A stretch of DNA of 64,000 nucleotides, taken from Massilia antarctica. Lineage in GTDB: Bacteria; Pseudomonadota; Gammaproteobacteria; Burkholderiales; Burkholderiaceae_D. Position 1 is the first letter of the stretch. The number at the start of each line of letters is the position of its first letter. The notes under the pieces are model-generated. The model did no database searches. It saw only the letters and a program-made list of their open reading frames with translations, and had not been told where the DNA came from. The DNA lies in assembly GCF_015689335.1 (NCBI RefSeq), contig NZ_CP065053.1, positions 6,262,001-6,326,000 on the forward strand, read 5' to 3'. The position numbers and the translations under genes were made by a program. Positions 1-64,000 of this stretch are shown here, piece after piece.

Positions 1-3602
<3,602 letters not shown>

Positions 3603-3615
<13 letters not shown>

Positions 3616-4454
3616 ACGGGCCAGCCAGGCAGGCCGGCACGCTGGCCACCGACGAACTGGAAATCGACCTGCTGCTGGAGGGCGTTTTCCAGCGCTACGG
3701 CTTCGACTTCCGTGCCTACGACCGGCCCAGCCTGAAACGCCGGCTGCTGGCCCTGATGGAAGAGCGTGGACTGGCCACGGTCTCGTTGCTGCAGGACCGC
3801 GTGCTGCACGATCCGGCGGCCGCTGCCGCCCTGCTGCGCGCGCTGAGCGTGCGGCCGGCCTTTTTGTTCGATGATCCGGAACAGGCGCGCCAGACGCGCG
3901 AGGTGCTGGGCGGTTGCCTGCGCGCGTCGGCGCTGCCCAAAGTGTGGCTGGCCGAGTGCGCGCACGCGGAGGAAGCGTGGTCGCTGGCGATTTTATTGGC
4001 CGAGCAGCAGATGCATCACCGTACCGAGATCTTTGCCACCGTCGCCAATGAGCAATTGCTGGCCGAAGCGCTGCAGGCCAGCATCCCGATGGAACGCATG
4101 GAGCAGTATCAGGAGAACTACCTGAAAAGCGGCGGCACGGCCAACCTGGCCGATTATTTCGAGGTGCGCGGCAAGCGCGCGGTACTGCTGCCGGCGCTGC
4201 GCAGCCGCATCACGTGGGCACAGTACAACCTGGTCACGGATGCCTCGTTCAATGAGTTCCAGCTGATTTTATGCCGGCGCGCGCTGGCCGATTTCGGTCC
4301 GGTCCTGCGCCAGCGCACCCTGCGCCTGTTCCACGACAGCCTGGCGCTGTTCGGTGTGCTCGGGATCGACCGTGAACTGGCGCCCGGCGACACCTTGGCG
4401 GCAAGCTACCAGCCGGTGTTTGCGCACCAGCCATGGTACAAGCGCGTCGCCTAG
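3603..4454 (+). CDS. CheR-like methyltransferase homologue with degenerate SAM site
   Basis: About 283 residues, the normal CheR size. The N-terminal helical part fits CheR (YGFDFRAYDRPSLKRRLLAL), as does the C-terminal part (NLVTDASFNEFQLILCRRAL). The SAM-binding signatures are altered. The usual GCSTGEE-type loop reads ECAHAEEAWS, the ATD-type segment after strand 2 reads ATVAN, and the CRN motif reads CRR. Known CheR enzymes methylate receptor glutamates using SAM. I infer this protein lacks that activity or works as a binding partner. The start is uncertain: GTG at 3603 or TTG at 3612, the latter overlapping the kinase stop codon (ATTGA). Overlap with the kinase gene suggests translational coupling and a joint signalling role. 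Confidence 0.8.
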
Positions 4455-4459
4455 CCTCT

Positions 4460-4843
4460 TCAACGGCCGCCCGCGTACCATTGACGCGGCACGAACAAGG
4501 TATGTCCCGATGCCTGGGTAAAGATAATTCCTTCAATGCTCTCGGTCACACGACTTCGCTGGAGATAGCGCACCACATCTTCACCATGGTTATACAGGGA
4601 CAAATCGCTCGGATGGCCGTACGGCGAGGCCTTCATGCTGATGAATATCTGATATCGCGGCTGCGCGCTGAAGAGCCCGACCTCGGTCCCGGTTTCCAGT
4701 ATCGACACGGTATAGCCGCTTTCCAGCGCCGGCAACGTGGTGACGGCTTGCCTCTGGCTGACGGCAGACCAGAAAGCAATCGCTCCGACAAGCGGGCCGG
4801 CGAGCAGGGAAAACAGGGACAGCAGGAGTGGACGCTTCATCAT
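4460..4843 (-). CDS. Small membrane-anchored or exported hypothetical protein
   Basis: 127 residues. The N-terminus (MMKRPLLLSLFSLLAGPLVG, then AIAF) looks like a signal peptide or a single membrane anchor. The rest is a soluble alpha/beta region with no motif I recognise. Its stop codon lies 6 bases from the end of the convergent CheR-like gene. The ATG at 4843 opens directly into the hydrophobic segment, which supports this start. No function can be assigned. Confidence 0.6.
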   Translation of the reverse strand: MMKRPLLLSLFSLLAGPLVGAIAFWSAVSQRQAVTTLPALESGYTVSILETGTEVGLFSAQPRYQIFISMKASPYGHPSDLSLYNHGEDVVRYLQRSRVTESIEGIIFTQASGHTLFVPRQWYAGGR

Positions 4844-4912
4844 GTCGTAGCGCGCGCGGGCTATTTATCAAAGGGGCACGATACCGCCCGGGAATGCCCT
4901 GGGAGAGGCGAA

Positions 4913-5533
4913 CTACCGTGCCGCGGACGGCCGTTCGGCGATGCGGTCGCGCCAGGCCTGCAGGTTGGCCATACCTTCGGCGCCCGGCTTGAACTTCATC
5001 AGCCCGCGCGCGAATTCGAGCGCGCACCAGGCGGTGATGTCGGCCACCGTGAAGCGCTCGCCGGCCATGAATGGGCGGGTCGCCAGCTCGCGGTCGAGCC
5101 AGCGCGCGTGCTCGCGCATTTTCTCACCCTGCGAGGCGCCAAATTCGGGGAACTGCGGCTGCTCCAGCGCGGCCAGCCCGGGGTGCGTATGGCGCACGCA
5201 GTTGGCGATGCCCAGCATCAGATACAGCTCCACGCGGCGGTCGGCCATCTCGATGAAGGCACGCTCCTCGAAACCCTCACCCATCAGGTTCGGCTCAGGA
5301 TGCAGGCCTTCCAGATAGGTGCAGATGGCGCGCGTTTCGGTCAGCACGCGGCCGTCGTCGAGTTCCAGCGCAGGCACGCGCGCCAGCGGATTCTTGGCGA
5401 GGAAACGCTCGCTCTTGTGTTCATTGGTCGCCAGGTCGATCATGACCGGCTCGATCCCGGTGATGCCTTTTTCGGCGATGAACATGGTCACGCGGCGCGG
5501 ATTGGGCGCGAAGTTGCTGATGTAGAGTTTCAT
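4913..5533 (-). CDS. Glutathione S-transferase family protein
   Basis: 206 residues with a thioredoxin-like N-terminal domain (KLYISNFAPNPRRVTMFIAE). The cis-proline region (ARVPALELDDG) and the glutathione-contact ETRAI segment follow, then an all-helical C-terminal domain (about 85-200). Family members conjugate glutathione to electrophiles or act as peroxidases in the cytoplasm; the substrate cannot be read from sequence. The ATG at 5533 has an AAGGA ribosome site four bases upstream. A second GST gene lies 17 bases upstream on the same strand, so the two probably form a transcription unit. A longer frame extends upstream but overlaps that neighbour and is unlikely. Confidence 0.88.
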   Translation of the reverse strand: MKLYISNFAPNPRRVTMFIAEKGITGIEPVMIDLATNEHKSERFLAKNPLARVPALELDDGRVLTETRAICTYLEGLHPEPNLMGEGFEERAFIEMADRRVELYLMLGIANCVRHTHPGLAALEQPQFPEFGASQGEKMREHARWLDRELATRPFMAGERFTVADITAWCALEFARGLMKFKPGAEGMANLQAWRDRIAERPSAAR

Positions 5534-5550
5534 GGCATCCTTACAGAGGT

Positions 5551-6252
5551 TTAGTTGCGCGACTGGCCGGTTTCGAGCATGGTGCGCGCGGCGGCCGAGA
5601 ATTTGGCGGCTTCTTCCTCGCTGGTGCCGCTCAGTTCGCGCGGCGATGGCGGCATCTGCAAGCCCTTTTCCACCGCCGGGCGGGCGCGGATGGTGTCGAT
5701 CCAGCGTTTCAGGTGCGGCAGTTCCTCGATCGAGACGCCCGACCACTTGTGCGTGCGCACCCAGGCCCAGTTGGCGATATCGGCAATCGAGTAGTCGCCG
5801 GCCAAAAATTCATGATCGCGCAGACGGCCATCGAGCACGCGGAACAGGCGCCGGCTCTCGCCCTGGTAGCGGTCGATCGCGGGCTGGATTTTTTCGGGGA
5901 AGTAGCGGTAAAACACATTGGCTTGCCCCATCATCGGACCGATGCCGCCCATCTGGAACATCAGCCATTGCATGACCTGCGAGCGGCCCTTGGCGCCCTG
6001 CGGCATCAGCTGGCCCGTCTTTTCCGCCAGGTAGACCAGGATGGCGCCCGACTCGAACACCGCGAAGTTGTCCTCGGCACGGTCGACAATCGCCGGAATG
6101 CGCCCGTTCGGATTGATCGCCAGGAACCAGTCTTCCTTTTGCTGGTTCTGGTTCAGCTCGAGCGTGTGTAGGGTGTACGGCAAGCCCAGTTCTTCGAGCG
6201 CGATGGAGACTTTGTGGCCGTTCGGCGTGGGCGCCGAATAGAGGTCGATCAT
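5551..6252 (-). CDS. Nu-class-like glutathione S-transferase (YfcG/YghU type)
   Basis: 233 residues. It starts [20 protein letters not shown], whose TPNGHK segment is typical of the YfcG/YghU group, followed by [11 protein letters not shown] (cis-Pro) and [13 protein letters not shown] (ES glutathione-binding pair). Family enzymes are disulfide-bond reductases or peroxidases using glutathione. The C-terminal helical domain carries [13 protein letters not shown], the usual N-capping box region. The ATG at 6252 follows an AAGGA ribosome site. It is first of a two-gene GST unit on the minus strand and is divergent from the secretion-F gene. Confidence 0.9.
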
Positions 6253-6305
6253 GGCATTCCTTTCCGGATGGATGACGAAAGAGCAATGCGCATCATAGCG
6301 TCAAT

Positions 6306-6335
6306 TTGGCGCAGCCGCACGCGCTGTGCCACAAT
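6306..6335 (+). promoter_or_regulatory. Putative promoter giving a leaderless transcript
   Basis: TTGGCG at 6306-6311, an 18-base spacer, CACAAT at 6330-6335, then six bases to the ATG at 6342. The predicted start of transcription falls on or next to the start codon, and there is no Shine-Dalgarno sequence. Only 4/6 matches per box, so modest support. Confidence 0.4.
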
Positions 6336-6341
6336 CGCCGC

Positions 6342-7325
6342 ATGACCCGCCACCGCCCTCTTCCCGCCCTGCTGCGCGCCCGGCTTTATCAGCATCTGGC
6401 GGCGATGGAAAAGGCCGGCCTGCCGCCCGACCGGGCCTATGCGTTGCTCGATCTCGGCGCGGCCGGACGCGAACGGGTGGCCGCCTTTCGCAAGCTGGCG
6501 GCGCGTCGCAACGACCCAGCCAGCGCCGGCTTGGCCAGCGGCCTGTTCACCGTGTTCGAGGCACGCCTGGTGCGCGCCGCGCTGGCCGCCGGCAGTCCGC
6601 TGGAGACCTACCAGCGCCTGGCCGATTTTCACGCCACCAGGGCGCAGCAGTTGGCCACCTTGCGTTCGCGCATGGTGCTGCCGGTCGCGATCCTGGCCAT
6701 CGCCCTGTTCGTGCAGCCGCTGCCGGCGCTGGTGAGCGGCACGCTGTCGGCGGGCGCCTACCTGTGGCGCGTGCTGGCGCCGCTGCTGGCGCTGGGCGGC
6801 GCGGCGCTGCTGGCGGCGCGCGCCTTCGCCTGGTTCGGCTCCGGCAGCGAGTCGCCCGCCCGGGCCGGCATCGAAGGCGCCCTGCTGGCGCTGCCGCTGT
6901 TCGGGCCGATGCACTTGCGCCGCAATCTGCGCGACTTTGTCGACAGCCTCGCCCTGCTGCTGGAAGCCGGCCTGCCGCTGTTCGACGCCATGCCCGTGGC
7001 CCTGGCCACGGTCGGCAACCGCATCGTGCGGGCCGACCTGGCGGCCATGGAGCCGGCGCTCGCATCGGGGGCCACCCTGGCGCAGGCCATCGCCGCATCA
7101 CGCCTGGCCGACACCGGCCAGCTGCACGCGCTGGTGCTGACCGGCGAACAAAGCGGCACCCTGCCCGCCATGCTGCGCCGGCACGCCGCCAGCGAGACCG
7201 AATCGATCAACCGCTTCCAGCTCGATCTGATGGCCTGGCTGCCGCGCGTGTTCTATGCGCTCGTGGCGCTGTGGATGGCGGCGGGGATCCTCGGCAGTTC
7301 GCTGAGCGCGGTGGCGCCACCGTGA
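6342..7325 (+). CDS. Orphan type II secretion system F family protein (GspF/PilC-like)
   Basis: 327 residues from the ATG at 6342. Two T2SF-type helical bundles (about 20-120 and 190-305) surround hydrophobic segments near 107-130, 140-162 and 300-320; the second bundle shows LRDFVDSLALLLEAGLPLFDAM and LTGEQSGTLPAML. GspF/PilC proteins are inner-membrane platforms for type II secretion or type IV pili. No other gsp or pil genes are in view, so the partner machinery must lie elsewhere or the gene is a stray paralogue. It is somewhat shorter than typical PilC (about 400). An upstream in-frame start at 6306 would lie in the putative promoter. Confidence 0.78.
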   Translation: MTRHRPLPALLRARLYQHLAAMEKAGLPPDRAYALLDLGAAGRERVAAFRKLAARRNDPASAGLASGLFTVFEARLVRAALAAGSPLETYQRLADFHATRAQQLATLRSRMVLPVAILAIALFVQPLPALVSGTLSAGAYLWRVLAPLLALGGAALLAARAFAWFGSGSESPARAGIEGALLALPLFGPMHLRRNLRDFVDSLALLLEAGLPLFDAMPVALATVGNRIVRADLAAMEPALASGATLAQAIAASRLADTGQLHALVLTGEQSGTLPAMLRRHAASETESINRFQLDLMAWLPRVFYALVALWMAAGILGSSLSAVAPP

Positions 7326-7350
7326 GCTGTTCCGTGCCACAATCGATCCC

Positions 7351-8028
7351 ATGAAACCAATCCGAACTTACCTGCCGCTGCTGGTGCTCGTCGCCGGCTG
7401 CGCCAGCACACCCACGCCACCGCCGGCACCGACGCCCCCGGACGCCACGTTCAACTGGTACCGCGATGCCGCGCGCACGCAGCAGGTGCTGCGCATCGAT
7501 ACGGCCAGCTCGCTCATTACCGTCACGGTGCGGCGCGGGGGCACGTTCTCGCGCCTGGGGCACGACCACGTGGTCGCCAGCCGCAGCATCGAAGGTTTCG
7601 TCGCGCCCGACGCCGGCCGCGCCGACTTCCGCTTCCGCCTGGACCAGATGAGCGTCGACGAAACCGCCTTGCGCACCAAGGCGGGCCTGGACACCCAGCC
7701 CGACGCCGACGCCATCGCCGGCACCCGCACCAATATGCTCACGCGCGTGCTGGAGGCGGAGCGCTTCCCGCTGGTGACCCTGCATGCCGAACGCGCCGCC
7801 GGCAAGGGCGACACCTTGCGCCTGAAGGTCGAACTGCATGGCGTGTCGCGCACGGTGGAGGTGCCGGCCACGATTGAACGCAGCAAGGGTGGCCTTAGCG
7901 CGAGCGGCACCCTGATACTGCGCCAGAGCGACTTCGGCATCACGCCGATGTCGGTGATGGGCGGCGCCCTGACGGTGCAGGATCCGATGGAGCTGGCGTT
8001 TCGCATCGTGGCGACAGCGCCGCCGTAA
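7351..8028 (+). CDS. YceI-family lipoprotein
   Basis: 225 residues. The N-terminus KPIRTYLPLLVLVAGC carries a lipobox (LVAGC) and is followed by a Pro-rich linker, so the mature protein is probably an anchored lipoprotein. The remainder is a YceI-like lipocalin-type barrel (FNWYRDAARTQQVLRID to the C-terminus), including the GHDHVV and LHGVSRTVEVPA segments. YceI proteins bind isoprenoid-like lipids in the periplasm; the ligand here is unknown. It sits 25 bases after the secretion-F gene on the same strand and may be co-transcribed, though a CACAAT box at 7338-7343 could drive it alone. Confidence 0.82.
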   Translation: MKPIRTYLPLLVLVAGCASTPTPPPAPTPPDATFNWYRDAARTQQVLRIDTASSLITVTVRRGGTFSRLGHDHVVASRSIEGFVAPDAGRADFRFRLDQMSVDETALRTKAGLDTQPDADAIAGTRTNMLTRVLEAERFPLVTLHAERAAGKGDTLRLKVELHGVSRTVEVPATIERSKGGLSASGTLILRQSDFGITPMSVMGGALTVQDPMELAFRIVATAPP

Positions 8029-8031
8029 CGC

Positions 8032-8958
8032 TCAGGAATGAAGGAGCACCGGGTTGGCCGGGTCGGCGCTCCATTCGTACCAGCCGCCGTCGTAGACGCT
8101 GATGCGCTCCCATCCCATCAGCCACGCATAAAAGAACGCCAGCGAGGCGCGCCAGCCGGTGCCGCAGTAGAAGGCGTTGTGGCGGCCGGGATGGATGCCG
8201 CCCAGGCGCCACTGGGCGGCGATGGCGGCGCCAGCGCGCATGCGCCCGTCCGCGTGCTGGAAGTGGCTCATGCTGTTCACGTCGCCCTCGTGCCCGGCCC
8301 TGCCCCACAGCGCGCCGGGAATCTCGCCGCGCGCCGCGATGTAGCTGTAGCCCGAGGTGGCGCCGGTAAATTCGCTCCAGGTGCGGATGCTGACCAGGGC
8401 CGCATCGCTGCGCGCCAGCAGCTGGCGGGCCTGGGCCATATCGGTCATATAGTCGGGGCGGCCGGGAAACGGGGCGCCGAAGCCGTGCGCGGCCACCGGA
8501 ACGCGCCCCGGGCCGGCGACGGTGGGCAGGCCGGCCGCGCACCACGCGGCAAAGCCGCCGTCGAGCATGCGCACATCCAGCACACCAGCGTACAGCAGCA
8601 AATGCGCCGCGCGCGCCGCCGCCAGCGGATTGCGTCCGTACACGATGACGGTGCTGTCGTGGCGGATGCCGTGCGCCAGCAGCGCCTGCAGCAGGACGGC
8701 ATCGTCGACCTTGTTGAACAGAGGCGGCGCTTCCAGGATCCGCGTGTCGAGCCAGGCGGCGCCGCCGATGTGAGCCGCCTCGAAAGCGCCGGCCCCGGCG
8801 CAGCCCACTTCCAGCAGGCGCACGGCGCCGTCCTGCGCGAGCGTTGCCAGCTCGCCCGGCGCGAGCAGCTGGCGCGCGCGCACCAGGTCCTGGCGGGCGG
8901 CGGCAAGGGGCGGGCAGGCGGGCGGACGGGCATTCACGGCGGGTTTTTCGGGGAGCAA
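8032..8958 (-). CDS. Two-domain rhodanese sulfurtransferase
   Basis: About 300 residues with tandem rhodanese domains. The N-terminal domain is inactive-type (YGRNPLAAARAAHLLL, no catalytic Cys). The C-terminal domain carries the active Cys in FYCGTGWRAS and ends with YDGGWYEWSADPANPV, the expected C-terminal signature. Such enzymes transfer sulfane sulfur from thiosulfate or 3-mercaptopyruvate to cyanide or thiols. The start is uncertain. The longest frame begins with TTG at 8958, which lies inside an 8-bp inverted repeat (8955-8981); GTG at 8937 is an alternative. It is convergent with the YceI gene, with 3 bases between the stops. Confidence 0.85.
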   Translation of the reverse strand: MLPEKPAVNARPPACPPLAAARQDLVRARQLLAPGELATLAQDGAVRLLEVGCAGAGAFEAAHIGGAAWLDTRILEAPPLFNKVDDAVLLQALLAHGIRHDSTVIVYGRNPLAAARAAHLLLYAGVLDVRMLDGGFAAWCAAGLPTVAGPGRVPVAAHGFGAPFPGRPDYMTDMAQARQLLARSDAALVSIRTWSEFTGATSGYSYIAARGEIPGALWGRAGHEGDVNSMSHFQHADGRMRAGAAIAAQWRLGGIHPGRHNAFYCGTGWRASLAFFYAWLMGWERISVYDGGWYEWSADPANPVLLHS

Positions 8959-9025
8959 ACCCGCTATTTTAAAGGGTTTGCCGCAAGCGGGCGTTCACAG
9001 CTGTATCGAGCACGGCAACTCGCGC

Positions 9026-9054
9026 TTTATTACTCATACATGATCTGCTATAAC
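9026..9054 (+). promoter_or_regulatory. Putative sigma-70 promoter of the phosphodiesterase gene
   Basis: TTTATT (9026-9031), 17 bases, then TATAAC (9049-9054), in an AT-rich island about 75 bases before the ATG at 9128. The -10 box is a good match and the -35 box a weak one. Confidence 0.4.
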
Positions 9055-9127
9055 AGACATGCATCAGGGTCCAGAATGCCATGGCGGGAGTCACACCGTC
9101 CTGCTCACTTTTTCAAGGTGCACTTCG

Positions 9128-12100
9128 ATGAACCCTCTTCTTGCCAATCGCGACGAGCGCGGCATCACCTTGCTGGTGCTCGGCTTTGCCAGTCTGCTGT
9201 TCGTCGGCATCATCGCCAATCTCGTGTTCGAGCTGGTGCAGGCGCGCGACCACGTCATCACCCAGAAAACCACCAGCGCCCGCGTGCTGGTCAAGGTGCT
9301 GGAGGAGCAGGCCGTCGACAGCGTGTTCGCGGTCGACCTGGCGATGCAGACCACCATCAAGGCGGTGCAGATGGTGCCGCGCGGCCCGGCCGACAGCAAA
9401 CGCCTGATCAATGAATTGCTCGACAGTAGCATCGACAACCTGCCCTTCATCCGCGCCATCTGGCTGCTCGATGCGGACGGCAAGATGATTCACGACAGTC
9501 AAAAATTGCCGGGATCCTACAACCTGTCGGACCGCGCGTATTTCCGCCTCCATCGCGACCATCCCGACCATGGCATGCACATCGAGGGGCCGATCATCAG
9601 CAAGCTGGGCGTGCCCTTCATCAGTTTCAGCCGCCGCATCAACCGGCCCGACGGCAGTTTCGGCGGGGTCATCGTGGCCGCGCTCGAACCGAAATACCTG
9701 CGCCGCTTTTACGAATCGATCAAGGTCGGCAGGGATGGCATGGTGGCCCTGGTGCGCACCGACGGCGTGCTGATGCTGCGCATGCCGATCGCTAACCTGG
9801 TCGAAGGCAAGCGCCTGACCTTCCTCCCCGATTTCAGGGCCTCGCCATCCCCGCCCGAGGCCGGCAGCTATACGGCCGACAGCAGCATCGACCATATCCG
9901 CCGCCGGTATTTCTACCAGCGCGTCAGCGGCCGGCCGCTGGTGGTCGTGGTCGCTCTGGGCGAGGAAGAATTGCTGGCCGACTGGTACAGCATGGCGCGC
10001 GCCTACATCGCAGTCTCGCTGGCCTTCCTGGCGGCGCTGGCCGGCCTGAGCTACCTGGCGCTGCGCGAACTGCACAAGCGCTACGGCCTGAACCAGGCGC
10101 TGCACAACAGCGACGATGCGCTCAGGGCGGCGCAGCAACTGGCCTTGATCGGCAGCTGGCGGCTCGACCTGGTCAGCCGCAGCGGACAGTGGTCGCAGCA
10201 GATGTACCGCCTGCTCGGGCTGCCGGCGGCGGACCAGCCGCCGCCGCTCAATGTTTTTCTGCAGCAAATCCACCCGGACGACCGCCATTTGGTCGAGTCG
10301 GCCGTTCGGCATGGCATGAACTGGTCGGGCGAGCTGCGCAGCAATCCCGCACTCGGCCCGCAGCGCTATTTCCATTCGCGCAGCACGGGCGTGCATGATG
10401 CCGCCGGCAATGTGACGGCACTGATGGGCACACTGCAAGACGTCACGGAGCGGCGCCAGTCCGACGAAAAACTGGACCTGGCCGCGCGCGTGTTCGCCTG
10501 CACGCGCGACGGCATCGTGGTCACCGACGCGGCCAGCACCATCGTGGCGGTAAATCCGGCGTTCGAGCGCATCACTCAGTACAGCGAGGCGGACGTGCTG
10601 GGACGCAATATCCGCATGCTGCGCTCGAACCTGCACGATAGCGATTTCTACCGGCAGCTATGGGAGACGATCGCGCGCGATGGCCATTGGCGCGGAGAAA
10701 TCTGGACCCGGCGCAAGAATGGCGAGGTATTTCCCGAGTGGCTGACGGTGAGCGCGGTGTCGAGTCCGGAGCATGGCACGGCCGGCTATGTGGGCGTGTT
10801 CACCGACCTGAGCGACATTACCGAAGCCAACGAGCAACTGCAATTCATGGTCAACCATGATCCGCTGACGCGCTTACCGAACCGCTCACTGTTGAACGAC
10901 CGGCTGGGACAGGCGATCGAGGCGGCGCACCAGGGGCAGCGGGTGATCGCCGTGCTGCTGCTCAATATCGACCGTTTGCAAAGGGTCAACGACAGCATCG
11001 GGCACGATGCGGGCGACCTGCTGCTGCGCGAAATGGCCCAGCGCCTGCTGCTGCGCCTGCATCCGGGCGATACCCTGGCGCGCATCGGCAGCGACGAGTT
11101 CGTGCTGGTGTTCACGCACATGGACGACAATGACGACATCAACGCCGCCGCCCAGCAAATGCTCGACACGGTGGCCGCGCCCTGCCAGTTGCTGGGACAC
11201 GAGGTGGTGGTCACCGCCAGCGTGGGGATTGCCCTGTTTCCGCTCGATGGCGTCACGGCAAGCGACCTGATCAAGAATGCGGACACGGCCCTGTCGCACG
11301 TCAAGAACAGCGGGCGCAACAGCTTCCGCTATTTCACATCCGAAATGAACACGCGCGCCTTGCACTGGATGGCGCTGGAGCACCGCTTGCGCAACGCCTT
11401 GGGACGCGCCGAATTTTCGCTGTTTTACCAGCCCCAGGTGCGGCTGGACGACAAGCAGGTATGCGGCGCGGAAGCGCTGATCCGCTGGCGCAGTGCCGAG
11501 CTGGGCATCATTTCGCCGGCCGAGTTCATTCCCCTGGCGGAAGACTCGGGCTTGATCGTCGAGATCGGCGAATGGGTGATCCGCACGGCTTGCGCGCAGA
11601 ACAAGGCATGGCAGGATGCCGGCTTGCGCGCGCTGCCGGTGGCGGTGAACGTGTCGGCGCACCAGATCACGGCCGGCACCCTGCCGGCGATCGTGACAAG
11701 CGCCCTGCTGCACAGCGGCATGGAGGCGCGCTACCTGTCGATCGAACTGACCGAAAGCGTGCTGATGCAGGAAGCCGAGCTGGCGATGGCCCAGATTGCC
11801 GAGCTGCGCGGGCTTGGCGTGGCGGTGGCGCTGGACGATTTCGGTACCGGGTATTCCTCGCTCAGCTGCCTGAGTCGGTTTGCGCTGGACAAGCTGAAAA
11901 TCGACCAGAGTTTCGTGCGCAATATTACCGACGATGCCAAGAGCGCGGCGATCGCCAAGGCCACGATTGCGCTTGCGCTTGGCCTCGGGATCACGGTGGT
12001 GGCGGAAGGGGTGGAAACCCGCGAACAGCTCGATTATCTCGATGCCGCGGGCTGCGATGAGGTGCAGGGATATATCTTCAGCCGCCCGGTAGCGGCCGAG

Positions 12101-12145
12101 GAGTTTGTCGCCCTGCTGGTGGCCGATGGGGTGCCGGCCGATTAG
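9128..12145 (+). CDS. Membrane sensor with Cache-PAS-PAS-GGDEF(degenerate)-EAL domains
   Basis: 1005 residues. A membrane helix (about 12-35), a periplasmic Cache-like sensor (40-280) and a second helix (290-312) precede two PAS domains (about 335-448 and 450-568), then GGDEF (575-735) and EAL (740-998). The GGDEF signature reads GSDEF, so cyclase activity is doubtful. The EAL domain keeps the catalytic set: AEALIRW, IELTES, DDFGTGYSSL, KIDQSF and VVAEGVET. It is therefore predicted to hydrolyse c-di-GMP, with the GGDEF possibly sensing GTP. The ATG at 9128 begins the hydrophobic N-terminus; the frame is open upstream but non-coding in appearance. Confidence 0.9.
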   Translation: MNPLLANRDERGITLLVLGFASLLFVGIIANLVFELVQARDHVITQKTTSARVLVKVLEEQAVDSVFAVDLAMQTTIKAVQMVPRGPADSKRLINELLDSSIDNLPFIRAIWLLDADGKMIHDSQKLPGSYNLSDRAYFRLHRDHPDHGMHIEGPIISKLGVPFISFSRRINRPDGSFGGVIVAALEPKYLRRFYESIKVGRDGMVALVRTDGVLMLRMPIANLVEGKRLTFLPDFRASPSPPEAGSYTADSSIDHIRRRYFYQRVSGRPLVVVVALGEEELLADWYSMARAYIAVSLAFLAALAGLSYLALRELHKRYGLNQALHNSDDALRAAQQLALIGSWRLDLVSRSGQWSQQMYRLLGLPAADQPPPLNVFLQQIHPDDRHLVESAVRHGMNWSGELRSNPALGPQRYFHSRSTGVHDAAGNVTALMGTLQDVTERRQSDEKLDLAARVFACTRDGIVVTDAASTIVAVNPAFERITQYSEADVLGRNIRMLRSNLHDSDFYRQLWETIARDGHWRGEIWTRRKNGEVFPEWLTVSAVSSPEHGTAGYVGVFTDLSDITEANEQLQFMVNHDPLTRLPNRSLLNDRLGQAIEAAHQGQRVIAVLLLNIDRLQRVNDSIGHDAGDLLLREMAQRLLLRLHPGDTLARIGSDEFVLVFTHMDDNDDINAAAQQMLDTVAAPCQLLGHEVVVTASVGIALFPLDGVTASDLIKNADTALSHVKNSGRNSFRYFTSEMNTRALHWMALEHRLRNALGRAEFSLFYQPQVRLDDKQVCGAEALIRWRSAELGIISPAEFIPLAEDSGLIVEIGEWVIRTACAQNKAWQDAGLRALPVAVNVSAHQITAGTLPAIVTSALLHSGMEARYLSIELTESVLMQEAELAMAQIAELRGLGVAVALDDFGTGYSSLSCLSRFALDKLKIDQSFVRNITDDAKSAAIAKATIALALGLGITVVAEGVETREQLDYLDAAGCDEVQGYIFSRPVAAEEFVALLVADGVPAD

Positions 12146-12429
12146 TGGTGCCCGGCGATATGGCGCCGGACCGCGGCATCGGCTTCGCTGAACGAGCTCG
12201 CTTCGATGGAGCGCTGAAGGAGGATCGCGGCGCTGATCTCGCCGGCGGCAATCTTGGCCAGGACGCGCGGATGGATGTCGTCGTTGCCGGGCCCGACGCC
12301 GGGAACCGAACTGAGCATGCGCTCCAGGCGTTTGATGCTCCTGAACTGTTCGTCCTGCTTCAGATACATCATGTACAGAGCGCACATGCACATGAGGAAC
12401 ATCGTTAACGCCAGGTCTTGGAATTCCAT
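12142..12429 (-). CDS. Small single-pass membrane protein of unknown function
   Basis: 95 residues. It starts MEFQDLALTMFLMCMCALYM, a membrane helix rich in Met and Cys, then has a charged cytoplasmic-type region (KQDEQFRSIKRLERML) and an amphipathic C-terminus with HPRVLAKIAAGEISAAILL. Its stop overlaps the stop of the convergent phosphodiesterase gene by 3 bases. The frame can be extended upstream to 12477, but the ATG at 12429 starts the helix cleanly. I do not recognise a family. Confidence 0.55.
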   Translation of the reverse strand: MEFQDLALTMFLMCMCALYMMYLKQDEQFRSIKRLERMLSSVPGVGPGNDDIHPRVLAKIAAGEISAAILLQRSIEASSFSEADAAVRRHIAGHH

Positions 12430-12658
12430 GCTGATTCTCCGGTGTGAGTGGGATGACAAGTAAATTGCCGTAATCACAGTAAGTCAACGATCGCGCAAGT
12501 GCCAGCCGAACGACTGCTTTCGGTGACGACCATCAACAGCGACCGGCCCCTGCGACGCCGCTCAATCTCGCGCCCGCCCGCCAGGGCCAGTGTGTAAGAT
12601 AGTGCGAACACGTGTGGAGCAGACGCATGATCTGACGACACTGATTGGAGGAACGACT

Positions 12659-13285
12659 TTGCGAACGATGCCGGAAACACGTGCCTGGGTGCGCATGCCC
12701 TCGGGCCGCCGTCTCGACCTGCTCAACCCCACGCCGTTCGACTGGGACGACAGCGATCTGGCGATCGGGTTGGCCCGCACCTACCGCTGGGGCGGACATT
12801 CGGTATGGCCGCTGCCGCTGTCGGTCGCCCAGCATTCGATCGCCGTCATGCAGTTGAGAAAAAACGCGGCGGGCGGAACGCTCGACCCGCTCACCGAACT
12901 GCGCGAACTGCTGCACGATGCCGAGGAAGGCTTGCTGGGATTCGACGCCATTTCCGTCATCAAACCCTTTCTTGGCGACGCCTTCCGCAGCCTGACCCTG
13001 CGCCTGGAACAAGTCATTTTCCTGCGCTACGGTCTGCCCGGCTGGACCGTTCGGGAACACGCCGCGCACAAGCGTGCCGACCGCCTCGCCGCCGCCAGCG
13101 AAGCGGTGCACGTTGCGGGCTGGACCAGGGAGGAGGTGAAACACACCTTGAAAATTTCCGCCAAGCCCCAGAGCGACGATCCCCTGTTTCCCGTTTACGG
13201 CGGCAGGCCGTGGGAGCCGTGGACACCCGACCTGGCTTGTTCCCGCTTTCTCGATGAGCTGAACCGGCTCAAGGCCGGCCTGTGA
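12659..13285 (+). CDS. HD-domain hydrolase (YfbR-like nucleotidase family)
   Basis: About 208 residues. Metal-binding pattern of the HD superfamily: SVAQHS, ELLHDAEE (the HD pair) and a downstream Asp in HKRADRLAA. Arrangement and size resemble YfbR/YfdR-like 5'-deoxynucleotidases, though the substrate is not proven. A strong ribosome site (GGAGG at 12647-12651) is seven bases from TTG at 12659 and sixteen from ATG at 12668, so TTG is the better start. Followed by the non-coding element at 13329. Confidence 0.8.
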   Translation: MRTMPETRAWVRMPSGRRLDLLNPTPFDWDDSDLAIGLARTYRWGGHSVWPLPLSVAQHSIAVMQLRKNAAGGTLDPLTELRELLHDAEEGLLGFDAISVIKPFLGDAFRSLTLRLEQVIFLRYGLPGWTVREHAAHKRADRLAAASEAVHVAGWTREEVKHTLKISAKPQSDDPLFPVYGGRPWEPWTPDLACSRFLDELNRLKAGL

Positions 13286-13328
13286 GCGCCCGCCCGCCGC
13301 CTTGCTCACCTAAGCCACGGATTTCACA

Positions 13329-13525
13329 GGCTTTTTGACGATATCCACAAGAAGTGTGGATAACATTGTGGATAAGCCCCACCGGGCACCGCTTAGCGCC
13401 CGGTTTTACGCGGGTTTCTACAAAATGCCCGTTCGGCAGGCAGCAATTAAGTTGAATAAAATCATGAACTTAAAACGACCCTGACCGCGCGGGGAAACTG
13501 TCCATTCGGCAAATTTCTACACGGA
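13329..13525 (+). promoter_or_regulatory. DARS-like element A: three DnaA boxes plus IHF-like site
   Basis: Non-coding. DnaA boxes: ATATCCACA at 13341-13349 (forward, one mismatch), TGTGGATAA at 13355-13363 and 13367-13375 (both reverse, perfect). Gaps are 5 and 3 bases. A conserved block GCGGGTTTC-ACAAAATGC begins at 13410. An IHF-like AATCATGAACTTA lies at 13460-13472 and AAATTTC-TACA at 13511. The same order and spacing recur at 16911-17103. See findings. Confidence 0.65.
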
Positions 13526-13554
13526 GGCAAAACAGGGGATAACTCGTGTGGTCT

Positions 13555-13583
13555 TTGACAAAGTCCCCCAGCTGTCATAGTGT
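13555..13583 (+). promoter_or_regulatory. Putative promoter of the REC-PAS regulator gene
   Basis: Perfect TTGACA at 13555-13560, a 17-base spacer, TAGTGT at 13578-13583 (3/6), then six bases to the ATG at 13590. This position predicts a leaderless or near-leaderless transcript. A GGAG lies only three bases from the ATG, too close for a standard ribosome site. Confidence 0.45.
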
Positions 13584-13589
13584 GGAGCC

Positions 13590-14495
13590 ATGCCCGCATC
13601 CTCCTCCGACAACGCCCCGCAGGGCGACCTTCTCATCATGGACGACGACCCGTCCGACCCGTCCACGCCTCCGGCGCAGGAAAGCGCTCCCTGGCGCATC
13701 CTGATCGTCGACGACGATGTGGACGTCCACGTGGTGACCAAGTTTGCGCTCAGCAATGCCCAATTCCAGGGACGGCGCCTGTGCTTCCTGCACGCCTACA
13801 GCGGCAAGGAAGCACTCGCCACCCTGCGCGCCACACCCGATATCGCGCTGGTGTTGCTCGACGTTATCATGGAGACGGACGATGCCGGCCTGCGCGTGGC
13901 GCGCCAGATCCGCGCCGACCTGCACAACGAGCTCGTGCGCATCGTCCTGCGCACCGGGCAACCGGGCCAGGCGCTGGAACACAGCATCATTTGCGATTAC
14001 GACATCAACGATTTCTGGTCCAAGGCCGACCTGACCACGCGCAAGCTGTTTACCACCGTGATTGCTTCGCTGCGCGCGTATGCCGGCCTGCAGGCGGCCG
14101 CGGCCGACCGTGCCGCGATGGCTGCCGAACTCGACAAGGCGCGCCAGCTGCAGGCGCTGCTCGGCCAGCAAGCGCTGGTGCTCAAGCTCGACCCCAAGGG
14201 CCGCATCGTCGAAGCCAGCGAGCGCCTGTGCCAACTGGCCGGCGCCCGTCCCGAGGCGCTCGTCGGACACGATCTGCACGCCTTGCATGCAGGTGCATTT
14301 CCCGAGCCGCTGGTGCTCGACATCAAGCTTACCTTGGCGCGCGACGGCGCCTGGTCGGGCGACATCCAGACCCGTGCGGCCGACGGCAGCGCCCTGCACC
14401 TGCGCTGCGCCCTGCTGGCGCTGAGCGAGCCGGGCGGCGCGCCTTACGAATACGTGGCGGTGGCGACCCTGCGCGACCCGGCGCCGGGCGCTTGA
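13590..14495 (+). CDS. Response regulator with REC and PAS domains (DUF3369-like layout)
   Basis: 301 residues. After a flexible acidic N-terminus (about 1-34), a receiver domain (35-165) starts WRILIVDDDVDVHVVTKFAL, with the acceptor Asp in VLLDVIMETDDAG. A helical linker and a PAS domain (about 190-295; LKLDPKGRIVEASERLCQLAGA) follow. There is no DNA-binding, GGDEF or kinase output, so it probably works through protein contact. The REC part resembles regulators in which REC is followed by the domain usually called DUF3369. No kinase is adjacent. Immediately upstream is DARS-like element A. Confidence 0.82.
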   Translation: MPASSSDNAPQGDLLIMDDDPSDPSTPPAQESAPWRILIVDDDVDVHVVTKFALSNAQFQGRRLCFLHAYSGKEALATLRATPDIALVLLDVIMETDDAGLRVARQIRADLHNELVRIVLRTGQPGQALEHSIICDYDINDFWSKADLTTRKLFTTVIASLRAYAGLQAAAADRAAMAAELDKARQLQALLGQQALVLKLDPKGRIVEASERLCQLAGARPEALVGHDLHALHAGAFPEPLVLDIKLTLARDGAWSGDIQTRAADGSALHLRCALLALSEPGGAPYEYVAVATLRDPAPGA

Positions 14496-14506
14496 CGGTG
14501 CCGGCC

Positions 14507-14532
14507 GCGCCTGTCCGGGCGCGCACAGGCGC
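14507..14532. terminator. GC-rich hairpin after the REC-PAS gene
   Basis: GCGCCTGT (14507-14514) pairs with ACAGGCGC (14525-14532) around a ten-base loop, 11 bases past the stop codon. There is no T-tract, so intrinsic termination is uncertain. Confidence 0.4.
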
Positions 14533-14550
14533 GGCGGCCTGAACAGTTGC

Positions 14551-14654
14551 GCCTGAGCGGCCCTGCCTGAGCGGCCCTGCCTGAGCGGCCCTGCCTGAGC
14601 GGCCCTGCCTGAGCGGCCCTGCCTGAGCGGCCCTGCCTGAGCGGCCCTGCCTGA
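14551..14654. repeat. Seven perfect tandem copies of a 14-bp unit
   Basis: Unit GCCTGAGCGGCCCT starts at 14551, 14565, 14579, 14593, 14607, 14621 and 14635, with a 6-base partial copy at 14649-14654. The array fills the gap between two convergent genes and ends at the helicase stop codon. There are no spacers, so it is a minisatellite and not a CRISPR array. Confidence 0.97.
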
Positions 14655-16754
14655 TTACTTCCACGCGTTGCGGGCACGCTCGCGCACCAGCATGCGCACG
14701 CTGTCGGGCATGGGTTTGCGGCTTTGCGGGGTGTCGGCCGTCATCCACACCGTTTCCTCGAAGTGCTTGAGCATGGCCGGGCTGATGAAGCGCGTGCGCG
14801 CCGCGTACACATGGCGGTCGCCCATCTGGGCTTGCTGCTTGATGAAGAACCGGTTCGGCACCACCAGGTGCAGATGCTCCTTGGCGCGGGTCATGGCCAC
14901 GTACAGCAGGCGGCGTTCCTCCTCGATATCGGCGGCATTGCCGGTACTCATGTCGGACGGAATACAGCCGTCGACCACGTTGAGCACATGCACCGACTTC
15001 CACTCCTGCCCCTTGGACGAATGGATGGTCGAGAGAATCAGGTAATCCTCGTCCAGATGGGGCGGCCCGGCACGGTCGCTGGTCGCCTCGGGCGGGTCGA
15101 GCGTGATTTCGGCCAGGAAGGTTTCGCGCGAGCCATGGCCGCCCGCCAGGCGCGCCAACTGTTCCACATCGGCCACCCTTACCTGGGCATCGTCATGCAT
15201 GCGTTCAAGGTGCGGCAGGTACCAGTTCTTGACCAGCTCGATATCGGCCGGCCAGCGCAGCCCCGGCGCGCGCAGGGCGCGGAACAGGGCGACGAATTGC
15301 GGCCAGTCGCCGCCGCTCTTGGCGGGCGCGGCAAATTGCTCGACCGCATGCAACGGCTCGGCCGCCTCGGCGACCGCATCGAGCAATCGGGTGGCGGTGG
15401 CGGCGCCGATCCCGGGCACTAGTTGCACCACGCGAAACCCGGCCACTCTCCCGCTCGGATTCTGGGCAAAGCGCAATACCGCCAGCACATCCTTGATATG
15501 GGAGGCTTCGAGGAACTTGAGGCCGCCAAATTTGACGAAGGGGATGTTGCGGCGCATAAGTTCGAGCTCTAGCGCGGCGCTGTGGCTGGCCGCGCGGAAC
15601 AGCACCGCCTGCGCCTTGAGCGCCATGCCCGTCTCGCGGTGCTCCAGGATGCGATTGCAGACCCAGCGCGCCTGCTCGGCTTCATCGGGAATGAGCACCA
15701 CTTGCGGCAGGACGGTCGAGACCTTGTCGGTCCACAAGGTCTTGGCGTGGCGTTCGAGCGCGGCACCGATCACGGCGTTGGAAGCGTCCAGGATCGGCTG
15801 GGTCGAACGGTAATTGCGGTCCAGGGTGACGATGCAGGCTTCCTGGGCGAATTGTTTTGGGAAGTCGAGAATATTGCGCACCGTGGCGCCCCGGAAAGAA
15901 TAAATCGACTGGGCATCGTCCCCGACCACCATCACGCCCTCCCCGCCCGGCTTCATGCCCATCAAGATCGCGGCCTGGAGGCGGTTGGTATCCTGGTACT
16001 CGTCGACAAGGATATGGTCGAACTGGCCGCCTATATGCGCGCCCAGGTCGGGATCAGCCGCCATCTCGGCCCAAAACAGCAAAAGATCGTCGTAATCGAG
16101 CACGTTCTGTTCCTGCTTGGCATCGACGTAGGCGCCGAACAGGGTCTTGAGCTGGGATTCCCATTCGCTGCACCAGGGAAAGGTACTTTGGAGCACCAGC
16201 GCCAGGGTCTCGCGGCTGTTGACCACGCGCGAATAAATCGCAAGGCAGGTTCCCTTGAGGGGAAAGCGCTTGTCGGTCTGGGTCAGGCCGATTTCGTGGC
16301 GCACCATGCCCATCAGGTCTTCGGAGTCGCCGCGGTCGTGGATGGTAAACGATTCCTCCAGGCCGATACGGCCGGCGTAGTCGCGCAACAGGCGCGCGCC
16401 GATGCTGTGGAAGGTGCCGGCCCAGGGCAGACTGGCCGGGGGCTGGCCGCCGCGCGCACCCATGATGCGGTGCAGGACATTGCCGGCGCGTTGGGTCATT
16501 TCGCTGGCGGCGCGGCGCGAAAACGTGAGCAGCAGGATGCGCTGGGGATCGGCGCCGCTCATGATCAGGCGCGCCACCCGGTGCGCCAGGGTATTGGTCT
16601 TGCCAGACCCGGCGCCGGCGATCACCAGCAAGGGCCGCGCGCTGCCGGCGGCCACGCCGATGTCGTGCTCGACAGCGGCACGCTGGGCGGGATTGAGGCT
16701 GGCGAAGGGATCGTCGGGGGAAACGGCAAGGGGAACAGCGGTCATGGCGGGCAT
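14655..16754 (-). CDS. UvrD/Rep-family superfamily 1 DNA helicase
   Basis: 699 residues. Motifs in order: Q-motif region LNPAQRAAVEHD, Walker A GAGSGKT, TFHSIGARLL (Ia/Ib area), DEYQDTN (motif II), GDDAQSIYSFRGA (III), RNYRST (IV), STIHSSKGQEW (V) and YVAMTRAKEHL (VI). These ATP-dependent 3'-5' helicases unwind DNA in repair or replication restart. It is distinct from a canonical UvrD in its C-terminus and slightly shorter (UvrD about 720). Start is ATG 16754 or ATG 16745; neither has a clear ribosome site. A LexA-like box lies 18 bases upstream of 16754, suggesting SOS control. Confidence 0.9.
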   Translation of the reverse strand: MPAMTAVPLAVSPDDPFASLNPAQRAAVEHDIGVAAGSARPLLVIAGAGSGKTNTLAHRVARLIMSGADPQRILLLTFSRRAASEMTQRAGNVLHRIMGARGGQPPASLPWAGTFHSIGARLLRDYAGRIGLEESFTIHDRGDSEDLMGMVRHEIGLTQTDKRFPLKGTCLAIYSRVVNSRETLALVLQSTFPWCSEWESQLKTLFGAYVDAKQEQNVLDYDDLLLFWAEMAADPDLGAHIGGQFDHILVDEYQDTNRLQAAILMGMKPGGEGVMVVGDDAQSIYSFRGATVRNILDFPKQFAQEACIVTLDRNYRSTQPILDASNAVIGAALERHAKTLWTDKVSTVLPQVVLIPDEAEQARWVCNRILEHRETGMALKAQAVLFRAASHSAALELELMRRNIPFVKFGGLKFLEASHIKDVLAVLRFAQNPSGRVAGFRVVQLVPGIGAATATRLLDAVAEAAEPLHAVEQFAAPAKSGGDWPQFVALFRALRAPGLRWPADIELVKNWYLPHLERMHDDAQVRVADVEQLARLAGGHGSRETFLAEITLDPPEATSDRAGPPHLDEDYLILSTIHSSKGQEWKSVHVLNVVDGCIPSDMSTGNAADIEEERRLLYVAMTRAKEHLHLVVPNRFFIKQQAQMGDRHVYAARTRFISPAMLKHFEETVWMTADTPQSRKPMPDSVRMLVRERARNAWK

Positions 16755-16772
16755 TCAAACGGGAGTTGACAT

Positions 16773-16792
16773 GACTGTACATTTATCCAGTA
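16773..16792 (-). promoter_or_regulatory. LexA-like SOS box upstream of the helicase
   Basis: The plus strand reads GACTGTACATTTATCCAGTA, 16 of 20 matches to the LexA palindrome TACTGT-N8-ACAGTA; the core is CTGT-N8-CCAG (one mismatch from ACAG). It sits 18 bases upstream of the first possible helicase start, where a repressor could block transcription. Confidence 0.6.
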
Positions 16793-16910
16793 TTATTGCG
16801 CAAGTAAAAACCTTCACGGTTTTCCGGCGCGGGGTCCATGCCCGCTGCATAGCGGTCTTGAAAGCGACGGTCAAATTTGCCCTATGCGCGCTAAGTAGCC
16901 GTTTCTAAAG

Positions 16911-17103
16911 CGCTTTTTGGGATATCCACAATCGCTGTGGATAACTTTGTGGATAATCCCCTCTTGACAGTCCGCAAGCGTGTAACGATGCGGGTTTCAA
17001 CAAAATGCTCATTCGTGAGGCAGAAATTATGCCTATATAAATCAAGCACTTACAAAGTCAATGGGGAAGGCGCTAAAAAATATTAAGAAATTTCCTACAA
17101 GAT
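16911..17103 (+). promoter_or_regulatory. DARS-like element B: three DnaA boxes plus IHF consensus site
   Basis: Second copy of the element at 13329. ATATCCACA at 16922-16930 (forward), TGTGGATAA at 16936-16944 and 16948-16956 (reverse), with gaps of 5 and 3 bases, identical to copy A. The block GCGGGTTTC-ACAAAATGC starts at 16990. AATCAAGCACTTA at 17040-17052 is a perfect match to the IHF consensus WATCAANNNNTTR. AAATTTCCTACAA lies at 17088. It occupies most of the gap between the helicase and the small gene at 17217. No reading frame is supported here. Confidence 0.7.
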
Positions 17104-17216
17104 TTTTTTGTGCATAACCGCTGGTCTTGCACGCAGCCGAAGGCGGGTGGTTCGATAACATTCTGATACGCATATGGGGCCCCTTATGCCAGCCCTGCGC
17201 CACCACCCTGCACCGT

Positions 17217-17444
17217 TCAATGCGCGAGCACCTCGCGCCGGCGCTGCGGTTCCAGCAAGACCCGGGCGATCACGTCGGGATGGATATCCTGCGCCTTGAG
17301 GTACTCGATGGCGCACACCGTGTTGCTGCTTTCCTGGACCGAGATGGCATGGTTGACGATGTCGCGCTGGCGCACGTCCTGGCGTTGATACGCTGGTTCG
17401 GCCACGGCGAAACCGCCGCTGTCGGGGCGTTGCTGTCGATTCAT
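17217..17444 (-). CDS. Small soluble hypothetical protein
   Basis: 75 residues. The core AISVQESSNTVCAIEYLKAQ, then DIHPDVIARVLLEPQRRR, looks like two helices with a short turn. The composition matches real small proteins of this group better than a shadow frame. The ATG at 17444 has AAGGA nine bases upstream. Both sides are non-coding: element B on one side and about 240 bases on the other. The function is unknown. A DNA-binding or antitoxin role would be speculation, as there is no toxin partner beside it. Confidence 0.6.
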   Translation of the reverse strand: MNRQQRPDSGGFAVAEPAYQRQDVRQRDIVNHAISVQESSNTVCAIEYLKAQDIHPDVIARVLLEPQRRREVLAH

Positions 17445-17687
17445 GTTGTGATTTCCTTACAGGGCATTCAGAACGGCGGAAAGGGAACCCGATACTGCCT
17501 AGGGAGTATCCATCAATAAAGATCAAAGTCAATGTCAAGGTTCCATCGAAACGGCAAAAAATATGCTTGAAGCATAGGTTTTCAGTCGCCATTTTTACAA
17601 GGGGCAACACAGCGCCGGCCCCTGGCGACGCCGCCTACAATCCGGTCAGGCGCCAGTGCGCATGCCACCATGAGGAACGAGGACATC

Positions 17688-17879
17688 ATGACAATTCCAC
17701 CTGAAAAAATCACAAGCGAACCCCCGCTCAATCCGGGTGACGAAGCCACGCCGGGCACACCCGGCGCGGCCGAGGATCTGTGCGAGGCCTGCGGCGGCAA
17801 GGGCAAGCTGGCCAACGGCAGCGCCTGCGCGCAATGCGGCGGCACGGGACGCGTGATGCGCGGTATCGGCGGCGGCTGA
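17688..17879 (+). CDS. Small DnaJ-like zinc-finger protein
   Basis: 63 residues. After a Pro-rich N-terminal tail it carries CEACGGKGKL and CAQCGGTGRV, two CxxCxGxG motifs as in the DnaJ cysteine-rich zinc finger. There is no J domain. Proteins with such a lone finger may assist folding or bind a partner; nothing more can be said. ATG 17688 has a GAGG ribosome site six bases upstream; an ATG at 17670 is less well placed. It lies just upstream of the chromate transporter pair but has 41 bases and a separate promoter between. Confidence 0.65.
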   Translation: MTIPPEKITSEPPLNPGDEATPGTPGAAEDLCEACGGKGKLANGSACAQCGGTGRVMRGIGGG

Positions 17880-17886
17880 GCCCGCG

Positions 17887-17915
17887 TGGACAGACGCGCG
17901 GGCCGGCGCGATAAT
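17887..17915 (+). promoter_or_regulatory. Promoter of the chromate transporter genes, predicted leaderless
   Basis: TGGACA (17887-17892, 5/6), a 17-base spacer, GATAAT (17910-17915, 5/6), then only five bases to the ATG at 17921, with no Shine-Dalgarno. Transcription should begin on the start codon. Confidence 0.55.
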
Positions 17916-17920
17916 GCAGC

Positions 17921-18496
17921 ATGACCGACCCGTCCCTCCCCGCCCGCCCGCGTCCGCAATCGCTGACCGACCTGTTCGTTTCATTTACCTTGCTGGCGCT
18001 GCAAGGCTTCGGCGGGGTGCTGGCGGTTGTGCAGCGCGAGATCGTCGAGCGCAAGCAATGGCTGACCTACGAGGAATTCCTGGAAGACTGGGCCGTCGCC
18101 CAGATCCTGCCGGGGCCGAACGTGGTCAACCTGTCGATGATGATCGGCGGACGCTATTTCGGCCTGGCCGGTGCGCTCTCGGCGCTGGCAGGCATGCTGG
18201 CCCTGCCGCTGGTGCTGGTGCTGCTGCTGGCCCTGCTCCATGCGCGCTTTATCGATCACCCGGGTGTGTCGGGCGCCCTGCGCGGCATGGCGGCGGTATC
18301 GGCCGGGATGATCGGCGCCACCGGCCTGAAGCTGTCCCTGGCGCTGTCCAGGAATCCGATGCCGCGCCTGTGGTGCTGGATCCTGTGCGTGGCCGGCTTC
18401 GTGCTGGTGGCGCTGCTGCGGGTGCCGCTGCTGTACGTCCTGGCCGGCGTTGGCGGGCTCGGCTGCTGTCTGACCTACCAGCGCCTGCGGCCATGA
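17921..18496 (+). CDS. chrA: Chromate transporter, N-terminal half (CHR family)
   Basis: 191 residues. A CHR domain with LALQGFGGVLAVVQREIVER near the start and AVAQILPGPNVVNLSMMIGGRYF (the conserved PGPNV loop), plus about five to six membrane segments. Short CHR proteins act in pairs, unlike the single ~400-residue ChrA. Known members export chromate across the inner membrane, but many such pairs have no tested substrate. The stop overlaps the next gene by four bases (ATGA), so the halves are translationally coupled. Confidence 0.88.
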   Translation: MTDPSLPARPRPQSLTDLFVSFTLLALQGFGGVLAVVQREIVERKQWLTYEEFLEDWAVAQILPGPNVVNLSMMIGGRYFGLAGALSALAGMLALPLVLVLLLALLHARFIDHPGVSGALRGMAAVSAGMIGATGLKLSLALSRNPMPRLWCWILCVAGFVLVALLRVPLLYVLAGVGGLGCCLTYQRLRP

Positions 18497-19074
18497 GCGC
18501 GCCGCAGATCGTCCTGAGCTGGAGCGACTGGCTCAGCCTGTTCGGGCACTATTTGATGCTGTCGCTGATGTCGGTCGGCGGCGCCATCTCGACCACCTCG
18601 GAAATGCATCGCTACCTGGTCGAACAGCATCATTGGCTGACCCAGGCGCAATTTAACGACACAATTGCGCTGGCCCAGGCCGCGCCGGGGCCGAACGTGC
18701 TGTTCGTCGCGCTGATGGGCTGGCAGGTGGGCATGAACGCCGGCAGCACCGGCGCCGCCTTCCTCGGCGTGGCGGTCACTATGCTCGGCATCCTGATTCC
18801 CTCGACCGTGCTGACCTATTTCGCCGCCCAGTGGGGCCATCGCAACCGCGATTTGCGGGCCGTGCGCGCCTTCAAGCAAGGCATGGCCCCGGTCGTCATC
18901 GCCCTGCTGCTGTCGACCAGCTGGATCCTGGGCAGCGCCGGCGGTCGCCTGGCCGCCGACTGGCCGCTGTGGCTGCTCGCAGTGGCGAGTGCCGTCCTGA
19001 TCTGGCGCACCAGGCTCCATTTGCTGTGGATCCTGGCCGGCGGTGCCGTGCTCGGGTGGCTGCAACTGGTCTAG
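18493..19074 (+). CDS. Chromate transporter, second half (CHR family)
   Basis: 193 residues; the homologous second CHR half, with SVGGAISTTSEMHRYLVEQH and IALAQAAPGPNVLFVALMGW, then four to five further hydrophobic segments. Its inverted topology relative to the first half is expected for the two-gene CHR type. The ATG at 18493 lies inside the stop of the first gene (ATGA). No chrB regulator is visible, so sulfate- or chromate-dependent control cannot be judged. Confidence 0.88.
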   Translation: MSAPQIVLSWSDWLSLFGHYLMLSLMSVGGAISTTSEMHRYLVEQHHWLTQAQFNDTIALAQAAPGPNVLFVALMGWQVGMNAGSTGAAFLGVAVTMLGILIPSTVLTYFAAQWGHRNRDLRAVRAFKQGMAPVVIALLLSTSWILGSAGGRLAADWPLWLLAVASAVLIWRTRLHLLWILAGGAVLGWLQLV

Positions 19075-19119
19075 CCCGGATGTGTCGTGCCCCTTGGACC
19101 GGCGCGCCCCGCAGGCGGG

Positions 19120-20178
19120 TTAAGCTGATGGTGCGCCAAGGTCAAACACCGCCTGCACGCTGCGCGCATGCAGGCTGCGATCGAACCACTGTTCAAGCTC
19201 TGCCTGAGTTGCCTGAGCGATGCGCTGCATTTCCGGCGCCGGCAAGTCACCGAACCGGCTGCGCAACAGGCTGCCCAGCACCCCGCGTAGCGCAATGACT
19301 TGTCCTTCCGCTTTGCCTTCCGCTTTGCCTTCCGCTTTGCCTTCCGCTTTGCCTTCCGCTTTGCCTTCCGCTTTGCCTTTCGCCATGCCTTCGGCGCTTC
19401 CCTTTTGAAAGCCGAGTTCCTCGAACTGCTCGGCCCAGGTTGCAAGCTTACCGCCCATGTCAGCACCCTCCTCCACACTATCAACCACGCACAATTCCTC
19501 TTTGCTGGCTCCGCGTGCCAGCAGTGCGTTGATCCACACCTGAACCGAACGCCGCAGGTTGGCCTGGGGTGAACCCTTGAACCATGTGGTCAGCGCAGCA
19601 AAGACATTTTTTGAGACATCGGGGGCGACCGAAAGTTCAAGCCGGAACAGCAGCGCCAGCAAGCTGGCGTTCGCTTCCAACTCTGACTTGTCCAGGCGCT
19701 GCTGGTCGATCAGCACGTAGCGCTGGGATGGCTGCAAGGCCGCCAGCTCGGCTGGCGCTTGCATGAGGAGTCCAGCCAGCTCCAGGCTGGCACTCCAGCG
19801 CGGCACACCATTGTAGAACACCAGCGGCAGCACCGGCGGCAACAGCAAGCCAGGGGACAATTCGTGGCCCTTGACCAGGTCCTGGTACAACAAGCCGACG
19901 TAGGTCTGCATGCGCAAGGCCATCCAGCGGTCCACGCCGGACTGGCATTCGATCAGGATGTACACGTACAGGAACTGCTCGCCAATCCGCACGCGCCAGA
20001 CAATATCGTCCTGGCGTGCCGACAAATGATCGCTCACGTACGCCGGGTTGACCCGCTCGAAGGCCGATAGCGCAACGTCGTCGAGCAGGGTGAAGGACGT
20101 AAAATTCGTGATCAGTTCGCGCACCAGTTCAGAGTGGGCGAACAGCGAGCGGTATCCGAGGTCGTGAGGGGTAGGCAT
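19120..20178 (-). CDS. Rpn-family PD-(D/E)XK nuclease (YhgA/RpnA-like)
   Basis: 352 residues. N-terminal nuclease domain: DLGYRSLFAHSELVRELI, the DDIVWRVRI strand carrying the catalytic Asp, and YILIECQS (ExQ motif). The C-terminal part (VIALRGVLGSLLRSRFGDLP to QWFDRSLHARSVQAVF) matches the DUF4351 type. Family members are called recombination-promoting nucleases or putative transposases. Between the domains is a repetitive hydrophilic linker of KAEG units encoded by a 12-bp tandem repeat. The ATG at 20178 gives the usual N-terminus; an upstream in-frame ATG at 20205 is less likely. It is convergent with the chromate genes. Confidence 0.88.
   Translation of the reverse strand: MPTPHDLGYRSLFAHSELVRELITNFTSFTLLDDVALSAFERVNPAYVSDHLSARQDDIVWRVRIGEQFLYVYILIECQSGVDRWMALRMQTYVGLLYQDLVKGHELSPGLLLPPVLPLVFYNGVPRWSASLELAGLLMQAPAELAALQPSQRYVLIDQQRLDKSELEANASLLALLFRLELSVAPDVSKNVFAALTTWFKGSPQANLRRSVQVWINALLARGASKEELCVVDSVEEGADMGGKLATWAEQFEELGFQKGSAEGMAKGKAEGKAEGKAEGKAEGKAEGKAEGQVIALRGVLGSLLRSRFGDLPAPEMQRIAQATQAELEQWFDRSLHARSVQAVFDLGAPSA
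19306..19389 (-). repeat. 12-bp tandem repeat encoding the KAEG linker
   Basis: Six perfect plus-strand copies of TTCCGCTTTGCC at 19306-19377 and a degenerate seventh to 19389. Because 12 is a multiple of 3, slippage changes linker length without a frameshift. Read on the minus strand it encodes repeated Gly-Lys-Ala-Glu. Confidence 0.95.
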
Positions 20179-20596
20179 GGCGCATTGTAGCGAGCGTCCA
20201 TGCACTGCCTTTGCGCTACCTCAGGCGTGTGCGGCGGCCCTTCAGCGACTTCCTCGCATTTGTTTCTGCAATAAATAACTCTTCCTGCCGTGCCTGCATA
20301 TCAGCCATGATGGCTTTTTCATGCTAGCCAGGCGGCACTGGCGCCTGAACCGGCGGCCTCACTCCAGGCAGACGCTTCATGCAGCCCGACCGGGGCGGAC
20401 GGGGCGGCCTCGAACGATGTATCGGCCTCGCCTATCGCGGCAGGCGCGCGCCAGCGCCAACGTCGCCACGGTGGCGTCGACCTTGACCCGGCACGCCGCA
20501 ACGGCGGTGACGGCGTCGATCCCTACGCATGAAGTAGTTGGGCTAGCGGTCTCCGACAAGGCATACTTGCGCATCACTCACCACTTGGACGGACCG
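20179..20596. other. Gene-free stretch between the Rpn nuclease and fghA
   Basis: 418 bases. A frame continuous with fghA is open across most of it, but its composition (Arg- and Ala-rich, no motif) does not look like protein. I see no promoter, hairpin or RNA motif that I would defend. Confidence 0.6.
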
Positions 20597-21436
20597 ATGC
20601 TCGAACTTTTATCAGAACACGCCTGTTTCGGCGGCGTACAACGCTTTTACCGCCACGCCTCGGCGGCGATCGGCCTGCCGATGCGCTTTTCCGCCTTCAT
20701 TCCGGCCGTGCCCGCCGGCCAGACCTTGCCGGCGCTGTTTTACCTCGCGGGCCTGACCTGCACCGAAGAGACCTTTCCAAGCAAGGCCGGCGCCCAGCGC
20801 GCGGCGGCGCGCGAGGGCCTGATCCTGATCGCGCCGGACACCAGTCCGCGCGGCGCCAGCATCGCCGGCGAAACCGATGCCTGGGACTTCGGCGCCGGCG
20901 CGGGCTTTTACCTGGATGCCACCGAGGAGCCGTGGAGCAAGTATTACCGCATGTTCAGCTATCTGCTGGAACTGCACGCGCTGGTGCTGACCGAACTGCC
21001 CGTCAATGGCGCCAAGGTCGGCATTTTCGGACACTCGATGGGCGGGCACGGCGCCCTGGTCACCGCCTTGAAACGCCCCGACCTGTTCCGTTCGGTGTCG
21101 GCCTTTGCGCCGATTGCCGCGCCCAGCCGTTGCCCATGGGGCGAAAAAGCCTTCAGCGGCTACCTCGGCGGCGACCGCGACGCCTGGAAGCAGTACGATG
21201 CAAGCGAACTGATGCTGGCCATGCAGGCGCCCTTCCCCGGCGGCATCCTGATCGACCAGGGCCTGGCCGACAAGTTCCTGGAACAGCAGCTGTATCCGGA
21301 AGCCTTCGAGGCGGCCTGCGCCAAGGCCGGCCAACCGCTCGACCTGCGGCGCCACCCTGGCTACGACCACGGCTACTACTTCATTTCCACCTTCATCGAC
21401 GACCATCTGCGGTTTCACAGGGCGCAACTGGGCTAA
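20597..21436 (+). CDS. fghA: S-formylglutathione hydrolase
   Basis: 279 residues, typical length. It is an esterase-D-type alpha/beta hydrolase. The nucleophile Ser lies in GHSMGGHG, the acid Asp probably in LIDQGLADKF, and the His in HPGYDHGYYF. The CTEETFPSKAG segment is typical of the family. It hydrolyses S-formylglutathione to formate and glutathione, the second step of glutathione-dependent formaldehyde detoxification. The usual partner adhC is not adjacent, so it must be encoded elsewhere. ATG 20597 starts MLELLSEHACFGG, which fits relatives. Confidence 0.92.
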   Translation: MLELLSEHACFGGVQRFYRHASAAIGLPMRFSAFIPAVPAGQTLPALFYLAGLTCTEETFPSKAGAQRAAAREGLILIAPDTSPRGASIAGETDAWDFGAGAGFYLDATEEPWSKYYRMFSYLLELHALVLTELPVNGAKVGIFGHSMGGHGALVTALKRPDLFRSVSAFAPIAAPSRCPWGEKAFSGYLGGDRDAWKQYDASELMLAMQAPFPGGILIDQGLADKFLEQQLYPEAFEAACAKAGQPLDLRRHPGYDHGYYFISTFIDDHLRFHRAQLG

Positions 21437-21501
21437 GGCCCGTCGCGGCGGCCATCGCGCGCGCGGACCAGCCGCTGCGCGCGATGGCCGCGCGGCTGCG
21501 C

Positions 21502-22080
21502 TCAGATCGTCCCTGCCGCCGGGCTGCTGCGTCCGGCGTTGATGCGTGACCAGGCGCGCACCCGTAGCGACAAGGACAGCAGCAACGCGCCGCTGACCAG
21601 CGCGTACACCCCGACGATCGTGGCCAGCATGACAGCCCCGGCGCCGAGCGGAAACAGCAGGGCGATCAGGCCAAACACGATCGAGGCCATGCCGCTGAGC
21701 AGCAACAGCCAGTCGCCGCGAATGAACTTGCGTACCCGGATGGCGATGACGATATCGAGCACGCCGCTGACCAAGGCATTGGCCCCCATCAGAAGGATCA
21801 GGGTCAGCAGGGTGATCGCCGGATTGAAGGTGGCGAGCACGCCGACGGCCAGGCTGACCAGGCCGAACAGCATCAGCATCCACCAGTGCCGGTCGTCCCT
21901 GCGGTTCTTGACGGCCCCGAAAATCCAGACCGCGCCACCGAGCAGCGCAAACGCGGCAAACAGGGCCGCAAGAGTAAGCAAGGTGACTGCGGGCCACGCA
22001 ATGGCGAGCACGCCGAACACGATGGCAATGGCACCGCGCGCGGCAAGCAGCCACCAGTTCCGCAGAAGCGTATCGTTCAT
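21502..22080 (-). CDS. HdeD-family membrane protein (DUF308)
   Basis: 192 residues with six predicted membrane helices in three hairpins, each with the DUF308 pattern: WWLLAARGAIAIVFGVLAI, WWMLMLFGLVSLAVGVLATF and DWLLLLSGMASIVFGLIALLF. HdeD of Escherichia coli contributes to acid resistance at high cell density; the role here is inferred by family only. ATG 22080 begins NDTLLRNWW, the usual start. It is divergent from the phosphoribosyltransferase gene with about 210 bases between, and near other stress-type genes. Confidence 0.88.
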   Translation of the reverse strand: MNDTLLRNWWLLAARGAIAIVFGVLAIAWPAVTLLTLAALFAAFALLGGAVWIFGAVKNRRDDRHWWMLMLFGLVSLAVGVLATFNPAITLLTLILLMGANALVSGVLDIVIAIRVRKFIRGDWLLLLSGMASIVFGLIALLFPLGAGAVMLATIVGVYALVSGALLLSLSLRVRAWSRINAGRSSPAAGTI

Positions 22081-22291
22081 GGCATTTTCCTCCCTCTTGA
22101 ATCAGACAGCGCCCGTCCGGTTTTGATCGGCGCGCAGGCCCCCGGTCTGCGATAAATCAATCGGGCGTCATAAAACCAGTGCGAATACCACGGCATCAAC
22201 GCAAACCCATGGTTCCGCCATGCGGTGCGCGCTCGTGTCAGTAGTTGACGAAATTTGTGCAACCCACGTGCGCTTCGCCTGTCGAAGCACT

Positions 22292-22996
22292 ATGGCGACC
22301 GATCGACGATTCAAAAACCGCATGCATGCCGGCAAGCTTCTGGCCGTGGCACTGGCGCCCTACGCCGGCCGCGCCGATGCGCTGGTGCTCGCCCTGCCGC
22401 GCGGCGGCGTCCCGGTCGGCTTCGCCATCGCCAGGGCGCTCGGGCTGGCGCTCGATGTGCTGCCAGTCCGCAAGCTCGGCCTGCCCGGCCACGAAGAATT
22501 CGCCATGGGGGCGATCGCCGGCGGCGGCATCCGCGTGCTCAACATGGCAGCCATCCGCGCGCACCGGATCGGCCGAGAACCGATCGATGCCGCATGCGCG
22601 CGCGAAGAACACGAGATCGCGCGGCGCGAGCGCCAGTACCGGGGCGCACGCCCCGAACCCGGGCTTGCCGGGCGGACCGCCATCCTCGTCGACGACGGGC
22701 TCGCTACCGGCTCGACCATGTGCGCGGCCGTGCGCGCGGGGCGCGCGCGCGGTGCGGCGCGCGTGGTGGTGGCGGTGCCAGCCGGCGCACCGGACAGCTG
22801 CGCCACGCTGGCCGCCCAGGTCGACGAACTGGTCTGCCTGATCCGCCCGGCGGACTTCGGCGCGGTCAGCCGGTGGTACCGGGAATTCGGCCAGACCAGC
22901 GACGAGGAAGTACAAGACCTGCTGGCCATTGCCTGGCGCGACCAAGCGCTGGCACAGCGTTCATCCACCAATGCAAGCGAACGGAGGCAATCATGA
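22292..22996 (+). CDS. Phosphoribosyltransferase family protein
   Basis: 234 residues. The PRPP-binding loop is AILVDDGLATGSTMCAAV, near residue 130, and an N-terminal segment has LALPRGGVPVGFAIAR. This belongs to the large group of type I phosphoribosyltransferases often found beside stress genes; the acceptor base is unknown. The longer frame starts at 22220, but ATG 22292 is followed by the typical RRFKNRMHAGKLLA N-terminus. Its stop overlaps the next gene by four bases (ATGA), indicating coupling with the SRPBCC protein. Confidence 0.85.
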   Translation: MATDRRFKNRMHAGKLLAVALAPYAGRADALVLALPRGGVPVGFAIARALGLALDVLPVRKLGLPGHEEFAMGAIAGGGIRVLNMAAIRAHRIGREPIDAACAREEHEIARRERQYRGARPEPGLAGRTAILVDDGLATGSTMCAAVRAGRARGAARVVVAVPAGAPDSCATLAAQVDELVCLIRPADFGAVSRWYREFGQTSDEEVQDLLAIAWRDQALAQRSSTNASERRQS

Positions 22997-23985
22997 AACA
23001 GATGTCCGAACACGATCTTCACCTCGGTAAATGGCTGGGCGGGGCTGCGCTCGGCGCGCTCGCCATGTACATGATGGATCCGGACCGGGGCGGCCCGCGG
23101 CGGATCCGGTCCGCGGAACGGCTGCGCGAACTCGGCCATCAAGGCGGCGACCTGCTCGAAAAAGTCGTGCACGAGGTGGGCGAGCGCATGGGCGCGAGCG
23201 GGGCCGGGTCCGGCGGGCAGGCGTCCGCCGGCGCCACCGCGCAGGGCGCCGCCAACTCACGGCAGGCGACGGCGGCCAAGGACGACCTTGCGGAGCGGCG
23301 CTCATCGCCGGCACGCTCGCCATGGCCCGCATCGCCGCGCAATGCCGCCATGCCCGGCGGCGGTTTGCCGGGCATGGCCGGCCAGCCGACCCGGCGCATG
23401 CCGCTCGCCGCGGCCATCGGTGTCGCCGGGGCGGCATTGCTGATACGCTCCCTCGGTAGCGGCGCCTGGCCCGGCTTGGCGCGCCAGCAAGGCCGCGGCG
23501 ACACAACCGAGATCGACAAGACCATCCGCATCGAGGCCGCGCCCGAGCAGGTGTACGAGCTGTGGGCCAACTACGACAACTTCCCGCGCTTCATGGCCAA
23601 CGTGATCGCGGTGCACGAGCTCGGCCAGCACCGCTCGCACTGGGTCGTCAGGGGGCCGGCGGGCAGCGAGTTCGAGCTCGATGCCGTGCTGACCGAGCAG
23701 GTTCGCCCGCGTCGGCTGGCATGGCGCAGCGCGCCCGGGGCCGAGGTCGAGCAATCGGGGTCGGTCCGCTTCGAACCGTCGCAGGGCGGCACCCTGGTCA
23801 CGGTCCGGCTGTCTTACCGCCCTCCGGCCGGCGCCTTGGGCAAGGCGGTGGCAACCTTGTTCGGCGCCAATCCCGAACAGGAACTCGAGGAAGACCTGAA
23901 CCGCATGAAACAGCTGCTGGAGGGCGGCCCGCCCCAGGGCGAGGCAAAACAGACACACGACAACACGACGTTTCGACAGGAATAG
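22993..23985 (+). CDS. SRPBCC-domain (polyketide cyclase-like) membrane-associated protein
   Basis: 330 residues. The N-terminal part has a short hydrophobic stretch (KWLGGAALGALAMYMM), then a Gly/Ala/Ser-rich linker, a second hydrophobic segment (PLAAAIGVAGAALLIRSLG, about 140-160), and a C-terminal SRPBCC fold (about 175-315) beginning IDKTIRIEAAPEQVYELW. The SRPBCC fold binds hydrophobic ligands; the function is not known for this architecture. GGAGG at 22983-22987 precedes ATG 22993, which overlaps the phosphoribosyltransferase stop. The pair probably forms a stress-related operon. Confidence 0.82.
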   Translation: MKQMSEHDLHLGKWLGGAALGALAMYMMDPDRGGPRRIRSAERLRELGHQGGDLLEKVVHEVGERMGASGAGSGGQASAGATAQGAANSRQATAAKDDLAERRSSPARSPWPASPRNAAMPGGGLPGMAGQPTRRMPLAAAIGVAGAALLIRSLGSGAWPGLARQQGRGDTTEIDKTIRIEAAPEQVYELWANYDNFPRFMANVIAVHELGQHRSHWVVRGPAGSEFELDAVLTEQVRPRRLAWRSAPGAEVEQSGSVRFEPSQGGTLVTVRLSYRPPAGALGKAVATLFGANPEQELEEDLNRMKQLLEGGPPQGEAKQTHDNTTFRQE

Positions 23986-24070
23986 GGCCGCAGGCGCGCG
24001 CGGCGAGCTCGTTCCGGGGCGTGACAGGCATGGAAGTACAGTGCCGCCCCGGAGCGGGGCCGTCAATCGT

Positions 24071-24406
24071 TCAGGGGCGCGCGCCGGATAATCGATCGGG
24101 ATCGCGGGCGCCAAACCCGGCCAGGATGGCCGACGCGCGCGCCGCCGTTGCCGCGTCGACCGCGTTAACCATCAACATGCATTGCCCGCGCTGGGCGGGG
24201 TTTGCATAGTTGCGATCGTAGACGTGCTGATCGCTTTCGATCGGCGTGTTACCCACCAAAAAATTGCCTTCCACCGGACCCGCTTCATCGTCATGCACCT
24301 TGAGCTCAAGCGCATCGGAACCGAAGCCATCGGCGAGCAAGGCGGCGCGTGCCTGCTCCGCCGTGTCGAACTTGTCGAACATACCCATCACCGCATGATT
24401 GATCAT
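24071..24406 (-). CDS. Small YflT-like (general stress) protein
   Basis: 111 residues. It starts MINHAVMGMFDKFDTAEQAR, with a pattern (VGMFD.~..A..A...L..~GF..) resembling the heat-induced stress protein YflT domain. The remainder is hydrophilic with no catalytic motif. ATG 24406 is preferred over an upstream in-frame codon at 24433 because a purine-rich AAGGA stretch precedes it. It is convergent with the SRPBCC gene. Functional role is inferred from the resemblance and neighbours only. Confidence 0.65.
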   Translation of the reverse strand: MINHAVMGMFDKFDTAEQARAALLADGFGSDALELKVHDDEAGPVEGNFLVGNTPIESDQHVYDRNYANPAQRGQCMLMVNAVDAATAARASAILAGFGARDPDRLSGARP

Positions 24407-24463
24407 GACACTATCCTTCTTCTGGCTGCACATCGGAATTCGACCAGCGCGAGGCCGGACAGT

Positions 24464-27400
24464 TCAGTGCAGCCCTGTCACCGGCGTTTCCGCCACTGCA
24501 GCCTCCGCAGCCACGGCGGCCGGGACGGCGGCGCCGACACCCAGCGCGCTCACCAGCAGATTGAGTTCCTCGTCGATAATAAAACCGGCGGCCGATGTCA
24601 CGGTGAGCAGGATATCCGGGGCCATCGACGAGGCAATCGCAAACCCTTGCACGTAATCGACGCCGATATCGGCCAGGGTTTGCACGGTAGCGCCATCCTC
24701 GGCCCATTCGGCGATCGTTTTCATGCCCAGGTTGACCGCCAGCTTGACGATGGCCTCGACAATGGCGACGTCGGCCGGATGCGCGTTCATATTGACGATG
24801 AAGTTGCCGTCGATCTTGAGTATGTCCGCAGGCAATTCCTTGAGGTAAGAGAAAGAGGTATAGCCGGCGCCGAAATCGTCGAGCGCCACCTTGACGCCGA
24901 AATTGCGCACCTGCTCGATGAAACGCCGCGTGTTGTTCAGGTCGTGCAAGGCCACGCTTTCGGTGATCTCCATGCACAGCCGGCTGGCGGCGTCGCGGTG
25001 GCGGCGCAGGATATCGATGGTGTCCTGGATGAAGCGCTCATCGTTGAGCGAGGCCCCGGACAGATTCATGCACACGAACTGGGTATTGACCAGCATCTCG
25101 GCGTGGCGCTCGATCCAGCTCAAGGTGGTCGAGAGCACCCAGCGGTCGATCACGCCGACCCGCCCGCTCTTTTCCGCCGCCGCGATGATCGGCCCGGCCG
25201 CCAGCAGGCTGCCGTCGGCTTCGCGCATGCGCAGCAAGACCTCGAAGTTCATCGAATCGTAAGGCATTTTGAGCGACATGATCGGCTGCATTTCGAGCAC
25301 CATGCAGGCGGTCGCATCGTTCGCCGACAGGCGCTCGACCAGGTTCAGCTCGGACTCGCGTTCGTGAAAGGCCGTCGAATCGCGCTCGTACACGACCAGG
25401 CCATCGCGATGCCCGCTCTTGGCTTCGCGGCAGGCACGGTCGGCGGTCGAGACGGCATCCTTCATCTGCATGCCGGGCTGCACTTCGATCAGCCCGATCG
25501 AGCAGCGCACGTGGAAAGCCTTGTCGCCGACCCGGTACGGCGTGTTGCCGACCCTCCCGACCAGGCAGCGGCAAATCAGCGCCGCCACCCGGATCGAGGT
25601 TTCCGGCATGATGATCACGAATTCGTCGCCGCCCACGCGGCCGATCTGCTGTTCGCCGCTGAGCACGGCGCCGATCCGTTCGCACACTTGCTTGAGCACT
25701 TCATCGCCCGCGCTATGGCCGAACAGGTCGTTGATCAGCTTGAAGCGGTCGAGGTCGAGGTAGGCCAGGGTCAGCGGCTTCATGGACGCTTGCTCGAACA
25801 CCCGCTCGATGCCGCGCCGGTTGAACACCTTGGTCAGCGCATCGTTATTGGCCATGAAGCGCAGTTGCTCGGTGGCCTTGTGCTGCTCGGTCGTATCTTG
25901 CAGCACGCCTTCGATCTTGCCGCGCGCCAGGGTCGCGCGCACCAGGTAGCAATGCGAGCCGTCGCGGTTTTCGATGCGCAGTTCGGCATCGGGCCGCTGC
26001 TCCACCAGGGCATGCAAGGTGCCCCACACCCCATCGGCGAAGAATTGCTGGAAGTTCATCGCGGCCGTGACCGGCGTGGCCGAGCCTACCATGCGCTGCA
26101 AGGCCGGGTTAGCGCTGAGGAATTGCCCGTCCAGGTCCAGAGTGAACAGTCCGACCGGCATGGCCTCGTAGGCGTGGCGCAGTTCGGCCTGGGCCGCGAT
26201 GCGCTGTTCCGTTTCCTGGCGCATCTGTTCGGCCACCGCCAGCGCCGCCAGCAAGCTAGAGGCGAGCGCGGCCGTGACGCTGTTGACCAGGCCGGTCAAG
26301 TCGCGCACGCCGAGCGCGGCGGCGATCACTTCCGCCAGCCCGGACATCATCGTCACCGCGAACGAGGCGGCGAACCAGAACGCCACCCGGGTGTGCGGGC
26401 GCGACTGCGATGGCGACATCAGGCTGGCCAGCCCGAGCGTCATCAGCACCAGTCCGTACGCGACGAAGCCCCACATCGCCGGCAGGAAAAGATGGTAGGG
26501 TAAGACCACCGACAGTGCCAGCAGCGGCACGCAGCACCATTCGGCAAGGCGCAGCGGCGCCCGGTAACGCGTGTTGGCCAGGCGGTCGCGGAACAGGGTC
26601 TGGTACAGGGTCAGGGTCGAGACCGCGTACAGCGCAATCGTCAGCGCCCGCGACGGCAGCAGCCAGGCTGCCGGCACGATCTGGCCCAGCCACTGGATAT
26701 CCCAGCCGGCCGAAAGCGCCCCCATGCGCAGGTTCAGGACCAGCCAGCCGGCCAGCAGCACATACAGGGCCTGGCGGTTGATCAGGGCCGTGGTCAGCAC
26801 GAACAAGGTGAGCACGATCATGCCGCCGTCGAGCAGGCCCGACTTGCGGTGGTATTGCTGCACAGCCAGGGCGAGTTCGCCAGCCTGCCATTGCATGGCC
26901 GACAAGCGTGCCGGACCGATCAGCACGGTGCGGCACAGCAAGCGCAGCGGCATGCGCGACGCTTGCGCCGGCGCGGCCTGGAGTTGCGCGGGCGGCTGCG
27001 AGGTCAAGGTCAGCGCAAACCCCGCCATGAGGGGCGCCATGGCCCCGGCCGAGGCGGCGCGGCTGGAACTGCCGAGCGGGAGCAAGGTATCGCTATCCCA
27101 GCAAGCGATCTCGACCATATGACGCGAGGGGAATTCGATCACGCTGCCGGCCGGCGCGGCAGCGGCCATGCTGAACCACAGGGGATCGGGCGACATGCGC
27201 GTTTCGCGGTAGCTTACCTCGGGCAAGAGCGCCAGTTGTGCGCGCATCTGTTCGGGCGTCGCCTGCGCCCCCGCCTGCGCCATGATGCGCAAGGCGAGCG
27301 GCATGCCGGTGCTGGTGCGGTACTGGTTATTCCAGAACGCCAGCGCCACAACCGAGAGCAGCGCAATGCCGAGTGGAACGAGATAAAAGGAAAGCACGCG

Positions 27401-27478
27401 CAATAGCGTTTCGAGAGCGTGCTGAACGCTGTCGGGCAGCCTGCGGGACCAAGACATCGACGTTGACATAAGCGGCAT
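24464..27478 (-). CDS. 7TM-type membrane GGDEF-EAL protein
   Basis: 1004 residues. A membrane helix (about 27-50) precedes a periplasmic domain (55-210) and a block of about seven helices (215-420), as in 7TMR-DISM receptors. Then come PAS (430-550), GGDEF (555-720) and EAL (735-985). The cyclase signature RVGGDEF is intact. In the EAL domain the first motif is EVLLR, with MEITES, DDFGAGYTSFSYL, KIDGNF and AEWAED following. Both activities are possible; the EVL and AEW variants are common in this architecture. No partner gene is adjacent. The ligand is unknown. Confidence 0.9.
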   Translation of the reverse strand: MPLMSTSMSWSRRLPDSVQHALETLLRVLSFYLVPLGIALLSVVALAFWNNQYRTSTGMPLALRIMAQAGAQATPEQMRAQLALLPEVSYRETRMSPDPLWFSMAAAAPAGSVIEFPSRHMVEIACWDSDTLLPLGSSSRAASAGAMAPLMAGFALTLTSQPPAQLQAAPAQASRMPLRLLCRTVLIGPARLSAMQWQAGELALAVQQYHRKSGLLDGGMIVLTLFVLTTALINRQALYVLLAGWLVLNLRMGALSAGWDIQWLGQIVPAAWLLPSRALTIALYAVSTLTLYQTLFRDRLANTRYRAPLRLAEWCCVPLLALSVVLPYHLFLPAMWGFVAYGLVLMTLGLASLMSPSQSRPHTRVAFWFAASFAVTMMSGLAEVIAAALGVRDLTGLVNSVTAALASSLLAALAVAEQMRQETEQRIAAQAELRHAYEAMPVGLFTLDLDGQFLSANPALQRMVGSATPVTAAMNFQQFFADGVWGTLHALVEQRPDAELRIENRDGSHCYLVRATLARGKIEGVLQDTTEQHKATEQLRFMANNDALTKVFNRRGIERVFEQASMKPLTLAYLDLDRFKLINDLFGHSAGDEVLKQVCERIGAVLSGEQQIGRVGGDEFVIIMPETSIRVAALICRCLVGRVGNTPYRVGDKAFHVRCSIGLIEVQPGMQMKDAVSTADRACREAKSGHRDGLVVYERDSTAFHERESELNLVERLSANDATACMVLEMQPIMSLKMPYDSMNFEVLLRMREADGSLLAAGPIIAAAEKSGRVGVIDRWVLSTTLSWIERHAEMLVNTQFVCMNLSGASLNDERFIQDTIDILRRHRDAASRLCMEITESVALHDLNNTRRFIEQVRNFGVKVALDDFGAGYTSFSYLKELPADILKIDGNFIVNMNAHPADVAIVEAIVKLAVNLGMKTIAEWAEDGATVQTLADIGVDYVQGFAIASSMAPDILLTVTSAAGFIIDEELNLLVSALGVGAAVPAAVAAEAAVAETPVTGLH

Positions 27479-27570
27479 CCGGCTAGACAGCGCACCGCCA
27501 TTCCTTGCTGTTAGGCGGCAATCATGTCAAAGCATACATCGTTACCGTCACGCCGTCCTGCTTTGATTGC

Positions 27571-28353
27571 CTACGCGGCGAGCCCAACAACAACAGCGCC
27601 TGCGGCCTGCTGACCGCGCGGCAAGCCATGTTTCCAGACGGAAGTAACGTGGCGGCCGAGATCGATATCCGGATGGCGCGTGCGGCAAAAGAAATCAAGC
27701 AGGGGATGGCGCGCCGCTTCCCAGCGTTCCTGGCCGCTGGCGATGTCGAAGTACATGATGCGATGCGGCAGGTTGCCGACGTGACGCAGGGTCACGGGTT
27801 CGCGGCTGGCGAACACATCAGTGAACAGCAATTGTTCGTATTGCCGGTCGATCGGCGCGCGGCCGCTGACGACGGCCGTGTCGACGCCGTTCTGCTCGCA
27901 ATGGTCGAAGCAGGCCTTGATCAGGGCCAGCTTCACTTGACGTCCGATGCGCCCTTCCACGATGCCGAGCCGGGTCACCTCGGCCAGCCGCTGGGTTGCC
28001 AGCCACAAGGGCAAATCGACGGACGCTTCGATGTGCAACGGCTGGCGAAAGTTGGTCTGGATGCGAACGCTGCCGAGGACCGTGCCATCGGCCTTCGATT
28101 CAGCCAGCAGGATCATGGTGTCGGCATCGTGGTCGGCCGCTTCGGGCTGCTCCAGCGAGCGCGCGAAGTCCGGCAGGTGGCGCGCGTAGGCGGCATGCCG
28201 CACGGCTACCGCCTTGTGCAGGTCGGCCTCGGTCAGGACCGGCCGCACGGTGAACGGCAGCAATTCGATCGCGACCGGGGCACCTATGCCGGCGCGGCTG
28301 AAGATGGCATTGGCTGCCGGTTGACGGGTGCTGCTGAAAGCGATGTGTGCCAT
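27571..28353 (-). CDS. FeeM-like N-acyl amino acid synthase (GNAT fold)
   Basis: 260 residues. The core RHAAYARHLPDF, LAESKADGTVLGSVRI, EVTRLGIVEGRIG and SGRAPIDRQYEQLLFTDVF matches the FeeM/acyl-homoserine-lactone-synthase-like branch of the GNAT superfamily. FeeM-type enzymes join acyl groups from acyl carrier protein to amino acids. Substrate specificity cannot be read here. ATG 28353 gives a compact N-terminus; upstream in-frame codons to 28470 would overlap an AT-rich region that looks like promoter. A second, distant acyltransferase of the same superfamily lies at 56363. Confidence 0.75.
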   Translation of the reverse strand: MAHIAFSSTRQPAANAIFSRAGIGAPVAIELLPFTVRPVLTEADLHKAVAVRHAAYARHLPDFARSLEQPEAADHDADTMILLAESKADGTVLGSVRIQTNFRQPLHIEASVDLPLWLATQRLAEVTRLGIVEGRIGRQVKLALIKACFDHCEQNGVDTAVVSGRAPIDRQYEQLLFTDVFASREPVTLRHVGNLPHRIMYFDIASGQERWEAARHPLLDFFCRTRHPDIDLGRHVTSVWKHGLPRGQQAAGAVVVGLAA

Positions 28354-28554
28354 TGTCGTGCTCCTTATTCTTGTGGGAATCGATTGATTCTCTAAGGCAA
28401 TTATCAGAGTTATCATCGGATTCGAAGCTGGAAGAAGAGCCATCTTTACATCACTGTTTACGGGAAGCATTGCCTCAAATCAACATGCAACAGTCCGGTA
28501 AGCGACGCCACCCTGTATACTCAAGCCCTTTCAAGCTAAAACAGGACAATTCCT

Positions 28555-28899
28555 ATGAGCGCACTTCCCCCCTGCCCTAAATGCAATTCAGAATTTACTT
28601 ATGAAGACGGCAGCAATTTGATCTGCCCGGAGTGCGCCCACGAATGGAGCGCCCAGGAAGGTGCGGCGGCGGCCGCTGAGGGCCCCAAGGTGTATCGCGA
28701 CGCGGCGGGCAATGTGTTGCAGGACGGCGACACTGTCAGTGTGATCAAGGATTTGAAGCTCAAAGGCTCGGGCGGCACCGTCAAGATGGGCACCAAGGTC
28801 AAGAATATCCGCCTGGTCGACAGCGACCACGACATCGACTGCAAGATCGATGGTTTCGGCGCCATGAGCCTGAAGTCGGAGTTCGTCAAGAAGGTGTAA
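28555..28899 (+). CDS. yjdM: YjdM/PhnA-family zinc-ribbon protein
   Basis: 114 residues. An N-terminal zinc ribbon ([25 protein letters not shown]: two CxxC knuckles) is followed by a PhnA-type C-terminal domain ([40 protein letters not shown]). Length and layout match YjdM throughout. It was once named alkylphosphonate utilisation protein PhnA, but no phosphonate function is established and no phn genes are nearby. It is preceded by an AT-rich region and AGGAC before the ATG. Confidence 0.92.
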
Positions 28900-28961
28900 T
28901 GGCGGGCGGGGGTGGCGCAGTGCAGGCCGCCGCCAAGCCCTCCGCTTGGCTCGGACGCGGG

Positions 28962-29207
28962 CTAATCGTCGCTGAACGCATCGACGACACCGTCGTCAAC
29001 GTCAAACCCCTCGCCGCCGTCGAACCCATCGTCATCGCGGCGGCGCAGGTGCCGCGAGCGGTAAATCAGCACGATGCCGGTCAGGACCAGCGCCGCGCCG
29101 CCCGCTTGCCAGCGCCATCCGGGGCGGTCGAACGTCAGCAAGAGCATCATCAAACCGGCGATGCTGCCGGTATATCCCGCCCATTCCATGATGGTGTGCC
29201 TGTTCAT
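28962..29207 (-). CDS. Small two-helix membrane protein
   Basis: 81 residues. Two hydrophobic segments (about 8-26 and 31-50) are followed by an Arg-rich knot (YRSRHLRRRDDD) and an acidic tail. ATG 29207 overlaps the stop of the upstream DUF3667 gene by four bases (ATGA), which fixes the start and argues for co-translation. No known family is recognised. Probably an accessory to the DUF3667 protein. Confidence 0.65.
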   Translation of the reverse strand: MNRHTIMEWAGYTGSIAGLMMLLLTFDRPGWRWQAGGAALVLTGIVLIYRSRHLRRRDDDGFDGGEGFDVDDGVVDAFSDD

Positions 29208-30274
29208 GCGACACTGAGCATCAGAATCAAGCCGATATACAGCAGGAACACCACGCCAGCGATGCCCAGTAGCGCCAGGGTGCGCCAGAAGGCTTCGCCA
29301 CGGCTGAGCGCATAAGCGCCACGCAGTTGCAGGAACATGTGCACCGGCGGCAGGCACACCACCAGCGCAGCGGCCAGGGTGCCGAAGCCGGCATAGCTGA
29401 TCACGAACACCAGCGCGAACATCAGCGCCATGAACGAAAGCGAATACAGCGAAAAGACCGCGTGGTCGTACATCGTCACGCCACGGCGCCAGAAAAACAG
29501 CAGCCACAGGAACGGCAGCGAGATCGGCACCAGCAAGAAGGAAAACTTGGAGCCGCTGCTCTTGAGCTTATAGATCGTCAGATCGGGATTGTCGGCCGCG
29601 TGCTTGATGGCGGCATTCATGGCTGGCCAGCTGGTTTCGACGTTGAATTTATCCGCCTTCAAGCTCACGCCGTTGGCGCTTGCGACGACGCCGCTTTGCT
29701 CAAATTTTTTCAACACATTTTCCGCGGTGGCCAGTTCGGCGGTGGCTTCCGCCAGCGTTTCCTTGTCCGACCCGCTGGCCTCGGCCGTGCGCAGCGCGGC
29801 GCGCGCGTGCTCCACATCACGCACCAGCTCGGCGCGCGCTTGCGCCTTCGCTTCGGGCGAACCGGACAGGTTCACGCCCGACTTGCCGCCGGTCAGCGAG
29901 GCGACAAAAAACAGAAAAAACACCAGGAACAGGAACAAGGCCAGCGGCGACACGAAGCGGGTGCGCTGGCCATCGATGTAACGCCGGGTAAGCTGACCCG
30001 GCCGGGCGACCAGCATCGGAATGGTGCGCCATGCCTTTGTGTCGAAGTGCAGGATGCCGTGCAACACCTCTTCCGCGAGATGCAGCAAGGACTTGTGCAC
30101 GTGCGCATGCTGCCCGCACTGATGGCAAAATTCGCCCGCGAGAGTGGCGTTGCAGTTGGCACAGCTCGTCGCGTGTCCATGAGCGCCCTGCGCGGCCGCC
30201 TGCGCACCATCGACCTCGTGCACTACCACGGACGCTACCGCCAATCCGCCTACCGCTTCCAGTTCCATCGCCAT
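29204..30274 (-). CDS. DUF3667-type membrane protein with N-terminal zinc ribbon
   Basis: 356 residues. N-terminal zinc-binding cysteines (SCANCNATLAGEFCHQCGQ, about 37-55), then HLAEEVLHGILHFDTKAWRTI and RRYIDGQRTRFVSPLALFLF, the DUF3667 signature. A membrane helix (about 110-130) precedes a long hydrophilic coiled region (135-240) and four C-terminal helices. Function of the family is unknown. Cytoplasmic zinc ribbon plus membrane domain suggests a regulated membrane process. Co-translated with the small gene at 28962. Confidence 0.82.
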   Translation of the reverse strand: MAMELEAVGGLAVASVVVHEVDGAQAAAQGAHGHATSCANCNATLAGEFCHQCGQHAHVHKSLLHLAEEVLHGILHFDTKAWRTIPMLVARPGQLTRRYIDGQRTRFVSPLALFLFLVFFLFFVASLTGGKSGVNLSGSPEAKAQARAELVRDVEHARAALRTAEASGSDKETLAEATAELATAENVLKKFEQSGVVASANGVSLKADKFNVETSWPAMNAAIKHAADNPDLTIYKLKSSGSKFSFLLVPISLPFLWLLFFWRRGVTMYDHAVFSLYSLSFMALMFALVFVISYAGFGTLAAALVVCLPPVHMFLQLRGAYALSRGEAFWRTLALLGIAGVVFLLYIGLILMLSVA

Positions 30275-30348
30275 CGTTGTGTTCCCGCAGATAATATTGT
30301 TTTAGGCGGGCAATAATATCATTCTCATCACACAGACAGACAACTTTT

Positions 30349-33075
30349 TCAGGCGGTTTCCCGCGCTCTTGTCTGGATTAACAACACTTTGATTTCGGGT
30401 ACGCAGGAGCCGCAGTTGCCGCCCGCTTTCAGGCAGGCCGTCACGTCCGGCACCGTCTTCAGGTCGCGCGTGGCGATCGCCTCGCAGATCGTATTGCGCC
30501 CCACGCCGAAGCAGGAACACACGGTCGGCCCGGTATCAAGCGGCATGCCCAGCGCCTGGCCGGCCAGCAGGCCGGCACGGTCGAGCTGGGTCAGCGATTC
30601 GCTGGCGAACAGGCTGGCCAGCCAAGCGCGCGCCGGCAGGTCGGTACGCGGCGACAGGAAGATGCACTGTTCGATGCGCTCCCCCACCACGTGCACGGCG
30701 CGGTACACGCCATCGCTGGCGTCCTCGTAATCGAGCCAGTCGGCATCAATCGAATCCACGCCGAGCAGCGCGCGGGCCCAGGCGGCGCGGTCGCGCAACT
30801 GGCCGCGCCCCGCCATCTCGTAGCGCGCAAAGCCGCGCCCCTGCACCCGCGTCCAGTGCGCGACGTGGTCGAGCGCCAGTTCGCCGCGGCTCAACACGAA
30901 GGCGTGCCAGGCCACCCCGAAGCGCTCAACCTGCACCGGCGTATGCTTGAATTCCGGTTCGCCCGACACCGGATCGACCACCGGATTGACCACCGTGCCG
31001 ACGCGCGCGTCGGATGCCGTCTGGCCGTTCCAGTGAATCGGCACGAACACCGAGCCGCGCGCGATGCCGCCGCCGTGCTGGACGCGCGCCACCATCGCTC
31101 CCCACCGGCTCGATACGCGCGCCAGCTCCCCTTCGCGCACGCCGTACAGCAGCGCGTCCTGCGGATGCATGTCGATGAAGGCTTCGGCCGTGTGGTCGGC
31201 CAGGCGCGGCGCGCGCCCGGTACGGCTCATGGTGTGCCACTGGTCGCGCACGCGGCCCGTGTTGAGCACCAGCGGATACTCCGGATCGACCGGGTTGGCC
31301 GGTGCGCGCGGCGCAGTGGGGATGAAGCGCGCCTTGCCGTCGGCGTGGGCGAAGCGGCGGTCGGCGAACAGGCGCGCGCTGCCTTCCAGGGCGCCATCGG
31401 CGCCGCGCCGCACCGGCCACTGCATCGGTTCGAGCTTGTCGTAATCCGGCGCCTGCAAGCCGCACAGGCCGGACAGGTCGAATACGCGCCGTTGCGGGCC
31501 CTCGTTGCGAAATACCGACAGGCGCGCATGTTCGTCGAAAACCTCGTGCGCGCTGGCGAAATCGAAGCCGTCGAAGCCCATCCGCCGTGCCACGTCCGCC
31601 AGGATGCGCCAGTCGGCGCGCGCTTCGCCGGGCGCCGGCAAAAAGGCGCGCTGGCGCGAAATGAGGCGCTCGGAATTGGTGACCGTGCCGTCCTTCTCGC
31701 CCCAGCCCAGGGCCGGCAGCAGCACGTCGGCAAAGGCATTCGTGTCGGTGCTGGCGATAATGTCGGACACCACCACCAGCTCGCACTTTTCCAGCGCGCG
31801 CTGGACCTGGTTCGCGTCCGGCATGCTCACCATCGGATTGGTGGCGATCACCCACACCGCCTTGACCTTGCCCTCTTCGATCGCCTTGAACAGGTCGACC
31901 GCCTTCAGCCCGCCCCTGGCGGCGATGCGCGGCGACGACCAGAAGGTTTGCACGGTATCGCGGTGCTGCGGATTGTCCAGGTCCATGTGCGCGGCCAGCA
32001 TGTTGGCCAGGCCGCCCACTTCGCGCCCGCCCATCGCATTCGGCTGGCCGGTGATCGAAAACGGTCCCATGCCCGGTTGGCCGATGCGGCCCGTGAGCAG
32101 GTGGCAGTTGATGATGCTATTGACTTTATCGGTACCCGACGACGACTGGTTCACGCCTTGCGAGAAGGCCGTGATCACTTTCGTGGTCGCCGCGAAGCCG
32201 CCGTAAAAGGCCATCAGGTCGTCGGGGTCGATCCGGCAGTGGCGCGCCACCGCCAGCGGATCGGCGCAATCGACCTGCGCCGCGTCCAGCGCCTGTTCCA
32301 GGCCGCTGGTGTGGGCCTCGATGAAGGAGGTGTCGCCCGCGCCTGCGCGCGCCAGGTAGCTGAGCAAGCCGTTGAACAGCCACACGTCGGTACCGGGTTT
32401 CACCGGCAGGTGCAGGTCGGCCAGCTCGCAGGTGGCGGTGCGGCGCGGATCGATGACGACAATCCGCACTTCGGGCCGCGCTTCCTTCAGGCGCGCGATG
32501 CGCTGGAACAGGATCGGATGGCACCACGCCGTGTTCGAGCCGACCAGCACCACCATGTCGGCCAGGTCGAAATCTTCGTAGCAGCCCGGCACCAGGTCGG
32601 CGCCGAAGGCGCGCTTGTGGCCCGCCACGGCCGACGACATGCACAGGCGCGAATTGGTGTCGATGTTGGCGCTGCCGATATACCCTTTCATCAGCTTGTT
32701 GGCCACGTAGTAGTCTTCGGTCAGCAGCTGGCCCGACACATACAGTGCCACGGAGTCCGGGCCATGTTCGTCGATGATGGCGCGCAGGCCGCCGGCGACG
32801 CGCTCGACCGCTTCGTCCCACGACGCCTGGCGCAGCACGCCGTCTTCGCGCAAGGCCGGATGCAGCAGGCGGCCTTCCAGCCCGATGGTTTCGCCCAGTG
32901 CCGCCCCCTTCACGCACAGGCGGCCGCGGTTGGCGGGGTGGCTCGTGTCGCCAGCGATGGCGATGGCGCCATCGGGCAAGGGCATGGCGGTCACGCCGCA
33001 ACCTACGCCGCAATAAGGACAGGTGCTGCGCACCGCGAGAGGAATGGGTCCGCCCGGGAAAGGGGAAAGGTTCAA
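30349..33075 (-). CDS. nasA: Assimilatory nitrate reductase, catalytic subunit
   Basis: 908 residues. An N-terminal [4Fe-4S] motif (CPYCGVGCGV) precedes molybdopterin oxidoreductase domains (about 60-560), a molybdopterin-dinucleotide-binding domain (590-720), and a C-terminal BFD-like [2Fe-2S] domain (VCSCFGVGRNTICEAI and KAGGNCGSCVPE). It reduces nitrate to nitrite in the cytoplasm with a bis-MGD molybdenum cofactor. The start is probably TTG 33075, as GGAG lies six bases upstream; GTG 33033 is the alternative. It is the last gene of the narK-nirBD unit. Mo supply probably depends on the modABC genes at 59986-62501. Confidence 0.94.
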   Translation of the reverse strand: MNLSPFPGGPIPLAVRSTCPYCGVGCGVTAMPLPDGAIAIAGDTSHPANRGRLCVKGAALGETIGLEGRLLHPALREDGVLRQASWDEAVERVAGGLRAIIDEHGPDSVALYVSGQLLTEDYYVANKLMKGYIGSANIDTNSRLCMSSAVAGHKRAFGADLVPGCYEDFDLADMVVLVGSNTAWCHPILFQRIARLKEARPEVRIVVIDPRRTATCELADLHLPVKPGTDVWLFNGLLSYLARAGAGDTSFIEAHTSGLEQALDAAQVDCADPLAVARHCRIDPDDLMAFYGGFAATTKVITAFSQGVNQSSSGTDKVNSIINCHLLTGRIGQPGMGPFSITGQPNAMGGREVGGLANMLAAHMDLDNPQHRDTVQTFWSSPRIAARGGLKAVDLFKAIEEGKVKAVWVIATNPMVSMPDANQVQRALEKCELVVVSDIIASTDTNAFADVLLPALGWGEKDGTVTNSERLISRQRAFLPAPGEARADWRILADVARRMGFDGFDFASAHEVFDEHARLSVFRNEGPQRRVFDLSGLCGLQAPDYDKLEPMQWPVRRGADGALEGSARLFADRRFAHADGKARFIPTAPRAPANPVDPEYPLVLNTGRVRDQWHTMSRTGRAPRLADHTAEAFIDMHPQDALLYGVREGELARVSSRWGAMVARVQHGGGIARGSVFVPIHWNGQTASDARVGTVVNPVVDPVSGEPEFKHTPVQVERFGVAWHAFVLSRGELALDHVAHWTRVQGRGFARYEMAGRGQLRDRAAWARALLGVDSIDADWLDYEDASDGVYRAVHVVGERIEQCIFLSPRTDLPARAWLASLFASESLTQLDRAGLLAGQALGMPLDTGPTVCSCFGVGRNTICEAIATRDLKTVPDVTACLKAGGNCGSCVPEIKVLLIQTRARETA

Positions 33076-33088
33076 ATCGGACTCCGTG

Positions 33089-34345
33089 TCAGGCGGCTTG
33101 GGCGCACAGCGCTTCGCCGAACAGCAGGCGGCTGCGCATGGCCGATATGTCGGTGCGGTTCTGGATCAGGCCGAAGTACCACGGGCCATCCTGCACGTCG
33201 CCGTACAGGACCGCGCCCGCGATCCGGTTCCCGGCCAGCACCAGGCGTTTGTAGATGCCGCGGCGCGGATCGCGCAATACCAGGTCTTCGCTGCCCTCGC
33301 CGCCGATAAAGTCGCCCACCGAATACAGGTCGACGCCGGTCACTTTCAGCTTGGTGGGCGTGGCTTGCTGTACGTAGCGGCGATGGCCGTTGCGCGCCAG
33401 GTGGGCGCCGCAGACCTTGGCCTGGTCCCAGATCGGGGCCACCAGGCCGAACGTGGCGCTGCGGTGCTGCACGCACTCGCCCACCGCGTAGACGCGCGGA
33501 TCGTAAGTCTGCAAGGTATCGTCGACCACGATGGCGCGCTCGCAGTGCAGGCCGGCCGATTGGGCCAGTTCGATATTCGGACGCACGCCGGCCGCCATGA
33601 CCACCAGGTCGGCCGGGATTTCCTTGCCATCCTTGAAGCGCACGGCTTTGACGCGCGTGTCGCCCACGATCTCGCTGGTGTGCGCTTCGAGCAGGAAGCG
33701 CAGGCCCTTGAGCTCCAGCGCGGATTTCAAAAGCAGCGCGGCCGGCTTGTCGAGCTGCTGGTTCATCAGGCTATCCATCATGTGCACCACGGTGACCTGC
33801 ATGCCGCGCCGCAGCAGGCCGTTGGCCGCCTCCAGCCCGAGCAAGCCGCCGCCGATGACGACCGCGTGGCCGCCGCCGCGGGCCGCTTCCAGCATCGTAT
33901 CGACATCCTGGATGTCGCGAAAGCCGATCACCCCTGCCAGTTTATGGCCCGGCACCGGCACGATGAACGGCTTGGAGCCGGTGGCCAGCAGCAGCCGGTC
34001 GTACCAGACTTCGCGGCCCGACTGCGAACGTACCATGCGCTTGCGGCGGTCGATGTGCACCACAGGGTCGCCCGCGTGCAGGGTGATGCCGTTGGCGGCA
34101 TACCATTCGCGCGTGTGCAGCATGATGTCGTCGATATTTTTTTCGCCGGCCAGCAGCGGCGAGAGCAGGATGCGATTGTAGTTACCATGCGGCTCGGCGC
34201 CGAACACCGTGATGTCGTACAGCTCCGGCGCCAGCTTGAGCATTTCCTCGACCGTGCGCATGCCGGCCATGCCATTGCCGATGACAACCAGCGATTGCCT
34301 GGCGACGGGCGCTATGGCCGGCTTCATGCTCACGCCCGCACTCAT
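33089..34345 (-). CDS. FAD/NAD(P)-dependent oxidoreductase of the nitrate operon
   Basis: 418 residues. An FAD-binding motif at the start (LVVIGNGMAGMRTVEEML), an NAD-binding GGGLLGLEAANGL near 150, and the second FAD contact (VYAVGECVQH) are present. It resembles the N-terminal third of NirB without its iron-sulfur and siroheme domains. It probably passes electrons from NAD(P)H to NasA; this is an inference from position and fold. ATG 34345 overlaps the nirD stop (ATGA). nasA starts 13 bases downstream. Confidence 0.9.
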   Translation of the reverse strand: MSAGVSMKPAIAPVARQSLVVIGNGMAGMRTVEEMLKLAPELYDITVFGAEPHGNYNRILLSPLLAGEKNIDDIMLHTREWYAANGITLHAGDPVVHIDRRKRMVRSQSGREVWYDRLLLATGSKPFIVPVPGHKLAGVIGFRDIQDVDTMLEAARGGGHAVVIGGGLLGLEAANGLLRRGMQVTVVHMMDSLMNQQLDKPAALLLKSALELKGLRFLLEAHTSEIVGDTRVKAVRFKDGKEIPADLVVMAAGVRPNIELAQSAGLHCERAIVVDDTLQTYDPRVYAVGECVQHRSATFGLVAPIWDQAKVCGAHLARNGHRRYVQQATPTKLKVTGVDLYSVGDFIGGEGSEDLVLRDPRRGIYKRLVLAGNRIAGAVLYGDVQDGPWYFGLIQNRTDISAMRSRLLFGEALCAQAA

Positions 34346-34689
34346 GCGCAGACCCACACCTTGCCGTCCTGGACCCGTGCGCGGTAGCTCGGCACCGAAT
34401 GTTCCGGCGCTTCCAGGCATTCGCCGGTGAACAGGTCGAAGTGCTGTTTGTAGATGGGCGAGGCCACCACGATGCGCTCGCCCAGGCTGCCCACCAGCCC
34501 GCGCGAGAGCACGGACACGCCGCTGTTCGCATCGTAGTTCCCGATGGCGAAGACGCGTTCTTCGGCGTCGGCCACGTGGAACACGGCGACCTGCTCGCCG
34601 CCGAGCAGCGCGCACACGCCGGTGTTGGGGACGATCTCGTCGAGCGAGCAGACGGCAGTCCAGTTGGTCAGTTCGATATCGCGGTGCAT
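34342..34689 (-). CDS. nirD: Nitrite reductase small subunit
   Basis: 115 residues, a Rieske-like fold as in NirD: WTAVCSLDEIVPNTGVCALL, VFAIGNYDANSG, PIYKQHFDLFTGECLE. The canonical Rieske Cys/His ligands are absent, as is normal for NirD. It pairs with NirB to form the NADH-dependent nitrite reductase. AAGGAG precedes the ATG. Ten bases after nirB and overlapping the next gene by four, so clearly operonic. Confidence 0.94.
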   Translation of the reverse strand: MHRDIELTNWTAVCSLDEIVPNTGVCALLGGEQVAVFHVADAEERVFAIGNYDANSGVSVLSRGLVGSLGERIVVASPIYKQHFDLFTGECLEAPEHSVPSYRARVQDGKVWVCA

Positions 34690-34699
34690 GAGCTTCTCC

Positions 34700-37231
34700 T
34701 TAGGCGGTTTTGACGATGAGTGGAATGACGCGCTTGCGCTCTTCGATCGTGGCCGGACGAATCTGGCCGCGCTCGGGCATGAAGACCACGTTCTGGTCGG
34801 CCTGGTCGCTGTTCACGAAATGGCGGAAGCGCTGGCGCGTGGCCGGATCGTTGACGGCATGCTTCCACTCGCAGGCGTAGGTGTCGACCACGTGCTGCAT
34901 ATCGGCTTCGAGTTCGGCGGCCAGGTGCAGCTTGTCGTCGATGACGACCGATTTGAGGTAATCGAGGCCGCCTTCGAGGTTGTCGCGCCAGACGCTGGTG
35001 CGTTGCAGGCGGTCGGCCGTACGGACATAAAACATCAGGAAGCGGTCGATGTAGCGCACCACGGTTTCCTGGTCCAGATCCGAGGCGATCAGTTCCGCGT
35101 GGCGCGGCTTCATGCCGCCGTTACCGCACACGTACAGGTTCCAGCCCTTTTCGGTGGCGATCAGGCCGACGTCCTTGCCCTGCGCTTCGGCGCATTCGCG
35201 GGTGCAGCCGGACACACCGAACTTGATCTTGTGCGGCGTGCGCAAGCCCTTGTAGCGGTTTTCCAGCTCGATCGCGAAACCGACGCTGTCGGCCACGCCA
35301 TAGCGGCACCAGGTCGAGCCGACGCACGATTTGACGGTGCGCAGCGACTTGCCGTACGCATGGCCCGACTCGAAACCGGCCTCGATCAGTTCTTCCCAGA
35401 TAAACGGCAGCTGCTCGACCCGGGCGCCGAACAGGTCGACCCGCTGGCCGCCGGTGATCTTGGTGTACAGCCCGTATTTTTTGGCGACCGTGCCGACCGC
35501 GATCAGGCCATCGGCCGTCACTTCCCCGCCCGCCATGCGCGGCACCACCGAATAGGTGCCATCCTTCTGGATGTTACCGAGGAAGTAGTCGTTCGAATCC
35601 TGCAGGCTGGCGTGTTCGGGTTTCAGCACGAAGTCGTTCCAGGTCGACGCCAGCACGTTGGCGGCCATCGGTTTGCAGATGTCGCAACCGCGCCCCGTGC
35701 CGTGCTGCGCCAGCAGGTCCTCGAAGGAGGTGATTCGTCCGACCTTGACCAGGTGATAAATCTCCTGGCGCGAGTACGGGAAGTGTTCGCAGACGTGGTT
35801 GTCGACGGCCATGCCCTGCTTTTTCATTTCCGCCTTCATCACCTGCGTGACCAGGGCCACGCAGCCGCCGCAGGTGGAGCCGGCCTTGGTGCAGCTTTTC
35901 AGCGCGCCGATGGTGGTGGCACCGCCGCACACGGCGGCGCACAGGTCGCCCTTGGAGACATCGTTGCAGGAGCAGATCTGGGCCGTGTCGGGCAAGGCGT
36001 CCACACCAAGGCCCGGGCGCGCCTTGCCGTCGCTTTGCGGCAGGATGAGAAATTCGGGCGACTCGGGCAGCTCGATTTTATTCAACATCATCTGCAGCAG
36101 GGTGCCGTACTCGCTGGCGTCGCCCACCATCACGCCGCCGAGCAGGAACTTGCCGCAGTCGGAGACGACGATTTTCTTGTACACCTGTTTGCGCTCGTCG
36201 GTGAACTGGTAAGAGCGGCTGCCCGGGCTCACCGCATGCGGGTCGCCGATGCTGGCCACGTCCACGCCCATCAGTTTGAGCTTGGTGCTCATGTCGGCGC
36301 CGGTGAAGGCGGCGCCTTCGCCTTGCAGGTGGCGCGCGGCCACGCGGGCCATGTCGTAGCCCGGCGCCACCAGGCCGAACAGCTGGCCGTTCCACAGCGC
36401 GCACTCGCCGATGGCGTAGACATCCGGGTCCGAGGTCAGGCAGCTGTTATCGATGGCGATGCCGCCGCGCGCGCCGATCGTCAGGCCGCACAGGCGCGCC
36501 AGGTCGTCGCGCGGGCGAATCCCGGCCGAGAACACGATCATGTCGGTGTCCAGATGGCTGCCGTCGGCAAAGCGCATGCGGTGCGTGCCCTCTTCGCCGT
36601 CGACGATTTCGAGTGTGTTCTTTTGGGTGTGGACGGTCACACCCAGGTCTTCGATTTTGGCGCGCAGCACGCGCGCGCCGCCATCGTCGACCTGCACCGC
36701 CATCAGGCGCGGGGCAAATTCCACCACGTGGGTCTGCAACTGCATGTCGCGCAGGGCCTTGGCGCATTCCAGGCCGAGCAGGCCGCCGCCGATCACCACG
36801 CCGGTTTTGGAGCGCTTGCCGCATTCGAGCATCGCTTCCAGGTCTTCGATGGTGCGGTAGACGAAGCAATCCTTGCGGTCCTTGCCGGCCAGCGGCGGCA
36901 CGAACGGGTAGGAGCCGGTGGCGAACACCAGTTTGTCGTAGGCCAGCACTTCGCCGCTGCCGACAGTGACGGTCTTCGCTTCGCGGTCGACGGCGACCGC
37001 TTTCGCATTCAGCTTGAGCAGCATATTGCCGCCCTCGAAGAAACCGGCCGGCACCAGGGACAGGTCCTCGGCCGATTTACCGGCAAAGAATTCCGACAGG
37101 TGCACGCGGTCGTAGGCGGGACGCGGTTCTTCGCACAGGACCGTCACGTCGAGCGCCGGCGCACCGGCGGCGCCGAGCGACTCGAGGAATTTGTGGCCTA
37201 CCATGCCGTGGCCGATGACGATGATCTTCAT
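34700..37231 (-). CDS. nirB: NADH-dependent nitrite reductase large subunit
   Basis: 843 residues. FAD/NAD oxidoreductase part (IIVIGHGMVGHKFLESL; GGGLLGLECAKAL), two BFD-like [2Fe-2S] regions (CSCNDVSKG; GRGCDICKP), a nitrite/sulfite reductase ferredoxin-like half-domain, and the siroheme-[4Fe-4S] domain with its cysteine pairs CVGSTWC and CTREC. It reduces nitrite to ammonium with six electrons from NADH. AAGGAG lies upstream of ATG 37231, 11 bases after narK. Second gene of the operon. Confidence 0.96.
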   Translation of the reverse strand: MKIIVIGHGMVGHKFLESLGAAGAPALDVTVLCEEPRPAYDRVHLSEFFAGKSAEDLSLVPAGFFEGGNMLLKLNAKAVAVDREAKTVTVGSGEVLAYDKLVFATGSYPFVPPLAGKDRKDCFVYRTIEDLEAMLECGKRSKTGVVIGGGLLGLECAKALRDMQLQTHVVEFAPRLMAVQVDDGGARVLRAKIEDLGVTVHTQKNTLEIVDGEEGTHRMRFADGSHLDTDMIVFSAGIRPRDDLARLCGLTIGARGGIAIDNSCLTSDPDVYAIGECALWNGQLFGLVAPGYDMARVAARHLQGEGAAFTGADMSTKLKLMGVDVASIGDPHAVSPGSRSYQFTDERKQVYKKIVVSDCGKFLLGGVMVGDASEYGTLLQMMLNKIELPESPEFLILPQSDGKARPGLGVDALPDTAQICSCNDVSKGDLCAAVCGGATTIGALKSCTKAGSTCGGCVALVTQVMKAEMKKQGMAVDNHVCEHFPYSRQEIYHLVKVGRITSFEDLLAQHGTGRGCDICKPMAANVLASTWNDFVLKPEHASLQDSNDYFLGNIQKDGTYSVVPRMAGGEVTADGLIAVGTVAKKYGLYTKITGGQRVDLFGARVEQLPFIWEELIEAGFESGHAYGKSLRTVKSCVGSTWCRYGVADSVGFAIELENRYKGLRTPHKIKFGVSGCTRECAEAQGKDVGLIATEKGWNLYVCGNGGMKPRHAELIASDLDQETVVRYIDRFLMFYVRTADRLQRTSVWRDNLEGGLDYLKSVVIDDKLHLAAELEADMQHVVDTYACEWKHAVNDPATRQRFRHFVNSDQADQNVVFMPERGQIRPATIEERKRVIPLIVKTA

Positions 37232-37242
37232 GCTGGTTCTCC

Positions 37243-38547
37243 TTACGCGACTGCGTTATTGACGGCGACCGGACGGTCGTCCACGGCGGCGCTGAGCCTG
37301 ACCGCGATGGCGCACAGCGCCGACAGCAGCACCAGGCCGCTGAGGATGGTGAGGGTTTGGCCGATGTCGCCGGTGCCTTTCATGAGGAAGCCCGCGGCGA
37401 CCGCGCCCACGTTGCCGCCGGCGCCGATGATGCCGGCCACGCCGCCCAGCGCCTTGCTGTCCACAAAAGGCACCAGGGCGTAGGTGGCGCCGCAAGCCAT
37501 GTGGGTGAACAGGCCGAAGACCAGCATGGCGATCACCGCGAAGGTGACGCTGTCGGCCTTGGCGAACCACAGCAGGCCGGCGCCTTCGCCGATCATCATC
37601 ACGAACAGCAAGGTGACCCTGCTGTTGATGGTGCCGCGGATGGCCATCTTGTCCGAGACCCAGCCGCCCAGGGCACGGGCGAACAGCGCCAGCAGGCCGA
37701 AGCTGCCGGCGGCCATGCCGGCTTCCTTCAGGGTCAGCTTGAAGTGGTCGACGTAATACACGGCGGCGATGTTGTGGATGAAGATCTCGATGCCGAAGCA
37801 GGCCCCGTAGGTGACAAACAGCAGCCATACGCGGTGGTTGGCGCTGGCCGCCTTGAAGCTCTCCCAGCCGCCTTTTTTCCCACCTTCGATGGGAATGCCA
37901 GCGGCTTGCATGTCGTCGTAATTACCTTGCGGGCAATCCTGGGTGAATTTCCAGTAGAGACCCGCCATGACGAGCATCAGCACGCCGGGAACCAGCAGCG
38001 CCATCCGCCAGCCGGCCGCCTCGCTCACGCCCAGCATCAGCAGCGCGCCGACCAGCAGGGGCATCAGCGCCTGGGCCGCGCCGCCGCCGGCATTGCCCCA
38101 GCCGGCGGCAGCCGCGTTGGCGGTGCCGACGACCTTGGAGCTGAACATGACGGAGGTGTGGTACTGGGTGATGACGAAGCTGGCGCCGACCGCGCCGATG
38201 CCGAGGCGGAAGAACAGGAAGCTTTCGTAGCTTTGCGACGCCGCCACGCCAAGCACCGGGATGGCGCCGAGCAGCAGCAGGCCGGTGTAGGCCTTGCGCG
38301 GGCCGAAGCGGTCGCACATGGGGCCGACGATCAGGCGTACCAGAATCGTGATGGCGACGGCCGCAATGTTGATGTTGGCGACCTGGGCGAGGGTCAGGCC
38401 GAATTCGCCTTTGATGATGGGCATCAGCGGGGCGCAGGCGAACCAGGCGAAGAAGCAGACGAAGAAAGCCATCCAGGTCAGGTGGAAGGCGCGCATCTGC
38501 GGTGTGCTGATACTGAAAAGGTCGATGGTGTTTGCTTTGGTGGCCAT
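37243..38547 (-). CDS. narK: Nitrate/nitrite MFS transporter (NarK family)
   Basis: 434 residues with twelve predicted membrane helices. NarK/NasA-type signatures: RLIVGPMCDRFGPRKAYTGLL in the first half, NAAAAGWGNAGGGAAQALMPL (nitrate signature 1) and a Gly-rich GVAGIIGAGGNVGAVAAGF (signature 2). It brings nitrate into the cell for NasA. It is the first gene of the operon. The leader between its ATG and the sigma-54 promoter carries the ANTAR hairpins and an intrinsic terminator, so nitrate-dependent antitermination is predicted. Confidence 0.94.
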   Translation of the reverse strand: MATKANTIDLFSISTPQMRAFHLTWMAFFVCFFAWFACAPLMPIIKGEFGLTLAQVANINIAAVAITILVRLIVGPMCDRFGPRKAYTGLLLLGAIPVLGVAASQSYESFLFFRLGIGAVGASFVITQYHTSVMFSSKVVGTANAAAAGWGNAGGGAAQALMPLLVGALLMLGVSEAAGWRMALLVPGVLMLVMAGLYWKFTQDCPQGNYDDMQAAGIPIEGGKKGGWESFKAASANHRVWLLFVTYGACFGIEIFIHNIAAVYYVDHFKLTLKEAGMAAGSFGLLALFARALGGWVSDKMAIRGTINSRVTLLFVMMIGEGAGLLWFAKADSVTFAVIAMLVFGLFTHMACGATYALVPFVDSKALGGVAGIIGAGGNVGAVAAGFLMKGTGDIGQTLTILSGLVLLSALCAIAVRLSAAVDDRPVAVNNAVA

Positions 38548-38560
38548 TGTTTATCCCGTT

Positions 38561-38617
38561 AAAAACAAAAAGGCGTCCGACCAGACCCGGTTGTAAAAAC
38601 CAGGTTGGGCGGACGCC
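38561..38617 (-). terminator. Intrinsic terminator in the narK leader
   Basis: On the minus strand GGCGTCCG (38617-38610) pairs with CGGACGCC (38579-38572), enclosing a further CC-TGGTT/AACC-GG stem. It is followed by TTTTTGTTTTT (38571-38561), 13 bases before the narK start. A strong terminator inside a leader is the target of an antitermination switch. Confidence 0.9.
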
Positions 38618-38625
38618 GTTGTCCT

Positions 38626-38677
38626 GCCGATCCGTCGTTAGATCAGCGCAAGTTGTTCAGGGGATCGCCATTGATCC
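38626..38677 (-). ncRNA. ANTAR two-hairpin antiterminator element (NasT target)
   Basis: P1: GGATC-(AATGGC)-GATCC, plus-strand 38662-38677. P2: GCTGATCT-(AACGAC)-GGATCGGC, plus-strand 38626-38647. Both loops have six bases with A at position 1 and G at position 4, the known ANTAR signature. The terminator follows eight bases after P2. NasT, an ANTAR protein, is encoded 1.5 kb upstream. Confidence 0.85.
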
Positions 38678-38691
38678 GATAGGTACTGTTT

Positions 38692-38707
38692 AGCAAACGC
38701 CGTGCCA
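38692..38707 (-). promoter_or_regulatory. Sigma-54 promoter of the nitrate assimilation operon
   Basis: Minus strand reads TGGCAC-GGCGT-TTGCT, a perfect match to the -24/-12 consensus TGGCAC-N5-TTGCW. Start of transcription is predicted near 38681, four bases before the first hexaloop hairpin. This implies RpoN and an enhancer-binding activator such as NtrC. A lone GGTGCA half-site at 38769-38774 is too weak to call as its operator. Confidence 0.85.
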
Positions 38708-38931
38708 GGTGCGCGCCGGGGCGCAATGGGAGGGGTGAGGCGGGGAGTTGAGGCGAACGCTACATTGCGGTGCACAAATGCCCGAAAATGATGCGCGGGA
38801 GGGTGCGCCGCCTCGTGTCTGTCACGTCGTCTCTCTGGCACGCCGTTGTTCCTAGCAATGCCAGAAACGACTTCCCGCGAGGGCGAAAACCGAAGTTTCT
38901 TTCGCGGCCACAAACTGAGCGACGAACTTGG

Positions 38932-38951
38932 GTCCCCGCCTTCGCGGGGAC
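38932..38951. repeat. Dispersed-type palindromic repeat
   Basis: GTCCCCGC (38932-38939), loop CTTC, GCGGGGAC (38944-38951). This perfect 8-bp stem with CTTC loop belongs to a kind of intergenic repeat widespread in proteobacteria. It sits 30 bases beyond the nasS stop and could end that transcript. The adjoining 38780-38930 segment has no gene I can support. Confidence 0.7.
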
Positions 38952-38981
38952 GACGGTGGTTAAAGCAGATGAACGACGGGG

Positions 38982-40124
38982 TCAGTGATGAATCCGGAAC
39001 GATTGCGCATACCCGCGCGGATCGCTGCCATCCCAGCGCACGCCGTCGATCAGGGTCGACGCGCGCATCGGCGACGATGGCAGCGGGGTCCCTGTCATCT
39101 CCGCCGCGCCACGGTACAGATCGATCCGGTTGACCGCCTGCGCCTGTCCCAGGTAGTCGGGCTCCTCCCTGAGCAATCCCCAGCGCCGCTGCTGCGTCAT
39201 GAACCACATGCCATCGGACAGATACGGGAAATTCACTTCGCCGTCGCCATGAAAGCTGAGCGCCCTTTCATCGGCCCACTGGCCGCCCACGCCATTGTCG
39301 TACTGCCCCATCAGGCGCGCCGCGATGGCTTGCCTGCCCGTATTCAAATACGCGGACCCGGCCAGCACCGTGGCCGTGTGCTCCTTGTTGGCCTGCGATG
39401 CCTCGATCCAGCGGCTGGCATCGAGCACCGCCGCGATCATCGCGCGGCAGGTGCCCGGATCGCCCGCGGCAAACGCCGCCGTGGTTCCCAGCACCTTGCC
39501 CGGGTGATCGGGCCAGATCTGCTGGCTGGTCACGGCCGTCACGCCCACGCCCTCGTCGATGGCGCGCTGGCCCCATGGCTCGCCGGCACAGAAACCATCG
39601 ATCGTCCCGGCCCTCAGACTGCCCACCATCTGGGCCGGCGGCACCGTCAAGGCACGCGCCTGGTGCAAGGGGTCGATGCCGTAGGCCGCCAGCCAGTAAT
39701 ACAGCAGCATGGCGTGATTGCCAGTCGGGAAAGTGTGGGCGAAGGTATAGCCGCGCGCCACGTCGCGCATGTGCCGCGCCAGGCTCGCCCCATCCAGCGC
39801 GCCCTGCTCCGCCAGCGCGCGCGACAGGGTCACGGCCTGGCCGTTGCGGCTCAGGCTCATCAGCACCGCCATCGCTTGCTGCTGGCAGCCGATGCCCAGC
39901 TGCACGCCGTACATCAGGCCGTACAGCACGTGGGCGGCGTCGAGCGCGCCCGAGCCCAGCTTGTCGCGCACGTTCGCCCACGAGGTTTCGCGGCTGAGCA
40001 CGATCCTGATGCCGTATTGACGGTCGAAACCGCACTCGGCCGCCATTACCAGCGAGGCGCAGTCGCTCAGCGGCATGAAGCCGATCCTGACCGTGCGCAA
40101 TTGATTCATTTTTGTCTCTGCCAT
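38982..40124 (-). CDS. nasS: Nitrate sensor NasS (NrtA-like periplasmic-binding fold, no signal peptide)
   Basis: 380 residues. NrtA/CmpA-type solute-binding fold (RIGFMPLSDCASLVMAAE, GLMYGVQLGIG, GFCAGEPWGQRAIDEGVG). No signal peptide, which fits the cytoplasmic NasS and not a transporter component. Known NasS binds NasT and releases it when nitrate or nitrite is present. ATG 40124 has AAGGAG five bases upstream. Lies 34 bases after nasT on the same strand. Together they control the downstream narK leader. Confidence 0.88.
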   Translation of the reverse strand: MAETKMNQLRTVRIGFMPLSDCASLVMAAECGFDRQYGIRIVLSRETSWANVRDKLGSGALDAAHVLYGLMYGVQLGIGCQQQAMAVLMSLSRNGQAVTLSRALAEQGALDGASLARHMRDVARGYTFAHTFPTGNHAMLLYYWLAAYGIDPLHQARALTVPPAQMVGSLRAGTIDGFCAGEPWGQRAIDEGVGVTAVTSQQIWPDHPGKVLGTTAAFAAGDPGTCRAMIAAVLDASRWIEASQANKEHTATVLAGSAYLNTGRQAIAARLMGQYDNGVGGQWADERALSFHGDGEVNFPYLSDGMWFMTQQRRWGLLREEPDYLGQAQAVNRIDLYRGAAEMTGTPLPSSPMRASTLIDGVRWDGSDPRGYAQSFRIHH

Positions 40125-40158
40125 ACAACTCCTTGCTTTTCTGTGGCCATGCGGCGGC

Positions 40159-40830
40159 TTAACCGAGCAGATCCTCGACATCGAGGATGCGCTGGGCAAT
40201 CTCCGCCAGCTTCAAATTCTTGTTCATTGCCATGCTGCGCAGTTTCTGGTAAGCCTGGTCTTCGGTCAGCCGGTGATGGGTCATCAGGATGCCCTTGGCG
40301 CGGTCGATGACCTTGCGCTCGGCCAGCTTGTGGCGCGTCTCGCTCAGTTCGGCCAGCAACTTCTGCTCCTGGCGAAAGCGCGCCAACGCCACGTTCAGCA
40401 CCGGCTTGATGCGTTCGGACTGCAAGCCGGCCACGATGTAGGCCGACACGCCCGCGGCCATGGCCGCGTCCATGCTGCTGGTGGTGGTGTCCTCGGTGAA
40501 GAGCACGATCGGGCGGCGCTCGTCGCGGGTGGCGATGACGATGTGTTCGAGCACGTCGCGCGCGTCCGATTCGGCATCGATGATGATCATGTCGGGTTGC
40601 AGCTGAGCGATCCTTTCGGGCAGAAAGAGATCGGCGGGCAGCGAAGCGACAATATCGTAGCCCGATTCGAGCAGGCCGATGCGCAGCGCATTGCCGCGCA
40701 AGACCTGGGCGGCCAGGGCAAGGTCGTGCTCGCCGCCTTCCGGCACGATCGTATTGACGACGACAATGCGCAGCTTGCGTGGGGGTTGCGCGGGGGTTTT
40801 GGGCATTTTTTTGCTTGAGAGTGAGGCCAT
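40159..40830 (-). CDS. nasT: ANTAR antitermination regulator NasT
   Basis: 223 residues. Receiver-like N-terminal domain (RIVVVNTIVPEGGEHDLALA; MIIIDAESDARD), a coiled coil, and a C-terminal ANTAR domain (RKVIDRAKGILMTHHRLTED, then AYQKLRSMAM). ANTAR proteins bind paired hexaloop hairpins in leader RNA and prevent terminator formation. Such a target is visible at 38626-38677. The start may be ATG 40830 or ATG 40806; neither has a well-spaced ribosome site. Confidence 0.9.
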   Translation of the reverse strand: MASLSSKKMPKTPAQPPRKLRIVVVNTIVPEGGEHDLALAAQVLRGNALRIGLLESGYDIVASLPADLFLPERIAQLQPDMIIIDAESDARDVLEHIVIATRDERRPIVLFTEDTTTSSMDAAMAAGVSAYIVAGLQSERIKPVLNVALARFRQEQKLLAELSETRHKLAERKVIDRAKGILMTHHRLTEDQAYQKLRSMAMNKNLKLAEIAQRILDVEDLLG

Positions 40831-40969
40831 GTCCTTACGAGACAAGCAAAATACGTGCCAAAATACGCACCAACATACGCAGGCGATCATGGAGCGGGAA
40901 CAGTTGCGCTGCCTCGCCTGCCTGGGATACATTGCTGTTTTTATATCCCTACCATTCTGAAAGCCCACC

Positions 40970-41476
40970 ATGCGCATGCGTTCTTCCCTCTTCGGCGGCC
41001 TGTTCCTGGCCGCGGCCCTGCTGGCGCCCGGTCTGGCATCGGCCGACCCGACCATCATTTATCTGGTCCGGCATGGAGAAAAGGGATCGGTCGACAAGGA
41101 TCCCGCGTTGACAACCCAAGGCCAGGCGCGTGCGCGCAATATCGCCGCCATGCTCAAGACGACCGGGATCGCGCATATTTACAGCAGCACGGCGCAGCGT
41201 ACCCGCCAGACCGCCCAGCCACTTGCCACCGAGCTGGGCTTGCAGGTGCAGGTGTACGACCCAGCGCAGAGCGCCAAACTGGTCGGTGAAGTCAAGGCGG
41301 CGGGAGGTACTGCCCTGGTGGTCGGCCATTCGAATACCGTGCCCGAACTGGTGCGCCTGTTCGGCGGCAAACCCGGTAGCGATATCGGGGAGGATGAATT
41401 CGACCGGCTGTATCAGCTGATCGTCGAGAAAGATGGCCAGGTGACAACCGTGTTGCTGCATTCCGTGGCGCCTTGA
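40970..41476 (+). CDS. Exported histidine phosphatase-family protein (SixA-like)
   Basis: 168 residues. A signal peptide (RSSLFGGLFLAAALLAPGLASA) is followed by the phosphoglycerate-mutase-like core: YLVRHGEK (catalytic His), STAQRTRQTAQ and VVGHSNTVPEL (second His). SixA dephosphorylates phosphohistidine in the cytoplasm, but this protein appears to be exported, so its substrate probably differs. Divergent from nasT. Confidence 0.85.
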   Translation: MRMRSSLFGGLFLAAALLAPGLASADPTIIYLVRHGEKGSVDKDPALTTQGQARARNIAAMLKTTGIAHIYSSTAQRTRQTAQPLATELGLQVQVYDPAQSAKLVGEVKAAGGTALVVGHSNTVPELVRLFGGKPGSDIGEDEFDRLYQLIVEKDGQVTTVLLHSVAP

Positions 41477-41546
41477 CGGACGCGGATTGACGCCATGATG
41501 CGAGGCCCGCCTGCAGCGTTCGCTGACAGAGCTTGCGGCCTGGCGA

Positions 41547-42479
41547 TTAATGCGCGCTGACGTAGCCCTGCGGCTCGCTTGGCGCCTGGCTCAGCATCGT
41601 CTTCATCACTGCTGCTTCCTGCACCGGACTGCGGCCGAAAAAGCGCTTGAATTCGCGGCTGAACTGCGAACTGCTTTCGTAGCCGACACGATTCGATGCC
41701 GACGAGGCGCTCATGCCTTCCTGCACCATCAGCAGCCTGGCCTTGTGCAGCCGTGTGCTCTTGAGATACTGGATCGGCGAGGTTTGCGTCACCGCCTTGA
41801 AGTTGGCGTGAAAAGCCGCCACGCTCATGCCCGCCTCATGCGCCAATGTCGGCACGTCCAGCTCGCCGCTGAAACCGGCATGGATGCGGCGCAAGGCCTT
41901 GCCGATCTTGCCGAACTGGCTGTGCTGGGCCAGCGCCGCGCGCACCGCCCCACCCTGCTCCCCGGTCAGCACGCGGTACAGGATTTCACGCACGATGCCA
42001 GGCCCCAGCACGCGCGCCTCCACCGGGCACAGCAGCACTTCGAGCAGGCGCAGCACGGCGTCGCCCATCGTGTCATCCATGGCGGTCGAGCACATGCTCA
42101 CCGGCGCGCTGTGGGCCGACGGGGCGGAACCGAGCGCCAGCGCAAGCTCGGCAGCAACCGCCAGATCGATGTCCATCTTCAGCGCCAGCAGCGGCTCGGC
42201 TTCGCTGGCGTCGGTCTCGCTCTCGAAGGGCAAGGGCACCGACAGCACCAGAAACTGCTGGGCATCGTAAATGAAGCTCCGTTCACCGAGATACCCGCGC
42301 TTGCGCCCCTGGCACACGATCACGATGCATGGCTCGTACAGCACAGGCCCGCGCGGCATGGCCCGGTTCGCGCGCATGAAACGTACCTCGCCGAGCGCCG
42401 ATCCGGTGGTGCCCTCGGACGGCGCAAGCCTGCCCAGCAAGGCGATCATGCGGTCTTGTCTGCTCGGCGGCGTGGGCAT
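41547..42479 (-). CDS. AraC-family transcriptional regulator
   Basis: 310 residues. An N-terminal AraC-type cupin (about 20-190; CIVIVCQGRKRGYLG) precedes a C-terminal pair of helix-turn-helix units (about 205-300): LDVPTLAHEAGMSVAAFHAN and SASSASNRVGYESSSQFSRE, then FKRFFGRSP. The layout matches the group with an AraC_N domain that senses small molecules. ATG 42479 fits; the longer upstream frame lacks protein character. Convergent with the phosphatase gene. Target genes are not evident. Confidence 0.88.
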   Translation of the reverse strand: MPTPPSRQDRMIALLGRLAPSEGTTGSALGEVRFMRANRAMPRGPVLYEPCIVIVCQGRKRGYLGERSFIYDAQQFLVLSVPLPFESETDASEAEPLLALKMDIDLAVAAELALALGSAPSAHSAPVSMCSTAMDDTMGDAVLRLLEVLLCPVEARVLGPGIVREILYRVLTGEQGGAVRAALAQHSQFGKIGKALRRIHAGFSGELDVPTLAHEAGMSVAAFHANFKAVTQTSPIQYLKSTRLHKARLLMVQEGMSASSASNRVGYESSSQFSREFKRFFGRSPVQEAAVMKTMLSQAPSEPQGYVSAH

Positions 42480-42733
42480 CGGCTCCTCTGTGGCGGGTTC
42501 GTCAGCCGCCAGTGTAAGCCCCAAAACGCCGGCGCGCCAAGACCGAATCCTCGCGCAGGCTTGCCTGATTCTCTTGCAACGCCGCCAGGATGGGCACCGA
42601 TGCGGCAAGTTGGTGCAAGCCAGGGACGTCGCTGGCGCGCACCTGTTCGTCGCGACGCAAGCGCGGCACACCCCGGCCCGCCGCCCGTACTATCCACTTT
42701 CCACCGCTGCCGCGACGGTCCGCCAGCTCACCG

Positions 42734-43573
42734 TTAATGCGCCATCCAGAGCGGCAAGGTCGATGTCCGGAGCAAGGTCCTGGTCGCGCCGCCGAGCAAG
42801 ACTTCGCGAAAGCGCGAGCGGCCGTAAGCGCCCATCACGATCAGGTCGGCGCCCGCCTCGCCAGCCGCCCCCAGCAGCGCCGGTCCCGGATCGATGTGAC
42901 TGTCGACTTCGCGCACATTGACCCGGATTCCGTGCCGCGCCAGATACAAGGCCAGGTCCGCCCCCGGCATCGCACCGTGCAAGTCGCCCTGGGCCCGCGC
43001 ATCGATCACCACGATGTCGACCTGGCGCGCGCGTTGCATCAACGGAATCGCACTGGCGATCGCGCGGCTGGCCGGGGCGCTGCCGTTCCAGGCGGCCACA
43101 ATCCGCTGCCCCAGGGATGGCCCCTGCATGGTCGGAGGCAGCACCAGCACCGGCTTGGTGGAGTTGAGCAGGACATACTCGGGAAAATCGGCGCGCACAC
43201 CCGGCGAGGGATGCGCGGCATCATGCCGGCCGATCACGACCAGGTCGCAATAACGCGCCTGCAGGCTCACACCAAGCCCGATTTCTTCCTCCATCCGGCG
43301 CCGTTCGACCGACAGCACGCCTAGCCCGATAGCGCGCTGCTCGAAAGCGTCCAGCGCGCTGTCCGCCAGCCGACGCAACTCGGCCAGCGGAGCCTGCATC
43401 GGCGGCAAGCTGGGATCGAGCCCGCTGAGCAGGAGCAGGCGCGGGGGCACATTGGTCAGCGCGGTGCCGATCAGATGCGCATTGTGCTCGGTGGCCAGCC
43501 GGGCTGCGGTGTCGATGCGCGCAGCGGCCTGCGTCGACTCGTCGACATGCACCAGGATCGTTTTGTACTCCAT
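42734..43573 (-). CDS. Tandem universal stress protein
   Basis: 279 residues with two UspA-like halves. The second half carries the ATP-binding pattern GAYGRSRFREVLLGGATRTLL near the C-terminus; the first half has VIGRHDAAHPSPGV in the equivalent position. Usp proteins respond to starvation and oxidative stress; the precise role varies. AGGAGG is well spaced before ATG 43573. It stands alone on the minus strand. Confidence 0.9.
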   Translation of the reverse strand: MEYKTILVHVDESTQAAARIDTAARLATEHNAHLIGTALTNVPPRLLLLSGLDPSLPPMQAPLAELRRLADSALDAFEQRAIGLGVLSVERRRMEEEIGLGVSLQARYCDLVVIGRHDAAHPSPGVRADFPEYVLLNSTKPVLVLPPTMQGPSLGQRIVAAWNGSAPASRAIASAIPLMQRARQVDIVVIDARAQGDLHGAMPGADLALYLARHGIRVNVREVDSHIDPGPALLGAAGEAGADLIVMGAYGRSRFREVLLGGATRTLLRTSTLPLWMAH

Positions 43574-43946
43574 GTTGACCTCCTGGAGTTTGGCTTTCCT
43601 TCGCGAACAATCGCGTCCGGCAAAGGGTGCGTGAACCACCGTCACGCCAATCCGGCAACCATGCCGGGCCTGTACGCCAGCCCGCCTACCCGCACCTATG
43701 CGGCACCGGGCCAACGCCACAAAAAGACAGACTAGCCTTGTACGCGTAACCCCGTTTGCGCGCTGTCAAACGCGTTCGCCCGGTTGCGCGGAACTTATCC
43801 GCGCCCACGCAGGGCTGCTGCCACGAATGCGATGGATCGTTTCATTGTCTGTTTCCCCGGTTGATGCTGCGTTGATCCCGCCATGAAAACGCCTCCGCTG
43901 GCAAACTCGTCTGCGTGAATGATGCAGGCACGGTAAGATCGCCGCC
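43574..43946. other. Intergenic region before the YdjM-like gene
   Basis: 373 bases between divergent genes. Short frames exist on both strands but look like noise. TAAGAT at 43934-43939 lies seven bases before ATG 43947 without a ribosome site, so a leaderless start is possible; no convincing -35 box is present. Confidence 0.45.
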
Positions 43947-45164
43947 ATGGATAATTTAAGTCATTCCCTGGTTGGACTGGCCGTCGGCGAACTGGTTCAC
44001 CGTACTTTGCCGGCCGAAGCCGATCCGGCCCAGCACGGCATCCGGCGCCGCCTGATGCTCGTTGCGTGCTGTGCCGCCAGCAATTTTCCCGACCTCGACC
44101 TGGTGCTCAGCGGGCTGCTGCCCCAGCCGCTGGGCTACCTGCTGCATCACCGCGGCCATACTCACACCCTGCTGTATGGAGTGCCGCAGGCGCTGCTGCT
44201 GATCGCGCTGCTGTGGATACTGTGGCCGGGGGCGCGTACCCTGCTGCGCGCGAGCAATGCGGCCCGCGCCGGACTGCTCGCGGCCGTCGGCGCCGGCTTC
44301 CTGCTGCATCTGGGAATGGATGCGCTGAACTCGTACGGCGTGCATCCCTTCTATCCTGTCGATCCGCGCTGGATTTACGGCGACATGGTCTTTATCCTGG
44401 AACCTGTGTTCTGGGTGGCCGGCGCCGTTCCGCTGGCGATGATGCTGGGCAGCCGCGTCCGGCGTGGACTGCTGCTGGCCGCGCTGGCCGCCCTGCTCGT
44501 CTTCTTCACCGCGCGCGGCTTTCTGCACTGGGGCTCGCTGATCGCCCTGCTCGCGTTCGGCGCCGGGCTTGCGCTATTGCAGCGAGGTGCCGGCAAGAAC
44601 GGCAAGCGGGCCTTGTGCGCCGGCCTGCTGGGCGCCGTCGCCTTTGTGGCCATGCAGGGCGCGGCGATGCAGCGAGGCAAAACCATCGTGGCCGACCGGC
44701 TGCGCCTGCTCGACCCGGCCAGTACCCTGCTCGACACCGCCATGACAGCCTTTCCCGCCAACCCGGCCTGCTGGATGTTCGTGTCGGCCGAACGCGACGC
44801 CGTTGCCGGCACCTACCGGATGCGGCGCGGCATGGTCAGCGTGGCGCCGGACGTGCTCGCGCTCGATGCCTGTCCCGCGGCACTGTCGGAAGGCGCGCGC
44901 GAACGGCAGGCGCAGATCGTCATCAACTGGAGCCAGGAAATGTCCTTGGCACGCTTGCGCGCGCTGCGGGCCGGCAACTGCCGCATCGACGCCTGGTTGC
45001 GCTTCGCGCGCATGCCCGCGCTGGGTCCGGATACCGGATTCGACGTCCGCTTCAGCAACACCCCGGCCGGCAATTTCACGACCTTGCCCATCGATGGCGC
45101 CAACAGCCAGCCCTGCCCCGGCGGCGTGCCGGCCTGGGGCTATCCGCGTGCGGATCTGCTGTAA
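43947..45164 (+). CDS. Membrane-bound metal-dependent hydrolase (YdjM family)
   Basis: 405 residues. It begins MDNLSHSLVGLAVGELVHR, followed by ASNFPDLDLVL and HHRGHTHTLLYG, the His/Asp-rich motifs of the YdjM family. About six membrane helices follow up to residue ~250, and then a C-terminal soluble part (about 260-405). E. coli YdjM is SOS-regulated; no LexA box is seen here. The enzyme activity is unproven for the family. 50 bases before eutB, but that operon appears independent. Confidence 0.82.
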   Translation: MDNLSHSLVGLAVGELVHRTLPAEADPAQHGIRRRLMLVACCAASNFPDLDLVLSGLLPQPLGYLLHHRGHTHTLLYGVPQALLLIALLWILWPGARTLLRASNAARAGLLAAVGAGFLLHLGMDALNSYGVHPFYPVDPRWIYGDMVFILEPVFWVAGAVPLAMMLGSRVRRGLLLAALAALLVFFTARGFLHWGSLIALLAFGAGLALLQRGAGKNGKRALCAGLLGAVAFVAMQGAAMQRGKTIVADRLRLLDPASTLLDTAMTAFPANPACWMFVSAERDAVAGTYRMRRGMVSVAPDVLALDACPAALSEGARERQAQIVINWSQEMSLARLRALRAGNCRIDAWLRFARMPALGPDTGFDVRFSNTPAGNFTTLPIDGANSQPCPGGVPAWGYPRADLL

Positions 45165-45214
45165 TACCGGAGCGTGCTATGCTGCTTCCAAGCTAACCAC
45201 CGCCGGATATCCCC

Positions 45215-46609
45215 GTGACAACACAGCGGTTTTCGCACATGGTCGGGCCGCGCACCTACGCGTTTCGCGACCTCAAGGACTTGATGGCGCGCGCCTCGCC
45301 GGCCCGCGCGGGCGACCTGCTGGCCAGCTTGGCCGCCGCCAGCGCCGAGGAAAGGGTGGCCGCCCAGATGGCGCTGGCCGACTTGCCGCTGCGCACACTC
45401 CTCGACAATCCCCTGATCCCCTACGAAGACGATGAAGTCACGCGCCTGATCGTCGACAGCCACGATGCCGCCGCGTTCGCTCCCATCGCGCATCTGACCG
45501 TGGGCGACCTGCGCAACTGGCTGCTCTCCGACCTTGCCGACAGTGCCGTCCTGGCCGCCGCCGCACCCGGCATCACGCCCGAGATGGCGGCCGCGGTATC
45601 GAAGATCATGCGCATCCAGGACCTGGTGCTGGTGGCGCGCAAATGCCGCGTGGTCACGGCTTTTCGCAACACGCTCGGGCTGGAAGGCCGCATGGCCACG
45701 CGCCTGCAGCCGAACCACCCGACCGACGACACCACCGGCATCGCGGCCAGCATGCTCGACGGCCTCATGTACGGCAGCGGCGACGCCGTCATCGGCATCA
45801 ATCCGGCCACCGACAACGTGGCCCAGGTCGTCACCCTGGTCGGCATGCTCGACGCTGTCATCGCCCAGTACCAGATTCCCACCCAGTCCTGCGTGCTGAC
45901 CCACGTCACCAATACCATCGAGGCGATCAACCGCGGTGCTCCGGTCGACCTGGTATTCCAGTCGGTGGCCGGGACCGAGGCCGCCAACCGCGGCTTCGGC
46001 ATCGACCTGGCGCTGCTGGCCGAAGCGCGCAGCGCCGCCCTGTCCTTGGGGCGCGGCACGGTGGGCGACAACGTCATGTATTTTGAAACCGGCCAGGGCA
46101 GCGCGCTGTCGGCCAATGCCCACCATGGCGTCGACCAGCAGAGCTGCGAAGCGCGCGCCTACGCGGTGGCGCGCGCCTTCAAGCCGCTGCTGGTGAACTC
46201 GGTGGTCGGCTTCATCGGCCCGGAATACCTGTACGACGGCAAGCAGATCATCCGCGCCGGCCTGGAAGACCATTTCTGCGCCAAGCTGCTTGGCTTGCCG
46301 ATGGGCTGCGACGTTTGCTACACCAACCATGCCGAAGCCGACCAGGACGACATGGACGTGCTGCTCACCATGCTCGGCGCGGCCGGCTGCAATTTCGTGA
46401 TGGGCGTGCCGGGGTCGGACGACATCATGCTCAATTATCAGAGCACGTCCTTCCACGACGCCCTGTACGCGCGCAGGGTGCTGGGATTGCGCGCCGCACC
46501 CGAATTCGAAGCCTGGCTGCACCGCATGCAGATCTTTTGCGGCGATGGCGCCGCCCAACTGCCGGAGGCCCTGGCGCCGGCCTTTCAACAAGCCTTGCTG
46601 CGCTTATGA
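45215..46609 (+). CDS. eutB: Ethanolamine ammonia-lyase large subunit
   Basis: 464 residues, normal length. Characteristic segments: YAFRDLKDLMARASPARAGD near the start, RLQPNHPTDDTTGIAASMLD, GINPATDNVAQVV, FETGQGSALSANAHHG and FVMGVPGSDDIMLNYQSTSFHD. It forms the adenosylcobalamin-dependent enzyme that splits ethanolamine into acetaldehyde and ammonia. Start GTG 45215 gives the expected N-terminus; ATG 45239 would be shorter. The stop overlaps eutC (ATGA). No eut shell or eutA/G/E genes are adjacent. Confidence 0.95.
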   Translation: MTTQRFSHMVGPRTYAFRDLKDLMARASPARAGDLLASLAAASAEERVAAQMALADLPLRTLLDNPLIPYEDDEVTRLIVDSHDAAAFAPIAHLTVGDLRNWLLSDLADSAVLAAAAPGITPEMAAAVSKIMRIQDLVLVARKCRVVTAFRNTLGLEGRMATRLQPNHPTDDTTGIAASMLDGLMYGSGDAVIGINPATDNVAQVVTLVGMLDAVIAQYQIPTQSCVLTHVTNTIEAINRGAPVDLVFQSVAGTEAANRGFGIDLALLAEARSAALSLGRGTVGDNVMYFETGQGSALSANAHHGVDQQSCEARAYAVARAFKPLLVNSVVGFIGPEYLYDGKQIIRAGLEDHFCAKLLGLPMGCDVCYTNHAEADQDDMDVLLTMLGAAGCNFVMGVPGSDDIMLNYQSTSFHDALYARRVLGLRAAPEFEAWLHRMQIFCGDGAAQLPEALAPAFQQALLRL

Positions 46610-47400
46610 ACGATCCCAAACATGTTCTGTCCAACCCTTGGCAAGCCCTGCGCGGACTGACCCAGGCGCGCATCGCGCTCGGGCGCAGCGGCGTGAGCGT
46701 GCCCACCTCGGCCCAGCTCGATTTCCAGCTGGCGCATGCGCGTGCGCGCGATGCGGTGCACATGGCGCTCGACACGGATGCGCTGGCGGCAGCGCTGGCA
46801 GCGACCGGGTACGCCTGCCTCACCGCGCACAGTGCCTGCCCTGACCGCGCCACTTACCTGCAGCGTCCGGACCTGGGCCGGATGCTCGATGCGCCCTCGC
46901 GTGCCGCGCTGGCCGCCGCGGGGCCAGCCTCCTGCGATCTGGCGCTGGTCATTGGCGACGGCTTGTCGGCGCTGGCCATCGAGCAAAATGCACAGCCCTT
47001 CCTGGCGGTCCTGCTGGCGCGGCTGCAACAGGAGCAATGGAAGGTGGGACCGATTGTGATTGCCAGCCAGGCACGCGTGGCCATCGGCGACGAGATCGGG
47101 CAATTACTCAACGCGCGCGCGGTGGCCGTGCTGATCGGCGAGCGTCCCGGGCTCAGTTCGCCGGACAGCATGGGCATCTACATGAGCTGGGCGCCGCACG
47201 TGGGCTTGAGCGATGCCGACCGCAATTGCATTTCCAATGTGCGGCCGGCCGGACTGGGCTATGACGAGGCGGCGTACCGATTGCATTACTTGCTGACGCA
47301 GGCGCGCCAGCGGGGGATGTCGGGTGTCTTGCTCAAGGATGACACGGTGGCCGATGACCTTGCGCTGAGCGCCGGAAAAGGGAATTTCCTGCTGCGCTGA
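46606..47400 (+). CDS. eutC: Ethanolamine ammonia-lyase small subunit
   Basis: 264 residues. EutC pattern: NPWQALRGLTQARIALGRSG, PTSAQLDFQLAHARARDAVH, LVIGDGLSALAIEQNA, GERPGLSSPDSMGIYMSWAP and NCISNVRPAGLGYDEAAYRL. It holds part of the cobalamin site with EutB. ATG 46606 overlaps the eutB stop. The presence of eutBC alone suggests that ethanolamine serves mainly as a nitrogen source, with aldehyde handled by general dehydrogenases. Confidence 0.95.
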   Translation: MNDPKHVLSNPWQALRGLTQARIALGRSGVSVPTSAQLDFQLAHARARDAVHMALDTDALAAALAATGYACLTAHSACPDRATYLQRPDLGRMLDAPSRAALAAAGPASCDLALVIGDGLSALAIEQNAQPFLAVLLARLQQEQWKVGPIVIASQARVAIGDEIGQLLNARAVAVLIGERPGLSSPDSMGIYMSWAPHVGLSDADRNCISNVRPAGLGYDEAAYRLHYLLTQARQRGMSGVLLKDDTVADDLALSAGKGNFLLR

Positions 47401-47470
47401 GGTGTCCGCGACAGCCGGCCCGGGCCGGCGTATCGAGGAAACCGGCCGGCCGCCGCGCAATAGCGGCATG

Positions 47471-47484
47471 CCACCGGCCGGTGG
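47471..47484. terminator. Palindrome between convergent eutC and protease genes
   Basis: CCACCGGCCGGTGG is a perfect 14-base palindrome, and nearby 47411-47460 has further GGCCGG inverted segments. They fill the 96-base gap between convergent stops. No T-tract, so a terminator role is only suggested. Confidence 0.35.
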
Positions 47485-47496
47485 TGGAGGTGGCGC

Positions 47497-48840
47497 TTAA
47501 CGCCGCGCGCAGACCAGGCGCTGGCCGACGTTAAATTTGAGGATCATCTTGTCGCGCGACAGCTCTTCCACTCTCAAGGTATCGGCCACGTTCGCAAACT
47601 GAATGCCCAGCTGGCCGTCGCGGTACATCCAGCGGCCTGGCGACACCCTGTTTTCATAGCGCATTTCCAAGGTGCGGTCATCCTGGAAGGAAATCAGCAC
47701 CGAGGTCCCGCCTATCGTATCGTGGCAATGCCAGGCGCCCACCACCATGTCGCCATTCTGTGCGCTCTGGCCGGGATTGTCCTGCGCCCGTTCCGCGCTC
47801 ATCTTGCCGATCAGCCCGCCGCCGCTGCGCGTACGCATGCTGCCGATCCATTCCGCCGGCGCGGCAAAATTCAGGTTCTGTCCGCTGCGCATCTGGAAGG
47901 TGACGATCCCGACCAGCCGGCCGGAACTGTCGAACAGGCCGCCGCCGCTCGATCCGGGCGACACCGGGGCCGTGGTCTGGATCAGGGTGCCGCCGTCGAG
48001 CGGGCGCAAGGACGACACGATGCCGTCGCTGAGCGTCAGATCGAGTCCGTGCGGAGCGCCGATGGCAATCACGCGCTGGCCGGTGCGCACCTCGCTCGAC
48101 GCGCCGATCACCACGGCCGGGGCACTGAGGCCCCTGACCGACAGCTTGCACAGGTCGCGTTCCTCGTCGGCCACGACCACCGTCGCTTCGTAACTGTCCT
48201 GCCCCAGCTTGACTTGCAGGCGCGAACCCGCCAGCGCCACGTGGCAATTGGTAATGATGGCGTCGCCGCCCAGGGCCACGCCGCTGCCGGTGCCGACCAG
48301 GCTGCTGCCCTTGTACATATTAATACGCGCGACATACGGCGACAATTTGGCGAACAGGTCTTCCATGCTCATCGCGCCGGACGAGCCGCCCGAGGCCGGC
48401 GCCTGCATCGCCTGCGGCTGGGCAGCGAACTGATCGGCGCGGCCGCCGCTGTCCTGCATCAGCACCGGGGTCGCGCCCTGACTGACGCCCTGGCTGGCCA
48501 TGACCGGCGGCGGCGCCGGCGCGCGGCCCTTGGCGAAGTACACCAGCCCGGCCACCAGCAGGCCGGCGGCGAGGCCATAGCGCCAGTCGAGGCTGAAACC
48601 TTGCTGCGCGGGCGCCTGCTCGACACTGCGCGTGAGCGGCGGCGCGATCTGGCTGCGGTCGTACATCGCGCGCTTGTCGGTGTTCGACAGCACGGCATAC
48701 GCTTCGCGCACCAGTACCCAGTCGTTGCGGTCGTAGGAACCGCTCTGGAACGCGGCATGCAAACGCGCGTACGCTGCAGCAATCTCTTCAGAAGTGGCGA
48801 GGGGATCGACACCCAGAATGGTGTACAGCGTTCGTTTCAT
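47497..48840 (-). CDS. Membrane protein with J-like N-terminus and trypsin-like protease domain
   Basis: 447 residues. Residues 1-65 resemble a J domain (TLYTILGVDPLATSEEIAAA, AYAVLSNTDKRAMYDRS), but no HPD motif is present, so DnaK stimulation is unlikely. A single membrane helix (about 87-103) and a Pro/Gln-rich linker follow. The trypsin-like domain (about 160-330) has a complete triad: His in ITNCHVAL, Asp in ERDLCKL, Ser in SPGSSGGGLF. A C-terminal domain (350-447) is of unknown type. The protease domain is predicted to be periplasmic and the J-like part cytoplasmic. 129 bases after the PBP gene. Confidence 0.85.
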   Translation of the reverse strand: MKRTLYTILGVDPLATSEEIAAAYARLHAAFQSGSYDRNDWVLVREAYAVLSNTDKRAMYDRSQIAPPLTRSVEQAPAQQGFSLDWRYGLAAGLLVAGLVYFAKGRAPAPPPVMASQGVSQGATPVLMQDSGGRADQFAAQPQAMQAPASGGSSGAMSMEDLFAKLSPYVARINMYKGSSLVGTGSGVALGGDAIITNCHVALAGSRLQVKLGQDSYEATVVVADEERDLCKLSVRGLSAPAVVIGASSEVRTGQRVIAIGAPHGLDLTLSDGIVSSLRPLDGGTLIQTTAPVSPGSSGGGLFDSSGRLVGIVTFQMRSGQNLNFAAPAEWIGSMRTRSGGGLIGKMSAERAQDNPGQSAQNGDMVVGAWHCHDTIGGTSVLISFQDDRTLEMRYENRVSPGRWMYRDGQLGIQFANVADTLRVEELSRDKMILKFNVGQRLVCARR

Positions 48841-48939
48841 GTGCAGCGTCTCCGACGGAAACGTCGATGATAGCGTAAATATGCGCGATTATCATAGCCG
48901 AGAGGAAATATTGCTTTTTCTTCGTCGCCACCTTGACAC

Positions 48940-48960
48940 AGCGGGCATCATTTGCCCGCT
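48940..48960. terminator. Hairpin just after the PBP1A gene
   Basis: AGCGGGCA (48940-48947), loop TCATT, TGCCCGCT (48953-48960). The T-run (GGTTTTTT) is on the plus-strand side, while both flanking genes are minus-strand, so it would terminate PBP transcripts only as a hairpin without a U-tract. Confidence 0.4.
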
Positions 48961-48969
48961 GGTTTTTTC

Positions 48970-51423
48970 CTATTCGCGCTGCTGCTGCGATCCGCCGGAA
49001 TCGGGTTCAGGCGGCGCGGGTGGCGACATCGGTTGCGGCAACGGTGGCAAGCCGGATTGCGGATCGGCGTGCTCGCCATCGATCGGCCCTTGCCCGCCCT
49101 CTTCCGTATCGTCCGGGTCGGGTGCGGGCGGCGGCGCTGGGGCCACGCCTTCTTGCTGCATCTCGCCCGCTTCCTCGCCGATATCACCCGGTACTTCTCC
49201 CTGCGGCACCGGCGCCGGGCGGCGTCCGCCCGGGAACACGGCAGCCGCATCGACCTTGCCTTCGCCAATCGCGGCCTTGAAGAAGTCGCCGACCACCAGG
49301 ATCGCATTGTGCCCGCCCTGCCCCCAGTAACTGCTGCGCATGGTGACCCGGTTATCGTTGAAGCCGACCCAGGCGCCGGCGACCAGCTTGGGATGCATCA
49401 TGATGAACCAGCCGTCGGTATTGTTCTGGGTGGTGCCGGTCTTGCCGGCAACGTCGCCATTGATGCCGAAGCGATAGCGGATGGCCGTGCCCGTGCCGCG
49501 ATTGATTACCCCGCGCATCATGTCGATCAGGTCGGCCGCGTTCTGCGCCGACATCGCCTGCTCCGACTTCGGGTCGGAAAATTGCGCCACCACCTTGCCC
49601 GAGCGGTCGGTGATGCTGGTGACAAACACAGGCTTGCGGTACTGCCCCTGGGCCGCGATGCTGCTGTAGGCGTTCACCATTTCCAGCAGGGTTACGGGAC
49701 TGGTGCCCAAGGCCAGCGAAGGGACCGGTTCGAGCTTGCTGTTGCGAATGCCGAGGTCGCGCGCCAGCTTGATGATGCCGGGCAGCCCGACATCCTGCAT
49801 GACCTGGGCGGTAATCGTGTTTTTGGAAAACACCAGGCCATCGCGCATGGTCATCATGTTGCCGCTCGATCCGCTCATATCGGTCGGGCGCCAGATGGTG
49901 CCGTCGCCCGCCTTGATATTCGTCACGGCATCGCGGTAAGGACGATTCGGCGCGAAGCCTTTTTCCAGCGCGGCGCCGTAGACGATCGGCTTGAAGGTCG
50001 AGCCGGGCTGGCGCGCGGCCTGCACCACGTGGTCGTACTGTTCTTTATGAAAGTCGCGGCTGCCGATCCATGCCTTGATGTGGCCGGTGTCCGGATCCAT
50101 CGCCACAAAACCCGTTTCCAGGCGCGTTTTGGCGGCGCGCAAGCGTGCGATGAAGGGGCGGTCGGCCTTGAGCCGCTTGAGGGCCGCCGCGCTGGTGTCG
50201 CCGCTGTCGATGGCTTTTTTGTACTCGCGGGTTTCGCGGATGAAGGCATTCACCAGGGACCCTTTGGAGCGCCAGAAATACTCGAACGGGGTCACCGAGC
50301 CGTGCATGCCGGCGTAGGCGCCGGCCGAGCCGGAGTTGCCGCTGTCGGGCTGCGCCCATTCGACGTCGGCAATGATCTGCAAGGCATTGCCCTGGCGCTC
50401 GACAGCCTTCATGGCCGCTTCCTGCAAGGCGTAGTCGAGCGTGGTGTGGACCACCAGGCCGTCGCGCTCGACGTCGTAGTCGTTCTCGTCGGCCCAGTCG
50501 ATCAGCCATTTACGCACATAGGCCGTAAAGTGGGTATCGGTCAGGTTGCGCTCGGCCTGGCGCGAGAAGGAGACCCGCAGCGGCTGCCGGCGCAAGCTAT
50601 CGTAGCGCTTGTCATCGAGGATGCCGTGCTTGCGCATCTGGGACAGCACCACATTGCGGCGCTGTACCGAGCGCCCGGGATTGGTCACGGGATTGTAGTA
50701 GTTGGTCCCCTTGAGCATGCCGACCAGGGTGGCGCTTTCCAGGATGTCGAGCTTGGCGGCGGTGGTATCGAAATAGGTGCGCGCCGCCATTTCGATGCCG
50801 AACGTGTTGTACAGGAAAGGCACCGTGTTCAGATAGGCTTCCAGGATTTCGTCCTTGCTGTAGGCCGATTCGATCTTGAGCGCCGTGATCATTTCCTTGA
50901 GCTTGCGGTTGATGTTGCGCGCACGGCCTACCTCCTCCGGGAACATATTGCGCGCCAGCTGCTGGGTAATGGTCGAGCCGCCCTGGGCGTCGCCGCCCAG
51001 GGTGTAGAACACCGACGCCAGGGTGCGCCTGAAATCGATGCCGTGATGGTCCTTGAAGCGGTGGTCTTCGGTGGCGATCAGGGCGGCGATCATGTGCGGT
51101 GAAATCTGCGCCAGGCTGACCCGCTCCTGCAAGCCTTCCTCGAAGCTGGCCAGCTGTTTGCCGTCGGCCGAGACCAGGATCGAGGCCTTGGCCGCGCGCG
51201 CCTGCTTCAGGTCCGCCACGCCGGGGGTGAACGGCAGCAAGATCAGCACCCACACCAGCAGCAGCAACAGGGGGGCGGCCACACACCAGAGCAGCGCCAG
51301 AGCGATGCGTTTATATGGCGGCTGCGCCATCAGATAGCCGCGTCCGCGCCGAAGCTGCTCGCCGGCGGCGCGCAAGCCCTGTCCCAGCCGTCCTGCCAGA
51401 TTGCGATCGTCACCCACTGTCAC
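48970..51423 (-). CDS. mrcA: Bifunctional penicillin-binding protein 1A
   Basis: 817 residues. A cytoplasmic tail and membrane anchor (about 38-62) precede a GT51 transglycosylase (about 90-265), with the catalytic Glu in IATEDHRFKDHHG and GGSTITQQLARN. An inserted region is followed by a class A transpeptidase (about 430-720) with SxxK in GSTFKP, SxN in FSKN and KTG in AGKTGTTQNN. The tail is Pro/Glu/Gly-rich. It polymerises and cross-links peptidoglycan in the periplasm. Start 51423 includes a 31-residue N-terminal extension before MAQPPYKR (internal ATG), whose reality is less sure. Confidence 0.92.
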   Translation of the reverse strand: MTVGDDRNLAGRLGQGLRAAGEQLRRGRGYLMAQPPYKRIALALLWCVAAPLLLLLVWVLILLPFTPGVADLKQARAAKASILVSADGKQLASFEEGLQERVSLAQISPHMIAALIATEDHRFKDHHGIDFRRTLASVFYTLGGDAQGGSTITQQLARNMFPEEVGRARNINRKLKEMITALKIESAYSKDEILEAYLNTVPFLYNTFGIEMAARTYFDTTAAKLDILESATLVGMLKGTNYYNPVTNPGRSVQRRNVVLSQMRKHGILDDKRYDSLRRQPLRVSFSRQAERNLTDTHFTAYVRKWLIDWADENDYDVERDGLVVHTTLDYALQEAAMKAVERQGNALQIIADVEWAQPDSGNSGSAGAYAGMHGSVTPFEYFWRSKGSLVNAFIRETREYKKAIDSGDTSAAALKRLKADRPFIARLRAAKTRLETGFVAMDPDTGHIKAWIGSRDFHKEQYDHVVQAARQPGSTFKPIVYGAALEKGFAPNRPYRDAVTNIKAGDGTIWRPTDMSGSSGNMMTMRDGLVFSKNTITAQVMQDVGLPGIIKLARDLGIRNSKLEPVPSLALGTSPVTLLEMVNAYSSIAAQGQYRKPVFVTSITDRSGKVVAQFSDPKSEQAMSAQNAADLIDMMRGVINRGTGTAIRYRFGINGDVAGKTGTTQNNTDGWFIMMHPKLVAGAWVGFNDNRVTMRSSYWGQGGHNAILVVGDFFKAAIGEGKVDAAAVFPGGRRPAPVPQGEVPGDIGEEAGEMQQEGVAPAPPPAPDPDDTEEGGQGPIDGEHADPQSGLPPLPQPMSPPAPPEPDSGGSQQQRE

Positions 51424-51527
51424 TTCCTTGCTTAATAGTCATTAACTTGCCTGACAGTATATCCGAGGGGACTGGGGCGCACGCATCCATCGGCGGTGGC
51501 GGCGCGCATAGGGATGGTTCCTGATAG

Positions 51528-51574
51528 CCGTACGTGGTTTTGTCCTACGCCGATGTTGCCAGTGCGCCTACTCC
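51528..51574 (+). promoter_or_regulatory. Shared three-block motif upstream of the hemerythrin gene
   Basis: CCGTAC at 51528, GTCCTAC at 51542 and CCTACTCC at 51567, with GATG-TTGC-AGTGC between the last two. The same blocks recur with identical spacing (14 and 25 bases) at 54675-54721 upstream of the KGG gene. The second block is 146 bases from the start codon here and 148 there. The rest of the 264-base gap holds no gene. Confidence 0.65.
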
Positions 51575-51687
51575 CCGCACGATTGAAGCCGCCTATCATG
51601 AGTTCTCTGCTACAAGACAGGCAGCCAGGAAAGATCCCAGCCACCCGGTAGCGCAATAGTTACCACAAAAAATATCAGGAGCACATT

Positions 51688-52188
51688 ATGAGAACTTCAT
51701 CGTCGACCACCCGTACCACGCCCAAGTCCATGCCAGGCGGCCAGGAAGCCCAGGACGCGATTGCGCTGCTGACCGAAGACCACGAGAACGTCAAGCAAAT
51801 GTTCGAGCAGTTTGAAGGGCTGGGCGACCGCGCACATGCGACCAAGAAAAAATTGGCCACGCAGATCTGCACTGAACTGACCAAGCATGCGACGGCCGAG
51901 GAAGAAATTTTCTACCCGGCAGTGCGTGCCGCGACGAAGAGCAATGAAGATCTGGTGGACGAAGCAACTGTCGAGCACGCATCAGCGAAAGACCTGATCG
52001 CGCAGATCATGGAGATGGAAGCGACCGAAGAGCTGTTCGATGCCAAGGTCAAAGTACTGTCCGAAATGATCGAGCACCACGTCGAGGAAGAAGAGAACGA
52101 GATGTTTCCGAAGGCACGAGAGGCTGGCCTGGATCTGGAAGCGCTGGGGCAGCAAATTGCCGAGCGCAAGGCGCAGATTACCGTGTAA
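51688..52188 (+). CDS. Hemerythrin-domain protein
   Basis: 166 residues. HHE-type cation-binding helices: LLTEDHENVKQMFEQFEGLG, LTKHATAEEEIFYPAV, VDEATVEHASAKDL and LSEMIEHHVEEEENEMFPKA. The His/Glu set matches hemerythrin-like diiron proteins, which bind O2, NO or handle iron under stress. The N-terminal 20 residues are Ser/Thr-rich. AGGAG is well spaced before the ATG. It shares an upstream motif with the KGG stress gene, suggesting stationary-phase or stress induction. Confidence 0.9.
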   Translation: MRTSSSTTRTTPKSMPGGQEAQDAIALLTEDHENVKQMFEQFEGLGDRAHATKKKLATQICTELTKHATAEEEIFYPAVRAATKSNEDLVDEATVEHASAKDLIAQIMEMEATEELFDAKVKVLSEMIEHHVEEEENEMFPKAREAGLDLEALGQQIAERKAQITV

Positions 52189-52227
52189 TCGAGATAGTCC
52201 CCCGCCCCGGCGGGATGGCAGCCGGTT

Positions 52228-52277
52228 CCCCCACAGCCTGCCAGTGTCAGCGCTGGCTGTCGGGGAATCGTTTGTTT
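52228..52277. terminator. Hairpin between convergent hemerythrin and glucanase genes
   Basis: CCCC-ACAGCC (52229-52238) pairs with GGCTGT-CGGGG (52255-52265), one base bulged, followed by AATCGTTTGTTTA. A T-rich but interrupted tail; plausible terminator for the plus-strand gene. Confidence 0.5.
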
Positions 52278-52314
52278 AGGAGGCACGCCGGCTGGCGGCG
52301 CGGCCCCCTCCGGC

Positions 52315-54411
52315 TTACTCCGCGTTCAGCTGCCACCAGTTCATGTTCCACCCGCCCACGCGCGCGAAAATGGCCAGGTCCTGCTGTCCGGCTTGCAGAT
52401 ACGCCCGCGCCGTCACCGTCTGCCAGTTCTGCCATCCACCGGTATTGGGCACGGTCACCGTCGCCAGGTCGCTGCCGTTCTTGCTCAACACGAATTGCCC
52501 ACCGTTATAGATGCTGGCAACCCGGAATTGCAGCTGGTACCAGCCGGTCTTCGGCACATTGATCGGATAGCTCATCCAGTCATTGTTATCCACATTGCTC
52601 ACATTGAATCCGCCGCCCGCATCGGACGTCGTCTCCATGCGCATGCCGCTGTGCGTGGTAAACATTTCCGCTTCGATGCGCGCCCCCACCGCCGGTTTCC
52701 AGTTCATCCAGTAGGCAATGCTTTCATTGCGTACCAGCGGCTGGGTGGCGAAACCGCGGAAATAGCTTTCGATCTGCGCGTTCGACGCGGTGCTGACATT
52801 CAGGCTTCCCATCCCGCCGCCATTGCTGCTGTTGGTCACCATGCCCCAACCCCAGCTATTGGTATCGCCATTCGAGCCGCCGTAGGTGACGTTCTTGTAC
52901 GCCCAGCTGGTCGCCGCCCAGCCGTACATATTGTAGGCATCGTAGGTCTTGCGGGTGATCTGTCCACCGTAGCTGCCCAGCAAAGTCCAGGGCTGTAATT
53001 CGCCGATCAGGAAGGGTGTGTTCAAGCCGGTCAGCTTTGTATTCCAGTCGCAGCTCTCGCCCGTGCCGCTGGCATTGCAGTGCAGCCAGTTGGCGTGCAT
53101 GTTCGCCTGGTTGACGGCGCCCGGCACTTCATTCCAGCCCCACAGGCCGGGATAAAAATGCATCCAGAACGCCACGTTGCTCAGGCCGCGCGTGTTCGGA
53201 TTGCCGTAAGCATCGATGCCGCTGTTGTGGCCCGGCAGCAGGATCATGTGGTTCGGGTCTTTCGCGCGCACCACGTTGAACAGCTCGTAGGCGTAATTGG
53301 CCAGGGTGGTCGCGTCGGTCCCCCACGGCTCGTTCAGCAAGTCGTAGGCGGCCACGGCGTTGCGACCCCTGTAGCGCTCGGCGATCTTGTCCCACAGCCA
53401 CTTGGTGCGGTCGCGGTAGCCCGCGTTCGTCCACAACTGGGCCGCGCCGATGCAGCCATCGTGCTGCTCGCCCGCCGCCGCTTGTCCGCCGACGGTGCCG
53501 TGCAGGTCGAGGATCACATACATGCCGCGCTTTTCCGCCTCGTTGATGGCGAAGTCCAGATGCTTCCAGGCGTCGGCGCGCAAGTTGTAGGGGCTGTATT
53601 CGTTCTCCACCAGACTGAAGTAGAACGGCACGCGGATGACGTTCATGCCCATGCCCTTCATCAGGTCGAAGTCGCGCGTGGTGATCCAGCTATCGCGGTA
53701 CACGCCCATCAGGCGTTCTTTCTCCGCATTGCCGAAGCGCCCGGCCAGGGTGCCTTCGAGCGTGCACTGGTCATTGACCGCTCCGTTGCTGTTGGAGATG
53801 CTGTTGTTCAGCATCCAGAACTCCATCTGCAGCCAGTTGCCCAGGTTGACGCCGCGCAGGTTGACCCGCTTGCCGCTGCTGTCGACCCAGTAGCGCCCGT
53901 CCTGGCGGATCGCCGGCAAGGCCACGGGGGTGTTCTCGGCAGTGAAGTTGATCCAGTTCAGGTTGAATCCACCGCCCTTGGCGAACACGGCCAGGTTCTG
54001 CGGCCCGGCATTGAGGTAGACCCGCGAACTGATGGTGGACCAGGTCTGCCAGCCGCCGGTGTTGGGCACGCTTACGGTATCGCTGATGTCTTTCGCGTTC
54101 TGGCTCAGCACCAGCTGGCCGGTGGCGGCGGCCGAGGCCACCCGGTACTGCACCGTGTACCAGCCGCTGGTAGCCGGGTTGACCGAATAGCTCATCCAGT
54201 CGTTGGTCTCGATCCAGCCGACATTGGCGCCGCCGCCCACGTCCGAGGTCGCCTCGGTGGCCACGCCCTGCATCGACGCGTAGCTTTCCGCTTCGAGCTT
54301 GCCGGGCAAGGCAGTCTGGGCCGCGCACGCGGTGCTGAACAAGGCGGCGGCGAGGGTGCCGGCCAAGGCCGGTAACGCCATTCTGACATCCCTGTGAAGG
54401 GTAGATTCCAT
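52315..54411 (-). CDS. Secreted GH5 glycoside hydrolase with two flanking CBM6-like domains
   Basis: 698 residues. A signal peptide (about 1-31, ending STACAAQ) is followed by a CBM6-like domain (about 35-160; KLEAESYASMQGVATEATSD), a GH5 catalytic barrel (about 170-560), and a second CBM6-like domain (570-698; RIEAEMFTTHSGMRMETTSD). The likely acid/base Glu is in YDLLNEPWG and the nucleophile Glu in FLIGELQPW. GH5 enzymes cleave beta-glucans or mannans; exact substrate is unknown. AGGAGA precedes ATG 54411. A LacI-type operator lies over the transcription start. Confidence 0.9.
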   Translation of the reverse strand: MESTLHRDVRMALPALAGTLAAALFSTACAAQTALPGKLEAESYASMQGVATEATSDVGGGANVGWIETNDWMSYSVNPATSGWYTVQYRVASAAATGQLVLSQNAKDISDTVSVPNTGGWQTWSTISSRVYLNAGPQNLAVFAKGGGFNLNWINFTAENTPVALPAIRQDGRYWVDSSGKRVNLRGVNLGNWLQMEFWMLNNSISNSNGAVNDQCTLEGTLAGRFGNAEKERLMGVYRDSWITTRDFDLMKGMGMNVIRVPFYFSLVENEYSPYNLRADAWKHLDFAINEAEKRGMYVILDLHGTVGGQAAAGEQHDGCIGAAQLWTNAGYRDRTKWLWDKIAERYRGRNAVAAYDLLNEPWGTDATTLANYAYELFNVVRAKDPNHMILLPGHNSGIDAYGNPNTRGLSNVAFWMHFYPGLWGWNEVPGAVNQANMHANWLHCNASGTGESCDWNTKLTGLNTPFLIGELQPWTLLGSYGGQITRKTYDAYNMYGWAATSWAYKNVTYGGSNGDTNSWGWGMVTNSSNGGGMGSLNVSTASNAQIESYFRGFATQPLVRNESIAYWMNWKPAVGARIEAEMFTTHSGMRMETTSDAGGGFNVSNVDNNDWMSYPINVPKTGWYQLQFRVASIYNGGQFVLSKNGSDLATVTVPNTGGWQNWQTVTARAYLQAGQQDLAIFARVGGWNMNWWQLNAE

Positions 54412-54492
54412 GAAAAGTCTCCTGTTGTTATAAGAGGCGGCACGCTGGCATGCCGCGCAGCCGGGGGAAGACAAAGGATGCGTCACTTGGCA

Positions 54493-54548
54493 TGGAAACG
54501 TTCCCAAACCGTGCAGTCGATGGTATTGGCTTCGCCTTGCGGCGTCAA
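54493..54548 (-). promoter_or_regulatory. Glucanase promoter with LacI-family-like operator
   Basis: Minus strand: TTGACG (plus 54543-54548), 17 bases, TACCAT (54520-54525). Just downstream is TGGGAACGTTTCCA (54493-54506), a near-perfect 14-base palindrome with a central CG, as in CebR/CelR-type operators. The operator falls at about +7 to +20, where a repressor would block initiation. Confidence 0.55.
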
Positions 54549-54674
54549 CGTAAATATAAAAAGCTATACGGAAACGAAGCTTGAAGTGGCGCCAGCCTCG
54601 ACGCGTGACGGGAAATATGTACGCGGGAACAGAGGCCTTTCCGACAACAAATTTGGTCAGCCAATCCCGGCGGG

Positions 54675-54721
54675 CCCTACTTACTTTAGTCCTACACGAT
54701 GCTTGCGAGTGCTCCTACTCC
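54675..54721 (+). promoter_or_regulatory. Shared three-block motif upstream of the KGG gene
   Basis: CCCTAC at 54675, GTCCTAC at 54689 and CCTACTCC at 54714, matching the copy at 51528-51574 in block sequence and spacing. It lies in the 425-base gap between divergent glucanase and KGG genes; no additional reading frame is supported in that gap. Confidence 0.65.
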
Positions 54722-54836
54722 AACGTTCGGCGCGCTGACCTAAGATGTCTCTACTCGCTGACGAACACACCAGTCCGGCGGCGGAAACAAGGTAGTTCTT
54801 GCAGTTCCTTCGATTAAAACATTAGGAGAAATCACC

Positions 54837-55376
54837 ATGGCATCGAACAACAATCAAGGCGGCAACAATCAAGGTGGCAACAAAGGTAACAACCAGTCGG
54901 ACAGCGGCGCGCAAAGCGGCAGCAAGGGCGGCCAGGGCAACAACCAGAGCGACACCAGCAACCGCGGCTTTGCCTCGATGGATCCTGAACAGCAGCGTGA
55001 AATCGCTGCCGAAGGCGGCCGTGCAGCCCATGCTTCCGGCCATGCCCATGAGTTCACCTCCGAAGAAGCCCGCGAAGCCGGCAAGCTGAGCCACAGCGGC
55101 GGCGGCAACCAGCAAAGCGATTCGGACAGCGGGTCGTCGCGCGGCTCTTCGGCCAGCAACAAGAGCGATTCCGACAGCGGATCATCGCGCGGTTCGTCGG
55201 CCAGCAACAAGAGCGACTCCGACAGTGGCTCCTCGCGCGGCGGCAACAAGCAAAGCGGCTCCTCGGACGACGATTCGTCCTCGGGCGGCCGGTCGGGCGG
55301 CTCCAACGCCAGCTCGGGCGGCTCCAAATCGGGTTCCGGTTCGGGCTCCAGCTCGGGCAGCAAAACGTCCAAGTAA
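54837..55376 (+). CDS. KGG-type stress-induced protein with Ser/Asn/Gly-rich tails
   Basis: 179 residues. A central KGG-like stress motif pair (about 44-82: GFASMDPEQQREIAAEGGRA and EFTSEEAREAGKLSH) lies between a Gly/Asn/Gln-rich N-terminus and a Ser/Gly/Asp-rich tail of imperfect repeats. The protein is almost entirely low complexity and probably disordered. KGG proteins are linked to stress and stationary phase in enterics (YciG, ConC-like); mechanism unknown. AGGAG precedes the ATG. Intrinsic terminator at 55423. Confidence 0.85.
   Translation: MASNNNQGGNNQGGNKGNNQSDSGAQSGSKGGQGNNQSDTSNRGFASMDPEQQREIAAEGGRAAHASGHAHEFTSEEAREAGKLSHSGGGNQQSDSDSGSSRGSSASNKSDSDSGSSRGSSASNKSDSDSGSSRGGNKQSGSSDDDSSSGGRSGGSNASSGGSKSGSGSGSSSGSKTSK
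55116..55240 (+). repeat. 48-bp tandem repeat in the KGG gene
   Basis: Units start at 55116, 55164 and 55212 (third partial). Each encodes a 16-residue block SDSDSGSSRGSSASNK. Synonymous differences between copies show selection on the protein composition more than recent slippage. Confidence 0.88.
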
Positions 55377-55422
55377 TCCCGCCATGCCCTGCCCCGCCCG
55401 TGCGGGGTAGTGGAAGTGGACC

Positions 55423-55450
55423 ATAGCCTGCCTTCGCGCAGGCTATTTTA
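55423..55450 (+). terminator. Intrinsic terminator after the KGG gene
   Basis: ATAGCCTGC (55423-55431), loop CTTCGC, GCAGGCTAT (55438-55446), followed by TTTTAATT. A second GC-rich hairpin (CCCCGC/GCGGGG) lies at 55392-55407. Confidence 0.85.
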
Positions 55451-55519
55451 ATTGCCAACGAGACAATCATATCTAAATGCACTACCATGCCTGGAATCTA
55501 ACTTTTCCCCGGGGATGGC

Positions 55520-56356
55520 ATGACTGCTGGCTTTGACTACGACACTTTTGTAACGCGCAACGCGGGCTATGTCGCCCAGGACACCCAGCACCGCATCCGC
55601 ACGCGCCGCCTGCTCATCGCCGGCTGCGGGCTGGGCGCCTCGACCGCCATTGCCGCCGCGCGCATGGGTTTTACGTCCTTCGTGCTGGTCGATGGCGATA
55701 CGGTCGACGCACACAATCTGAACCGCCAGTTTTACGACTTCGACGATATCGGCGTGGCCAAGGTCGCTGCCCTCAAAAAACACATCTTGCGCATCAATCC
55801 GCAGGCGCAGGTCGAGGCCGTGCACGCCAATCTGGACGAGCACAATGTCCATGCCCTGGTAGAGCAGGCCGACATCGTCTTCGATACCATCGACTTTCTC
55901 GACCTGGACGCCATTCTCGGCCTGCACAGCACGGCGCAGGCACTGGGCAAGCCCGTCTTCACCGCCTTGTCGATCGGTTTCGGCGCCGGGGTCCTGTATT
56001 TTCCGCCAGGTTCGACCGCGTCGCTGCCCGCCATCATCGCGCACGACTTGCGCAGCGCGCACAGCGAGAGCCCGGGCGAGGCCAGCTACGCGGCCGTGTT
56101 TGGCAAGATCATGGGCCGCATCGGCGCCCACCTCGACCCGCAAGTCGTGGAACAGGTTGGCAAGGCACTGACGGTCATGGAAGATGGCCGGCCCTGCCCG
56201 GCCTCGCAGATCGCGGTGGGCAGCTTCACTGTGGCCGCCCTGGCGCTGTCGATGATGCACGACATGCTGGCCGGGATGAACGTGCCGGCCTCGCCACGGA
56301 TGGTGGTGCACAGCTTCCGCAACCACACCACCAGGCTGATCGACATCAGCGAATGA
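55520..56356 (+). CDS. ThiF/HesA/MoeB-family E1-like protein
   Basis: 278 residues. Rossmann ATP-binding fold: RLLIAGCGLGASTAIAAAR (GxGxxG), the acidic VDGDTVDAHNLNRQFYD (NxNRQ contact), then KVAALKKHILRINPQAQVEA. Family members adenylate the C-terminus of a ubiquitin-like sulfur carrier or a peptide. No clear catalytic Cys-based ThiS/MoaD partner and no zinc CxxC pairs are visible, so this is not a standard MoeB or ThiF. It is convergent with the acyltransferase gene, with only 6 bases between the stops. Confidence 0.82.
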   Translation: MTAGFDYDTFVTRNAGYVAQDTQHRIRTRRLLIAGCGLGASTAIAAARMGFTSFVLVDGDTVDAHNLNRQFYDFDDIGVAKVAALKKHILRINPQAQVEAVHANLDEHNVHALVEQADIVFDTIDFLDLDAILGLHSTAQALGKPVFTALSIGFGAGVLYFPPGSTASLPAIIAHDLRSAHSESPGEASYAAVFGKIMGRIGAHLDPQVVEQVGKALTVMEDGRPCPASQIAVGSFTVAALALSMMHDMLAGMNVPASPRMVVHSFRNHTTRLIDISE

Positions 56357-56362
56357 ACTGCC

Positions 56363-57205
56363 TCAGAAGCGCGCTGCGCCGCGCAGCGCGCGCCCGGCCA
56401 GGGTCTTGACGACCAGCCAGAACGGCATCTTCTCGTCCCTGAACCAGGCCATCATGAATGGGCTGGCCGCCGCGACGCGGCGCTCCAGGTCGCGCAAGTC
56501 CACCAGGTGCAGGGTCACCGGGCCGTAATAGTCGCCCTCGGGACCGATCGGCACCGGCGGAAAACCCATCTTGTCCAGCGAGCCCCCCAGCGAGCGCTCC
56601 ATGGCCGCATACCAGTAGCGAATGCCGTTGGCGACGCTGTAGCGATACAGCGCGCGGTACATGCCCAGCAACAGCAAGGAATCGTTGGCGCGGCCCGCAT
56701 TCCCGCTCGCGCCACCGTGGCGCCGGGCGCGCGCATCTGTTTCCACGCCATCCGGGGAGTCGGCCCCGCCCTTGCCGGCGCCGCGCCGAAACGTCTTCTG
56801 GACGATCAGGCGCGACACTTCGGCCGACTCGGCGCGCGGCGGCAAGACAAGCTCGTCGAACACCTCACACTGCGCCTCGAACGGAAAGGCCTGCCCCTCG
56901 GCGGGACACACCAGGCGCACGGTGCCGACAATATCGCCATCGCGCGCGTGGGCGGCCACGTGCGCCGCGTGTCCATCCCAATGGTCCGACTCGATTCCGT
57001 CCGGATAAGCGGCAGCATCGAGGAAGGCGCGCTCCATGCAGTACACCTCGTAACGGAGGCGGTGTATGCGTGTGAGCAATTCCGAACCCGGCGCGGCCCG
57101 CGCTATCGTATTGAACTCAAAGTGCGGTATCAGCAGATCACGCCTGCCGAACAAGCGCTGAAAGAAAAGCAGCATAGGGATCGTTACGCATCGAAATTCT
57201 GCCAT
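56363..57205 (-). CDS. PEP-CTERM/exosortase-associated acyltransferase-like protein
   Basis: 280 residues. GNAT/acyl-homoserine-lactone-synthase-like fold: IHRLRYEVYCMERAFLD, HVAAHARDGDIVGTVRLVCP, AEVSRLIVQKTFRR and YRALYRYSVANGIRYWYAAM. This matches the family often found with exosortase systems, whose product is unknown. No exosortase or PEP-CTERM protein is in the window. An Arg/Gly/Ala-rich insert (about 155-180) is a lineage-specific loop. Start ATG 57205; ATG 57175 is possible. Confidence 0.8.
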   Translation of the reverse strand: MAEFRCVTIPMLLFFQRLFGRRDLLIPHFEFNTIARAAPGSELLTRIHRLRYEVYCMERAFLDAAAYPDGIESDHWDGHAAHVAAHARDGDIVGTVRLVCPAEGQAFPFEAQCEVFDELVLPPRAESAEVSRLIVQKTFRRGAGKGGADSPDGVETDARARRHGGASGNAGRANDSLLLLGMYRALYRYSVANGIRYWYAAMERSLGGSLDKMGFPPVPIGPEGDYYGPVTLHLVDLRDLERRVAAASPFMMAWFRDEKMPFWLVVKTLAGRALRGAARF

Positions 57206-57298
57206 TTCGGCAAGATTTCCTGCATTAAATAATGTCAGTGGTGCAACAATACCCTATTTTGATAATCTTGGCACAACAATAATGTTTCCTTCAGGGAT

Positions 57299-59275
57299 TT
57301 AGCGGAATTTTTTATCGTGGCGCTTGCGGGCCGCCGCGTTTTGCGACTGCAAGATCGAATCGACCCGTTCCGACGCGCTGCGCGCCAACTCCTGCGCCAG
57401 CGCCACGCTGGGAAAGAACTCCGGCGCGCGGTAGGCCAGCCAGGCGTAGGCCGAATACAGGCGGCAGCTATCCTCGACTTCCTGCAGGTTCTGCCATGCC
57501 AGCTGGCCGCTGTCCTCATGCAGCTTGCACACTTTTTTCTTGGCCAGCGACTGCGCCCACATTTCCCACGCGCGCTGCAAGGACGGTACCCTGGTCGACA
57601 CCGGCACCAGCGAGAGCATGAATTTCTCCGCCACCGACAAGGGCAAGGTATCGAGCCACACGGCGCGCTCGGACTGCTCCTCGGTAATGCGCGGATAAAA
57701 AAAGCCGTCCGGCACATCGATATTGTGGACGAAGCGTCTGAGCAGGCGCACCAGCGAGGTTTCGCCGGTCACGGCCGCGATGCGATGCAGATGCTCGACC
57801 GACGGCGCAACCGAAAAGCCGGTGGCGTTGAGCGGCGCTAGCTTTTCCTTGAGCAAGGCGCGCATGACCTCGTGCGTTTCATCATCGTAACCGGCCACCT
57901 TGCCCTCCTCGTGCACCCCGTAGCGTCCGGCGCGGCCGGCGATCTGGCGCGCCAGCGAGGCGGAAATTTCCTCTTCCTCCACCCCGTTGTACTTGACGCT
58001 GGTGGTCATCACGATGCGCTCGATCGGCATGTTCAAACCCATTGCCAGCGCATCGGTGCCGACCACGATATCGGCCTTGCCCTCGCGAAAGCGCTCGGCC
58101 TGGGCGCGCCGCACCTCCGGCGCCAGGTTGCCGTACACGGTAGCCACCGACAAGCCCATCTCCGTGATCATGTCGCGCCACATCAATACCTCGCGCCGCG
58201 AAAAGCAGATCACCGCGTCGCCGCGCTTCAGGTTGCGCAACTTGCGCACCGCGGCCGGCTCCATCGACAGCGGCGCCATGCGCTTGAGCACGTGCACTTC
58301 CAGCGGGCATGCGAGGCGTTCGGCCAGCGCCTCGATCGCACGCCGCGCTTCCGGCGCACCGACCAGATACACCACCGAGGCTGGCGCACCGCACACGGCC
58401 GCGGTCCAGGCCGCGCCGCGGTCGCGGTCGGCCAGCATCTGGATTTCATCGATCACCGCCACCTCGACCGGCGTGCGGGTATCGAGCATTTCGACCGTGC
58501 TGGCCACGTGGGTGGCGTCGTCCGCGATGCGGCGCTCCTCGCCGGTGACCAGGCTGACCGCCAGCGGCTTGCCGTGCGGGCGCGCGCTTTGCAGGCGCTC
58601 GAAATTTTCCAGCGCCAGCAGGCGCAACGGCGCCAGATATACCCCGCTTTTGGCCTTGGCCAGGGCCTCCATCGCGCGGTGCGTCTTGCCCGAATTGGTC
58701 GGGCCGAGCAAGGCGATGAACTTGCGCGGCAGGCGGCGCGCCACCTCGAAGGAATCGGGATATTCGGCCAGGTTGATGCTGGCGCGGGTACGCTCGGCGT
58801 GGCGCTCCTCCTGGGCGCGCTCGACGGCGTGGGCCACGCGCTGCGCGATGCGCTCGAACAGATAGCTGGCCGGCTCGGAGGTATCGACCTCGAACAGCGG
58901 GCCGAGGAAGGTCGCGGCATCGAGGTTGTGGTCCTCGCACTCGCCGCAGATATCGCGCACGAACACGCGCACGCTCTGGTGCAGCTCGTCGATGGCGCGC
59001 GGGGTAACCCGTTCGCGCAGCAGGGCGCGGCGGGCATCCGGATCCATCTTGCGCCACTTGCCGGGTTTGGCCAGCACGCCCTGGGCCGGGACCAGGTGAT
59101 AAGGCACGTTCAGGCCGCCTTCATCGACCTCGCCGGAAAATTGCAGGAAGACCCGCCCCTCCATCTTTACCAGGCGCACCTGCTGGTCGGCGAAACCCAG
59201 TTCGGCGATGAGGGCATCATCGTCGCTATCGTCGGTGGTGGAAGGAGGAAATTGCTGAGTTATGGATACGGTCAT
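57299..59275 (-). CDS. Suv3-like superfamily 2 RNA helicase
   Basis: 658 residues. Walker A is ALLGPTNSGKTHRAMEAL (about 187-204), motif II VIDEIQML (DEIQ, typical of SUV3), and the helicase C domain has VGTDALAMGLNMPIERIVMT and QIAGRAGRYG (motif VI). The N-terminal 150 residues are helical with CGEC. Eukaryotic SUV3 unwinds RNA in the mitochondrial degradosome; bacterial homologues are little studied, so an RNA-degradation role is inferred. ATG 59275 begins MTVSITQQF. The MITE-like element lies 74 bases upstream. Confidence 0.88.
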   Translation of the reverse strand: MTVSITQQFPPSTTDDSDDDALIAELGFADQQVRLVKMEGRVFLQFSGEVDEGGLNVPYHLVPAQGVLAKPGKWRKMDPDARRALLRERVTPRAIDELHQSVRVFVRDICGECEDHNLDAATFLGPLFEVDTSEPASYLFERIAQRVAHAVERAQEERHAERTRASINLAEYPDSFEVARRLPRKFIALLGPTNSGKTHRAMEALAKAKSGVYLAPLRLLALENFERLQSARPHGKPLAVSLVTGEERRIADDATHVASTVEMLDTRTPVEVAVIDEIQMLADRDRGAAWTAAVCGAPASVVYLVGAPEARRAIEALAERLACPLEVHVLKRMAPLSMEPAAVRKLRNLKRGDAVICFSRREVLMWRDMITEMGLSVATVYGNLAPEVRRAQAERFREGKADIVVGTDALAMGLNMPIERIVMTTSVKYNGVEEEEISASLARQIAGRAGRYGVHEEGKVAGYDDETHEVMRALLKEKLAPLNATGFSVAPSVEHLHRIAAVTGETSLVRLLRRFVHNIDVPDGFFYPRITEEQSERAVWLDTLPLSVAEKFMLSLVPVSTRVPSLQRAWEMWAQSLAKKKVCKLHEDSGQLAWQNLQEVEDSCRLYSAYAWLAYRAPEFFPSVALAQELARSASERVDSILQSQNAAARKRHDKKFR

Positions 59276-59348
59276 TGGTACGGGTCGGATTGTTTATTCT
59301 ATGAACGCCAACTATATCGCGTCTGCGGCCGATCCGTGGTCCCGAGAG

Positions 59349-59571
59349 CACAACCGGGGTCTGACCTCTGATTCGAAACATTTATGCATTTGAGGGCAGA
59401 ACTACGTGCAATCACGCAACAATGTGGTTCCATCAACCTGGATGAACGGCACAAGCAGCGCCGGCATCATAGGGGGAGCTCGTGTGAATTGCCAGTTGAA
59501 AGGTGGCGGTACAAGCGGAGTGAGACGTCTGGTTCGAAACATTTCTAATCAGAGGTCAGACCCCGGTTGTG
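59349..59571. mobile_element. 223-bp MITE-like element with perfect 25-bp terminal inverted repeats
   Basis: Left end 59349-59373 starts CACAACCGGGGTCTGACC; the right end 59547-59571 is its exact 25-base reverse complement. TTCGAAACATTT occurs as a direct repeat just inside both ends (59372-59383 and 59533-59544). It encodes no protein over about 65 codons and has no transposase. The GGGGTCTGACC core resembles termini seen near transposase-associated repeats in these bacteria. The right end is three bases from the modE stop. Confidence 0.8.
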
Positions 59572-59574
59572 GGA

Positions 59575-59979
59575 CTAGTCGCCGGGGCGCAGGAGTTTGC
59601 TGAGGGCGGCGGCGTGCGGGCCGGCGGCGGCGCTGGCGGCGGCTTGCATGGCGCGGTAGTGGGTCAGCACTTGCATGCCCGTCGCGGTCACCTTGGCGCC
59701 ACCGCCCCGGCTGCCGCCGGCCGCGCTGCGCACCAAGGGCGCGCCAAAGCTGCGGTTCATGATGTCCACCAGCAGCCACGCGCGCCGGTACGACATGCCC
59801 ATCGCCCGCGCCGCTGCGCTGATCGAGCCAGTCCGCCCGATCGCGTCGAGCAGGTCGGCCTTGCCCGGCCCCATGGCGATCTTGCCGCCACGCAGCAGGC
59901 GCACCTTGACGGCGATACCCTCGTCCATGCGCCCCGCCTTGTCGTCGTCCTTGTCGTCCTTGTCGTCCTTGTCGTCCAT
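59575..59979 (-). CDS. modE: ModE-type molybdate regulator lacking the molybdate-binding domain
   Basis: 134 residues. LysR-like winged helix-turn-helix of ModE: GPGKADLLDAIGRTGSISAA, ARAMGMSYRRAWLLVDIMN and GGGAKVTATGMQVLTHYRAM. Full-length ModE (about 260) has two TOBE/Mop domains; these are absent, so molybdate must be sensed elsewhere, perhaps via ModC's TOBE domain. The N-terminus is an odd Asp/Lys-repeat tail (DDKDDKDDKDDDK) coded by 9-bp repeats. Starts six bases after the modC stop, making it last in modABCE. Confidence 0.85.
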   Translation of the reverse strand: MDDKDDKDDKDDDKAGRMDEGIAVKVRLLRGGKIAMGPGKADLLDAIGRTGSISAAARAMGMSYRRAWLLVDIMNRSFGAPLVRSAAGGSRGGGAKVTATGMQVLTHYRAMQAAASAAAGPHAAALSKLLRPGD

Positions 59980-59985
59980 AGCGCC

Positions 59986-61080
59986 TCAGCCGCCCGAGAC
60001 CAGCGCCGCTGCCTTGACCTGGGCCCACACTTGCATGCCCACTTCCAGCCCCAGCTGGTCGCGCGAGCGCCGCGTGATGCGCGCCAGCAGCGTCGTGCCG
60101 CCCGCGTCGAGCCGCACCATGACATGGGCTGGATCGTTGCCGGGAGTCATTTGGGCGACCGTCGCACGCAACTGGTTGAGGATCGAACTGCCGGCCTGCG
60201 CCAGCAAGGTCACGCTGACGTCGCGTGCCAGCACCCGCAGCCGCAGCCGCGTGCCCGGCGCCAGCGCCGTGTGCGCGATGAACATGGCGCCGCCGGCCGC
60301 CTTCAGGCACAGCAGGCCGTAGACGCTGTCGATAGCCTCGACCACGGCGTCGACCAGCGCGCCGGCATCGTCCTGCATGGCGCGCGTGACCTCGGGCCGC
60401 ACCAGGGTGTCGGCCGCCGGCCCGCTGGCGAGCACGCGGCCGCCGTCAAGCAGCACGATGTGGTCGGCCAGGCGCGCCACTTCCTGCGTCGAGTGGCTCA
60501 CGTAGAGCATGGGAATGGCCAGCTCGGCCTGCACCCGCTCCATGTAGGGCAGCACTTCCTCCTTGCGCCGCCCGTCGAGCGAGGCCAGCGGTTCGTCGAG
60601 CAGCAGCAGTTGCGGGGCGCTGAGCATGGCGCGGGCGATCGCCACGCGCTGGCGCTCGCCGCCCGACAGGCCGTCCGGACGGCGCGCCAGCAGATGGCCG
60701 ATGCCCAGCAGCGCCACCGCGTGCGCCATCGCCTGGTCGGCGCCGGCGGCGCGCGCCCGCTGGCGGGAAAAATCGAGATTGCCCTGGACCGATAGATGGG
60801 GGAACAGGCTGGCTTCCTGGAAGACATAGCCGAGCGCGCGCCGGTGCGGGGGCACGAACACGCCGGCCGCATCATCCTGCCACAGCTGGCCGTTGACTTC
60901 GAGGTAGCCGCCCGCGTGGCGCTCCAGCCCGGCAATGGCGCGCAGCAAGGTGGTCTTGCCGGAGCCGGAGTGTCCGAACAGCGCGCTCACGCCGCGTCCC
61001 GGCAAGTCGAGCTGGACCTGCATGGCGAAGCCGCTGCGGCGGATGTCGAAGCGCATCCGGATCATCGGGGCGGCCGTCAC
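59986..61080 (-). CDS. modC: Molybdate ABC transporter ATP-binding protein
   Basis: 364 residues. Walker [16 protein letters not shown]-loop near [12 protein letters not shown], signature [15 protein letters not shown], Walker [12 protein letters not shown], and a C-terminal TOBE/Mop domain (about 290-355). It powers molybdate uptake with ModB. GTG start at 61080 overlaps the modB stop (GTGA), which supports it over the internal ATG 61065. Confidence 0.95.
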
Positions 61081-61751
61081 AGCGTCCTGCGCGGTGGATT
61101 GAAGCGGTACAGCAAGAGCAGGGCGATGAAGCTGATCACCAGCATGCCGCCGGACAGCCAGTGGGCCTGCGCATATTCAATCGCTTCCACATGGCCGTAA
61201 ATCTGCACCGACACCACGCGCGTCTGCTGCGGGATGTTCCCGCCGATCATCATGACGACGCCGAACTCGCCGACCGTGTGGGCGAAGCCGAGCGTGGCGG
61301 CGGTGATGAAGCCGGGCCGGGCCAGCGGCAGTACCACCGAGAAGAAGGTGTCGAGCGGGCTGGCGCGCAAGGTGGCGGCCACTTCCAGCGGACGCGGGCC
61401 GATGGCCTCGAAGGCGTTCTGCAGCGGCTGGACGACGAAAGGCATCGAGTACAGCAGGGAGCCGATCACGAGCCCGGGAAAGGTGAAGGGCAGCAAACCC
61501 AGGCCGAGCCATTGGGTCAGTTGCCCGAGCGGGCCGTTCGGCCCCATCGCCACCAGCAGGTAAAAGCCGAGCACGGACGGCGGCAGCACCAGCGGCAGCG
61601 CAACGATGGCGCCCACCACACTCCTGGCGCGCGAACGGGTGCGCGCCAGCCACCATGCGACCGGTGTGCCCAGCAACAGCAGCAGCACGGTGACCGTGCT
61701 CGCCAGTTTCAGGGTCAGCCAGACCGCGCCCCAGTCGTCCGCGCTCAGCAT
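61077..61751 (-). CDS. modB: Molybdate ABC transporter permease
   Basis: 224 residues with five to six membrane helices. It has the permease EAA-like loop ([20 protein letters not shown]) and the usual C-terminus. ATG 61751 ([20 protein letters not shown]). It is six bases after modA and overlaps modC by four. Transports molybdate delivered by ModA across the inner membrane. Confidence 0.95.
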
Positions 61752-61757
61752 GCGGCG

Positions 61758-62501
61758 CTACAGGTCGTAGCCATAGGAACGGATCACCTCGCGCGCCGGC
61801 TCGCTCTTGAGATAGCGCAGGAAGGCGAGCGCGGCCGGCTTGCCCTTGCCCCGCTCCAGCAGCACGGCATCTTGGCGGAGCGGCGAGTACATGCCGGCCG
61901 GCACAACCCAGGCCGATCCCGATTGCAGCTTGCCGCCGCTGAACACTTGCGACATGGCGACAAAGCCGAGCGTGGCGGCGCCGGACACGATGAATTGATG
62001 GGTCTGGGCAATGCTGTCGCCCTGCACCAGGCGCGGCGCGAGGCGCTCCCGCACACCGAGCTTGTCCAGGGTTTGCATCGCGGCCGCGCCATACGGCGCC
62101 AGCTTGGGGTTGGCGATGGCCAGATGGGCGAAGCTGCCTTGCGCGAGCACCCGTCCCTGCGGGTCCACCACGCCAGCTTGCGTGCTCCACAACACCAGCT
62201 TGCCGATGGCATAGGTGAAACGGGTTTCGGCGACGGCGCTGCCCTCCTGGCCCAGGCGGGCCGGGGTCTCGTCGTCGGCCGCGAGCAGCACCTCGAACGG
62301 TGCGCCGTTCTTGATCTGGGCGTAGAACTTGCCGGTGGCGCCGGCGGTGGCGAGCACCTTGTGCCCCGTCTCGCGCTCGAAGCGCTCGCCGATCTCTTTC
62401 ATCGGGGCGCTGAAATTGGCGGCCACGGCAACGTGCACGTCCTCGGCGTGGACCGTGCCGGCCATCATCAAAGCAAGCCACACCTTGGCGTATCGTTTCA
62501 T
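61758..62501 (-). CDS. modA: Molybdate-binding periplasmic protein
   Basis: 247 residues. A signal peptide (about 1-19) is followed by the ModA fold: VAVAANFSAPMKEIGERFER, VLATAGATGKFYAQIKNGAP, IVSGAATLGFVAMSQVF and QDAVLLERGKGKPAA. It captures molybdate in the periplasm. First gene of modABCE. Upstream lies a -10 box overlapped by a ModE-like palindrome. Confidence 0.95.
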   Translation of the reverse strand: MKRYAKVWLALMMAGTVHAEDVHVAVAANFSAPMKEIGERFERETGHKVLATAGATGKFYAQIKNGAPFEVLLAADDETPARLGQEGSAVAETRFTYAIGKLVLWSTQAGVVDPQGRVLAQGSFAHLAIANPKLAPYGAAAMQTLDKLGVRERLAPRLVQGDSIAQTHQFIVSGAATLGFVAMSQVFSGGKLQSGSAWVVPAGMYSPLRQDAVLLERGKGKPAALAFLRYLKSEPAREVIRSYGYDL

Positions 62502-62540
62502 GCAACACTCCGGTCGGGGATAGAGAGACGCCGCGGACAG

Positions 62541-62564
62541 CGCTGTATCCGATTATATACGACG
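62541..62564 (-). promoter_or_regulatory. modA -10 box within a ModE-like operator
   Basis: Minus strand has TATAAT (plus 62552-62557) within GTATATAATCGGATAC, an imperfect palindrome of GTAT/ATAC halves like the ModE site. It sits 40-63 bases upstream of modA. No clear -35 box at 17 bases is seen. Repression by ModE at high molybdate is predicted. Confidence 0.5.
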
Positions 62565-62790
62565 CAATGGATGAGACCGGACCTTACAAGCCTGCGGCGC
62601 ACGCGCAATCATCGCCCCACCTGTGGCATCGACGCGAGCAGCCCGCGCCGGCCAACGGTGGCGCCGACCCGTGGGAAGAGTTGTAGCGGCAGGAAGCTTT
62701 GCAAGTTTGCAAGCATATGGCAGGATGCGGGGGCGCGCACTCGCGCGTCTGCCTGCCTGCTTGCGGCCGGGGCCACTTTTGCGGAGTTTT

Positions 62791-63387
62791 ATGTCGATTT
62801 CATCAGTACGCAGCATGCTCGCCCTCCTGATCGCCGCGGCGCTGGCCCTGCCCGCCTCCGGCGCCAGCCTGGACATTTCCCTCAAACACGGCAGCGCGCA
62901 CGAGCAGGACTTGAAAAAACAGCTCGAACGCTTGACGGCCGCCCACGATCTGAGCACGTGGATCCAGACCGACAAGATCGTCGTCGACGAAAAAACGATT
63001 CCTCACAGCCATCCGGTGCTCACCCTCCACACCAGGCACTACAACGACGACGGTGCCCTCGTTTCGACCTTCATCCACGAGCAGATGCACTGGTGGCTGT
63101 CGCGCCATCGCAGCCAGACCCGCCTGGCGCTGCGCGAGATCAGGCAGCGCTACCCCGTGCTGGCGGTCGGCTATCCCGACGGCGCCGACAGCCTGGCCTC
63201 GTCGCAGGAGCATCTGCTGGTGATCTACCTGGAACTCGACGGGGTGGAACGGGTGCTGGGCAAGGCGGAACGCGAGCGCCTGCTCGCCTACTGGAGCAAT
63301 GATCACTACAAAAAGCTGTACGAGATCGTCGCGCGCGACCGCGAACCGATCGGCGCCATCGTGCGCAAGCACCAGCTGATGCCGTGA
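62791..63387 (+). CDS. Exported HExxH putative metallopeptidase
   Basis: 198 residues. A signal peptide (SMLALLIAAALALPASGAS) is followed by an alpha-helical protein with FIHEQMHWWLS near residue 100, an HExxH zinc-binding motif. A possible third ligand (Glu) lies downstream in SSQEHLLVIYLELDG. I do not recognise the family. ATG 62791 was chosen because it starts the signal peptide; upstream codons in frame look like non-coding sequence. Confidence 0.7.
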   Translation: MSISSVRSMLALLIAAALALPASGASLDISLKHGSAHEQDLKKQLERLTAAHDLSTWIQTDKIVVDEKTIPHSHPVLTLHTRHYNDDGALVSTFIHEQMHWWLSRHRSQTRLALREIRQRYPVLAVGYPDGADSLASSQEHLLVIYLELDGVERVLGKAERERLLAYWSNDHYKKLYEIVARDREPIGAIVRKHQLMP

Positions 63388-63487
63388 GCGCCCGGGCGCT
63401 GACGGCCGAACCGGCCGCGCCGGCAGCCCATGCGGCGGCCGGCACGCCGCCCGTTTCGGCGGACAGCGGGGCCGGGACGATGCTCCC

Positions 63488-64000
63488 TCAGGCCGCCGCT
63501 TTTTTCGATACGACCCGCGCCGCAAGCAGCGCACTGGCCAGTCCGACCACGATCGCCGTGGTACTGCCGGAAAAGCCGACCGCCGTGTTGGCGGCGATCT
63601 TGCCGACTTTTGGTTTGAGCAATTCCAGCCGGCGCCTGGTCATTTGCGCGCCCAGCTCGTTCAGGCGGTCCTTGTCCAGCATGCGTTCGGCTTCGGGCAG
63701 CAGTACGGTTTCTTCATCGGCCACGTGGTGCATCACGTCGCGCATCAATTCATGCAGCAATTGATCGTGGCGGCGGTCGGTCGGCGCGGTTGCGCGCAAC
63801 TCCGCGATCAGGCGCCGCATCTCATCATGTTCCGGCTCGCTCTTCTGGATCACCGGTTCGGCCCCGTTGAGGCGGCGCAGCACCGGGTAAAACACTTCCT
63901 CTTCCAGAGTCGCATGGATTTCCAGCGCGTCGCAAATGGTTTCGGCCAAGGCCTTCTTGACACTCGCGCGAGCGGCGCTCGTGTACTGGTGGAAGGTGAC
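63488..64000 (-). CDS. Hemerythrin-domain protein (5' end outside window)
   Basis: At least 170 residues; the frame is open to the window edge. HHE-type cation-binding segments are LEIHATLEEEVFYPVL, SEPEHDEMRRLIAEL and LMRDVMHHVADEETVLLPEA. After the hemerythrin domain is a C-terminal hydrophobic segment (TTAIVVGLASALLAARVV) that may anchor it in the membrane, a feature not present in the hemerythrin at 51688. Start codon not visible. Confidence 0.85.
   Translation of the reverse strand, partial: VTFHQYTSAARASVKKALAETICDALEIHATLEEEVFYPVLRRLNGAEPVIQKSEPEHDEMRRLIAELRATAPTDRRHDQLLHELMRDVMHHVADEETVLLPEAERMLDKDRLNELGAQMTRRRLELLKPKVGKIAANTAVGFSGSTTAIVVGLASALLAARVVSKKAAA

Follow-up and report, generated by a model that had tools for sequence, protein, structure and literature searches.

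Results

Two intergenic elements with an inverted DnaA-box triplet

The window, a stretch of 64,000 nucleotides of the Massilia antarctica chromosome, contains two similar elements, copies A and B (Table 1). Their neighbours are frames of 231 and 75 amino acids without a family match, a response-regulator/PAS gene and a gene for a UvrD-type helicase. Judged by eye, both copies are intergenic between the frames taken as genes and hence appear to be non-coding, as is expected of DnaA-reactivating sequences (DARS). An earlier, sequence-only reading of this DNA had described a triplet of one forward and two reverse DnaA boxes with gaps of 5 and 3 bases, and this core was seen in both copies, with box I opposite in orientation to boxes II and III. 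The shared block and the IHF-like site that the same reading had placed beyond the core were also recovered: the block starts after 34 (copy A) and 33 (copy B) bases, and the putative IHF site, perfect in copy B and with one mismatch in copy A, lies 84 and 83 bases past the core, respectively, a constrained 3′ distance such as that found in DARS2. The fourth DnaA box of copy B and its degenerate counterpart in copy A had been overlooked. When family copies were compared, GGGGATAA was present in 15 of the 19 rows classed as A-type copies.

Table 1. Features of copies A and B, in window positions.
Feature	Position	Strand	Sequence and remarks
Copy A, DnaA box I	13341..13349	+	ATATCCACA; geometry as in DARS1 and DARS2 of E. 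coli
Copy A, DnaA box II	13355..13363	-	TTATCCACA (TGTGGATAA as read on +)
Copy A, DnaA box III	13367..13375	-	TTATCCACA (TGTGGATAA as read on +)
Copy A, block common to copy B and other family copies	13410..13434	+	GCGGGTTTCTACAAAATGCCCGTTC
Copy A, IHF-like site at +117	13460..13472	+	AATCATGAACTTA; 1 mismatch
Copy A, degenerate distal DnaA box at +191	13534..13542	-	AGGGGATAA as read on +; 2 mismatches
Copy B, upstream block, similar in other B copies	16899..16919	+	CCGTTTCTAAAGCGCTTTTTG
Copy B, DnaA box I	16922..16930	+	ATATCCACA; geometry as in DARS1 and DARS2 of E. coli
Copy B, DnaA box II	16936..16944	-	TTATCCACA
Copy B, DnaA box III	16948..16956	-	TTATCCACA
Copy B, block common to copy A and other family copies	16990..17014	+	GCGGGTTTCAACAAAATGCTCATTC
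Copy B, IHF-like site at +116	17040..17052	+	AATCAAGCACTTA; perfect
Copy B, distal (fourth) DnaA box at +185	17109..17117	-	TTATGCACA

Copy number and position in the host genome

The window holds six TTWTNCACA boxes against 1.16 expected, a number reached in none of 100 shuffles. In the genome-wide search that the sequence-only reading had proposed, the 5/3 triplet was found at three places in 7.43 Mb with up to three mismatches allowed, and the reversed control gave none; therefore the element is not a dispersed repeat, the hundreds of copies that would have refuted the sequence-only reading were not seen, and such a low number per chromosome is in keeping with DARS. The third copy, also overlooked before, has two mismatches and lies at C1:1515727 between priA and hemE. 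Within 13280-17500, promoter-like sites numbered two (0.9 in shuffles) and terminator-like sites three (3.7 in shuffles).

The earlier judgement that an origin is unlikely, made because no dnaA gene is nearby, agrees with the chromosome map. By hand arithmetic, dnaA is 2.52 Mb from A and B round the circle. The sampled GC skew switches from negative (1.21 Mb) to positive (1.58 Mb) across dnaA and back to negative between 5.65 and 6.02 Mb. The chromosome has a dif-like site at 5,486,935, and A and B sit on the left arm at about 0.76 of its length from the origin. Neither the skew switch nor the adjacency to dnaA that would mark oriC is found at A and B. Over eleven genomes, the relative distance from the origin, worked out by hand, ranged from about 0.02 to 0.83 (0.67 in G056 and 0.83 in G298), and therefore the elements have no fixed map position; for these values, half the chromosome length was used in genomes in which no dif-like site was found, and G216 was left out for a dif-like site implausibly near dnaA.

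Comparison with the E. coli DARS and datA loci

Published work is cited here from excerpts of the papers named. In E. coli K-12, the cores of DARS1 and DARS2 share with A and B both the box orientation and the gaps of 5 and 3 bases, in agreement with the description of the two E. coli spacings as identical and of box I as opposite to boxes II and III (PMC5742627). Both DARS regions scanned contained the triplet, which was absent from the scanned oriC and datA regions. E. coli DARS2 lies between rppH and mutH and DARS1 between bioD and uvrB; the genes flanking A and B are not rppH and mutH, and therefore these copies are not the DARS2 locus itself.

Beyond the core, DARS2 resembles A and B in having its IHF region on the 3′ side, where AGTCAATGCATTA at +107 has matching orientation and another site precedes it by 3 bp, as in the published IBS1-2 (PMC4245941); the IHF-like sites of A and B, in contrast, are about one turn further out. 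The fourth box of copy B is oriented like boxes II and III, whereas the consensus boxes of K-12 DARS2 lie at +209 and +304 (plus strand) and +328 (minus strand), and this locus requires Fis sites. In the excerpts consulted, boxes IV-VI of DARS2 are described as dispensable under the conditions used (PMC4245941) and box V as inhibitory (PMC8682772); thus the distal box could instead be a brake.

Three class members with a DARS1-type core and a uvrB match nearby (L286-L288) carry an IHF-like site with no or one mismatch at +119 and TGGGGATAA at +221, and K-12 DARS1, reported to be active in vitro without added factors (PMC5742627), has a two-mismatch IHF remnant at +119 and the same TGGGGATAA at +221. 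The IHF-like sites of A and B match better than this remnant, and AGGGGATAA, the degenerate distal box of copy A, is similar to TGGGGATAA of K-12 DARS1.

Recurrence of the core, IHF-like site and fourth box

The core was matched with at most one mismatch in 85 of 300 genomes of the order (control columns, 0), and when the gaps were left free in these 300 genomes, 73 of the 78 exact triplets had the 5/3 spacing. In the genus sample, all 17 genomes, the host genome included, carried such elements. The elements were aligned by the core alone before IHF-like sites were scored, and counts of elements include related species, so that they are not independent. Of 155 elements, 105 had an IHF-like site with at most one mismatch within +113 to +121, against about 1.6 expected, and 50 lacked one at this threshold; perfect sites at +114 to +120 were 275-fold enriched over other offsets, and the site keeps its place and orientation across elements. 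A distal DnaA box with at most one mismatch was found at +165 to +225 in 115 of 154 elements and missing in 39; perfect boxes occurred there in 79 of 154, whereas other 60-base windows held 0 to 2.

The spacing between the IHF-like site and the distal box falls mostly into groups near 72, 83 and 93, about one helical turn apart. In this wider set, the predicted fourth box is thus mostly kept in helical phase with the putative IHF site, although copy B, with a spacing of 69, is about 3 bp off the nearest group. A second set gave 29 of 60 elements with the IHF-like site and 36 of 60 with the distal box after removal of two overlaps; chance would give about 0.45 and 2.4 of 62, respectively. Five families of bare cores (f79, f83, f85, f96 and f99) had either feature in only 1 of 15 non-overlapping elements.

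Neighbouring genes

Elements are found beside priA, xseA, uvrB or uvrD and can lie on either side of these genes. The 5′ end of the gene lies on the core side for priA (42/42) and on the distal side for uvrB (6/6) and for xseA in 23 of 24 cases, including one at the remote position +1140; the last xseA gene starts at least 1.5 kb before the core. The six Pasteurellaceae elements upstream of uvrB occupy the place of E. coli DARS1. Among elements with a distal box, TTGACA occurs near that box in 6/6 of the uvrB class, 13/38 of the priA class, 6/13 of the xseA class, 1/3 of the uvrD class and 9/33 of the others. The distal box is present in all mtnA/tatD and all hemW/rdgB elements (11 of 11 each), and none of them has TTGACA near that box. 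Copy A precedes the response-regulator gene, and the corresponding element in L012 faces the uvrD 3′ end. The differing orientation of flanking genes relative to the element, stated earlier for A and B, thus extends across the elements.

Discussion

We consider copies A and B to be probable DARS, with a probability of roughly 0.8. This interpretation, already proposed in the sequence-only reading, draws support from the DARS1/DARS2 spacing and orientation of the core, from the conservation of the IHF-like site, from the complete representation in the genus sample and from the variation in neighbouring gene and side. The host genome encodes homologs of Hda (TIGR03420 above cut-off, L034:1468-2148), IHF-alpha and Fis, and therefore ADP-DnaA should form and a recharging site would be useful. 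We note that copy A, with one IHF mismatch and a merely degenerate distal box, and copy B, with its off-group spacing, speak against the DARS assignment. The accounts of DARS function cited here come from E. coli, in which DARS2 is described as needing IHF and Fis and DARS1 as needing neither in vitro. By analogy, ADP-DnaA would bind boxes I to III, and the head-to-head DnaA pair on boxes I and II would loosen ADP, as in the E. coli mechanism; a sharp IHF bend could bring the DnaA bound at the distal box back into contact with the core complex, which would thereby be stabilised or triggered, and the apo-DnaA would depart, take up ATP and support the next initiation.

The elements could instead be promoters controlled by DnaA and IHF that couple nearby DNA-metabolism genes (priA, xseA, uvrB and uvrD) to replication without any recharging. 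The neighbours are frequently replication or repair genes, E. coli uvrB is reported as DnaA-regulated in an excerpt of PMC11317965, and TTGACA accompanies the distal box throughout the uvrB class and in part of the other elements. However, the anatomy is similar whether the gene starts on the core side (priA) or the distal side (uvrB and xseA), the mtnA/tatD and hemW/rdgB elements keep the distal box with no TTGACA nearby, and copy A precedes a gene, yet its L012 counterpart faces a gene end; we therefore regard regulation of these genes alone as unlikely. More doubtful still is titration, in which strong, close boxes would soak up DnaA and leave its nucleotide unchanged. Boxes II and III are indeed 3 bp apart, and E. 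coli DnaA ChIP-seq is reported to show a preference for box pairs 2 or 3 bp apart (excerpt of PMC11317965), but for titration alone the exact 5-bp gap to an inverted box I, the fixed offset of an IHF site and the phased fourth box would all be unnecessary, and three sites per genome are few.

Two further proposals have very little probability. A datA-like site would inactivate ATP-DnaA with IHF. In datA, too, DnaA boxes are accompanied by a single IHF site that bends the boxes together (PMC5742627, in excerpt), but the biochemical direction of datA is opposite to that of DARS, and the triplet with the inverted first box, present in A and B and in both E. coli DARS regions, is absent from the datA region, and on this ground we reject this type. 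Least probable of all is that A and B constitute a replication origin or part of one. DnaA boxes and an IHF site are also found together in E. coli oriC, according to excerpts of reviews including PMC5742627, the stretch upstream of dnaA in the host genome has a single TTATCCACA, and the sign of 2 of 20 skew samples, those at 1.95 and 2.32 Mb, does not fit an origin at dnaA. These two samples aside, the skew, the dif-like site and the distance to dnaA lead us to reject an origin; several copies occur per genome, and the 5/3 geometry is missing from the E. coli oriC region.

DARS-like sequences in other proteobacteria, beta and gamma species among them, have been described (excerpts of PMC5742627 and PMC10380432). 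Among the titles, abstract openings and passages covered for the matches listed in open-licence PubMed Central, none described DARS in Oxalobacteraceae or an IHF-phased fourth DnaA box; the sequence-only reading had likewise known of no description of such elements in this family. We think the chances are about even that in gamma-, beta- and some other proteobacteria the ancestral DARS was a folding element made up of three parts, namely the 5/3 core, a hinge for IHF about 117 bp into the element and a fourth box in helical phase with this hinge, with IHF bringing the distal DnaA onto the core. DARS1, in which the IHF site would have decayed in place, and DARS2, in which Fis would serve as the fourth box, would then be derived, and the textbook cases would be the exceptions. 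The recurrence of the IHF-like and fourth-box positions in many proteobacteria suggests that this replication timer is older than, and built otherwise than, the E. coli examples alone show. The recurrent plan provides a testable general model of DnaA recharging, its simple pattern makes such sites findable in many genomes, and the origin of the two E. coli forms becomes an answerable question. For the Oxalobacteraceae, these elements offer an entry point to DnaA recharging.

Arrangement and rarity of the box triplet

Copies A and B, the two DARS-like elements in the window, each carry DnaA box I in forward and boxes II and III in reverse orientation, and the gaps of exactly 5 and 3 bases claimed in the sequence-only reading are seen in the window sequence for both. 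The window holds six TTWTNCACA boxes, against 1.16 expected. A dispersed repeat would be expected in hundreds of copies across the genome (7,432,405 bases in one contig, C1, of which the window is 6262001-6326000); a whole-genome pattern scan allowing up to three mismatches returned the triplet at only three places, namely copies A and B and a third element, copy C. Three further clusters, each with three to five TTATCCACA boxes, lie at C1:1785553-1786124, 3684112-3684824 and 4260121-4260388 and do not fit the 5/3 pattern.

Features of copies A, B and C (window positions unless C1 is named; offsets with a plus sign are counted from the third base of box I; spacing is from IHF-like site to distal box, the fourth DnaA box)
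Feature	Position	Strand	Remarks
231-aa frame	12590-13285		flanks copy A; no Pfam or NCBIfam match
Copy A, core	13341-13375
Response-regulator/PAS gene	13590-14495		flanks copy A on the other side
UvrD/PcrA-type helicase gene	14655-16754	minus	its start flanks copy B
Copy B, core	16922-16956
75-aa frame			other flank of copy B; no family match
Copy C	C1:1515727		two mismatches; between priA and hemE
Distal box, copy A	+191		AGGGGATAA; spacing 74; two mismatches
Distal box, copy B	+185		TTATGCACA; spacing 69, some 3 bp from the closest large group
Distal box, copy C	+188		TTATTCACA; spacing 71

A closely similar element pair, accompanied by a uvrD-type frame that also matches, is present on a contig of Massilia mucilaginosa. 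A 14-base unit, CCTGAGCGGCCCTG, is repeated seven times head to tail at window positions 14552-14649, in the interval from the response-regulator gene to the uvrD-type gene, whose 3' end faces it. At 19120-20205 on the minus strand lies a 361-aa reading frame with an AEGK repeat run in its C-terminal part, which we take to resemble an Rpn-kind transposase/nuclease.

Among 300 genomes of the order, the triplet was present with at most one mismatch in 85 and in none of the control columns. When both gaps were left free from 0 to 30 in these genomes, 73 of the 78 exact matches had gaps of 5 and 3, and the gaps of the remaining five all differed from one another. The orientation and gaps of copies A and B equal those of both E. 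coli DARS loci: in MG1655 the boxes start at 2108, 2122 and 2134 of the DARS1 region (L035) and at 3136, 3150 and 3162 of the DARS2 region (L036), each time plus, minus, minus with gaps 5 and 3. A scan allowing two mismatches per box found the 5/3 arrangement in both E. coli DARS regions and not in the oriC and datA regions.

IHF-like site and distal DnaA box

A first set of elements was picked by the core pattern only, from triplet matches with locus sequence, which many order-genome matches lacked; most of L037-L066 were excluded as repeats of earlier loci or as not 5/3, and removal of elements with an identical 80-base core stretch left 158. The IHF-like site proposed downstream of the triplet was borne out by this search: WATCARNNNNTTR with at most one mismatch occurred in plus orientation at +113 to +121 in 105 of the 155 elements with enough sequence (49 perfect), against 1.6 expected from other offsets, and was absent from this interval in 50. 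Relative to other offsets, +114 to +120 was enriched 275-fold in perfect sites and 83-fold in sites with at most one mismatch; the opposite orientation gave no perfect site and five with at most one mismatch (4.5-fold) there. In E. coli DARS2, AGTCAATGCATTA stands at +107 with a second site 3 bp before it, in agreement with the IBS1-2 arrangement in the available text of PMC4245941.

Farther out, a distal box in the orientation of boxes II and III was found at +165 to +225 in 115 of 154 first-set elements (at most one mismatch), 79 of them perfect; eleven other 60-base windows held 0 to 2 perfect boxes and 3 to 20 with at most one mismatch. The distal box of copy A was left out of the counts because of its two mismatches. 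Among 19 elements sorted, crudely, as A-type, 15 have GGGGATAA and the other four TGTGCATAA or TGTGAACAA. In 116 elements with both sites, pooled from two sets with overlaps included, the spacing fell into groups at 71-74 (31 elements), 80-86 (70) and 92-96 (8), plus a few elements at 63-64 (2), 69 (2) and 102 (3), with 75-79 and 87-91 empty. Such phase concentration was matched by random sets in 0.00045 of 20,000 draws, a figure that takes each spacing value once and ignores relatedness; periods of 10 to 11 fit about equally.

The second set comprised 62 elements from sixty places chosen, not at random, among the matches listed in the phylum sample. The IHF-like site was present in 30 (0.45 expected) and the distal box in 37 (2.4 expected); without L252 and L267, which repeat first-set loci, the counts were 29 and 36 of 60. 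Members of the class had them in 18 and 16 of 25, and family f75 in 10 and 19 of 20. As many as nine cores (at most two mismatches) occur in a 3.1 Mb genome of this family, which lies outside the class, and many of the family's distal boxes are GGTGGATAA or AGTGGATAA variants. Families f79, f83, f85, f96 and f99 together had each site in only 1 of 15 elements and therefore hold bare cores or chance triplets, which speaks against a universal plan.

Distribution and neighbouring genes

All 17 genomes in the genus sample, our own included, carry elements by hand count: in 15 a pair sits on a single contig at a distance of 3.4 to 3.6 kb, in another the elements are split over two contigs, and the last holds a single element. 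A further copy with the constant deviation TGTTGATAA in box II is present in all 17 (including loci L003, L223, L225, L227 and L229); in M. antarctica it adjoins priA and has a perfect IHF-like site and a distal box. In the phylum sample, the core matched with at most two mismatches in 118 of 249 genomes; by hand count, these include 36 of 53 same-class and 4 of 12 same-order rows and none of the 47 genomes of families f74, f81, f84, f87 and f91 from other classes. A scan of named genomes gave at least 117 matching stretches; judging by titles and genus knowledge, we take nearly all of those listed to be beta- or gammaproteobacterial or titled just Proteobacteria, and three listed titles deviate (actinobacterial, magnetococcal and an alphaproteobacterial MAG).

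Of the 158 first-set elements, 42 adjoin priA, 24 xseA, 6 uvrB and 5 a uvrD-type gene. The priA start lies on the core side in 42/42, the uvrB start on the far side in 6/6 and the xseA start on the far side in 23/24 (one at +1140), the last having it before the core. The modules are alike in all neighbour groups, with the distal box in only 13/24 of the xseA group. The six uvrB elements, Pasteurellaceae by their titles, share the place of E. coli DARS1. In L286-L288, three members of the class whose core is of DARS1 type, uvrB is matched nearby and an IHF-like site lies at +119, the offset at which K-12 DARS1 retains a two-mismatch IHF remnant, and all four share TGGGGATAA at +221; L291, a further uvrB-side element, has the distal box and an IHF site with three mismatches, counted as absent. 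By inference, K-12 DARS1 would have arisen from the wider plan through decay.

Cellular context and possible mechanism

In M. antarctica, dnaA lies at C1:1366881, and GC skew in 20 samples changes sign around it, as expected for an origin there, with two weakly negative exceptions at 1.95 and 2.32 Mb; a second change falls between 5.65 and 6.02 Mb, somewhat past a dif-like site at 5,486,935. A stretch preceding dnaA (L033 1-1100) contains a single TTATCCACA box together with GC-rich DNA of repeat-like character, and no precise origin stands out there. Hand arithmetic places copies A and B at about 0.76 of the left arm's length and copy C at 0.04 on the right arm. Genes for Hda (TIGR03420), for IHF-alpha (TIGR00987, with a score above cut-off) and for a Fis homolog of 40% identity are present in the genome.

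DARS outside E. coli are not new in principle, because the available text of PMC10380432, PMC5742627 and PMC4245941 already reports them: DARS-like sequences in many proteobacterial species, with DARS2 spacing maintained in beta- or gamma-proteobacteria proximal to E. coli (PMC10380432, PMC5742627), and a DARS2 core conserved among E. coli-related gammas (PMC4245941). The open-licence PubMed Central text available did not yield the Massilia set, the frequent location by priA and xseA, or a fourth box in helical phase.

According to the accessible parts of PMC5742627 and PMC8682772, head-to-head DnaA on boxes I and II in E. coli releases ADP, and apo-DnaA then leaves and binds ATP; DARS2 requires IHF and Fis. 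DARS2 is less active, to differing degrees, when its IHF sites are displaced by 5 or 10 bp, as the available text of PMC4245941 states. The fourth box is possibly a brake, a role for which E. coli box V offers a precedent in the accessible part of PMC8682772. In the folding model, an IHF hinge would bend the DNA so that the phased fourth box meets the core, and DnaA at the present elements would, by analogy, release ADP in the same reaction as in E. coli.
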